From a virus: a stretch of DNA of 33,075 nt. The stretch spans positions 1-33,075 of the IMG/VR virus record IMGVR_UViG_3300037112_000107, one strand, 5' to 3'. Positions 1 through 33,075 of the stretch are shown piece after piece. A program made the position numbers and the translations under genes. Every line of letters starts with the position of its first letter. Within the stretch, counting starts at the first letter, position 1. The notes below the pieces were generated by a model. The model was given only the letters and a program-made list of their open reading frames with translations. It did no database searches and was not told where the DNA came from.

Positions 1-112
1 TTACACCGGAGGCCACCGGTTGGGGGTTTGTGCTTACCCACCCTTGCGCTAGAAAAAAGCGCAAGGATGGGGCACCCACTTTTGTGGTTGGTTCAAGAAT
101 GGGTCACCCGCC
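1..112. repeat. Dispersed host-type repeat, copy A
   Basis: This 112-base unit is repeated at 144-255 with about 90% identity and no length change. Its core is a hairpin in which CTTGCGCT and AGCGCAAG flank a short A-rich loop, framed by CCCACC on the left and GGATGGGGCACCC on the right. A shorter relative lies at 778-824. Repeats of this style are, from memory, common in acidobacterial genomes, but I could not check this. No gene is seen in the unit. Confidence 0.8.
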
Positions 113-143
113 GAACAAGGCCCTTGGCCATGGCATAGGAATT

Positions 144-255
144 TTACACCGGAGGCCGCTGGTTAAGGGCTTGTGCTTTCCCACCCTTGCGCTAGAAAAA
201 AGCGCAAGGATGGGGCACCCGCTTTTGTGGTTGGTTCAAGAATGGCCCGCCCGCC
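144..255. repeat. Dispersed host-type repeat, copy B
   Basis: This is the second copy of the 112-base unit at 1-112, starting at the same TTACACCGGAGGCC motif and ending at ACCCGCC/GCCCGCC. It ends six bases beyond the stop codon of the leftward ribonuclease HI gene (stop at 262-264). Its hairpin could therefore act as a 3' RNA element for that gene; this role is inference. Confidence 0.8.
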
Positions 256-261
256 TTCCTT

Positions 262-726
262 TTAGACAGGCCTGCTCCGGCCCATGCCCTTGTCCATTGC
301 ATCGTTAGCCAGCTTGTCGGCTTGCTTGTTGCCGCCGCGCAGGGTGTGGCGGATCTCGAAACTGGCAACGTTCCGAGAGAGGCGGCGGGCCTCTTCAAAC
401 AGCGGTCGCAGGATGGGGCTGGCGACTTTGTACTTGCCCTGCATCTGCTTGACCATCAATTCGGAGTCGGAGACCACGCGCAGGTGTTTCACGTTGTGTT
501 CGACGGACCACCGGAGCACGCCCAGGAGGCCGGAGTACTCGGCGTAGTTGTTGGTCTGGATGCCGAGGTACTCGCTTAGTTCGGCGACAACGTGGCCTTT
601 TGAATCTTCAATAACGGCGCCATAGCCCGAGGGGCCGGGATTGCTGCGGGAACCGCCGTCGCAGTGGGCAGTGAACCGCGGGCTGGGCGCGCCGGCGGCA
701 GGATCAGGGAATAGGGATTCGTTCAT
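262..726 (-). CDS. Ribonuclease HI family protein
   Basis: This 154-residue protein should cut the RNA strand of RNA-DNA hybrids in the cytoplasm. All four acidic active-site positions are visible: Asp in HCDGGSRSNPG, Glu in NNYAEYSG, Asp in VVSDSEL and Asp in NKQADKLAN. Length matches the compact bacterial HI family. The ATG at 726 is chosen because the frame upstream of it runs through the dispersed repeat at 778-824, and GGAA precedes it. It is transcribed leftwards and appears to be a host gene outside the prophage. It could equally be called an RnhA/YpdQ-type paralogue, so no symbol is given. Confidence 0.9.
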   Translation of the reverse strand: MNESLFPDPAAGAPSPRFTAHCDGGSRSNPGPSGYGAVIEDSKGHVVAELSEYLGIQTNNYAEYSGLLGVLRWSVEHNVKHLRVVSDSELMVKQMQGKYKVASPILRPLFEEARRLSRNVASFEIRHTLRGGNKQADKLANDAMDKGMGRSRPV

Positions 727-777
727 TGCTTCCAGTGTAGCGTGTGGCCCGATGGGTGGGGATGGTCGAGGTTTGTG

Positions 778-824
778 GTTTCCCACCCATTTCGCAAAGA
801 ACGCGAAATGGATGGGGCACGTGT
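778..824. repeat. Short dispersed hairpin repeat
   Basis: The CCCACC ... GGATGGGGCAC frame of the repeats at 1-112 and 144-255 recurs here, but the inner arms read ATTTCGC and GCGAAAT instead of CTTGCGCT and AGCGCAAG. The arms changed together, so the hairpin is kept. It sits upstream of the ribonuclease HI start. Confidence 0.6.
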
Positions 825-828
825 GAAT

Positions 829-854
829 ACAGGAATTGTATTGCACTGGTGGGA
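829..854 (+). repeat. 26-bp direct repeat, copy 1
   Basis: The sequence starting ACAGGAATTG and ending CACTGGTGGGA is repeated at 935-960 with few mismatches, 106 bases further right. It lies in non-coding DNA between the host gene and the presumed prophage end. It is too long to be a 5-bp Mu target duplication. Confidence 0.7.
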
Positions 855-934
855 TATGACGGGAGAAGGCGGGTATCGTCGGGTTTGACGCGGGTGAAAC
901 GCGCTTTTCCACAGCTCGACGGCGGAAATTAAAA

Positions 935-960
935 ACAGGAATTAGATTGCACTGGTGGAG
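935..960 (+). repeat. 26-bp direct repeat, copy 2
   Basis: This is the second copy of the 829-854 repeat, reading ACAGGAATTAGATTGC followed by ACTGGTGGAG. It is the last recognisable host-style element before the AT-richer segment that leads into the phage early operon. Confidence 0.7.
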
Positions 961-1458
961 AGATTTCGCTTAGATTTTGCCCGTAAGTCGTTGAAAAACC
1001 GTCAAGCGCGTGGCGGAATCCAACCGAGCCATCCCATAATGCGAAACTCGGCAAAAATAGCCGCATGACATTTTTGTGAAAAACTCCCAAACTCCGCGCC
1101 AGACGCCGCTCGAAGCGCTATCCACCCTCCAAAACAGGCCTCAAAACTTGCACCAAAAACAGTGCAAAAGGTCTCAATGTCTGATAACGTGATTTCTATG
1201 GAAAATCATAGAAAAAATAAGGCGGCCACGCCCATCCAAGGCTGAGTAGGGGTCGAATTCTAGCCTAAAAGTCGGTCAGAAAAGGCCGGTTTCTGGCTCC
1301 AAAACGAGCAAGATTGCAAGTTCAAAAACAGAGTAACTCAACCTTACAGAACCTATCAACCAACTTAGACCCGAGATACCTTCAAAAACATTGGTCGAGC
1401 CCGTTGGCTATGTGGATAGCTTCCATCGACACGCACAACGGCGTTATTCCCGGCCACG
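961..1458. other. Non-coding segment, probable left prophage end
   Basis: About 500 bases without a convincing gene lie beyond the last gene of the leftward early operon. The segment is richer in A runs than its surroundings and contains TTCAAAAAC at 1321 and 1381 and CTCCAAAAC at 1127 and 1297. In Mu-like phages the left end holds several transposase-binding sites and starts with TG. I could not pick out an exact terminus or a consistent set of binding sites, and the right end lies outside the window. The assignment rests on position only. Confidence 0.4.
1381..1426. repeat. Decayed copy of the HTH gene 3' end
   Basis: These 46 bases match 1682-1727 with about six mismatches. Read leftwards, the copy at 1682-1727 encodes the last residues of the HTH protein (EAIHTSNGLDQRF), while this one would encode EAIHIANGLDQCF and a stop. 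It has no gene attached, so it looks like the remnant of a duplicated gene end lying beyond the small gene 1459-1668. Confidence 0.7.
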
Positions 1459-1668
1459 TTACCAGAATCGATCGTCTGCGGGCGGCGTGATAGGTTCGCT
1501 CCAGAACTCACCGGCGTCCTCCATTTCTTTATCTTCAAGAGGCATCTCGTTTCCTGGAAAGCACCACCCAGCGCAATACATCACGACGGTCAGATTCCTG
1601 TTGCGATATTCTCTCAGGTCTCTCCACCAGTAGTACCCTGGTTCCGTCGGTGCTGTTTTTGTCCACAT
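1459..1668 (-). CDS. Small Trp-rich phage protein
   Basis: The protein has 69 residues. It begins WTKTAPTEPGYYWWR and ends with FWSEPITPPAD, a layout seen in small phage proteins of unknown function (PTEPGxYWxR near the start, FWSxPI near the end). No catalytic motif or membrane segment is visible. The start at 1668 has a GAGGT ribosome-binding site. It is the last gene of the leftward early operon. It is bracketed by an intact (1682-1727) and a decayed (1381-1426) copy of the end of the preceding gene, which suggests insertion or local duplication. Confidence 0.75.
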   Translation of the reverse strand: MWTKTAPTEPGYYWWRDLREYRNRNLTVVMYCAGWCFPGNEMPLEDKEMEDAGEFWSEPITPPADDRFW

Positions 1669-1681
1669 GATTTTACCTCAG

Positions 1682-1727
1682 TTCAAAAACGCTGGTCGAG
1701 CCCGTTGCTTGTGTGGATAGCTTCAAT
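1682..1727. repeat. Intact partner of the 1381-1426 repeat
   Basis: This is the 3' end of the HTH gene, including its stop codon. About 40 of 46 bases match the decayed copy 301 bases to the left. Confidence 0.7.
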
Positions 1728-1928
1728 GTGCGCCATCAGCGAATCGTAGTTGATGCGCCAGGGGCTGTTGAGCTTGTCTCGGACCTTGTAGGCCTTGAGC
1801 GTGCCGTCTTCTATCATACGCGTCACAGTTTGGACGGAAACATCAAGGATCTCCGCAGTGCGCGCCGTGGAGATAGAAAAGCGCGGGCTCCAGGGGAGAA
1901 GTAACTGATCGGGAGAGCGGAAGCTCAT
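1683..1928 (-). CDS. Excisionase-type helix-turn-helix protein
   Basis: This 81-residue protein carries a MerR/excisionase-like HTH at about residues 18-66. ISTARTAEILDVSVQTVTRMI forms the helix-turn-helix, followed by the wing-like GTLKAYKVRDKLNSPWRI. Such proteins bind DNA as regulators or recombination directionality factors. A Mu-like phage needs no excisionase, so a regulatory role is more likely, but its targets are unknown. The start at 1928 has a strong GGAGG and overlaps the end of the upstream gene by four bases. The frame is open further upstream, but only inside that neighbour. Confidence 0.8.
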   Translation of the reverse strand: MSFRSPDQLLLPWSPRFSISTARTAEILDVSVQTVTRMIEDGTLKAYKVRDKLNSPWRINYDSLMAHIEAIHTSNGLDQRF

Positions 1929-2491
1929 GCTGGCCTCCGATCTTTCACCCCATCGGCTGAGACCTGCCTCTGGGAGCCCCGATCTTCCCACTTACCGGCG
2001 TGCTGCAACATACCTTTGAGCGCCCAGCGCACGCGGTTGGCATCGGCCACTGTAGCGATTGAGGGCGCTGCCTTGTGCTTGAGTGGTGAGCGCGAAGAAC
2101 GCATCCAGGCGTCGAACTGGGCGCGTTCCCAACCGAGGCGTGCGTAGTAACTTTCGATGGTGGCCAAATCAGCCGAGGAGGCCATTTCCGGGGCGCTAGA
2201 GAACTCCTGGCCATCGTGCCGGCCATCTATCCCAGCCCTACGAGCTTGATCGCGATCGAGGCGTTTGCGGGGCTTGGCGGGGGCTTTCACGCCGAGCTGC
2301 GTTTGGATTTGATCAATCAGCCAACCAGCATCATCAGAGGTTAGATCACTAAAGCTAGACACAGGCTTACGCAGCCTCAGAGAGGCCCAACCCAGACGTT
2401 CTTCGCGACTCGTTCCGACGCCAATCTCATGGTGCGAAAATTGGCTGAAGAGCGTTTGCAGCCTTCCGAGTTGTGGCTTAGTGATCTGCAT
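1925..2491 (-). CDS. GemA/gp16-like phage protein
   Basis: The first 60 residues (MQITKPQLGRLQTLFSQF, then a basic stretch, then SFSDLTSDDAGWLIDQIQ) follow the layout of the Mu GemA/gp16 family (DUF1018). That layout is a start helix beginning ITKxQL, a middle Arg-rich segment, and a DLTxxDAxxLIDxI helix. GemA affects host gene expression and supercoiling in Mu. The rest, to residue 188, is unlike the family as I know it. The start at 2491 is preferred because AGGA lies about seven bases upstream; an in-frame ATG at 2497 would overlap the upstream stop. Assignment is tentative. Confidence 0.55.
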   Translation of the reverse strand: MQITKPQLGRLQTLFSQFSHHEIGVGTSREERLGWASLRLRKPVSSFSDLTSDDAGWLIDQIQTQLGVKAPAKPRKRLDRDQARRAGIDGRHDGQEFSSAPEMASSADLATIESYYARLGWERAQFDAWMRSSRSPLKHKAAPSIATVADANRVRWALKGMLQHAGKWEDRGSQRQVSADGVKDRRPA

Positions 2492-2493
2492 AT

Positions 2494-2679
2494 TCATTTC
2501 CTGTGATCCAGGGCCTTCTTACATACCGAACAAAGCACTGGAGGCTTATTCTTCCGCATCTCGCGTCCATCCGCCTGGCGACAAGCATCCGAACAAAACT
2601 TCGCAGTCCGCCGCTTCGGATCGATCAGGTTCGTACAGCCCATATGCTGGCAATTTCGTTGATACCCGTGTTCTTGCAA
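2494..2679 (-). CDS. Small zinc-ribbon protein
   Basis: This 61-residue protein has two cysteine groups, NCQHMGC ... FCSDACRQA and a later CSVC, separated by a basic linker. The pattern suggests a treble-clef or ribbon zinc site, as in small phage nucleic-acid-binding proteins. The start is a TTG at 2679, chosen because GGAGA lies seven bases upstream and the preceding gene ends at 2708. Starts further upstream would overlap that gene heavily. Function is unknown. Confidence 0.65.
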   Translation of the reverse strand: MQEHGYQRNCQHMGCTNLIDPKRRTAKFCSDACRQADGREMRKNKPPVLCSVCKKALDHRK

Positions 2680-2707
2680 CTCTGTTCTCCTTTGTCGGTT
2701 GCTGTTT

Positions 2708-2914
2708 TCATTTAGACCTTGGCAGCCGGCGCATCGGCTCCGGGTGTAGCTTGACGTGGCCGATGTGCCAGCCTTTGCAGAAGCGGCAGAGATAGACCTG
2801 TAACTCGCCAGCCAGCGCGCCGAAATTGCGCCGCGATCCATTGAGCGCGGCGCAGGCCTTGCGCTGGCTTCCGTGCCGAATCTTTCCGAGGCAGGAACGC
2901 TCCTCGCTGGTCAT
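2708..2914 (-). CDS. Small protein with a CxxC-WHIGH motif
   Basis: The protein has 68 residues. An early KIRHGSQRKACAAL helix is followed by YLCRFCKGWHIGHVKL. The CxxCxxWHxGH motif recurs in small actinobacterial and phage proteins and probably binds zinc. The ATG at 2914 has GAGGT upstream and overlaps the stop of the ASCH gene (ATGA). Function is unknown; nucleic-acid binding is a guess from the fold. Confidence 0.75.
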   Translation of the reverse strand: MTSEERSCLGKIRHGSQRKACAALNGSRRNFGALAGELQVYLCRFCKGWHIGHVKLHPEPMRRLPRSK

Positions 2915-3324
2915 AGCTGAGACCTCACCAGACCGTCTGGCACGCCGAAGAATCCCAACGCGCCTTTGTACGGGATGGGCGTCGCAAAAGTCACCGGATC
3001 GCGCAACACAAAGCCGTAGTTACCGACAAACCATGGGCTGCAACTGAGGGCTACGCAATCGACGATCTCCACTGAGCCAACGATGCAACCGCCGCATTCG
3101 CGCATTTCTGGAAAATTAGGTGGTGGCACGTTTGCCGCACCCGCCTCTGCGGCCATCTCTCCCGCGTCCCAATCGTCAAGTGCGATGTCTTTCTGTATCC
3201 ATGATTTACTGGCGTGGATCAGCACGCGGCCGCGGACGCGCGTCGGCCAGTCCCGATTCTCAATGTCTTTGCCGGCGTGCAGGATGTACCACCACCAGGG
3301 CGCTCGTATGCTCAGGGCTTTCAC
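2911..3324 (-). CDS. ASCH-domain protein
   Basis: This 137-residue protein opens with KALSIRAPWWWYILHAGKDIENRDWPTR, the typical ASCH start with its IExR-like element. It continues with RGRVLIHAS and ends FGVPDGLVRS. ASCH domains have a PUA-like fold, bind RNA or modified nucleosides, and are frequent in phages. The start is a GTG at 3324 with GGAGG six bases upstream, overlapping the stop of the receiver-like gene (GTGA). The much longer open frame upstream has no coding character of its own. The partner RNA is unknown. Confidence 0.85.
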   Translation of the reverse strand: MKALSIRAPWWWYILHAGKDIENRDWPTRVRGRVLIHASKSWIQKDIALDDWDAGEMAAEAGAANVPPPNFPEMRECGGCIVGSVEIVDCVALSCSPWFVGNYGFVLRDPVTFATPIPYKGALGFFGVPDGLVRSQL

Positions 3325-3749
3325 GCAAGCCTCCGATCTTCCGCGCACATCACGGGCACAGAGATAACAGGCATCTTCTTCCGTGGGCCGCGCTTCTTCG
3401 CGGTGAGGCGCCTTACCCATTCGAGCAGCGCAAACGACGAGCAACCGCCGCGCAGCAGCACGGCATCCGCGTTGAGGCCCTCTGGCGACGCCGGGAGATC
3501 TGGGGCCAACACCAGGGAGTGCATAGCGGAGCCGATCTCCCAAGCCTGGTCGAGCAGACGCTCGATGTCCGGCAATCGCGAATAATCGCAGAACAGCAGA
3601 TCGTAGGTTTGCGCGCGAAGATGCTCGACCGCCGGCTCCGCGCCAAGCACTTCCGTGACGGCGTAGCCGTTGGTGTGGAGCATGAACTTCAGAATGGAGA
3701 GCCGGTCCTCCGATGCGCCCACCAACAGAATCTTCTTCTTTGGCCTCAT
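3321..3749 (-). CDS. Degenerate CheY-like receiver protein
   Basis: The protein has 142 residues. Residues 5-118 fit the response-regulator fold: KKILLV as strand 1, then YDLLFCDYS with Asp55 at the phosphoacceptor place, a SLVLAP strand, and ADAVLLRGG before the last helix. The acidic pair after strand 1 is replaced by GAS, and the late Lys by Arg, so phosphorylation is doubtful. There is no output domain. Similar degenerate receivers are, from memory, numerous in acidobacteria, suggesting a host-derived gene. It overlaps both neighbours by four bases and has an AAAGGAG site. Confidence 0.75.
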   Translation of the reverse strand: MRPKKKILLVGASEDRLSILKFMLHTNGYAVTEVLGAEPAVEHLRAQTYDLLFCDYSRLPDIERLLDQAWEIGSAMHSLVLAPDLPASPEGLNADAVLLRGGCSSFALLEWVRRLTAKKRGPRKKMPVISVPVMCAEDRRLA

Positions 3750-3988
3750 GCGGTGACTCCTTTCGGGCGGTTTGCTTTCTGGCGCTGGAGGCCGTAAGCA
3801 AAAGCTAGAGCCAGCGTTGAATGGAGTCGGTTGGTTTCTACGGGGACTTCGGGGATATCCTGAGTAGTTGGCGTCACGCCGGCGATAGCGAGAGACATCA
3901 TGAAGGCGAGCGCTGAAGGTTCCATCGCCTGGAAGTTGGCGAGTGCCTTTGTAAAAGTCGGGGTTTGAAGTGCTTTTATTAATCTCAT
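3746..3988 (-). CDS. Hypothetical early protein (80 aa)
   Basis: I do not recognise this protein. It begins MRLIKALQTPTFTKALANF, has a mildly hydrophobic middle (ALAFMMSLAIAGV) and a basic end. It is probably a small helical cytoplasmic protein. The ATG at 3988 overlaps the upstream stop (ATGA) and has GAGGTGA upstream; the frame before it lies inside the neighbour. Confidence 0.65.
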   Translation of the reverse strand: MRLIKALQTPTFTKALANFQAMEPSALAFMMSLAIAGVTPTTQDIPEVPVETNRLHSTLALAFAYGLQRQKANRPKGVTA

Positions 3989-4230
3989 GCGGTCACCTCG
4001 ACGATGCGGAAGAGATTCGGTTTCGTCTCGTGCCAAACGATGGCTTGTCGCAGGTTCAGGTAGCGCAGTTCATCCTTGAGCGCGCTGCCGAGTTGAATTC
4101 CGTCGAGGTTATCGGTGTCGATGTCACGCCATTCTATGCCGTCACTCTCGACGGATAGTGTCATGGATACCAGCACTTCTTCCGCGGCCTGTAGCGCCAG
4201 GGCGTTGGCCAACTTATTCACTTCGCTCAT
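3985..4230 (-). CDS. Hypothetical early protein (81 aa)
   Basis: I do not recognise this acidic protein. It has an N-terminal helix (VNKLANALALQAAEEVLVSM) and a WRDIDTDNLDGIQLGSALKDEL middle. The start at 4230 is preceded by GGGGGA. A 35-base gap separates it from the upstream gene, one of the few true gaps in the early operon. Confidence 0.65.
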   Translation of the reverse strand: MSEVNKLANALALQAAEEVLVSMTLSVESDGIEWRDIDTDNLDGIQLGSALKDELRYLNLRQAIVWHETKPNLFRIVEVTA

Positions 4231-4265
4231 GGTTCATTCCCCCTTCAAAATGATTTTCTGGGTAA

Positions 4266-4610
4266 CTATCCTTTCGCCTGTTCCGCGCGGAGATCCGCGC
4301 GGACCTGGTCGAGCTTCGCTTCAAGCGCGGACATATCGATGTGGTGGAGTTTGCCGACGTGAATAAGCGCCGTGAGCCGCGCCGCCATGTAAGGCCGCAC
4401 GTTTTCTTTGCCTTTGAACCATGCATCCAGGGCGCGATAGACCTCTGTGCGTACGGCCTCTGGCACTTCAAACCAATGCGTCGGGCACATCAGCTTCGCG
4501 CGTTCGATTGCCACAGCGCAGCCGGGAATCTGGCAGACGAAGACAGCCTTCGCTGGCAGCGTTGATGAGACCGAAGGTGCATCCACCTTATGTATCGAGC
4601 GCACGAACAT
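4266..4610 (-). CDS. Small Cys/His zinc-binding protein
   Basis: The protein has 114 residues. CQIPGCAVAIERAKLMCPTHW carries four likely zinc ligands (C, C, C, H) and is followed by VPEAVRTEVYRAL, a combination found in small phage and actinobacterial proteins of unknown function. The C-terminal 50 residues are helical and charged. The ATG at 4610 has AAGGAG seven bases upstream and overlaps the preceding gene by 23 bases. Confidence 0.7.
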   Translation of the reverse strand: MFVRSIHKVDAPSVSSTLPAKAVFVCQIPGCAVAIERAKLMCPTHWFEVPEAVRTEVYRALDAWFKGKENVRPYMAARLTALIHVGKLHHIDMSALEAKLDQVRADLRAEQAKG

Positions 4611-5097
4611 CAGCAATCTCCTTTTCACTGTTCTGTTTGAGCTGGAGCGAGAGCTGGCCCAGCAGTTCCAGCGCCGCTTGATCTCCATCTACCGACCTGA
4701 GAATTTCGAGTTCCGCGCGCACCTGGTCGAGAACGCCGCTCCTGAAAATGGTGCGGTCCGCATCCGTCACGATAAGGAAATAGCCGCCGTCCGATCCCTT
4801 TTTGCTCGATCCGATCGGTAAAGCAAACTGCAGGCGAAGAGACCGCACGATCTGTTTGATCTGCCGGTCGGCAAGAGCCTCACATTTCTTCCATGTCCGC
4901 ATCTCGCGGATAGTGACCGAATTAGCAGCGCCGCGGCAATATCGAATAGCGGTCAGGACCGCCTTCTCTTCGAGGGAGAGCGTCATCCCAAGTTTTCCCG
5001 GCTTGCCGCAAAGCAGCCAGAGAATCTCCGCGTCGATGCTCTGTACACGCTGCTCGATGGAAACAGCCAGGTCCGGAAAGAGAGATCGTTCGGTCAT
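4588..5097 (-). CDS. Winged-helix DNA-binding protein
   Basis: This 169-residue protein has a central region (about 43-113) that reads as a winged helix: LSLEEKAVLTAI, ALADRQIKQIVRSLR as recognition helix, then ALPIGSSKKGSDGGYFLI as the wing. The same recognition-helix and GGYFL pattern is common in phage replication or regulatory proteins. The C-terminus is a long helix. It starts at 5097 in an ATGA overlap with the gene upstream. Its DNA target is unknown. Confidence 0.7.
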   Translation of the reverse strand: MTERSLFPDLAVSIEQRVQSIDAEILWLLCGKPGKLGMTLSLEEKAVLTAIRYCRGAANSVTIREMRTWKKCEALADRQIKQIVRSLRLQFALPIGSSKKGSDGGYFLIVTDADRTIFRSGVLDQVRAELEILRSVDGDQAALELLGQLSLQLKQNSEKEIADVRALDT

Positions 5098-5333
5098 CGC
5101 GGGCCTTCTTTCCGCTCTCTGATCGCAGCCAAGGCCGCGTGGCGCATCAGCGAGATGCCCGTGATGAGCTTGTCAACGCGCACGTCGAGCGTGTCGGCGA
5201 AGCGCAGAGATTCTTTCGGATCATCCTCAGCATCAACCTCTTCCCAAGAAGGAAACGCTGCCCAAGCATTGGCAAGGGCTTCGAGCTTGCGGAAGACGCT
5301 ATGGCGCGCGGCCTTGAGAGCGGTGTTGCTCAC
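5094..5333 (-). CDS. Hypothetical helical early protein (79 aa)
   Basis: I do not recognise this protein. It is mostly helical with an acidic middle (WEEVDAEDDPKESLRF) and a basic C-terminus. The GTG at 5333 overlaps the upstream stop as GTGA and has AAGGA upstream, as at other junctions of this operon. Longer starts lie wholly inside the neighbour. Confidence 0.6.
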   Translation of the reverse strand: MSNTALKAARHSVFRKLEALANAWAAFPSWEEVDAEDDPKESLRFADTLDVRVDKLITGISLMRHAALAAIRERKEGPR

Positions 5334-5815
5334 TGGACGCTTCCTTCCACCAGTTGAGCGCCGGCGTCCATCCCCTTCACCGACCGGCTTCTCGCTCTTC
5401 GCCTCGTTGGGTACTTGTCGCGGTGCCACCAAACAGTGGCTTCCTTCATGCCGAGGCGCTTCGCAATTGAGGCGCACGATTCGCTCGCGGAGGCTTCGCG
5501 GATCGCCTGTCTCATTTCATCGGTGAGTCTTTGCATCGGTTCCTCCTTGAAGGGTTGCGGATTGGAAGGTTTAGAGGAGGTCGCCGCGCGCGCTATTGAT
5601 CCAGTAGGCGTTGCCTCCCCCTCCTTTTGAGCCGGACAGTTGGCCGAATCCGACTCAAACTTGTTGTGCCGTTCAGGCAGCGCCGGGTGCGTGCCGTCGT
5701 CGCAGGCGGCGCAGAGAGCCTCGCCTTCGAAGACGATGATGGCGTCACAGCAGAGGCAACGCGAACAGCGCTTTCCGCGCGGGGCCATGGTGGTTGTCTC
5801 AGGCGGCGTAAGCAT
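5330..5815 (-). CDS. Zinc-ribbon and HTH protein
   Basis: The protein has 161 residues. The N-terminal part holds CSRCLCC ... ALCAAC, a likely zinc ribbon. After a low-complexity linker, RLTDEMRQAIREASASESCASIAKRLG continues into an HTH (MKEATVWWHRDKYPTRR) with a very basic tail. It is probably a sequence-specific DNA-binding protein. The start at 5815 has an AAAGGCAGG leader and overlaps the upstream gene by 17 bases; ATG 5788 is an alternative with a weaker site. Confidence 0.6.
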   Translation of the reverse strand: MLTPPETTTMAPRGKRCSRCLCCDAIIVFEGEALCAACDDGTHPALPERHNKFESDSANCPAQKEGEATPTGSIARAATSSKPSNPQPFKEEPMQRLTDEMRQAIREASASESCASIAKRLGMKEATVWWHRDKYPTRRRARSRSVKGMDAGAQLVEGSVQ

Positions 5816-6005
5816 CAGGGCCTGCCTTTCTGTCGCAGTAGACCGGCCGCTGCACCGTGGAAATTGCCGCCGCCACCTCCGCCGAGACACCTGGACATGT
5901 ATTCCAGGGGTCGAGGGCTTGGCCGCAGTTGGGACATGTCGCCCGCATCCGGCGAGGCATCGGCGTGATGGCGGCGGCGGTTAAGATCATCTCTTTGTTT
6001 GTCAT
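5799..6005 (-). CDS. Small zinc-ribbon protein (68 aa)
   Basis: CPNCGQALDPWNTCPG and a later YC suggest a zinc ribbon. The first 22 residues form a helix (MTNKEMILTAAAITPMPRRM). The start at 6005 is in an ATGA overlap with a GAGGT site. Its function is unknown; it is one of several small zinc proteins in the window. Confidence 0.65.
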   Translation of the reverse strand: MTNKEMILTAAAITPMPRRMRATCPNCGQALDPWNTCPGVSAEVAAAISTVQRPVYCDRKAGPDAYAA

Positions 6006-6208
6006 CGCACAACCTCTTTCGGATTCGCGCGCCACATTTTGTGTAAGACTCTCTGCAGATCGCCCGTCTCTTTCTGAATCTGCTTGCTGGCCGCAAATAA
6101 ACATGCAAGTGAGCTGATGGAGGGGTTTTCCTTGATCGTGCTCAGGTGCGACTGCGCCGAAGCGATGGCCATTTCCACACATTCAATGCGACGTTCGAGT
6201 CGTGTCAC
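6002..6208 (-). CDS. Coiled-coil early protein (68 aa)
   Basis: This small protein has heptad-like helices (TRLERRIECVEMAIASAQSHL). I do not recognise a family. The start is GTG at 6208, overlapping the stop of the upstream gene (GTGA), with the GGCGGAG ribosome-binding site lying inside that gene's Gly-Gly-Ala-Lys end. Confidence 0.6.
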   Translation of the reverse strand: MTRLERRIECVEMAIASAQSHLSTIKENPSISSLACLFAASKQIQKETGDLQRVLHKMWRANPKEVVR

Positions 6209-6762
6209 TTCGCTCCGCCTTTCTTCGCGGCCTTGGCGGCTTTGCGCTCGGCCTTGGCCACGGCCTCAGCTTCTTTCTGGCGCAGCGCGGCGGCCAGCTC
6301 CACCGAGAGCGCCGGAGCCTTCGCGTTCACGTTGAAGCACGACGAGAAGATCGAGAGCAGGCGGCTCTGCACGTCGCTGGAGAAACCGCCGATGGCCAGC
6401 TTCAGCGTGCCGGCCGCGTCCTTGCGCAGCGTGTGCTTCACCTTGCGGTCGAAGAGTTCAATGAAGACCTTGGGGAGCTTGAGGCGCGAGAGCTCGCTCT
6501 GCAGCTCGCCAACCGGAGCCTCGATGATCTCGACGGTGGAGGCCACGGTGGCGTCGGCAATGTAGAGCGTGCCTTCCAACCGCGTGGTCTTTTCGGCGTT
6601 GGCGGGCGTGTAGCCGTAATTCTGCACGGCTTCCAGCAGCGCGCCTTTGGCGGTGGAGAGCTTCTGCTGCGCCTCCTCCACGACAGCCCTCGCCGCGTCG
6701 AAGTTCATGCAGAGACCGTCGATCATTTCGGGAGTGGGAGCTTGTTTCTTATTCGGAGTCAT
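6205..6762 (-). CDS. Possible Gam-like DNA-end-binding protein
   Basis: The protein has 185 residues: a long N-terminal helix, a TRLEGTLYIADATVASTVEI strand pair, a second helical region containing FIELFDRKVKHTLRKDA, and a Lys/Ala-rich basic tail. Position a few genes after MuB and this helix-strand-helix order recall Mu Gam, which protects linear DNA ends from host nucleases. I see no diagnostic motif, so it may be another DNA-binding protein. ATG 6762 has GAGG upstream. It ends in Gly-Gly-Ala-Lys, which doubles as the ribosome-binding site of the next gene. Confidence 0.45.
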   Translation of the reverse strand: MTPNKKQAPTPEMIDGLCMNFDAARAVVEEAQQKLSTAKGALLEAVQNYGYTPANAEKTTRLEGTLYIADATVASTVEIIEAPVGELQSELSRLKLPKVFIELFDRKVKHTLRKDAAGTLKLAIGGFSSDVQSRLLSIFSSCFNVNAKAPALSVELAAALRQKEAEAVAKAERKAAKAAKKGGAK

Positions 6763-7027
6763 GGTCAGCCTCGCTTTTCTGGATTGCTTTGAAGGTTTCG
6801 TTGAGGTCGTCGAGATAGCGGGAGAGCCGCGTGTGGCAGCAGCCCTGGCCGCAGATTTCCTCGTAGGTGAAAAGTGGATTGCGGTCTGGGTCCGTGGCCT
6901 CGATCGGCTGGAAGAGAATGCCTTCGAAGCCCGGCTTCACGATGGCGAAGAGCCAGTGATTCGTGTTGAGCTTCGGAGCGCCACAGACTCGGCAGATAAA
7001 CGGTGGAGCTTGCAGAGGAATGAGCAT
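6749..7027 (-). CDS. Small zinc-binding protein (92 aa)
   Basis: FICRVCGAPK near the N-terminus and CGQGCCHTRL further on supply likely zinc ligands. The rest includes NHWLFAIVKPGF and acidic helices. The ATG at 7027 has a very strong GGAGGTGAT site and overlaps the upstream stop as TGATG. A 38-base hairpin repeat (7045-7082) lies 17 bases upstream of this start, inside the end of the preceding gene. Confidence 0.7.
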   Translation of the reverse strand: MLIPLQAPPFICRVCGAPKLNTNHWLFAIVKPGFEGILFQPIEATDPDRNPLFTYEEICGQGCCHTRLSRYLDDLNETFKAIQKSEADHDSE

Positions 7028-7347
7028 CAGTTCATCACCTCCAAACACCCCAGCGACGAAGACCTATCGCCGGGGACCCCGTGCGCCGTTTTTGCCGGCG
7101 AGCAGCGTACGGCCATGTCGATGGCGGCGTGGGCCGGCTCCATGTTGCGCAAGATGGCCTTGGCGACAGGCACCGGCACACCGCCGAATTCGTCGATGCA
7201 ATCGAGCGCGAGCTGCATGTCGGCGCACAGCGTTTTGAGGCAATCGCCGAACTCGGAGGGAATGGCGGTCACAGCCTTGGCGCTTACGCATTGCGGCTTG
7301 CCGTGCTGGTCGATGTAGACCATGCGATTCTGAGGTTGATCGCTCAC
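7027..7347 (-). CDS. Hypothetical early protein with repeat-derived end
   Basis: I do not recognise this 106-residue protein. The body includes PVPVAKAILRNMEPAHAAIDMAV. The last residues (HGVPGDRSSSLGCLEVMN) are encoded largely by a 38-base hairpin repeat also found non-coding at 29672-29709, so the C-terminus was probably altered by the repeat. The start is GTG at 7347, overlapping the previous stop. Confidence 0.6.
   Translation of the reverse strand: MSDQPQNRMVYIDQHGKPQCVSAKAVTAIPSEFGDCLKTLCADMQLALDCIDEFGGVPVPVAKAILRNMEPAHAAIDMAVRCSPAKTAHGVPGDRSSSLGCLEVMN
7045..7082 (-). repeat. 38-bp hairpin repeat, copy 1 (in coding DNA)
   Basis: On the minus strand this reads ACGGGGTCCCCGGCGATAGG and ends CGCTGGGGTGT. 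It matches 29672-29709 at 37 of 38 bases. CCCCGGCGAY and GTCGCTGGGG pair as a 10-bp stem with an 8-base loop; the single difference (T for C) keeps a wobble pair. Both copies point the same way relative to a start codon lying 17-28 bases downstream. Confidence 0.85.
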
Positions 7348-7568
7348 TTCGCGCCTCCGATTTTGTCGAGTTCCAGCTTCGCCTTATCGAGGAAAGCGTT
7401 GATGGAACGGCTGATCCCGCGGGCTTTTCCAAGCTCATAAGCCACGCCGGGCACGGAATTGCCGCCGTTCAAGTCCATGCGGATCAGCCGCTCGACCTGG
7501 GCTTGAAGCTCCTCGGTGCGAATCGCCGTTTGTCGCAGAAAGTTGTCGAGCGCTTTGGTGTCTCTCAC
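7344..7568 (-). CDS. Small helical early protein (74 aa)
   Basis: This is an all-helical protein with no recognised family (LDNFLRQTAIRTEELQAQVERL). The GTG at 7568 overlaps the stop of the membrane protein gene (GTGA) behind a full AGGAGGT. It ends KIGGAK, encoded by the recurring GGAGGCGCGAAGTGA junction that also starts the next gene. Confidence 0.6.
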   Translation of the reverse strand: MRDTKALDNFLRQTAIRTEELQAQVERLIRMDLNGGNSVPGVAYELGKARGISRSINAFLDKAKLELDKIGGAK

Positions 7569-7870
7569 CGGCCACCTCCTAGCACGCGCTCGACGGCGCC
7601 GCCGGGCAGAAAAGCCGCGCCGATCTCGACAGCGAAGTAAAGAGCGGCCGCGATCACTGCCGCCTTCGTCCAGAGATCGCAGAGCTTGTGCAGGTGCGCC
7701 GAGGGTGTCCAGACTTCCCAGAAGGCTGCCCAGCGGCGCAGACAAGCCCAACGTGTACGCCGGCGCACGCATAGGATTCTGGCGAGCGGGTACTCACGCA
7801 TGGAGACTTCCAAATCTTCCGCGGACTCGATGATGAGGTTTTTGCCGGTGCCGAAAAATAGCTTTTTCAT
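7565..7870 (-). CDS. Small protein with one membrane segment
   Basis: The protein has 101 residues. A basic, Trp-rich middle precedes one likely membrane helix (KAAVIAAALYFAVEIGAAFL, about residues 69-88). It follows MuB directly with an ATGA overlap. No family is recognised. It could be an early inner-membrane protein, but nothing else supports a specific role. Confidence 0.55.
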   Translation of the reverse strand: MKKLFFGTGKNLIIESAEDLEVSMREYPLARILCVRRRTRWACLRRWAAFWEVWTPSAHLHKLCDLWTKAAVIAAALYFAVEIGAAFLPGGAVERVLGGGR

Positions 7871-8832
7871 GCCACGGCCTCAACTTTCTCGGCAATATCG
7901 TCCTGCGCGGCCAGTCCTTCGCGTATCTCGCGAACGGCGGCCATCAAACGGCCGATGCTGATGTAGCGCTGGGTTTTGCGGTCCACGCGGACTGCGATGG
8001 TGGCCAGCTCAATCTGCTGGCGGATCAGCGCGGAGTCGAGCGTGAGGCTGGACAATTCCGACTTCAGGATGCCCGCGGCCTCGTCGGCGGTGATGGCGGG
8101 CAGCGTGATCTTGTCGCTGATGCGGCGCTCCAGTTGCTCCAGCGTGCCGGCGAAGCGAGCGAATATCCTGTCAAGCTCGTGGCTGCCCGCAAAGCAGAGG
8201 GAGAAGCGCGGATCTTCATCGAGCAGCTCGCGGACAACCTCGAAGCAATCGATGGAGAGGTGCTGCGCCTCGTCGAAGTAAAGAACCACGCGCGCCCCGC
8301 GAAAATCGAAGCGGAGGTTATGAATCGCGCGGTCGATGGCCGTATCCGATTGCGTTCCGCAGGCGGTGGCCACGCGCTTCATCAGGTCGCGGGGCGAGAT
8401 GCGCGCGCGGCAATAGACGCGGAAGATGAATGTCTTCTGAGCGGCTGCGCGCTGGGCGTTGTGCTCGGCAATCAGGTAGCGGGATACGTCCGTCTTGCCC
8501 GAGCCAGGCGGGGCATAAACCATGTAAACTTGCGGCCGCTCCAACAGCCGGGCGAAGACGCCGCGCATGGCGCGCACAGTGCCGGTCTCGTAGATCTGCG
8601 TTGCGAATGGGGCTTCTGGCTCTACCGGGGTGTTTGCGACAAAGCCGGTGATGGCCGCGCAGATGCGCGAGGAGTTGGTGATGTTGCTGTAGTGGCCGTT
8701 CATGAACTGCGCGAGGGTGTTCGGCGAGTAGCCGATTCTCCGCGCGAAGTCCACCGGCGACATGCCGCTGCGAATCATGAAGTCGGACGCGAGCCGCTGT
8801 GCCTGCGCCGATGTCTGTGTTTGGTCGATCAT
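7867..8832 (-). CDS. MuB-like AAA ATPase, transposition target protein
   Basis: The protein has 321 residues. An N-terminal Cro-like HTH (about 20-60) is followed by an AAA module with Walker A APPGSGKT at 107-114, Walker B RVVLYFDEA at 181-189 and a sensor-like CFAGSHEL near 235. In Mu, B binds target DNA as an ATP-dependent filament, delivers it to MuA and gives target immunity. Size and the HTH-plus-AAA order agree with that family. It overlaps the end of the transposase gene (ATGA), so the two are translationally coupled. Confidence 0.92.
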   Translation of the reverse strand: MIDQTQTSAQAQRLASDFMIRSGMSPVDFARRIGYSPNTLAQFMNGHYSNITNSSRICAAITGFVANTPVEPEAPFATQIYETGTVRAMRGVFARLLERPQVYMVYAPPGSGKTDVSRYLIAEHNAQRAAAQKTFIFRVYCRARISPRDLMKRVATACGTQSDTAIDRAIHNLRFDFRGARVVLYFDEAQHLSIDCFEVVRELLDEDPRFSLCFAGSHELDRIFARFAGTLEQLERRISDKITLPAITADEAAGILKSELSSLTLDSALIRQQIELATIAVRVDRKTQRYISIGRLMAAVREIREGLAAQDDIAEKVEAVA

Positions 8833-10688
8833 GCTTTCTGTCTCTCCAAAAAGATGCGTGCGGCCTCTGCCGGCGTCGCTGGCCGGTTCGAGGGTTGATT
8901 GTCAGGGGACAGTTTTGCGAGGTGGGGATTGCGCTGGGTAATTACGTCAGAAATATCGGTATCGGCGGGGAGTTGCAGCCGCCGGGCCATTTGCTCCAGC
9001 GGCGAGAGCGCGCCATTTTGCCGCGCAACCAGGCTGATTGTGCCCAGCGCTTCGCGCGTCTGCTTTTCCAGGTGGCGGCGCTGCCTCATGCTCTCGGAGA
9101 TCAGCGACTGTGTGTGCGGGTCGCTGGGCGCGAAGCGCACGAGTTCCTCGCTTTGAAGGGCGCAGATAAAGTTGCCGTCGAGATCGAGCGCGGCGGCGTC
9201 TTCCGGCGCGCCTGGCTCGTAGGCGATCAGGATGTCGCACTGATTCAAGTTGTGCAGCGCGGCGAAGCCGGCCTGGTCAGCGGGCACGTAGCGGCGATTG
9301 TTCAAACGAACAGCACATTCCTGAACGATTCTGCGCTCGTGTTCCGCCATTAAAAGAGCGAGTGTCGCCGGATCGGGCGCGGGACGCTGGTTGGGGTTGA
9401 GATTGTTTTCAAATACCTGGCGCGGTGTCCCGCCGTCCATGCCAATTCCCGTGTGAGGCGAATCCGCATATTCCTCCATCCAGGCCAGGCAGGCGCCGAT
9501 GAAGACTGAAGCCTTGGGATGCTTCGACTCGGCAACGCGGCCATGGCGGGTCAGCTTGCGGTGTTCCATCATCGCGAGTGAAGTGGAATCGGGACGCGTG
9601 AAGGGGCTGCCTGTGGTGTATGTCGGCCAGCATTTATCGAAGTGCTCGTGGACGGTGCCCCAGAAGCGCTCTATGTGCTTCGCCTGCCCGTGATAAGGCG
9701 CGCAATGCGTTAAGGCAGTCCCCACGCGCGCCAGAAAGCCGGTGGCCTCGATGGACTCAAGCTCAGCCTTGCGCCAATCCTGCGGCGCCAGTGGCGACTC
9801 CATCATGTAGCCGGGGGTCGCGCCTTTGCCCACCTTGCGATAATCCTTGCCGTTGTCAACGTAGACACATTCGGGAGGGCCGTACTTCGTAATGCCGCGG
9901 CGCATGGCGGCGGCGATAGAGCGCGAGCTGCCTTCCCAGCACCAGCTCGCGCCCATCGGCATCCGCGAGCGATAGTCGAGCCATCCGGTGAGCCGTATGC
10001 GGACCGGCGAACCCCACTCGACATTCGAGAAGCAATCGTTGGCGCACTCCACGTCGTGGATCATGTGATCCCCAACCCACACAGCGTTGGCGTACACGTC
10101 GGTGAAGCCGCGCGTCAGATAGGGGCTCATGCGTTCCTGGTATGCTTTGCGGCCTTCACGGGCATAGACGACGAGCGACGGCGGCATGGATTTTAACCAC
10201 GCTCTCACCGTCTCGTATGAAGGCAAATCTTCTTGGGGGACTTCGATCATTTCGCGGTTGCTCACGATGTTCTCGTGGGCGACGCGGCAGGACATGCGCT
10301 GGTCCAAAAAAAGAAATGCGGCGAGCCACGCGGCCCGAGGATAGGCCTCGAAGAATCTTGAAGTGTGCGCGTCTTTTCGTTTACGGTCAGCCAGCGCCGC
10401 AAAGCCGCCTGCCTTGTATGCGCGCAGCCAGTTGTAGAGCGTGCCTCGGGAGATGCTGTGCGCTTCGGCGGCGTACTCCACCATCAGGGACGCGCTCGTG
10501 ACAGGCGTTCCATCTCGCAGTTGCAGACGGCCAAACCGCGCGGGATCGCGTTGATATTCCAGAATCTGCTGCACGACGGCGAGCCGCTGGGAGGCTTGCT
10601 CCTGGTCTCGCGGCGAGGGCAGCAAAATTCGCTGAGGCGAAGCAACAGGCACGGACATCGGCAAGCAAATCGAGAGTTGAGTGCTCAA
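8829..10688 (-). CDS. MuA-like DDE transposase
   Basis: This 619-residue protein joins phage ends to target DNA for integration and replicative transposition. N-terminal HTH domains (about 65-165) precede an RNase-H-like core with catalytic Asp207 (VWVGDHM), Asp278 (VYVDNG) and Glu340 (HIERFWG). A C-terminal helical part would contact MuB. Length is close to Mu A. The start is taken as TTG at 10688, in a TTGA overlap with the PAP2 gene behind AAGGGG; ATG 10658 is possible but lacks a visible ribosome-binding site. It defines the element as a transposable phage. Confidence 0.93.
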   Translation of the reverse strand: MSTQLSICLPMSVPVASPQRILLPSPRDQEQASQRLAVVQQILEYQRDPARFGRLQLRDGTPVTSASLMVEYAAEAHSISRGTLYNWLRAYKAGGFAALADRKRKDAHTSRFFEAYPRAAWLAAFLFLDQRMSCRVAHENIVSNREMIEVPQEDLPSYETVRAWLKSMPPSLVVYAREGRKAYQERMSPYLTRGFTDVYANAVWVGDHMIHDVECANDCFSNVEWGSPVRIRLTGWLDYRSRMPMGASWCWEGSSRSIAAAMRRGITKYGPPECVYVDNGKDYRKVGKGATPGYMMESPLAPQDWRKAELESIEATGFLARVGTALTHCAPYHGQAKHIERFWGTVHEHFDKCWPTYTTGSPFTRPDSTSLAMMEHRKLTRHGRVAESKHPKASVFIGACLAWMEEYADSPHTGIGMDGGTPRQVFENNLNPNQRPAPDPATLALLMAEHERRIVQECAVRLNNRRYVPADQAGFAALHNLNQCDILIAYEPGAPEDAAALDLDGNFICALQSEELVRFAPSDPHTQSLISESMRQRRHLEKQTREALGTISLVARQNGALSPLEQMARRLQLPADTDISDVITQRNPHLAKLSPDNQPSNRPATPAEAARIFLERQKA

Positions 10689-11500
10689 AGAGCGGCCCCT
10701 TGCAATTGCTGGTCAAGAAAGGTTTCTGTGTGTTGGCTGGCCGCTGAGCGCGCGGCAAATCTATCCACGGCCCAAACCACCGCTGCGGTGTAAGGCACCG
10801 CGCAGATCAGATCGAAAAGGTAGTGTTGGCCCGACCCTAAGGTGGCGAGGACGATCAGCGCGGCGTAGACGCCGCCGAGGGCGCGGCCCCAGTTCCAACG
10901 GCGAAGGAACCACAAAACCAAAAGAGCGCTGGACATGTGAACGGAAGGCACTCCGTTGGGCGCGGCGGAGATGGCCAGAAGATGCGGAACAAGGCCGGCC
11001 GTCGGCAGTGCCGGGAAAGATGGAAACGCGAACGCCGGGCCGCATACGGGAAAGAGCAAATAGATCGGGAGCGCGGCGAAGAGGTTCAGCAGGAAGGTCT
11101 GCGCCACGCGAATCGCTTCCCGCTCGGGGCGCAGCAGCAGCGTGGCGGCGAAGGCGCCGAGCATGGCCATGGGCAAAAGCCCGTAGCTCACGCTGACCAG
11201 AGTTCTGAGCCAGAGATGCACGGCCACGAGCTGGCCCAGGTGAAAGCTCGGCGAGCCGAAGAGGCGGTCGAACTGATAGATATAAGCGTCCAACTTGAGC
11301 GGACGCAACTGCGATAGCGAATTGGCCGTGAGCTGCGAGAGGATTCCCGCGGGTTCGATCAACAGCGCGGCGACGAAAAGCCACTCTGTCTGTTTGCGCG
11401 CGGCGGGAGCGAGAAACCAGCGCACGGCCAGCAAAGGCACGATTAGCGCGGTCACGGCAACGCCCGGATAAATAGTCAGGAAGGATGCAAAAGGGTTCAC
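10685..11500 (-). CDS. PAP2-family membrane phosphatase/phosphotransferase
   Basis: This 271-residue protein has about six hydrophobic segments. The lipid-phosphatase signature is split as in the family: GVPSVHMS at 183-190 (His188) and GSGQHYLFD at 222-230 (His225, Asp230). FPVCGPAFAFP just before it recalls the branch related to inositol-phosphorylceramide synthases. It should act on a phospholipid or polyprenyl phosphate at the inner membrane; the substrate is unknown. It lies between the Ner-like gene and the transposase, joined by 4-base overlaps on both sides (GTG start, TTGA end). Such an enzyme is unexpected here and may be a cargo gene. Confidence 0.8.
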   Translation of the reverse strand: MNPFASFLTIYPGVAVTALIVPLLAVRWFLAPAARKQTEWLFVAALLIEPAGILSQLTANSLSQLRPLKLDAYIYQFDRLFGSPSFHLGQLVAVHLWLRTLVSVSYGLLPMAMLGAFAATLLLRPEREAIRVAQTFLLNLFAALPIYLLFPVCGPAFAFPSFPALPTAGLVPHLLAISAAPNGVPSVHMSSALLVLWFLRRWNWGRALGGVYAALIVLATLGSGQHYLFDLICAVPYTAAVVWAVDRFAARSAASQHTETFLDQQLQGAAL

Positions 11501-11667
11501 TTCGCACCCCCGATCTTCGTCGCGCGTTCGCGACGCTCGATGGCTTTGAGTTCAGCCTTTATGGACTCCCATGTGCGCCAGTCCTGCAGCGTGCGGTACA
11601 TATCTGCGCGCAGCCAGAGAAAGACGCGCGTGAAGACAGCGGTGAGGCGTGCGGAGAGGGTTTTCAT
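11497..11667 (-). CDS. Small basic helical protein (56 aa)
   Basis: The protein begins MKTLSARLTAVFTRVFLWLR and is amphipathic and basic throughout, ending TKIGGAK. It could associate with the membrane but has no clear transmembrane segment. The ATG at 11667 overlaps the upstream stop, and its own end encodes the GGGGGT ribosome-binding site of the PAP2 gene. Confidence 0.6.
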   Translation of the reverse strand: MKTLSARLTAVFTRVFLWLRADMYRTLQDWRTWESIKAELKAIERRERATKIGGAK

Positions 11668-12083
11668 TTCGCGCCCGTTTTCTTGGAGGCGGCTGCGTTC
11701 CATGATGGATTTGCAGAGCGGGCGGCATAAAAGGCTTTTATTTTAGCGAGAGTCTTTCTGCTTTCATCCTCGATGGCCACTAGAACTTTGTCAGAGTGGC
11801 GGCGTCCTCCAGCGACCTCAACCACATCGCCGACCGGGATCTTCATTCTTATAGCAACGCGCCCACAGACCCCATCGAGTCTCGCATCCTGCCCCAAGTT
11901 CGAGACTGCCCCTATCTTCTGCATCTCAATAAACATCGGTATCAAAGAGACAGCGACTGTCCCATCTGCCCAGTGATTCTCAGAACGCTGTGCGGGAGAT
12001 GCTCCCGGCAAAGATGCAGGCAAGATCAAAAGCCGGAAGGCTTGGCCGATGGCGGCGAAAAAGAGAACGAGGCGTTTGTTCAT
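11664..12083 (-). CDS. Probable secreted early protein (139 aa)
   Basis: MNKRLVLFFAAIGQAFRLLI looks like a signal peptide, with a possible cleavage site near residue 28 (PGAS-PAQ). The mature part has a small beta-like region (VCGRVAIRMKIPVGDVVEVA) and a helical C-terminus. No family is recognised. Together with the two following genes it forms a membrane or envelope group between the Ner-like gene and the transposase. Confidence 0.6.
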   Translation of the reverse strand: MNKRLVLFFAAIGQAFRLLILPASLPGASPAQRSENHWADGTVAVSLIPMFIEMQKIGAVSNLGQDARLDGVCGRVAIRMKIPVGDVVEVAGGRRHSDKVLVAIEDESRKTLAKIKAFYAARSANPSWNAAASKKTGAK

Positions 12084-12289
12084 GCTGCGCGCCTTTCTGT
12101 CTTCCGCGCGAACCGCTGCACTTCGCGTTCGATGCGTGCATATTCCTTGGCCAAGGCGATCTCAACCTGGCGAGACTGCCGCAGGCCATTGGCCACAAGG
12201 CACAAATGTGAGCGGCTGAGTCCGAGCTGTCGAGCCACTCGGCTCTGAATATTGCGGGTCAACTTGGTGCGAAAGGTGTTTGCGTTCAT
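12080..12289 (-). CDS. Ner/Cro-like early regulator
   Basis: This 69-residue protein is the first gene of the leftward operon. RNIQSRVARQLGLSRSHLCLVANGLR (residues 13-38) is a helix-turn-helix; the rest is a helical tail. Its size and position opposite the repressor match Ner of Mu or Cro of lambdoid phages, which turn down early transcription. ATG 12289 has AGGA upstream and lies about 45 bases downstream of the predicted transcription start. Confidence 0.8.
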   Translation of the reverse strand: MNANTFRTKLTRNIQSRVARQLGLSRSHLCLVANGLRQSRQVEIALAKEYARIEREVQRFARKTERRAA

Positions 12290-12341
12290 ATATCCTGTCC
12301 AGAGGCGAACCGGGTTTCGATACGCTGTTTGCCTCCAGATC

Positions 12342-12370
12342 ACCATATAACCGCAGGTATGTGATGTCAA
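12342..12370 (-). promoter_or_regulatory. Early leftward promoter
   Basis: On the minus strand TTGACA (12370-12365) and TATGGT (12347-12342) are separated by 17 bases, a near-perfect housekeeping-sigma promoter. It points into the Ner-like gene and the whole transposition operon. The -35 box overlaps the start codon of the divergent repressor gene, and the spacer contains one of the candidate operators. Confidence 0.85.
12347..12360 (+). promoter_or_regulatory. Candidate operator 1
   Basis: ATAACCGCAGGTAT lies within the -35/-10 spacer of the early promoter and is repeated 32 bases away (12379-12392) with one difference, about three helical turns. Binding of the repressor or Ner-like protein here would block the early promoter. 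This is inferred from repeat and position. Confidence 0.55.
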
Positions 12371-12897
12371 GCGAAAAAATAACCACAGGTATCTGTCTCG
12401 ATGCGGAGCAGTCGCTAGTCCAAAAAATTAAGGCATTGCGGGACACTAGACGTCTGAAACAGATAGACTTGGCGGAATTCTGCGGAGTGACACAAGTATC
12501 TGTATCTAAATGGGAAAAGAGCAGGAAGCCGGCGATTCCATCAGCTAAAAATCTCCTCAGGTTGGCGGAATTGGTTCCAGAAGAAGAGCGCCCATGGTGG
12601 AGAGCTCGCGCCTCAGAGCGCGTTGGATTCGAGGTTCAAGGGCTACAAGCTGTATCCCCATCGCCGACGGGACGAAAGAAGAGCGAACGGGTGGACGCGA
12701 AATTGCTGGCGCAGGTGCTTGAAGCGGTGGAAAGGGCGATGAACAAAGCCGGCGGATATTTTTCAACGAAGATTCGGGCGGATGTTTTAGCCTGGGCGTA
12801 CGATAGCTGGCGGGAGAACGGGCATCTGGAAGCCTCACAGATCGAAGCCAAAGTCCAGGAGGCCCGAAGTCCATCGAACCGGAAAGTGAGAACGTGA
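12364..12897 (+). CDS. XRE-family phage repressor
   Basis: This 177-residue protein has an XRE helix-turn-helix at about residues 20-70 (LKQIDLAEFCGVTQVSVSKW). There is no LexA-type peptidase domain, so induction by self-cleavage is unlikely. The C-terminal 45 residues form a helical domain that may bring subunits together. It is transcribed away from the early operon, the usual place for a lysogeny repressor. By eye its base composition is clearly less GC-rich than the structural genes. It overlaps the MuF-like gene (TGATG), so the two should be expressed together in the lysogen. Confidence 0.82.
   Translation: MSSEKITTGICLDAEQSLVQKIKALRDTRRLKQIDLAEFCGVTQVSVSKWEKSRKPAIPSAKNLLRLAELVPEEERPWWRARASERVGFEVQGLQAVSPSPTGRKKSERVDAKLLAQVLEAVERAMNKAGGYFSTKIRADVLAWAYDSWRENGHLEASQIEAKVQEARSPSNRKVRT
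12379..12392 (+). promoter_or_regulatory. Candidate operator 2
   Basis: ATAACCACAGGTAT is the second copy of the motif and lies inside the first codons of the repressor gene. A weaker relative (ACACAAGTATCTG) occurs at 12490-12502, also in the repressor gene. Confidence 0.5.
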
Positions 12898-13502
12898 TGG
12901 CAGGATTTAACTTCAACTTAGAAACCGACTATGACATGGGGCAGCACGCAATGTCGATGGTGGAACAGGTTCTCCGTTGGGATGGAATTTATCGCGCCGA
13001 TGCGGTTCCGGTAATTGCTCAGCACATCCTTAAAAGCGCAAAGAAAGGCGAGACGGAACGAGATTTCCGGCGTTGGTGCAATACGCCCGATGCACCATTC
13101 TGCATATCCAGTTGGCAAGAGTACGCAACGCCACATTCGGATTCCAGAAAATGGCCAGAGATACTCTTCACTAGCGTTGTTTTGGATATTTACGCGTCTC
13201 ATCGATATAACCAGATCAGAGAGTTGTCGAAAGACGATTTGCCTTATTGGCAGCTTGACTGTATGTCCCAGTACTGCAAGAAGCATTCATCGCTTGATCA
13301 ATATATCGCTCGCCCGGATGATCCAATTTGGGAAGACATCTTTCCACCGAACGGCTGGATGTGTGGATGCTCGGTTTTGCCCATCATGGATTTCGACGTT
13401 CCTCCGCGTAAACGGATTGGACGCCCCGTATCCGAAGAGTTACGCACACAGTGCCGAAATTGGTTGCAGACGCGCCCGGATCATATTTTGAAGTTGCTTT
13501 AA
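12897..13502 (+). CDS. Stand-alone MuF-like domain protein in repressor operon
   Basis: Most of this 201-residue protein matches the C-terminal half of the head protein at 22053-22880. GETERDF aligns with GGTRDDF, LPYWQ (115-119) is identical, HSSLD aligns with HASLD, DPIW with DPVW, and PPNGWMCGC (150-158) with PPSGFNCRC. The Arg before the conserved His and the Arg of CRC are changed to Lys and Gly. The N-terminal region of the virion protein is missing. It shares the lower GC content of the repressor and overlaps it. It may act on incoming phage heads (superinfection interference), which is inference. Confidence 0.8.
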   Translation: MAGFNFNLETDYDMGQHAMSMVEQVLRWDGIYRADAVPVIAQHILKSAKKGETERDFRRWCNTPDAPFCISSWQEYATPHSDSRKWPEILFTSVVLDIYASHRYNQIRELSKDDLPYWQLDCMSQYCKKHSSLDQYIARPDDPIWEDIFPPNGWMCGCSVLPIMDFDVPPRKRIGRPVSEELRTQCRNWLQTRPDHILKLL

Positions 13503-13762
13503 TTCCGCAATCATCGAGCCCCTTTTCGCCGCTCACCACGACGCGCATCATTCCAGCTATCGCACCTTGAACACCTCTTCCATCACGCGGCGAAGCCGCG
13601 TTCTATTCTGCACACTAACCTGAACGGCAAGCACCGCCAAATTCCGAAAGGAGACAGGCGGAGAGCCAGAGCAGACGAGTGTCCGTGGGGTTGGAGGCAG
13701 TGCGGTAACACGCTCCAATCCCCGGCCTCCGAAAAACAAGGAAGAGGGAGCTTCCCACCACC
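13503..13762. other. Structured intergenic region before the lysis genes
   Basis: No gene is seen on either strand in these 260 bases. They hold a compact stem-loop (13585-13601), a longer imperfect fold around 13692-13730 (TTGGAG and CTCCAA arms), and TTCCAGCTATCGCAC at 13551, which recurs with one change before the protease gene. The late promoter for the lysis block probably lies here, but no clear -35/-10 pair is visible. Confidence 0.5.
13585..13601 (+). terminator. Possible terminator of the repressor operon
   Basis: ACGCGGC-GAA-GCCGCGT forms a 7-bp stem followed by the moderately T-rich TCTATTCTG. It lies about 80 bases after the MuF-like stop codon. The T tract is weak, so it may be a poor terminator. 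Confidence 0.4.
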
Positions 13763-13990
13763 ATGAACATCAGAGGAAAATTCACCGTCCGCAGCCACAA
13801 GCACTTTCAGTCCGCCGATCCCTACGTCGAGATCGAGCTGTCAGCGCTCTATTCCAACACACCGGAAGACAACAGCTACGCCAAGTCAACCCCCAGCGGC
13901 TCCATCACCATGGCCGTCACCGTGCCCGAAGTGATTGCGACACTAGCCATCGGCAAGGTGTTCTACGTCGATTTCTCGCCCGCCGACTGA
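13763..13990 (+). CDS. Small conserved phage protein (75 aa)
   Basis: The protein has the order RGKFTVRS, a central EDNSYAKSTPSGSITM and a final GKVFYVDFSPAD. This matches a family of short phage proteins I recall with (E)DxSFxxxTPSG and GKxYYVDFTPA motifs, mostly beta strand and of unknown function. A purine-rich GGAAGAGGGAGC precedes the ATG. It is the first gene of the late lysis and accessory block. Confidence 0.7.
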   Translation: MNIRGKFTVRSHKHFQSADPYVEIELSALYSNTPEDNSYAKSTPSGSITMAVTVPEVIATLAIGKVFYVDFSPAD

Positions 13991-14052
13991 GACAGGCGCC
14001 AACGTCAACGCAGCAAAAGCAGGGACCAGGGATCAAGGAATAGGCGGCGACG

Positions 14053-14508
14053 ATGGAATTCAGCGCGGCGGGAATGGCGTTGCTCAAGCGGAGCGAGGGT
14101 TTCCGGGGAAGGGTCTATCTGGACACGGGAGGCGTTCCGACCATCGGCTGGGGCCACCGCCTATTGCATCCCGACAGCTTTCCCGACGGTGTGGACGAGA
14201 GGCTGGCCGCGCATATGCTGGCCTGCGACGTGGACGATGCCGAAGAGGCCGTCGAGCACCTGGTCAAGGTTCCGTTGACCCAAGGCCAGTTCGACGCGCT
14301 GGTGGACTTCGTTTTCAACCTGGGCCCCACGCGCCTCTGCAATTCCACACTGCTCAAAGACTTGAACGCCGGCCACTACGACGATGCGGCCGGGCAGTTG
14401 CTGCGTTGGGATCACGGCATGGAAGCCGGCAAGGAAGTCGAGCTGGCCGATCTGGAGGCGCGACGCAAAGAGGAAGTGGCGCTCTGGAAAGGCACGGTGA
14501 CGGCTTGA
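14053..14508 (+). CDS. GH24 (T4-type) endolysin
   Basis: This 151-residue lysozyme cuts the glycan strands of peptidoglycan at lysis. The Glu15-Asp24-Thr30 triad is visible in KRSEGFRGRVYLDTGGVPTI, followed by GWGH and by FDALVDFVFNLG in the C-terminal lobe. There is no signal or anchor segment at the N-terminus, so release should need a holin. The next gene starts in its stop codon (TTGA). Confidence 0.92.
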   Translation: MEFSAAGMALLKRSEGFRGRVYLDTGGVPTIGWGHRLLHPDSFPDGVDERLAAHMLACDVDDAEEAVEHLVKVPLTQGQFDALVDFVFNLGPTRLCNSTLLKDLNAGHYDDAAGQLLRWDHGMEAGKEVELADLEARRKEEVALWKGTVTA

Positions 14509-14684
14509 AGCGCTACGAGCTCATCCCGCCGGTGCCACATGGCGAGCGCTATTGGCTCATCTCTGATACGCAATGGAGTGACGACCCGAACTTCGCAATT
14601 GTGCAGATAGCCGCATGGGCGCCGGACGCTGAAGTTCTCGCAACCAAGATCTGCGCCGCGCTCAACGCGGCGCAAAGCATTTAA
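14505..14684 (+). CDS. Hypothetical small protein (59 aa)
   Basis: The frame reads KRYELIPPVPHGERYWLISD and continues to DAEVLATKICAALNAAQSI. I do not recognise it. The only plausible start is TTG at 14505 overlapping the endolysin stop, with AAAGGCACGG upstream. The coding signal is moderate. Confidence 0.5.
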   Translation: MKRYELIPPVPHGERYWLISDTQWSDDPNFAIVQIAAWAPDAEVLATKICAALNAAQSI

Positions 14685-14712
14685 CCCGTCAACCGTTGAA
14701 GAGGAGAGATAT

Positions 14713-15372
14713 ATGCAAAACCCGCAATCGCAACTTCGTCGTTGGGCGGTAGTGATGCCCATGGCTCTGGCGACCATGATTCTGTCTCTGGCTGCTCTGA
14801 ATACAGCCGGATGCACACAGCAGCAACGGGTCACTGTGGCTCAGGAGATCGTCAACTGGGCGCCGGTCTTCATCTCGACAGCCGATACCGTCAATGCGGC
14901 GGTGGAAGCTCTCGACCCGGTGACCGTGGCAGTGCTCGGGCCAATGACCCTGGCTCTCAACACTTTCGGGCCGCAGTTTGAGCTGGCCGCGCAGAACTAT
15001 CTTGCCAACCCGACCCAGACCGCGCTCCAGACGCTTCAGGCGTTGGTTGTGCAGATTCAGCAGAATGCGAACTCGGCGCTGCTGGCGGCGGCCAAGATCA
15101 CGAATCCCGTAAGCCAGGCCACGGCAACCAGAAACATCAACCTGATCGCAACCATCGCCAACACTCTTCTGGCACTGGTGCAGAGCATCAGCACCAAGGC
15201 GCAGGTGGCGGCCATGGCTACGCAGGTTCATGTGACGCTGGCGCAGGTGCGTCCATACATGGACGAGCCGGCAATGCAGCGGGCATCTCTGGGCGTTTCG
15301 CATGATCTGGCTCTCGCTACCGTTCCTACTCCGGCTCAGTTCTTTGCCGCCGAAGCGCAGCGAGGATTCTGA
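14713..15372 (+). CDS. Probable lipoprotein in lysis region
   Basis: The protein has 219 residues. A hydrophobic signal (about 12-30) ends in NTAGC with Cys34, a plausible lipobox. The mature protein is almost entirely helical, rich in Ala, Gln, Thr and Asn, and low in charge. Its place after the endolysin would suit an outer-membrane lysis protein such as a spanin component, but its length and lack of a coiled coil argue against a classical spanin. A strong GAGGAGA precedes ATG 14713. Confidence 0.65.
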   Translation: MQNPQSQLRRWAVVMPMALATMILSLAALNTAGCTQQQRVTVAQEIVNWAPVFISTADTVNAAVEALDPVTVAVLGPMTLALNTFGPQFELAAQNYLANPTQTALQTLQALVVQIQQNANSALLAAAKITNPVSQATATRNINLIATIANTLLALVQSISTKAQVAAMATQVHVTLAQVRPYMDEPAMQRASLGVSHDLALATVPTPAQFFAAEAQRGF

Positions 15373-15629
15373 TGAGCAACAAACCTCAAGTCTGGCCGGT
15401 TACGCCAGCACAGTACGCCGCGATGGAGACCGAAGTCGCGGCGGCCGGCTACCCGATCTCCGGCGACAGCGGTACGACGCAGGCGAAAAAGGGACCTATT
15501 ACGGCAACCATAGGCTGGCTCTTTGACGGCGCAAAACTGAGCATCACTGTCCTCTCCGCGACGTTTGGCTGCACCGGCATAGTCGAGGGCCAGATCGCGG
15601 CTGCGGTCAACAAGGCATTGGGGCTGTAA
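15372..15629 (+). CDS. Small paralogue 1 (85 aa)
   Basis: The C-terminal part (SGDSGTTQAKKGPITATIGW, then a hydrophobic strand and a helix IAAAVNKAL) resembles the protein at 15707-15958 (GNTGTATGDKITIAWTYDEG and a closing helix). The two look like diverged tandem duplicates. Function is unknown. The start overlaps the lipoprotein stop as TGATG. Confidence 0.65.
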   Translation: MSNKPQVWPVTPAQYAAMETEVAAAGYPISGDSGTTQAKKGPITATIGWLFDGAKLSITVLSATFGCTGIVEGQIAAAVNKALGL

Positions 15630-15651
15630 ACGAGAAAACCCAAGAAGCCTT

Positions 15652-15684
15652 CCGCCGCCCGGACCAAACCAGGCCGGGCGGCGG
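15652..15684. other. 11-bp perfect RNA hairpin
   Basis: CCGCCGCCCGG (15652-15662) pairs perfectly with CCGGGCGGCGG (15674-15684) across an 11-base loop. No T run follows on either strand, so it is not a standard terminator. It separates the two small paralogues and could affect mRNA stability. Confidence 0.6.
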
Positions 15685-15706
15685 GAGCGAAAAAGAGGGC
15701 ACGCGG

Positions 15707-15958
15707 ATGGCGGTACGCGTCACATTCAGTTCGATCACGCTGATGAGATACCATGCGGTCCGCGCGCGCATCCGGGCGCAATCGGAGAAGACGGACTGTG
15801 TGGGCAATACGGGAACGGCGACGGGCGACAAAATCACCATCGCGTGGACCTACGACGAAGGCGCGCAGAAGTTGGCGTTCACCTGCACCGAGCGCCCCTG
15901 GTGGAAGTCAGAGGGCTTTGTGAGCAGCAAGATTCTCAGCCTGATGGAGGCGTTATGA
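15707..15958 (+). CDS. Small paralogue 2 (83 aa)
   Basis: The N-terminal 25 residues are a basic helix-strand (VRVTFSSITLMRYHAVRARI). The remainder is similar to the protein at 15372-15629. It ends in a helix (SSKILSLMEAL) and overlaps the start of the nuclease gene (ATGA). Function is unknown. Confidence 0.65.
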   Translation: MAVRVTFSSITLMRYHAVRARIRAQSEKTDCVGNTGTATGDKITIAWTYDEGAQKLAFTCTERPWWKSEGFVSSKILSLMEAL

Positions 15959-16542
15959 AGAAGCAAATTCGCGGATGGGTGTTGCTGGCGCTGGGGTTCG
16001 GCGTGGCCGTGTGGATGGCGAGCTGCCTGGCTTATGCGCAGCAGCCGTTGCCGTCGGGCACTTACTACTCGCCGGAGACGAATCTGGAAACGCAGGACGC
16101 GGCCGCGCTCGGCTCGGCGCACAAGACCATCGGCCTGGCGGCTTTTAGCCTGACGGACGAAGCGATTGTGAAAGTGCTGGCGGACCGGGCGGCGCATGGC
16201 GTCGAGGTGTTCATCTATCTCGACCGGGGCGAGCTGCAGGCGGAATGCCGGGGAGATGTAACTTGCGCGCGGATTCCGCTGCACGCGCTGATCGGTTTGA
16301 AAAATGTTCAGATCCGCGTCAAGCAATCCAAAGTTCTGATGCACCTGAAAAGCTATTGCGTCGATTCGGGCCTGGTGCGGGATGGGTCCGCCAACTTCTC
16401 GGAACAAGGGGAGGCTCGGCAGGACAACTCGGCGACATTTGCGACGGGCGCGGGGGGTACCAAGGCGTTCGTGGCGAAGTTCGCCGCGATGTGGGCGAGG
16501 CCGGACAATCTGACCGTCGCCCAGGCGGTGGCCGGCACCTGA
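15955..16542 (+). CDS. Secreted phospholipase-D-type (HKD) nuclease
   Basis: The protein has 195 residues. A signal peptide (about 1-28, ending AYA-QQ) precedes a single PLD domain. A complete HxKxxxxD motif is present (His130, Lys132, Asp137), followed by GSANFS at 144-149 and a late Asn158, as in the dimeric Nuc-type endonucleases. It may degrade nucleic acid, or less likely phospholipid, in the periplasm. MASC at 21-24 is a weak lipobox alternative. The start has GGAGG eight bases upstream. A secreted nuclease in a lysis block is unusual. Confidence 0.82.
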   Translation: MKKQIRGWVLLALGFGVAVWMASCLAYAQQPLPSGTYYSPETNLETQDAAALGSAHKTIGLAAFSLTDEAIVKVLADRAAHGVEVFIYLDRGELQAECRGDVTCARIPLHALIGLKNVQIRVKQSKVLMHLKSYCVDSGLVRDGSANFSEQGEARQDNSATFATGAGGTKAFVAKFAAMWARPDNLTVAQAVAGT

Positions 16543-16686
16543 GACCGGCAAAAGGCAAAAACGCGCCAGAAGGCGCTAGGACGCGTCGGGGGGGGGCAAA
16601 AGGTAGGTTGATGCCATCGGACCCCCTTGAACGGGCCGACACAAGCGGGAAAGCTGCTTTATGTGGCTTCTGAGACGTGGGAAGGA

Positions 16687-16941
16687 ATGGCGGAAATGGA
16701 AAATGCTCTCAAACCGAAAAGGATGTGGGTTGGTGGACCTCTCCGGAGGTTCTCTGGGGGCTCCGTGCCGGGGGCAAGGATGCCGCTCGCAACAGGGGGA
16801 TATGGAGGCGCTTATATCTGCGACAAATGCCAGAAGCCTGTTGATGGAGTTTACGAAGCCTCCGAGGGATGGATTTGCGGCGGTTGCAAAAGGAACGCAC
16901 CGAAGGAGTCCGAAGCGGAGCTGATCGCGGAAGCTGCTTGA
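16687..16941 (+). CDS. Small zinc-ribbon protein (84 aa)
   Basis: The C-terminal half reads YICDKCQKPVDGVYEASEGW followed by ICGGCKR, a clear four-Cys ribbon, and ends with an acidic helix. The N-terminal half is Gly/Pro/Arg-rich and poorly ordered. ATG 16687 and ATG 16696 are both possible; the AAGGA site suits the second better. A run of nine G at 16588-16596 lies upstream. Function is unknown. Confidence 0.6.
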   Translation: MAEMENALKPKRMWVGGPLRRFSGGSVPGARMPLATGGYGGAYICDKCQKPVDGVYEASEGWICGGCKRNAPKESEAELIAEAA

Positions 16942-16985
16942 TTCGCGGCGGTAATGTGCGCGCATAAGGCAACGAAGGGGGTTTT

Positions 16986-17432
16986 ATGGGTAAGTTTTGG
17001 GCTGAGGTGGTGGTTTGGTGGCAGGGGAAGAAGACCATCCTGGGGGGCGGCCTGGTGATGGCGGCGGCCGTGGTTGGGGTTTGGTACGGAAAGCTCGACG
17101 GGGTTGACGGCCTGACGCTGCTCGGAGTGGGGCTCTCGATCGCCGGATTCAGCGCCAAGGCGAACCGGCACCAGGCGCAGCTACTGACAGCGCTTCAAGG
17201 CGTGGCGCAGGCCGGGATAGATGCGCGGGCTGGAAGGCCGGCGCTGATTGTCCAGGACATGCTTCCGGGCTTGGCTGCGCTGGCGCCAGAAACTTTGGCT
17301 CCGGCAAGTCTGCATCTTTCGGCCAACTCGGTTCAGGAGCTAGCCACAGCGGTTCAGCACCTGGCCGGCAACAGCAATGGTCCTCCGCTGCCTGTAATTA
17401 CAGGCTCGGCGGCCGCTGGAGCCGCTCAATGA
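16986..17432 (+). CDS. Candidate holin with two membrane segments
   Basis: This 148-residue protein has two likely membrane helices (about 16-36, GGGLVMAAAVVGVWYG; and about 41-58, GLTLLGVGLSIAGFSA) separated by a short acidic turn. The rest is an Ala-rich soluble tail. The N-terminus begins GKFWAEVVVWWQGKK, typical of two-helix phage holins. No other obvious holin is present, and the endolysin needs one. A strong GAAGGGGG leader precedes it. Confidence 0.6.
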   Translation: MGKFWAEVVVWWQGKKTILGGGLVMAAAVVGVWYGKLDGVDGLTLLGVGLSIAGFSAKANRHQAQLLTALQGVAQAGIDARAGRPALIVQDMLPGLAALAPETLAPASLHLSANSVQELATAVQHLAGNSNGPPLPVITGSAAAGAAQ

Positions 17433-17992
17433 CGATTCTGGGCCTGAACGGACCTCCGAGGGCTGGGTTGGACATGGGCTTCCGCGCCGGCTGGCTCAAG
17501 CATGTGGGCCTGGCGATCAGCGGAGCGAGCGGCGCGGCGATTGTGGTAGGCGGCTACGAGGTTCTGAAGGTCCAGCCAGAGCAATCCTTCAAGCTGCTGG
17601 AGAGCTGGGGCCCGGCGTTCCTGATCGCGATTGTGGCGCTGTTTGTGCTGGGGAGATTTCTCGAGGGCTTGAACGCGACGGTGCGCGAGAGTTTCAGCAT
17701 GGTAGCCAACGGAGTGCAGTCCGCCGCCGAGGCATCGAACCGGACAGCGACCGCGCTGACCCGGCTGGCCGACCTGGGCGGCAAGCAAGCGGAAGAGGTG
17801 CGTATGTTGGCGGTCTACGCGGCCCAGGAGTTTCCGGGAATTTATGAGCGGTTTGACCGGCAGGACTTGACGCTGGAAAAGCAAACCGAGGCGCTAACCA
17901 ATTTGACAACATCGATGGGCGCATTGACATCGCTACGCGATCTCACCGACGCAATGAACGAACTGAGAGCGGGGAGAAACAATGGCAACTGA
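17429..17992 (+). CDS. Membrane protein with long coiled coil
   Basis: The protein has 187 residues: two hydrophobic segments (about 24-46 and 61-81), then a long helical region (about 85-180) with regular hydrophobic spacing. It overlaps the holin candidate (ATGA). It might be a second holin-type protein or a spanin-like protein, but there is no diagnostic motif. Confidence 0.6.
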   Translation: MTILGLNGPPRAGLDMGFRAGWLKHVGLAISGASGAAIVVGGYEVLKVQPEQSFKLLESWGPAFLIAIVALFVLGRFLEGLNATVRESFSMVANGVQSAAEASNRTATALTRLADLGGKQAEEVRMLAVYAAQEFPGIYERFDRQDLTLEKQTEALTNLTTSMGALTSLRDLTDAMNELRAGRNNGN

Positions 17993-18302
17993 GCAGGAAT
18001 TGATCCAGACGAGGCGGCGCCGCGGGAACATGTTGAAGCTGATTCGCCAGAATCACGAAAATCAGGCCGACCGCATGGATGACTTCGAAATGGCCAAGAT
18101 GATGCAGAGCCTGGGCGCGCACATGAGCCAGCGCCAGGTGCTGACCATGCTCCAGGATCTCCAAATCTTCGGGTACGTCAGCTTCAATCAGCGGTTCTGC
18201 GATATCCGGGAGCGCACCATCGCTGAGGAAATCATGCTCACCGCGGCTGGCCTCGGAGCCGTGATCCGCCGCAAAGACACGGACGAGGTGCTGTTCGACT
18301 AG
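17982..18302 (+). CDS. Winged-helix protein at gp26 position
   Basis: This 106-residue protein has a winged helix at about residues 15-90 (MLKLIRQNHENQADRMDDF, SQRQVLTMLQDLQIFGYVSF, then ILTAAG-like end LTAAGLGAV). In Mu-like phages a small ArsR-like winged-helix protein often sits just before gp27 and the terminase, as here. It may help DNA recognition for packaging. It overlaps the upstream gene by 11 bases. Confidence 0.7.
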   Translation: MATEQELIQTRRRRGNMLKLIRQNHENQADRMDDFEMAKMMQSLGAHMSQRQVLTMLQDLQIFGYVSFNQRFCDIRERTIAEEIMLTAAGLGAVIRRKDTDEVLFD

Positions 18303-18317
18303 CTGGCGGAGGAAGTT

Positions 18318-18470
18318 ATGAGCGTTGGATGTATGCACAACCCGGAGTTAGCCTGCCCTCAATGCCAGGCGGCCTTTAATAGGCAAAATCCCGACGGTCG
18401 CGAGACACAGAGGCGTCGGGAGTTCGAAGAGCTTCTTGATGAGGTATGCACCTCAAGAAAGAAACGATGA
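18318..18470 (+). CDS. Very small Cys-rich protein (50 aa)
   Basis: The frame reads MSVGCMHNPELACPQCQAAF and ends CTSRKKR. Cys5, Cys13, Cys16 and perhaps Cys44 or His7 could bind zinc; the rest is a charged helix. GGAGGAAG precedes the ATG, and the stop overlaps the gp27 start as ATGA, so it is very likely translated. Function is unknown. Confidence 0.65.
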   Translation: MSVGCMHNPELACPQCQAAFNRQNPDGRETQRRREFEELLDEVCTSRKKR

Positions 18471-19171
18471 CCAAGCCCAAGCCAAAGACCGGAGAGCCGC
18501 GGAAGACGAAGCTGCCGCTCAAGATAGATCGCCTGCCGCAGAGCGCGCAGGACGCGATCAAGGGGCTCTATGACCACGGGCGCACCTGGGTGGAGATCGC
18601 CGAGCAATCGGCGAAACCCTACAGCGCGGAGTGGGAGAAAGACGGCGGCGGCTTTATCGACTGGCCCGAGGTGGAGCACGACGTTCTGGATCTCTTCCCC
18701 GGCCTGTGCCTGGCTAAGTCTTCGCTGCAGCGATGGTTCGACCTGCGCGTCTCGCAGGTGCGCCGGCAAGTGCTGGCCGAGAGCGCCAAGGCGCGGGAGT
18801 GGGCGGCAGCTTTTGCCGGCAACGATCTGCCGGGAACGAACGCCGCGGTGATGAACGCCATGCGCGACCAGGTCTTCACGCTGATGCAGAAGGTAGGCCC
18901 AGGTGACCAGGATGTATTTCTCAAGGGCTTGAATGCGCTCTCGCTGACCCTGGCGCGGTTGCAGCGTGTGGAGCTGCAAGCCAAGCGTGTGGAAGTGGAC
19001 ACCCGCAAGATGAAGCTCCTCGAAGATCGGGAAAAGGCCGCGTGTGCGAGGGTTGACGAAGCTACCCAGTCCGCCGCGAAGAAAGGCACCGGACAGTTCT
19101 CCATCGAGGACATCAACCTCCTCCGCGAACGCACCTTTGGTTTGCCGCCACTGGTGATCGCTCATGGATAA
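18467..19171 (+). CDS. Mu gp27-like small terminase (DUF3486)
   Basis: The protein has 234 residues. The N-terminal LPQSAQDAIKGLYDHGRTW and the SLQRWFDLRV segment fit the HTH-containing gp27/DUF3486 family. A long helical middle and a C-terminal EDINLLRERTFGL follow. Small terminase recognises phage DNA and stimulates the large subunit. It lies directly before and overlaps the large terminase by eight bases. The start at 18467 uses an ATGA overlap. Confidence 0.8.
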   Translation: MTKPKPKTGEPRKTKLPLKIDRLPQSAQDAIKGLYDHGRTWVEIAEQSAKPYSAEWEKDGGGFIDWPEVEHDVLDLFPGLCLAKSSLQRWFDLRVSQVRRQVLAESAKAREWAAAFAGNDLPGTNAAVMNAMRDQVFTLMQKVGPGDQDVFLKGLNALSLTLARLQRVELQAKRVEVDTRKMKLLEDREKAACARVDEATQSAAKKGTGQFSIEDINLLRERTFGLPPLVIAHG

Positions 19172-20591
19172 CAATGAGCACATAGCCAAGCCTCCCGCTG
19201 TGCTGCAGATGCGGCCGTATCAGCAGCGCTGGATCGACGACAATTCCCGCTTCAAAATCGCGGTGAAAGCCGCGCGCGTCGGTTACTCCTTTGCCACCGC
19301 ATACCGCCGCGTCGAAATGTCGATGCGCGTGCCGGGACGCACGACGACAGTGCTCTCCGCCTCGAAAGCCCAATCGATCGAATTCGTAGAGACGTGCGCG
19401 AAGATCTGCCAGCTCATGGGTGGCACGGCGCAGATGATCGCCAACGAAGATTTCGTCGATGCGCTTGGCCGCATCGATGCGATTCAAAGCCGGATAGCCT
19501 TTCCGAACGGGAGCCGCATCATTGCGCTCCCGGGCAACCCGCGCACGGCGCGCGGCTATCCCGGCGACGCGGTGCTTGATGAATTCGCGCATCACGAAGA
19601 CAGCTACGCGATCTTTGCGGCCGTCTTCCGCCAGGTGGCGCTGGGCAACTCGCTGGAAGTGATCTCCACGCCCAACGGCGAGCAGGGCAAGTTCTTCGAC
19701 ATCGCTCGCAATCTGGGCTTGGAGATGGGCGTTGCCCCCACACAGTTCCCGATAAAGAAAGATGGATGGTCCGGTCATTGGCTTGATGTTTACACGGCTG
19801 TGGCCGAGGGTTGCCCGATCAACATCGAAGAGATGCGCCGCGGCTTGAACGATGACGACACATGGAATCAGGAGTTCTGCTGCGTATTTCTCAAGAGCAC
19901 CGGGGCCTGGCTGACTCTCGACCTGATTGCCGCCTGTGAAGATGCCGGCGCCACCATCGACCTGCCGCCGGACTTCCATCCGCGCGGTTCGCTCTACAGC
20001 GGCATCGACGTGGGCCGCGATCACGACGCCACATGTCTGTGGCTCGATGAAAAGATCGGCGACGTGGCCTGGACCCGCGCCATCGTCAAGCTGCACGCCA
20101 TGAGCTTTCCCGAGCAGTGCAAGAGACTGAATCCGCTTGTTCGCATGACTTCCCGGAGCGCCATCGACAAGACCGGCATGGGCGTGGGCCTCTTCGATCT
20201 TCTGAATCTGGAGAACGAAGGCCGGCTGATGGGCGTGAGCTTCGGCGGCTCCAACGATGACGGCGTGAAGATGAAGACCGATCTTGCCATCCGCATCAAG
20301 AAGCGCCTGGAGCAGCAGCGCAGCCGTATTCCCTACGATCCGCAGATCCGCGCCGAGCTGCAGGCGATCAAGCGCCAGGCCACGGCCAGCGGCGTCACCT
20401 TCGACGCGCCGCGCATCGAGGTGGACACGGCCGTCGCGGGCGGCGTCAAGAAAAAGCTCTTTGCCCACGCCGACGCCTTCTGGGCTAAAGCTCTGGCGGA
20501 TCTGGCAGGCGACGGCGGCGCGTGCGTGCTGACCGGCGTCCAGACGCCGGAGACACCCACGACTTATTCGCAAATCAAGGGGTACCTGTGA
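19164..20591 (+). CDS. Mu gp28-like large terminase
   Basis: This 475-residue protein packages DNA into proheads. The ATPase part has a Walker-A-like KAARVGYSFAT (35-45), atypical because Tyr replaces the usual Lys before Ser, and a Walker B DAVLDE (135-140). The nuclease part shows GIDVGRDHDAT (Asp282) and AIDKTGMG (Asp335). Length and layout match Mu gp28 and relatives. In Mu, packaging cuts host DNA beside the integrated copy, so particles should carry host flanks. Confidence 0.9.
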   Translation: MDNNEHIAKPPAVLQMRPYQQRWIDDNSRFKIAVKAARVGYSFATAYRRVEMSMRVPGRTTTVLSASKAQSIEFVETCAKICQLMGGTAQMIANEDFVDALGRIDAIQSRIAFPNGSRIIALPGNPRTARGYPGDAVLDEFAHHEDSYAIFAAVFRQVALGNSLEVISTPNGEQGKFFDIARNLGLEMGVAPTQFPIKKDGWSGHWLDVYTAVAEGCPINIEEMRRGLNDDDTWNQEFCCVFLKSTGAWLTLDLIAACEDAGATIDLPPDFHPRGSLYSGIDVGRDHDATCLWLDEKIGDVAWTRAIVKLHAMSFPEQCKRLNPLVRMTSRSAIDKTGMGVGLFDLLNLENEGRLMGVSFGGSNDDGVKMKTDLAIRIKKRLEQQRSRIPYDPQIRAELQAIKRQATASGVTFDAPRIEVDTAVAGGVKKKLFAHADAFWAKALADLAGDGGACVLTGVQTPETPTTYSQIKGYL

Positions 20592-22051
20592 TGGCCAACA
20601 AAAAGATTGCCGCCGTTCCGCCGCTGCCGCCCAAAGGCGAGATGATCTCGTCTACCAGCCTCTACATGCAGCAGATCTCACTTTACCGCAATACGCTGGC
20701 CTTCGGCGGTACGCGCAACCCCACGTCGATCTGGGCCGCGATGACCTACAACCAGCCGGAGACTATGGCCTACTACCGTGAGCTGGAAGACAAAGACGAG
20801 GATGTGGCCAACTGCCTGGATACGCTCAAGCTCTCGGTGCTCGAACGGGATCGCAGCGTGCTGCCCGCTCCGCGTGATGAATCATCTCTGGCCAAGGATG
20901 TAAAGGAGTTCGTCGAAACGCAGCTCGGCAAACTCGACTTCCACACTGTGCTGGATTGCGTTCTCGATGCTCCCGGCTACGGTTTCAGCGTACAGGAGAT
21001 GATCTTCGACACCTCGGAGGGCCAGGCGGAGCTGGTGGACATCAGCGATTGCCCACAGGAGCTTTTTCTCTTCGGCAATCGCTTTTACCCGCAGGTGGGC
21101 AATCTGCAACTGCTCGCTAATCCCTGGGCCTCTCAAGGCGCAACGATGCCCGAGGAGAAGTTCCTGATCTTCAGCTATCGCAAGCGCAGCCGCAACCGCA
21201 TGGGCCGCCCGCTGCTCAAGGCAGTCTTCTGGCCGAGCTGGTTTAAGCGCAACATCCAGCGGCTGTGGATGCAGTATGCGGAAAAGGGTCCGGGCACCGC
21301 CGTGGTGCATTACAACGATGCGGACAATGCGTCGGAGCGCCAGCAGGCGGTGGCTATTGCCGAGGCCATCAGAGACAACACGGCCGTCGCCGTTCCCAAG
21401 GGCTTCGAGTATGACCAGGAACTGCTCAAGATAGCCCGGTCTCAAGACCCCAAGGTCTACGAAAACTTCTTTCAGGCAATGCAGTACTCCATCGCGCGCC
21501 GGGTCATGGGCGAGACGTTGACCAGCTTCGGCAACGAAGGCGGCGGCGGATCGAAGGCCCAGGGCCAGACCCATGCCGACACGCTGGATAAGCGCAGCGT
21601 CGAGCTTTGCCGCAGTTTGCAATCGGTCATCAACGATCAGCTCGTCAAGCCGCTGGTGCTTTGGAACTTCGGGCCAACGGCGCCCATGCCGATCTGGCAA
21701 TTCGATCTCGAAGAGGCTGAGGATCTCAATCTTGCCCTCACCGTGGACACCGGCCTGATGCGCATGGGCAAAAAGTTCAGTGTCGGCTACATCAGTGACC
21801 GTTACGACCGGCCGCTGACTACGACCGAAACGGAAGATCAGGAGCTAGTGCCGAACGCGGCCGCGCCGTCTGTGGCGCTCACCGACCGCTCCAGCGCCAC
21901 CTTCGCCGAGCGCCAGGCCGAGGCAGCAATGCGCGAGGAGATGGAGCAATACGACAGGCTCTTTGCACAGTTGCAGGGCGACGCCAAGGGCATCTTTGCG
22001 CGCCGCGTGCGCGAGATTGTTGCGACGGCCATGCCACCGGGGGAGAAATAG
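20591..22051 (+). CDS. Mu gp29-like portal protein (DUF935)
   Basis: This 486-residue protein forms the ring through which DNA enters and leaves the head. It shows DUF935 features: YYRELEDKDEDVANCLDTLK near the start, then LIFSYRKRSRNRMGRPLLKA, GTAVVHYN, and a SFGNEGGGGSKAQGQTHADT segment. A C-terminal acidic helical region follows. The start overlaps the terminase stop as TGATG. Confidence 0.92.
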   Translation: MANKKIAAVPPLPPKGEMISSTSLYMQQISLYRNTLAFGGTRNPTSIWAAMTYNQPETMAYYRELEDKDEDVANCLDTLKLSVLERDRSVLPAPRDESSLAKDVKEFVETQLGKLDFHTVLDCVLDAPGYGFSVQEMIFDTSEGQAELVDISDCPQELFLFGNRFYPQVGNLQLLANPWASQGATMPEEKFLIFSYRKRSRNRMGRPLLKAVFWPSWFKRNIQRLWMQYAEKGPGTAVVHYNDADNASERQQAVAIAEAIRDNTAVAVPKGFEYDQELLKIARSQDPKVYENFFQAMQYSIARRVMGETLTSFGNEGGGGSKAQGQTHADTLDKRSVELCRSLQSVINDQLVKPLVLWNFGPTAPMPIWQFDLEEAEDLNLALTVDTGLMRMGKKFSVGYISDRYDRPLTTTETEDQELVPNAAAPSVALTDRSSATFAERQAEAAMREEMEQYDRLFAQLQGDAKGIFARRVREIVATAMPPGEK

Positions 22052-22052
22052 C

Positions 22053-22880
22053 TTGGCACTCGGCTCAATCCATCTCGTGCGCTCAGAGCAGACAAAGCTC
22101 GGCGATCTTCTGGCTCACCACCTGGCCGCTGCGAATCTGCTGGGCAGGCTGCATATCGCCGGCGTCGGGCTAAAGAAGCTGCGCCGTCCCGTGCACCTGG
22201 CCACCAGCTCGCGGCTGAAGAACTTTGCGGACGACGACGCCCAGGGCGACACGCTCAACGTCGGTTTCAGCTTCGATGTGCCTCCGGAGGGCGCGGTCGA
22301 GTACCTGCGCAATCTGACGCCGGTCACGCGGGATCTCTTCGACGGGCTGAGCAGCCAATACAGAAACGATGCCTTCACGGTGGCTGGGGTCAGCGACCAG
22401 AGGCTGATCGCGAAGATCCGCGACGCGCTGGAAGAGACCATGGCCAAAGGCGGAACGCGCGACGATTTTCACAAGGCCGTAGACGAGCTGACCTCGGACG
22501 CCGGCGTCGAGGATCTCGCGGCCTTCGAGCTGGACACCGTCTTCCAAACCAACGCGGGCAAAGCCTACAGCGCGGGCAGGCTTGAGCAGATGAAAGAGCC
22601 GGGCATGATGGATGCGCTGCCCTACTGGCAATACTGGACGGTCGGCGATCTGCGCGTGAGGCCGGCGCACGCGTCGCTGGATGGTTTTTGCGCGCGGGCT
22701 ATTGACCCAGTTTGGTTGAAGATTTATCCGCCCAGCGGCTTCAACTGCCGCTGCGCGGTCATCCCCGTGCTGCCCGAGGACGCGCCCGAGGGAAGCGATG
22801 AAGGCGGCATGGAAAGATTGCCCTTGCTGGCCCGGCTGGGAGTGCCCGAGCCTGGCTTCCACACGCTGTCTGGAGTGTAG
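22053..22880 (+). CDS. MuF minor head protein (Mu F/gp30)
   Basis: This 275-residue head-morphogenesis protein sits near the portal and may be ejected with DNA. The Phage_Mu_F domain fills the C-terminal half: FQTNAGKAYSAGR, LPYWQYWTV (from 189), RPAHASLDG with His206, DPVW, and PPSGFNCRC (226-234). The start is taken as TTG at 22053, two bases after the portal stop, with GGGAG upstream; no ATG fits. A shorter paralogue of its C-terminal domain lies at 12897-13502. Confidence 0.88.
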   Translation: MALGSIHLVRSEQTKLGDLLAHHLAAANLLGRLHIAGVGLKKLRRPVHLATSSRLKNFADDDAQGDTLNVGFSFDVPPEGAVEYLRNLTPVTRDLFDGLSSQYRNDAFTVAGVSDQRLIAKIRDALEETMAKGGTRDDFHKAVDELTSDAGVEDLAAFELDTVFQTNAGKAYSAGRLEQMKEPGMMDALPYWQYWTVGDLRVRPAHASLDGFCARAIDPVWLKIYPPSGFNCRCAVIPVLPEDAPEGSDEGGMERLPLLARLGVPEPGFHTLSGV

Positions 22881-22883
22881 GTA

Positions 22884-22916
22884 TTCCAGATAGCACAACT
22901 GTTCCAGCTACCGCAC
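22884..22916 (+). promoter_or_regulatory. Tandem TTCCAG motif before the protease gene
   Basis: TTCCAGATAGCACA (22884) and TTCCAGCTACCGCAC (22902) are 18 bases apart in the 68-base gap before the protease. The second recurs as TTCCAGCTATCGCAC at 13551, before the lysis block. In Mu the activator C drives promoters at just these two places (Plys and PI). A 14-of-15 match is not statistically strong in a window this size, so this is only a lead. Confidence 0.3.
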
Positions 22917-22948
22917 GGGCCGGCGTTACGGTCCGATAGGTTGGTTCC

Positions 22949-24274
22949 ATGGCGAAGACGAAGACTGTCGAAGGCATCGCGCTCACGGCGGACAAGTTCG
23001 CCTCGGCTGGCGATCCGGACAACACCGATACCTGGCATCTGCCGCTGGATACGCATAAGCACGTCAACTCCGCGCTGGATATGTACGCTCACACCGAGCT
23101 TGCCTCCAGCGAAAAGGCTCCTGCCGCGCGCAAAATCGTGGCCCGCGCCAAAGAAGAAGGCCTGGACACCACCGACTTCGTGAAGAATCACCTCAGCCAG
23201 ACGCACGGCGAAGCGCCGCGCCCTTGGATTGAGATCTTTCGCGCCGGCGATTATCGCGGCGCCAACAAAGGCCTCATCACCCGCGCCGATCTCGACCGCG
23301 TGGTGCGCAACTACGACCCCACTTACCACGAAGCGCCAGCTACGATCGGCCACCCTGCCGACGACAAGCCGGCTTATGGCTGGATTGAGAGCCTGGCCGT
23401 CGATGGCGACAAGCTGCTGGCGCGCGAAAAGCAGGTCGATCCCAAGTTTGACGAGGCGCGCAAGGCGGGGCGCTTCAAGAAGCGTTCGGCCGCGTTCTAT
23501 TGTGACGCGGACGGCAACATCACCGGCCTGCGGCATGTCGCCTACCTGGGCGCGCAGCCGCCCGAAGTCAAGGGTTTGCAGGACCTTGCATTCAACGATC
23601 ACGGATCGAAGTTCATCGAGGTGGACTTCGGGGAGGATGACGTAGTGGCAGACGCAACGAAAACCGTAGCCGAACAGATCAAGGCCTACTTCGCCGAGTT
23701 GTTTAGCAGCTCCGCGCAACCGAAGACTTTCAGCGAAGACGATGCCAGGCGCATCGCTACCGACGCCGCAACCGCGACCGCTGCTCCGCTTCAGGCAAAA
23801 GTAACTGCGCTGGAGGCCGAGTTGAAAGCGCAGTCCACGAAGTTTGCGGAGCGTGAAACGGCCATCGCCGGCGGCGAAGTAAAGCAGCGCGCCACGGCGG
23901 CCATCACCAAGCTCAAGAGCGCAGGCAAGTGGACTCCAGCGTTCGAGAAGATGGGCCTCGGCCCGGTCTTCGAGGAGCTGGCCAAGTCCACCGCAACCGT
24001 CGAGTTCGGCGAGGGCGACGCGAAGAAGAATATCACCACGCTGGAAACGCTGGTGCTCTTCCTGGAGGGCCTGCCGAAGATTGTTTCCGGCGGCCGATTC
24101 GTGGAAGGCGCTCAGGCTGGACGCGGGCAGACCGCGAGCGGCGATCCGCTGACCAACGCGGCCAGGGCGCGCCAGAAGGAAAAGAAGATCAGCTTCAGCG
24201 AAGCGCTTTCGGAGGTCGCGGAAGAGCATCCCGAGTTGACGGTAGCCAGCGGCTCTTCGGCTGGCGCGGTCTAA
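22949..24274 (+). CDS. Mu I-like prohead protease with scaffold domain
   Basis: The protein has 441 residues in three parts. Residues about 25-75 (TWHLPLDTHKHVNSALDMYA) form a DUF6582-like domain not found in Mu I. About 90-225 is the protease, with GHP around His135 and RSAAFY with Ser180 as likely catalytic residues. About 233-441 is a coiled-coil scaffold rich in Ala, Lys and Glu. As in Mu, an internal start (23645) should give the scaffold alone. The protease would mature the head and remove the scaffold. Confidence 0.85.
   Translation: MAKTKTVEGIALTADKFASAGDPDNTDTWHLPLDTHKHVNSALDMYAHTELASSEKAPAARKIVARAKEEGLDTTDFVKNHLSQTHGEAPRPWIEIFRAGDYRGANKGLITRADLDRVVRNYDPTYHEAPATIGHPADDKPAYGWIESLAVDGDKLLAREKQVDPKFDEARKAGRFKKRSAAFYCDADGNITGLRHVAYLGAQPPEVKGLQDLAFNDHGSKFIEVDFGEDDVVADATKTVAEQIKAYFAELFSSSAQPKTFSEDDARRIATDAATATAAPLQAKVTALEAELKAQSTKFAERETAIAGGEVKQRATAAITKLKSAGKWTPAFEKMGLGPVFEELAKSTATVEFGEGDAKKNITTLETLVLFLEGLPKIVSGGRFVEGAQAGRGQTASGDPLTNAARARQKEKKISFSEALSEVAEEHPELTVASGSSAGAV
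23645..24274 (+). CDS. Internal-start scaffold protein (Mu Z-like)
   Basis: Inside the protease gene and in the same frame, GTG 23645 (codon 233) is preceded eight bases upstream by GGGGAGG, one of the best ribosome-binding sites in the region. The product would be a 209-residue, mostly coiled-coil protein. Mu makes its Z scaffold from the end of gene I in just this way. Confidence 0.6.
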   Translation: MADATKTVAEQIKAYFAELFSSSAQPKTFSEDDARRIATDAATATAAPLQAKVTALEAELKAQSTKFAERETAIAGGEVKQRATAAITKLKSAGKWTPAFEKMGLGPVFEELAKSTATVEFGEGDAKKNITTLETLVLFLEGLPKIVSGGRFVEGAQAGRGQTASGDPLTNAARARQKEKKISFSEALSEVAEEHPELTVASGSSAGAV

Positions 24275-24358
24275 CGAGATACACCAGCGGGCCGGAAAAA
24301 TCGAAAGCAAGACCGGCCCCGCAACCTCTGAAATTCACAGGCCCAAGGAGGGCAAGTC

Positions 24359-24775
24359 ATGACGAACATCAACACTGAAACCAAGGGTCCGAAGGGCGTA
24401 CAGATCAAGGAAAGCCTGATCCCCGGCGGCTCGTCCGGCTTTACCCGCGGCCTCGCCGTTGTCTATGGCACGGATGTCTATCATGCCGCCGTGGCCAGCG
24501 TGGCCAACTCGCCTTGCATCGGCATCATCGAGGAAGATGCGATCTCTACCACCGAAGCGATCTCTGTGATCGAGCACGGCCAAACGGTGGGCCAGGTTGG
24601 CGCAGCTATTCCGTCCGCGCCGCTAGCGCTCACCAACAACGCCGCCGGCCAGCTTGTGCCGGCGTCCGCAGGACAACCGGTGGTGGCTATTGCGCTTGAG
24701 ACCACGCCGAACGCGGGAGATTACATCTGCGTTTTCGTGCCGGGGCTCTTCGGCCTGGTAGCGGCAATCGCCTAA
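24359..24775 (+). CDS. Capsid cement/decoration protein (DUF2190-like)
   Basis: This 138-residue, beta-rich, Gly/Ala-rich protein contains GRGLAVVYG-like and IGIIEEDA elements, then GDYICVFVPGLFGLV. The layout fits the DUF2190 cement proteins that often precede the major capsid gene. It would bind the outside of the expanded shell. AAGGAGGG lies upstream of the ATG. Confidence 0.7.
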   Translation: MTNINTETKGPKGVQIKESLIPGGSSGFTRGLAVVYGTDVYHAAVASVANSPCIGIIEEDAISTTEAISVIEHGQTVGQVGAAIPSAPLALTNNAAGQLVPASAGQPVVAIALETTPNAGDYICVFVPGLFGLVAAIA

Positions 24776-24781
24776 CTTTTT

Positions 24782-24818
24782 CCGCCAGGCGCTTAGTGAT
24801 GAGCCAAGCGCCTGGCGG
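24782..24818. other. Perfect 13-bp hairpin before capsid gene
   Basis: CCGCCAGGCGCTT (24782-24794) pairs without mismatch with AAGCGCCTGGCGG (24806-24818) across an 11-base loop. No T run follows it on the plus strand. It lies seven bases after the cement-protein stop and 46 bases before the capsid ATG. Confidence 0.7.
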
Positions 24819-24864
24819 CGCACTGAAACGGAAATCGACCCGCGCAAGCGGCAGGAGGATGTAA

Positions 24865-25920
24865 ATGGGCGGCTATGTTGGAACGATGCCGGCTGGGGCT
24901 CTGAATGTGGCGTTGTCGAACTTCGCCAAGGAGTTCCGCAACAATGCCTTCGTTGGCGAAACCTTTGCCCCGCGCGTGCCTGTGGCGCGGCAGTCTTTCC
25001 AGTACGTCGTGTGGAATCGCGACGACTTCAAGCTGCCGGGGACCACGCTCCGCGCCCCAGGCGACGAGCCGCAATCTGTGCGGCGCAGCTATTCGACCGC
25101 GCCGTACATGGCGCAGAGCCACGCGCTCCAGGGCGATGTGCCCTTCGAGAGTGAGAGCTACGGCCTCGGCCTGGGCTTCTCCACGCGTAAGCAGCTCACC
25201 CAGCAGCTCATCAAGCAAATCAATCTCGACCGCGAAGTCGCGATTGCCAGGCTGCTGCTGAGCGAGACCAACTTCCCCAACTACACCGACCTCAGCGCCG
25301 GGACCAACAACCAATGGGACAAGTACCCGTCGGTCCCCGATGTGGGCACTGATGGCTCGCATCCTATCGTGCAGGTCGAGGCGCTCAAGGCAATTCTGCG
25401 CCAGGCTGGCATCCAGGATGCGGACATGAGCCTACTGCTCAGCGATCCAGTTGTGGTCGCGCTGCAGAACCATCCGGACATCATCAACCGCTTCAAGTAC
25501 ACCGTGGCCGGCTCGATCTCCCTCGATCAGCTCTCGTCGGTCTTCCGCGTGAAGTGCATCCAGGGGAGCGCCATCCTGCTCAACCGGCAGAACGTTGCCT
25601 CGTGGGTGTGGGGCAGCAACGCCTTCCTCGGCTACGCGCAAGCCGCGCCCACGCAAGACGATGTTTCCTGCGCCAAGACTTTCGTCTGGACCGGTGGAAC
25701 GGACGGCAACGGCGCTACGATTGCCGCGCCTCCCTCGACCGTGGACGGTTACGGCGTTCTCGAATGGATCGATCCGCACCTGGCCAAGAAGAAGTATTGG
25801 CAGAGCGTGGATTGGTACTACGACCTGCGCGCCACCGCGCAGGAGACGGGTATCCCCATTCTCAACGCGCTGAGCATCGCTCCCACCATGGGCACGATCC
25901 CCGGCGACATCGAGGGCTAA
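24865..25920 (+). CDS. Major capsid protein
   Basis: The protein has 351 residues. NNAFVGETFAPRVPVARQSF, a loop with LPGTTLRAPGDEP, an acidic long helix segment (LTQQLIKQINLDREVAIARL) and IDPHLAKKKYWQSVDWYYDL are typical of HK97-fold coat proteins found after a cement gene. It differs visibly from Mu T. GGAGGATGTAA gives an excellent ribosome-binding site, as expected for the most abundant product. Perfect hairpins flank the gene on both sides. Confidence 0.82.
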   Translation: MGGYVGTMPAGALNVALSNFAKEFRNNAFVGETFAPRVPVARQSFQYVVWNRDDFKLPGTTLRAPGDEPQSVRRSYSTAPYMAQSHALQGDVPFESESYGLGLGFSTRKQLTQQLIKQINLDREVAIARLLLSETNFPNYTDLSAGTNNQWDKYPSVPDVGTDGSHPIVQVEALKAILRQAGIQDADMSLLLSDPVVVALQNHPDIINRFKYTVAGSISLDQLSSVFRVKCIQGSAILLNRQNVASWVWGSNAFLGYAQAAPTQDDVSCAKTFVWTGGTDGNGATIAAPPSTVDGYGVLEWIDPHLAKKKYWQSVDWYYDLRATAQETGIPILNALSIAPTMGTIPGDIEG

Positions 25921-25927
25921 ACCATAT

Positions 25928-25957
25928 CAACGGGGAGGAGGAAACTCCTCCCCGTTG
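25928..25957. other. Perfect 13-bp GAAA hairpin after capsid gene
   Basis: CAACGGGGAGGAG and CTCCTCCCCGTTG form a perfect 13-bp stem closed by a GAAA tetraloop, eight bases after the capsid stop. There is no T run, so it is more likely a block to 3' exonucleases than a full terminator. Confidence 0.75.
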
Positions 25958-26026
25958 AGGTGAACGAACGATCCCGGCCGCGGTCTTTAATCCGCGCCCG
26001 GAAAACACCCCGAAGGAGGGTCAACG

Positions 26027-26257
26027 ATGACAGACAGCTCTCACACCGAGCAGACAACGGAAGTCCACGCCGACGCGAAGCCTACGACGGACACGAAGAC
26101 CACAGAGACTCACGACACATCGACGCGGGACGTCGAGAAGCCGAACCCGGAAGCGCCCAACGCGGCCAAGCCCGCGCCGTCCGATGTTGGGAAGTCTCAC
26201 GAAGCCGAGGTCAAGACGGACACCCAAACCAAAACCGAAACCAAAACCGGAGCCTGA
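26027..26257 (+). CDS. Low-complexity Thr/Lys/Glu-rich protein (76 aa)
   Basis: The protein is almost entirely T, K, E, D, A and P (for example KTTETHDTSTRDVEKPNPEA) with a TQTKTETKTG end. It is predicted to be disordered. GAAGGAGGG precedes the ATG, which supports translation. It may be a flexible head-associated protein. Function is unknown. Confidence 0.55.
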   Translation: MTDSSHTEQTTEVHADAKPTTDTKTTETHDTSTRDVEKPNPEAPNAAKPAPSDVGKSHEAEVKTDTQTKTETKTGA

Positions 26258-26278
26258 GCCGCCCCCAGGAATCGCATC

Positions 26279-26304
26279 GGCCGCGGTCTTCAATGGCCGC
26301 GGCC
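26279..26304. other. GC-rich 8-bp hairpin
   Basis: GGCCGCGG (26279-26286) pairs with CCGCGGCC (26297-26304). The left part (GGCCGCGGTCTT) also occurs at 25978-25989, before the preceding gene, so the leaders of these two genes may share an origin. Confidence 0.5.
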
Positions 26305-26328
26305 AACGCAAATCAAGAGGAGAACAAA

Positions 26329-26535
26329 GTGGCGAAGCACGAGCCGGAAAACAAGTCCAACGCGGCGAAGCCTGAAGCGGCCAAGCCCAAGGCAACGAAA
26401 CCTTATAAGGTGCTGGCCAGCGTGCTGTTTGGCCACCGCATCGTGACCGTGGGATCTATCGTTCGTCTCACCGAAACCGAGGCCGCAACGCTGCTGGCTC
26501 GCGGAGTCGTCGAGGCGGATACAGAAGGCAAGTAA
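26329..26535 (+). CDS. Small head-region protein (68 aa)
   Basis: A Lys/Ala/Pro-rich N-terminus is followed by PYKVLASVLFGHRIVTVGSI and VRLTETEAATLLARGVVE, a small domain (GxxVxLTExEAAxLLxxGxV) common in phage head or connector regions. The start is GTG at 26329 with AGGAGA upstream; the longer open frame upstream is not coding. Function is unknown. Confidence 0.65.
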   Translation: MAKHEPENKSNAAKPEAAKPKATKPYKVLASVLFGHRIVTVGSIVRLTETEAATLLARGVVEADTEGK

Positions 26536-26547
26536 CTCCGGAGCTGC

Positions 26548-26991
26548 ATGGCCTACGCGACCCAAGCCGATCTGATCCCTCTTCGCATGACGACGAAGGA
26601 CCTGACTGAGCTGACCGACGATGACAACACTGGTGAAATCAACACCACGACGGTCACGGCGGCGCTCGAAGAGGCTTCAGGTCGCGTAGAGAGCTACTGC
26701 CGGATGCGCTATGTCACTCCGCTGCAGCAGTCGGACGATGTGAAGGCGCTGACCCTGGACATTGCGGTCTATCTGCTTTTTTCCAGGCGGCGCGAGACCA
26801 CGATCGGCGAGACGGTGCAGCAGCGCTTTGACCAGGCGATCAGCTTTCTCAAGGACATTGCCGCGGCCAAGGCTTCGCTCGATCAACCCTCCACGGCTCT
26901 CCAGCCGCAGGTTTCGCTGGGGGGTCCGACGATCTCAAAGAAAGATCACCATCTCCACTTTAGCGACAAGAACATCGAAGGTTTCGTATGA
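26548..26991 (+). CDS. Mu gp36-like protein (DUF1320)
   Basis: This 147-residue protein begins MAYATQADLIPLRMTTKDLT, followed by a long helix EEASGRVESYCRMRYVTPL and DIAVYLLFSRR. These are the normal features of gp36/DUF1320, probably a head-completion or connector protein. It overlaps the next gene by four bases. Confidence 0.85.
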   Translation: MAYATQADLIPLRMTTKDLTELTDDDNTGEINTTTVTAALEEASGRVESYCRMRYVTPLQQSDDVKALTLDIAVYLLFSRRRETTIGETVQQRFDQAISFLKDIAAAKASLDQPSTALQPQVSLGGPTISKKDHHLHFSDKNIEGFV

Positions 26992-27638
26992 GCGCGGAAG
27001 TCATCCAGGTCGATGATGCCAACGTGAAAGTCGCGTTGGGTAAGTTCCGCCTCTCGCTCCAAGCGAAGGGTGAGCTGATGCAGCAGATCGGCATGTCTAT
27101 GCTGGTGAGCATCCGGCGCACCTTCCGCGAGCAGGGTTCTCCGGCCAATTCCTGGATGCCCCTGGCGCCTTCGACCATCAAAAGCGACCCTAAAAGATAC
27201 GGCTCCGGTCACAAGCTGCTCATCATGACAGGAACGCTTTTGAACTCGATAGGGATCGCGCAGACTTCTCCGGACCAGGTGATTCTCTCAACGAACGTGA
27301 AATATGCGGCCGTGCATCAGTTCGGCTCGCGCGATCGCGGCTCGGTTGGCATCGGCCCGCGCACTTCAAAACAAGATGCCGCCACGGTCAACGTGAAAGA
27401 GCACAGCTACGCGCGGCTCTCCGCGGCGCTCGGCAAAGGCAAACTCGGCAATCGCTCGCTGAATATCCGTGGCCCGCGCAACCAGGTGAAGATCCACGTC
27501 CCCGGCCATACACGCCACCAGAACATCCCCGCGCGGCCCTACCTGGTCTTTCGTCCCGAAGATCCTCAGCGCATCCAGAGCCTGGTCAACGGTTACATCC
27601 GGCGGGCGCGGTCCGCTGCCGGCCTGGGAGGCCAGTGA
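26988..27638 (+). CDS. Virion morphogenesis protein (Mu G-like)
   Basis: The protein has 216 residues. IRRTFREQGSPANSWMPLAP, LIMTGTLLNSI, YAAVHQFGSRD and a final IPARPYLVF are the standard marks of the Mu G/P2 S family, thought to act in head-tail joining or tail completion. The region 125-185 (TSKQDAATVNVKEH and basic repeats) is an insertion relative to short members. Confidence 0.85.
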   Translation: MSAEVIQVDDANVKVALGKFRLSLQAKGELMQQIGMSMLVSIRRTFREQGSPANSWMPLAPSTIKSDPKRYGSGHKLLIMTGTLLNSIGIAQTSPDQVILSTNVKYAAVHQFGSRDRGSVGIGPRTSKQDAATVNVKEHSYARLSAALGKGKLGNRSLNIRGPRNQVKIHVPGHTRHQNIPARPYLVFRPEDPQRIQSLVNGYIRRARSAAGLGGQ

Positions 27639-28156
27639 TGGGCGCTCCCTCGCAATTTCGCATCGATTACGTCGAGGCTGCTCTGATCGCGCTGCTCAAG
27701 AGCGCGATGCCCGCGGCTTATGGCACCGTCGATGCTCCCGTGTCGGTCGATGTGAATCCGGTCAACAGCAAGGATTTCAACGACCAGGGCCAGCTCGCGC
27801 TCAAGCCGCCGTCGCTGCGCATCCAGTTCAGCGATTCCGATTACAGCAACCTGCGCGATAACCAGCGGCTTACCTACCAAGCGGGGCTGCTCTTCGACGT
27901 GCTCTGCTTTGAATCCAGCCTCCGCTCTAAAGCCGACGAACGCCTGCAAATTCTGGGCCTGGTCGCGGTTGCGCTCAATCAGCTCGCCGGCGCGCGCCTG
28001 GCTCTGGCCGATGGCACCAGGTCGATGCCTCTGGAGATCAAGCGCGTTTCTCTTGTGATTCCCGACGATGGCGGTCCGGTAGATCAGCTCTTCGCCATCA
28101 CCGTGCTTATCAGCGGCATCGCGCAATTCGACGGCCCTAACGGAGGAACAGTATGA
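27638..28156 (+). CDS. Mu gp37-like protein (DUF1834)
   Basis: The protein has 172 residues: an N-terminal helix YVEAALIALLKSAMP, a central SLRIQFSDSDY, and GLLFDVLCFESSLRSKADER. It ends in beta strands, as expected for gp37/DUF1834, a tail-terminator-type protein. The ATG at 27638 overlaps the previous stop (TGATG). Confidence 0.75.
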   Translation: MGAPSQFRIDYVEAALIALLKSAMPAAYGTVDAPVSVDVNPVNSKDFNDQGQLALKPPSLRIQFSDSDYSNLRDNQRLTYQAGLLFDVLCFESSLRSKADERLQILGLVAVALNQLAGARLALADGTRSMPLEIKRVSLVIPDDGGPVDQLFAITVLISGIAQFDGPNGGTV

Positions 28157-28485
28157 ACCCTTCTGACTTTGTTCAAGTGCAGTTGTCTCCGGCGGGTATC
28201 GCCCTTTCAGAAAGCACCTCAGTGCGCATCAGCAACGCGCACTTTAACTACTGTTTCACGCCTGGGCAGCCGGTGAAGGTGCTCAGCAGCGAGTGGCGGC
28301 GCACACTCTCTCTTAAAACCTATCAGGGATCTCAAATTCTGGCCCTGGCTCCGGTCGCGGATCCAGCGGCTCCCCAGAAGCCCACTCCCGCGCCGGGACG
28401 TTTCATCTCTCCCGCTGCAAGCCACACCGATGCGCCACAGCCTACGGCCGTGAAGGCCGCTGAATCTCAAGTCGAGGTGAAGTAA
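28153..28485 (+). CDS. Hypothetical protein at gp38 position
   Basis: This 110-residue protein has a beta-rich N-terminal half (VRISNAHFNYCFTPGQPVKV) and a Pro/Ala-rich disordered C-terminus. It lies between the gp37-like gene and the tail tube with overlaps on both sides (ATGA and TAATG). No family is recognised. Confidence 0.6.
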   Translation: MNPSDFVQVQLSPAGIALSESTSVRISNAHFNYCFTPGQPVKVLSSEWRRTLSLKTYQGSQILALAPVADPAAPQKPTPAPGRFISPAASHTDAPQPTAVKAAESQVEVK

Positions 28486-29510
28486 TGCCCGGTCCATACA
28501 ACTTTCTTTCGCAATGGAAAACAGCCCGAAACCTGATGCTTAGCGTGAACTCGCAGGCGGCCTGGAATACCGCCCTGGCCGACGCCGCGCTCACTCAACG
28601 CCAGCGCTTCGACGGCGCGGCTGTGCTCGAACGCAAGATCACGCGGCGTACCGATATTGCGTATGCCGGCAAAGGCACCGCTTTCGCCACCAACGGACAA
28701 ATCACCAGCTACGAGACAGCTTTGAGCGCCTTCAAGGCTGAACTCTCTCCTTGGCTGGCTGGTTATGCCTTGGCGTTTCTGATGGGAACCGACACGGTGG
28801 TCGGAGTTGCCGCGCCTTACGCGCATTCCTTCACCTTCGATGAATCGACGCGCACGGCAGTGCCGACGACGATCTATATGGAAGACACCGAGGACGTGCA
28901 TTACAAGTGCCCGGACATGTGCGTCGGCGATCTCACCCTCACCATCAACGAGCTTGGCGCCATCATGATCGAGATCGGCATGACTGGCACCGGCATTCAG
29001 ATCCTCGGATCGATGACCGGCACATTGCCTGTCGCGCCAGCGGAGACTTATCTTTTGGGGTCGGACGCCGTGTTGACCTTCGGGCCCGTTGGCGCTCTGG
29101 CGTCCCTGGTCGGGCGCCACATGAGCACGACGCTGAAGCTGGAGAATCAGCTTGTTGCTCACCGCGCGCCGGGTGGCGGCCTCTACGGGATATTTGTCCG
29201 CAAGGGAAATCCCAAGTTCTCGCTGGCGACAACCTTCGCGGCCAAGGACACCGACGATGTCTACACGCGCTTTGCTAACGACACGGCGTGCGATTACGAG
29301 CTGGGCGTCAATTCCGGGGCGGATGCGCAGTTGACGATTTCCGTACCCCAGATGCACCTGAAGACGACGAAGCTGGGCCTTGACGGCGACATGGTCGTCT
29401 GGCAGGTGGAGAACGACGAAACCACCAACTACCAGGCGGCTGGAGTCCCTCCTATCTCGATCGGGGTGATCAACTCCGTCGCTTCATATCTGGCGGCTCC
29501 GGGCGTTTAA
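28485..29510 (+). CDS. Major tail tube protein (siphovirus type)
   Basis: The protein has 341 residues. Beta-rich segments (KGTAFATNGQITSYETAL, VAAPYAHSFTFDES, GDLTLTINELGAIMIEIGMT) with ARNLMLSVN near the start fit the long tail tube proteins of siphophages. It occupies the position of the Mu sheath gene L, but no sheath-like signature is present and no separate short tube gene follows. This argues for a non-contractile tail. A strong terminator follows. Confidence 0.7.
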   Translation: MPGPYNFLSQWKTARNLMLSVNSQAAWNTALADAALTQRQRFDGAAVLERKITRRTDIAYAGKGTAFATNGQITSYETALSAFKAELSPWLAGYALAFLMGTDTVVGVAAPYAHSFTFDESTRTAVPTTIYMEDTEDVHYKCPDMCVGDLTLTINELGAIMIEIGMTGTGIQILGSMTGTLPVAPAETYLLGSDAVLTFGPVGALASLVGRHMSTTLKLENQLVAHRAPGGGLYGIFVRKGNPKFSLATTFAAKDTDDVYTRFANDTACDYELGVNSGADAQLTISVPQMHLKTTKLGLDGDMVVWQVENDETTNYQAAGVPPISIGVINSVASYLAAPGV

Positions 29511-29520
29511 AGTTTCCTCC

Positions 29521-29554
29521 GGGGGCGCGTCGGGGAAGCGCCCCCTCTTTTTTT
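29521..29554 (+). terminator. Strong intrinsic terminator
   Basis: GGGGGCGC and GCGCCCCC form a perfect 8-bp GC stem around GTCGGGGAA, followed by TCTTTTTTT. It lies ten bases after the tail tube stop and would separate transcription of head and tube genes from the tape-measure genes. Confidence 0.9.
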
Positions 29555-29571
29555 CACACGTCCCCATTTTC

Positions 29572-29671
29572 TGCATCATCCGTGGCACCCCTTCGCCGCG
29601 GCGGAAGCTCCGCATGACCTGCGCGGGGCTTCAGCTTCAAGGGTTCCTTCAACCCTCTGGCACTGCCCTTT
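29572..29671. repeat. Cluster of palindromic elements in tail region
   Basis: This gene-free stretch holds several hairpins in a row: CTTCGCCGCGGCGGAAG, a longer GAAGC...GCTTC fold, and AGGGTTCCTTCAACCCT. It runs straight into the 38-base hairpin at 29672-29709. The cluster has the look of host-type dispersed palindromes. Confidence 0.5.
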
Positions 29672-29709
29672 ACGGGGTCCCCGGCGACAGGTCTTCGTCG
29701 CTGGGGTGT
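29672..29709 (+). repeat. 38-bp hairpin repeat, copy 2 (non-coding)
   Basis: It reads ACGGGGTCCCCGGCGACAGG and ends CGCTGGGGTGT. It differs from the copy at 7045-7082 by one base. It lies 28 bases upstream of the start of the next tail gene, in the same orientation relative to the start as the other copy. Confidence 0.85.
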
Positions 29710-29737
29710 CGAAAATCCCAAATGAAAGAAGGAACCT

Positions 29738-30472
29738 ATGTCTACATCCATTGAATTGAAAGCTCCGCGGATCATCGTCATCGAAGATCGCGGCAAGCAA
29801 TACGCCCTTACCCTCGCGCGCATCCCGAAAAAGCTGTGGCTGCGCTACTTCGAGGGCATACTCTCCACCTCGGAAAACCAGAACGGCAAGCGCGTGGACA
29901 GCTTCGACAGCAGCGCCGCGCGGCTCGACCTGGTGGAGCAAAGCCTCACGACCGCCAGCGGCTACGCGTTGCCGGATGGGAAAACGAGCATCGACCAGGT
30001 TGAAGGCTGGAAATCGATGCTGCCTCTTTCGCATCGGCTGGGCGTGGCTAACGCCATCATCTCGGTTTCGGCCAGCGAGCCTTCCGACGACGATCCGATC
30101 TCGCTTGGCCAGGAGTCGGTATTCCTGGATGCGGTGTGGAGCGCCGGCGACGATGGCATCATGCGCAAGTTCAAGGGTCTGCGCCACAACTTCATATCGC
30201 CCACCTCAGAGCAGCAGCGCCGCGTCTCGCGCGATAGCAGCCGCTCGCGCGTGGTGGGCGGCAGCCGCAACGGCAAGACGCAATGGCTGGGCGCGCAAGC
30301 TACCTTGGCGGATCTCTACGACGAGCTGATCGTGAGCGTCGAAGGCTACACGGTGGACGGCGCAGCTCCGGACCGCGAGGGCATTGTCGAGTTCATGGAC
30401 ACGTATCACAAGGTTGCGGCCGTGGACGTGCTCTTCGCGCCCGCCGCGCCCAAAGTCGAAGAAGAAGCGTAA
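29738..30472 (+). CDS. Tail assembly chaperone candidate
   Basis: The protein has 244 residues. ELKAPRIIVIEDRGKQYALT opens a beta-rich start; the middle is helical, and the C-terminal part includes LGAQATLADLYDELIVSVEGY and HKVAAVDVLF. It lies between the tail tube and tape-measure genes, the usual position of the gpG-type chaperone in siphophages. The family is not recognised directly. AGAAGGA precedes the ATG. Confidence 0.6.
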   Translation: MSTSIELKAPRIIVIEDRGKQYALTLARIPKKLWLRYFEGILSTSENQNGKRVDSFDSSAARLDLVEQSLTTASGYALPDGKTSIDQVEGWKSMLPLSHRLGVANAIISVSASEPSDDDPISLGQESVFLDAVWSAGDDGIMRKFKGLRHNFISPTSEQQRRVSRDSSRSRVVGGSRNGKTQWLGAQATLADLYDELIVSVEGYTVDGAAPDREGIVEFMDTYHKVAAVDVLFAPAAPKVEEEA

Positions 30473-30483
30473 CGAGCGCGGAG

Positions 30484-30879
30484 ATGATCGATGTCTGGAA
30501 AGATGCGGAAGGCGTGCGGATGGCCCTCGAAGAGATCTTCGAGAGCGACTTCGTGCGCAGCCGCATCCACTCCGAAGGCGCCAGCCCCGAGACAATCGAG
30601 CGGATGGAGCGCCAGGTTCCGCCGCGCACTCTGGCGTGGGGCTACTACCGCTTTGGCGAGCATCTGCTGCATCTCGAAGCTCTCCAGCAAGCGGGCATTG
30701 GCGTTGCATCGGTGGATCTCGCTGCTTTTGAGGCGGAGGGCCTGCTCGCCCTCCATCGCGCTCGCTCCGCGTTTAAAGCTCGTCATCCGGCATGCACCGC
30801 CTGCGGCGAGCGCCAGCAGAATCGCTTTGGTCGTGAATGCCCCGGCTGTGGCAGCAAGTTCCAACGCAAGAAGGCATAA
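30484..30879 (+). CDS. Tail-region protein with C-terminal zinc ribbon
   Basis: The protein has 131 residues. An N-terminal helical part (IDVWKDAEGVRMALEEIFES) and a middle with PRTLAWGYYRFGEHLL are followed by CTACGERQQNRFGRECPGCG, a complete four-Cys ribbon, and a basic end. It holds the position of the second tail chaperone. The frame is open back into the previous gene (-1 relative), but no slippery sequence is visible, so independent initiation is assumed. Confidence 0.6.
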   Translation: MIDVWKDAEGVRMALEEIFESDFVRSRIHSEGASPETIERMERQVPPRTLAWGYYRFGEHLLHLEALQQAGIGVASVDLAAFEAEGLLALHRARSAFKARHPACTACGERQQNRFGRECPGCGSKFQRKKA

Positions 30880-30882
30880 CCC

Positions 30883-33075
30883 ATGTCGGTAGAGACCAGC
30901 GCGGTTCAAATCTCGGTGAACGTTGTAGACAACACCTCCAGCCAGGTGCTCTCCGGCGTTGAGCAGAACCTGAACAAGCTGGGGGCGGCCGGGACTCGCT
31001 CGGGCGCGCAGGTCGAGCAAGGCATGAGGCAGGCCGGCGCGGGAATGCTTTCCGCAACCGAGAAGACGCGCCTGGCCGCTGAAGAGATGGGCGTGCGCCT
31101 TCCCCGCGCCATGATTACGTTGATCGGCCAGAGCAAGGCCGCGCAAGCGGTATTGAGCACTCTCAGCACAGCCATGATCGGCTTCGCCACAATCCAGATT
31201 GGCGCCATGATCTTTACCGCCGCTGTCGCCGGGGCGCAGAAGCTGTGGAAAGAGTTGACGGGCCTCTCCAAGGCTACGCAGGACTATCGGGACGAAGTCG
31301 CAAAAACGAAAGACGAGAACTTCGGAAACACGCACTCGATTGAGACCACGCGGCTGCGCATCGACGAGGCCTCGGAGGCGGTCAGGAGATATACCGAGCT
31401 GTCGAGAACCGCCGGCGCAACCTGGCTGTGGAGCGCGAAGCATGAACAGCTTGCGGCCGCTGACACAGCAATCGGATGGCAAAAGAAATTAGATACGCTC
31501 CAGCATTCAGCGGAGGCCGAGCAGGCCCATAAGCAAAGGTCGAGCGACATTGAGCTTTGGTCGGCGCAACGCGAGGCTGATATTTCAAAGATGCCGGAAT
31601 CCGCCCGGCCAAAAGCAAAACGCGATTTCCAGGTAGAAGAGGCGCGGAAAAAAGCGCACGAAGAAAGATTCTATGGAACCGAACAGGACAGAGCGCTGCG
31701 CAACCCCGTAGCCGCCAATGCCGGCGCGGACGAAGAGAACCGCGCCGTCACCATTGCAACGCTCAAGGCCGACACTGAGCTTGCCGACAGCCGGAAAGGC
31801 CACACCAGCGACGCCAAGTCGCAAGTCGCCGAGCTGGCGCGCCTCCACGAGCAGGCACTGGAATCCGGGCTGCGCGGATCCGCGCTCTATCACCTGCAGG
31901 AAGCGGAGGCCATCGAGGATCTGAAGCGCCGAGGCATCACCAGCGCCCAGGCGGTCGCGGACGTTCACGCGAAGTTTCACAACGAGGAGATGAATCGGCT
32001 GCGCGCGCAGCAGTCTGAAACCGAGAAGATGGGCCGCATGGCCTCCATGGCCGGCATGACCGGCATTCAGAAAACTCAGGCTGAGGGCGCGAACCGCGCA
32101 GCGGACATCAACGCGGACGAAAATCTCGATCCGACAGAACGCGCGAAACGCTTTATTTATGCCAACCAGCAAACCAATCAGCAGATTGAAGAGCAGCAGC
32201 GCAGCTTCGCCCAGGAGATCAACGCGCTCAATGATTCGACCGCCGCGCACCAGGTGCAGGGCTTTGCGAGGATCCACGCTGAGGCGGCTCAGCATCTCGA
32301 TGCGCTACAAAAGAAGTTCGATGAAACCTATGGCCACATGGACCGCTCCACGCCGGGCGGTGCTGCTCAATACGGCGCGGGCCTCTCGCAGTTGCAGCGT
32401 GGCCAGGGGCTGATCGCCTCCGGCGAGACTGGCCAATCTAAGGAGCTGACCCAGAAGAACGCCCAGGAGACGGCGCAGATCGAAGAGCAGGCGCGGGTCA
32501 AGTTCCTCTCGGCCGAGAAACAGAAGACGGCCGCCATCGGCGCTGAGTTGGCGGAGCGTAAGCAAAAATATCTGGATGAGCTAAACTCCCAGGAGATCTC
32601 GCAGGACGATTACAACCGGCGCGTGGCGGCGGCGCAGATGGAAGCCAACGGCCAGATGATCGAGGCCGCAAGCGAGGCCCGCAAGAAGATGGCCGGCGAG
32701 TTCACCGGATTCTTTGAAGGCATGGAGCATCCGGGAAAATACTTTGCCAAGCTGGGCGACAAGGCCGCGGGCGAAGCGGCCGCATCGCTGTTTCAGCGTT
32801 TCCAGGGCGGCAAGGGTGGAGCGGGCGCGGACTCCAAGGGTGGCGCGGGCGGCGTCTTCGGCGACGTTCTCGGCGGCATGGGCTTCGGCGTCTTCGGCAA
32901 AAAAGGCAAAGGCGCAGGCGCGGACGCGAAGGCGGAAATGTCAGCAGGCCACGGCGCGCACGGCGCGGCGGAGAAAGCCTTCAGCATCACTTCCGCCACG
33001 ATCCATATAGGTAGCGCGATGATTACAGGCGGCGGTGGGCCTGGCGGCGGCCCTGGCGGCGGCCCTGGCGGCGGC
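30883..33075 (+). CDS. Tail tape measure protein, partial
   Basis: At least 731 residues are present, open to the window edge. The N-terminus (SVETSAVQISVNVVDNTSSQ) and a long charged helical body are typical of tape measures, which set tail length and help DNA entry. One hydrophobic segment lies at about 87-117 (TAMIGFATIQIGAMIF). Late in the sequence are Gly-rich repeats (FGDVLGGMGFGVFG) and finally GGGP units. ATG 30883 follows the previous stop by one base. The 3' end is missing. Confidence 0.85.
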   Translation, partial: MSVETSAVQISVNVVDNTSSQVLSGVEQNLNKLGAAGTRSGAQVEQGMRQAGAGMLSATEKTRLAAEEMGVRLPRAMITLIGQSKAAQAVLSTLSTAMIGFATIQIGAMIFTAAVAGAQKLWKELTGLSKATQDYRDEVAKTKDENFGNTHSIETTRLRIDEASEAVRRYTELSRTAGATWLWSAKHEQLAAADTAIGWQKKLDTLQHSAEAEQAHKQRSSDIELWSAQREADISKMPESARPKAKRDFQVEEARKKAHEERFYGTEQDRALRNPVAANAGADEENRAVTIATLKADTELADSRKGHTSDAKSQVAELARLHEQALESGLRGSALYHLQEAEAIEDLKRRGITSAQAVADVHAKFHNEEMNRLRAQQSETEKMGRMASMAGMTGIQKTQAEGANRAADINADENLDPTERAKRFIYANQQTNQQIEEQQRSFAQEINALNDSTAAHQVQGFARIHAEAAQHLDALQKKFDETYGHMDRSTPGGAAQYGAGLSQLQRGQGLIASGETGQSKELTQKNAQETAQIEEQARVKFLSAEKQKTAAIGAELAERKQKYLDELNSQEISQDDYNRRVAAAQMEANGQMIEAASEARKKMAGEFTGFFEGMEHPGKYFAKLGDKAAGEAAASLFQRFQGGKGGAGADSKGGAGGVFGDVLGGMGFGVFGKKGKGAGADAKAEMSAGHGAHGAAEKAFSITSATIHIGSAMITGGGGPGGGPGGGPGGG
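33029..33075 (+). repeat. 12-bp coding tandem repeat at window edge
   Basis: Units close to GGCGGCGGCCCT are repeated about four times up to the last base and encode GGGP. The tape-measure frame continues through them. A GC-rich tandem repeat at the exact end suggests an assembly break. Confidence 0.85.

Follow-up and report, generated by a model that had tools for sequence, protein, structure and literature searches.

Introduction

MuF minor head proteins (PF04233; SPP1 gp7 and Mu gpF) are virion proteins that lie near the portal and are believed to enter the host cell (PMC5576092, PMC6316719). In SPP1, the portal binds gp7 strongly and directs it to the procapsid; assembly does not require gp7, and virions that lack it merely fall to ~25% infectivity (PMC6316719). 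Temperate phages have found an extra use for the MuF domain in the MuF polymorphic toxins (Jamet 2017, PMC5576092). Two muf genes in one phage are rare, since a survey counted 614 of them in 611 phage genomes (PMC5576092). Other prophage genes are expected to act in the lysogen on the virion pathway of an invader: Tab (JBD26) and Tai block the tail and, at least in some cases, come with late counter-defence genes (PMC10884400, PMC11364771). The Mu-like phage Fc02 makes a 7.9-kDa exclusion protein from an accessory gene that precedes the repressor and shares its transcript (PMC9936078).

Here we analysed a stretch of viral DNA of 33,075 nucleotides (the window), in which a stand-alone, N-terminally truncated MuF paralogue, named sMuF, lies directly behind the lysogeny repressor. 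To our knowledge, virion proteins are rarely re-used as lysogeny genes. In the literature searched, we found no account of a phage that retains a copied structural protein as cargo in its repressor operon and, as the preliminary description of this DNA had supposed, no described system using a stand-alone MuF domain in this way.

With the MuF minor head proteins, sMuF shares the homologous domain, the H-x-x-LDG, W and PPxGxxCxC core and the fold match; it differs in that it is neither after the portal nor late, belongs to a phage that has an ordinary MuF too, lacks the N-terminal region, carries C-x-x-H for R-x-x-H and has a new C-terminal tail. Unlike the polymorphic toxins, it has no C-terminal toxin domain and is a separate gene in the repressor operon. 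Like Tab and Tai, it belongs to a prophage and would be expected to work in the lysogen on the virion pathway of an invader; it differs in that no late counter-defence gene was found for it among the window genes up to the head genes and in being a copy of a virion protein, which Tab and Tai are not described to be in the available text (PMC10884400, PMC11364771). With the Fc02 gene it shares a position as an accessory gene of a Mu-like repressor operon. In location and behaviour it matches accessory genes already known from prophages.

Organization of the locus

The window holds a Mu-like transposable phage, and its relatives (designated by L numbers) are a family of Mu-like phages from metagenomes. 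Early genes run leftward, the repressor runs rightward, and late genes start from ~13763. The main features were as follows.

7867-8832, leftward: MuB, early gene
8829-10688, leftward: MuA, early gene
12342-12370, minus strand: divergent early promoter-like site TTGACA-17-TATGGT, with similar sites in L006, L008 and L023
12364-12897, plus strand: lysogeny repressor, XRE-type HTH (HTH_3 7e-9)
12882-13568, plus strand: block common to the window, L006 and L007 at 87% DNA identity; sMuF plus short edges
12895-12899, plus strand: TGATG, overlap of repressor stop and sMuF start (ATG 12897-12899 shares one base with TGA 12895-12897)
12897-13502, plus strand: sMuF, 201 aa, assigned by sequence and profile searches
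13275-13370, plus strand: codons C127 to C158 of sMuF (C127, H130, C156, C158), candidate metal site
13585-13601, plus strand: terminator-like hairpin (ACGCGGCGAAGCCGCGT, then TCTATTCT) separating sMuF from the late genes
22053-22880, plus strand: ordinary MuF (minor head protein), immediately following the portal gene (PF04233 4.8e-19, phrog_220 7.5e-47)

The repressor reading frame is open from 12280, and the ATG at 12364 was read from the sequence as its likeliest start. The TGATG overlap would be expected to couple translation of the repressor and sMuF. Homologs of this repressor lie upstream of sMuF in L006, L007 and L023; outside the 12882-13568 block, the upstream repressor and the downstream spacer had no match to L006 or L007.

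Several other genes of the window were recorded. A PAP2-family membrane protein is encoded between MuA and the repressor (10685-11500, minus strand), and one gene of the lysis and late region (15844-16542, plus strand) encodes a PLD-like protein that probably has a signal peptide. Two long open reading frames, 2911-3801 and 3321-3749, overlap on the minus strand in different frames; their matches, one to ASCH and one to a response regulator, are weak, and at least one frame may be no gene as called. At the far left, an RNase H-like gene (262-912, minus strand) stands in repeat-rich surroundings, possibly host DNA.

Relation of sMuF to MuF

The kinship with MuF asserted in the preliminary description was confirmed by BLASTP, Smith-Waterman alignment, phrog_220, profile-profile comparison and, across the family, PF04233. 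By BLASTP, sMuF matched the phage's own MuF at 62 bits (E 2e-16, 27% identity over 159 aa); the Smith-Waterman score was 148, against a mean of 30 (sd 4.6, maximum 58) for 1000 shuffles, and phrog_220 (minor head protein) was matched at 6.8e-18. The window sMuF alone matched PF04233 (Phage_Mu_F) at 6.6e-5 and 24.1 bits, under the Pfam curated cut-off of 29.6 bits; all eight members of the sMuF family matched this model (best 2.2e-10), and HHalign aligned the family with the MuF of the clade at 99.7% (E 1.4e-25). The predicted structure of sMuF (pLDDT 84, pTM 0.80) gave phage head-morphogenesis (MuF) proteins as its top matches among viral models; the predicted MuF model was weak (pLDDT 68). 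Neither sMuF nor MuF had a relative in the PDB by sequence or by fold, the fold search giving no significant match, and sequence matches to peptide:N-glycanase there (E ~0.003) were judged to be chance. The MuF domain was the sole domain found in sMuF, which matched no toxin or defence model. The ordinary MuF family is the parent family of sMuF; identity between sMuF and any MuF is only ~25%.

The alignment begins at the GFSF motif of MuF, where sMuF starts, so that ~70 N-terminal residues are absent, in agreement with the earlier report of a missing N-terminal part. The core of the domain is kept (H, LDG, AR, DPxW, PPxGxxCxC), PPxGxxCxC being present in the sMuF family; LPYWQ, previously listed as shared with MuF, was not conserved across that family. 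Two conserved Arg had been described as changed, of which the Arg of R-x-x-H separates the families and the other does not. MuF R203 corresponds to sMuF C127; Arg occupied this position in 30/30 aligned MuFs and C-x-x-H was found in 8/8 sMuF, with Cys there in none of the other MuF ORFs examined. The change from CRC to CGC was rejected as diagnostic because CGC occurs in some ordinary MuFs. Having lost the R-x-x-H Arg, sMuF may no longer bind MuF partners. C127, H130, C156 and C158 could form a metal-binding site, and the tail of sMuF is new and conserved, with invariant C186 and W189. A weak DUF4880 match to tail residues 177-196 in 3/8 members (best 7.9e-4) may be chance.

Occurrence and operon context

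When the repressor/MuF pairing was looked for in viral contigs, it was found in eight distinct phages (identity in parentheses): the window phage, L006 (87%), L007 (85%), L023 (51%), L008 (44%), L009 (43%), L025 (37%; a near relative in L024) and L026 (35%). Thus the relation to MuF holds and the pairing recurs, and the two findings named beforehand as speaking against the preliminary description, no relation to Phage_Mu_F and no recurrence, were not obtained. Wherever upstream DNA exists, sMuF is on the repressor strand, directly behind the repressor or one to two short genes later, and the repressors ahead of it are of two kinds, XRE-only and S24-type (L008, L026). Every carrier has an ordinary MuF after the portal, to which sMuF is extra, and in no carrier with upstream DNA does sMuF adjoin the portal in the late head operon.

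Strong terminators lie 31-34 nt past sMuF in L008 (10607-10633) and L009 (6848-6879), and the window has a weaker one; none was found after sMuF in L006 or L023. Given the stop/start overlap, the recurrent position behind the repressor and these terminators, sMuF is probably co-transcribed with the repressor, and its earlier assignment to the repressor operon is supported. Because it lies behind the repressor and before a terminator, we strongly infer that sMuF is made in the lysogen rather than late.

Relatives of sMuF were also sought outside this phage clade. In INPHARED, with one match per record, the matches listed were mostly annotated virion/MuF genes. A search of genome_contigs gave three weak matches among those listed, all ordinary MuFs, and a PPNGWxCGC scan of viral contigs revealed no new stand-alone family among the matches listed.

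Origin, selection and exchange

All sMuF form a single lineage with 100/100 support on a long stem branch (2.64 changes per site). On this sequence evidence, sMuF is a duplicate, of single origin, of the MuF of this phage clade. The similarity of each sMuF to the MuF of its own phage was marginal (permutation p 0.047) and owed mostly to L025 and L009; such cognate matching was set aside as support. The dN/dS of sMuF was 0.22 for the window-L006 pair and 0.10 for L008-L009, within a range of 0.1-0.26 where estimable; the value of 0.71 in the near-identical L006-L007 pair derives from few changes. The open reading frame was intact in eight phages, and the invariant motifs persisted down to ~36% identity. 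These data indicate that sMuF is under purifying selection.

Sister phages were counted where the repressor-to-late interval was visible in a scan with the ordinary MuF, and 21 had no sMuF; that scan alone gave ~4 carriers versus 21. On the portal tree, the distribution of sMuF requires no fewer than 5 gains or losses. A 10-kb stretch of head and tail genes is 97.4% identical between L099 and the window; L099 has another repressor and no sMuF, and its match to the window resumes at 95% directly after sMuF. In L006 and L007, sMuF is part of a cassette of ~1 kb:

L006 9601-10606 and L007 550-1556: two-gene cassette, single-TM membrane-protein gene plus sMuF

Identity across this cassette was 93-100%, versus 63-77% on either side, and its left edge fell at the conserved 3' end of the repressor (PSNRKV). 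The L006-L007 dS was 0.024 for sMuF versus 1.15 for MuF. The membrane protein upstream of sMuF in L009 had no detectable relation to that of L006/L007. Taken together, these patterns show that sMuF is dispensable for the virion and is exchanged between phages as a cassette, travelling as cargo in the repressor operon.

Proteins in the same slot of other phages were labelled by eye from sequence as zinc-ribbon, TM or secreted. They comprised zinc-ribbon membrane proteins (L099, L114, L118, L122, L132, L133, L143), single-TM proteins (L006, L007, L122, L131) and secreted proteins (L008, L106, L115), besides a D12 adenine methylase (L099, L143, L118). The L118 slot also holds a relative of the window PAP2 protein, 66% identical and on the other strand, so cargo changes place. 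Among the slot proteins scanned, no convincing Pfam or PADLOC match was obtained except for the methylase and one weak ORF6C match. Together, the repressor-to-late slot looks like a cargo operon expressed in lysogeny. Two recurrent arrangements were noted: the zinc-ribbon single-TM protein with the D12-class methylase (L099 722-1863, L143 931-2096, L118 224-2165), and a secreted-looking family of ~190-200 aa behind the repressor (L008 9339-9944, L106 1809-2366, L115 986-1573), in which L008 and L115 were 42% identical and the two members scanned had no convincing Pfam or PADLOC match.

Discussion

We tentatively favour, at somewhat below even chances, the explanation that sMuF in the lysogen hampers related phages that infect the cell, at a step that relies on MuF. 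The sequences show that a MuF duplicate was cut at its N-terminus just before GFSF, lost the Arg, gained Cys residues and a new tail, and now travels as exchangeable cargo in the repressor operon. Made in the lysogen, it would act on DNA entry, on an early function of injected MuF, or on the loading of MuF onto the portal, and infection or progeny infectivity would drop. Since SPP1 gp7 supports infectivity only, the step concerned would be DNA entry or particle quality, not assembly. Precedents are the exclusion gene on the repressor transcript of the transposable phage Fc02 (PMC9936078) and the block of virion assembly by the prophage proteins Tab and Tai (PMC10884400, PMC11364771). The lost Arg, the low identity to any MuF, the marginal match to the phage's own MuF and the still conjectural functions of the other cargo genes count against this explanation. 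Moreover, a defence against close relatives risks self-harm, and self-protection would need timing or a counter-gene; among the window genes up to the head genes, neither a protecting gene nor a late partner confined to sMuF carriers turned up, 13763-13990 and 16627-16941 being found only in the window phage.

It is rather unlikely, though deserving of weight, that sMuF is lysogenic-conversion cargo that does not act on phages and has turned the MuF fold to a task in the host or in regulation, such as binding a host protein or the repressor with the help of a metal. The changed motif with its candidate Cys/His site, the conserved tail with C186 and W189, the long stem branch and the diversity of neighbouring cargo types are all consistent with such a role, whereas MuF can still be recognised in the domain core and exclusion genes are known to reside in the repressor operons of transposable phages (PMC9936078).

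The preliminary description had proposed that a head-protein fragment made in the lysogen could poison head assembly. On that view sMuF would occupy the portal or another MuF site while a related incoming phage is assembled, and dead or weak particles would result. The retained core without the N-terminal part would suit such a decoy, as would the strong portal binding of SPP1 gp7 (PMC6316719), and prophage inhibitors of virion assembly are known (PMC10884400, PMC11364771). We nevertheless consider it improbable, and less likely than interference at a MuF-dependent step. Assembly proceeds without gp7 in SPP1 (PMC6316719), the invariant Arg is gone and sMuF has no clear likeness to its own phage's MuF. 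A poison of this kind would also hit the phage's own heads, because L099, without sMuF, has a near-identical head module; no anti-sMuF partner was found among the window genes up to the head genes, unlike for Tab and Tai (PMC10884400, PMC11364771).

MuFs being virion proteins near the portal that are believed to reach the host (PMC5576092, PMC6316719), sMuF might instead be an additional virion protein that is made early, is either packaged or carried over when the prophage is induced, and helps establish lysogeny once injected. Its position outside the late operon with a terminator between, its absence from 21 sisters, one of which has a 97.4% identical head module, and the loss of the MuF N-terminus and Arg make this very doubtful. 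Truncated and divergent as sMuF is, a decaying, functionless muf duplicate is scarcely credible, being rejected by purifying selection, the intact frame in eight phages, the invariant motifs and the conserved operon place.

To return to interference with incoming phages, a more specific form of it is that sMuF is a prophage restriction factor domesticated from the head protein of the phage itself, which would be the first of its kind. Expressed from the repressor operon, this rebuilt MuF would block MuF loading or the MuF-dependent entry of DNA in superinfecting phages. Retroviruses are restricted in a comparable way by endogenous proteins derived from capsids. We regard this form as unlikely on present evidence.

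One duplication has given rise to a distinct, selected and horizontally exchanged family sited with the repressor. Several families of the slot have no Pfam or PADLOC match, and the slot is therefore worth searching for new exclusion or conversion genes expressed in lysogeny. If its anti-phage action is true, sMuF would be a restriction factor built from a part of the phage's own head, and it would provide a handle on the role of the still poorly understood MuF domain.
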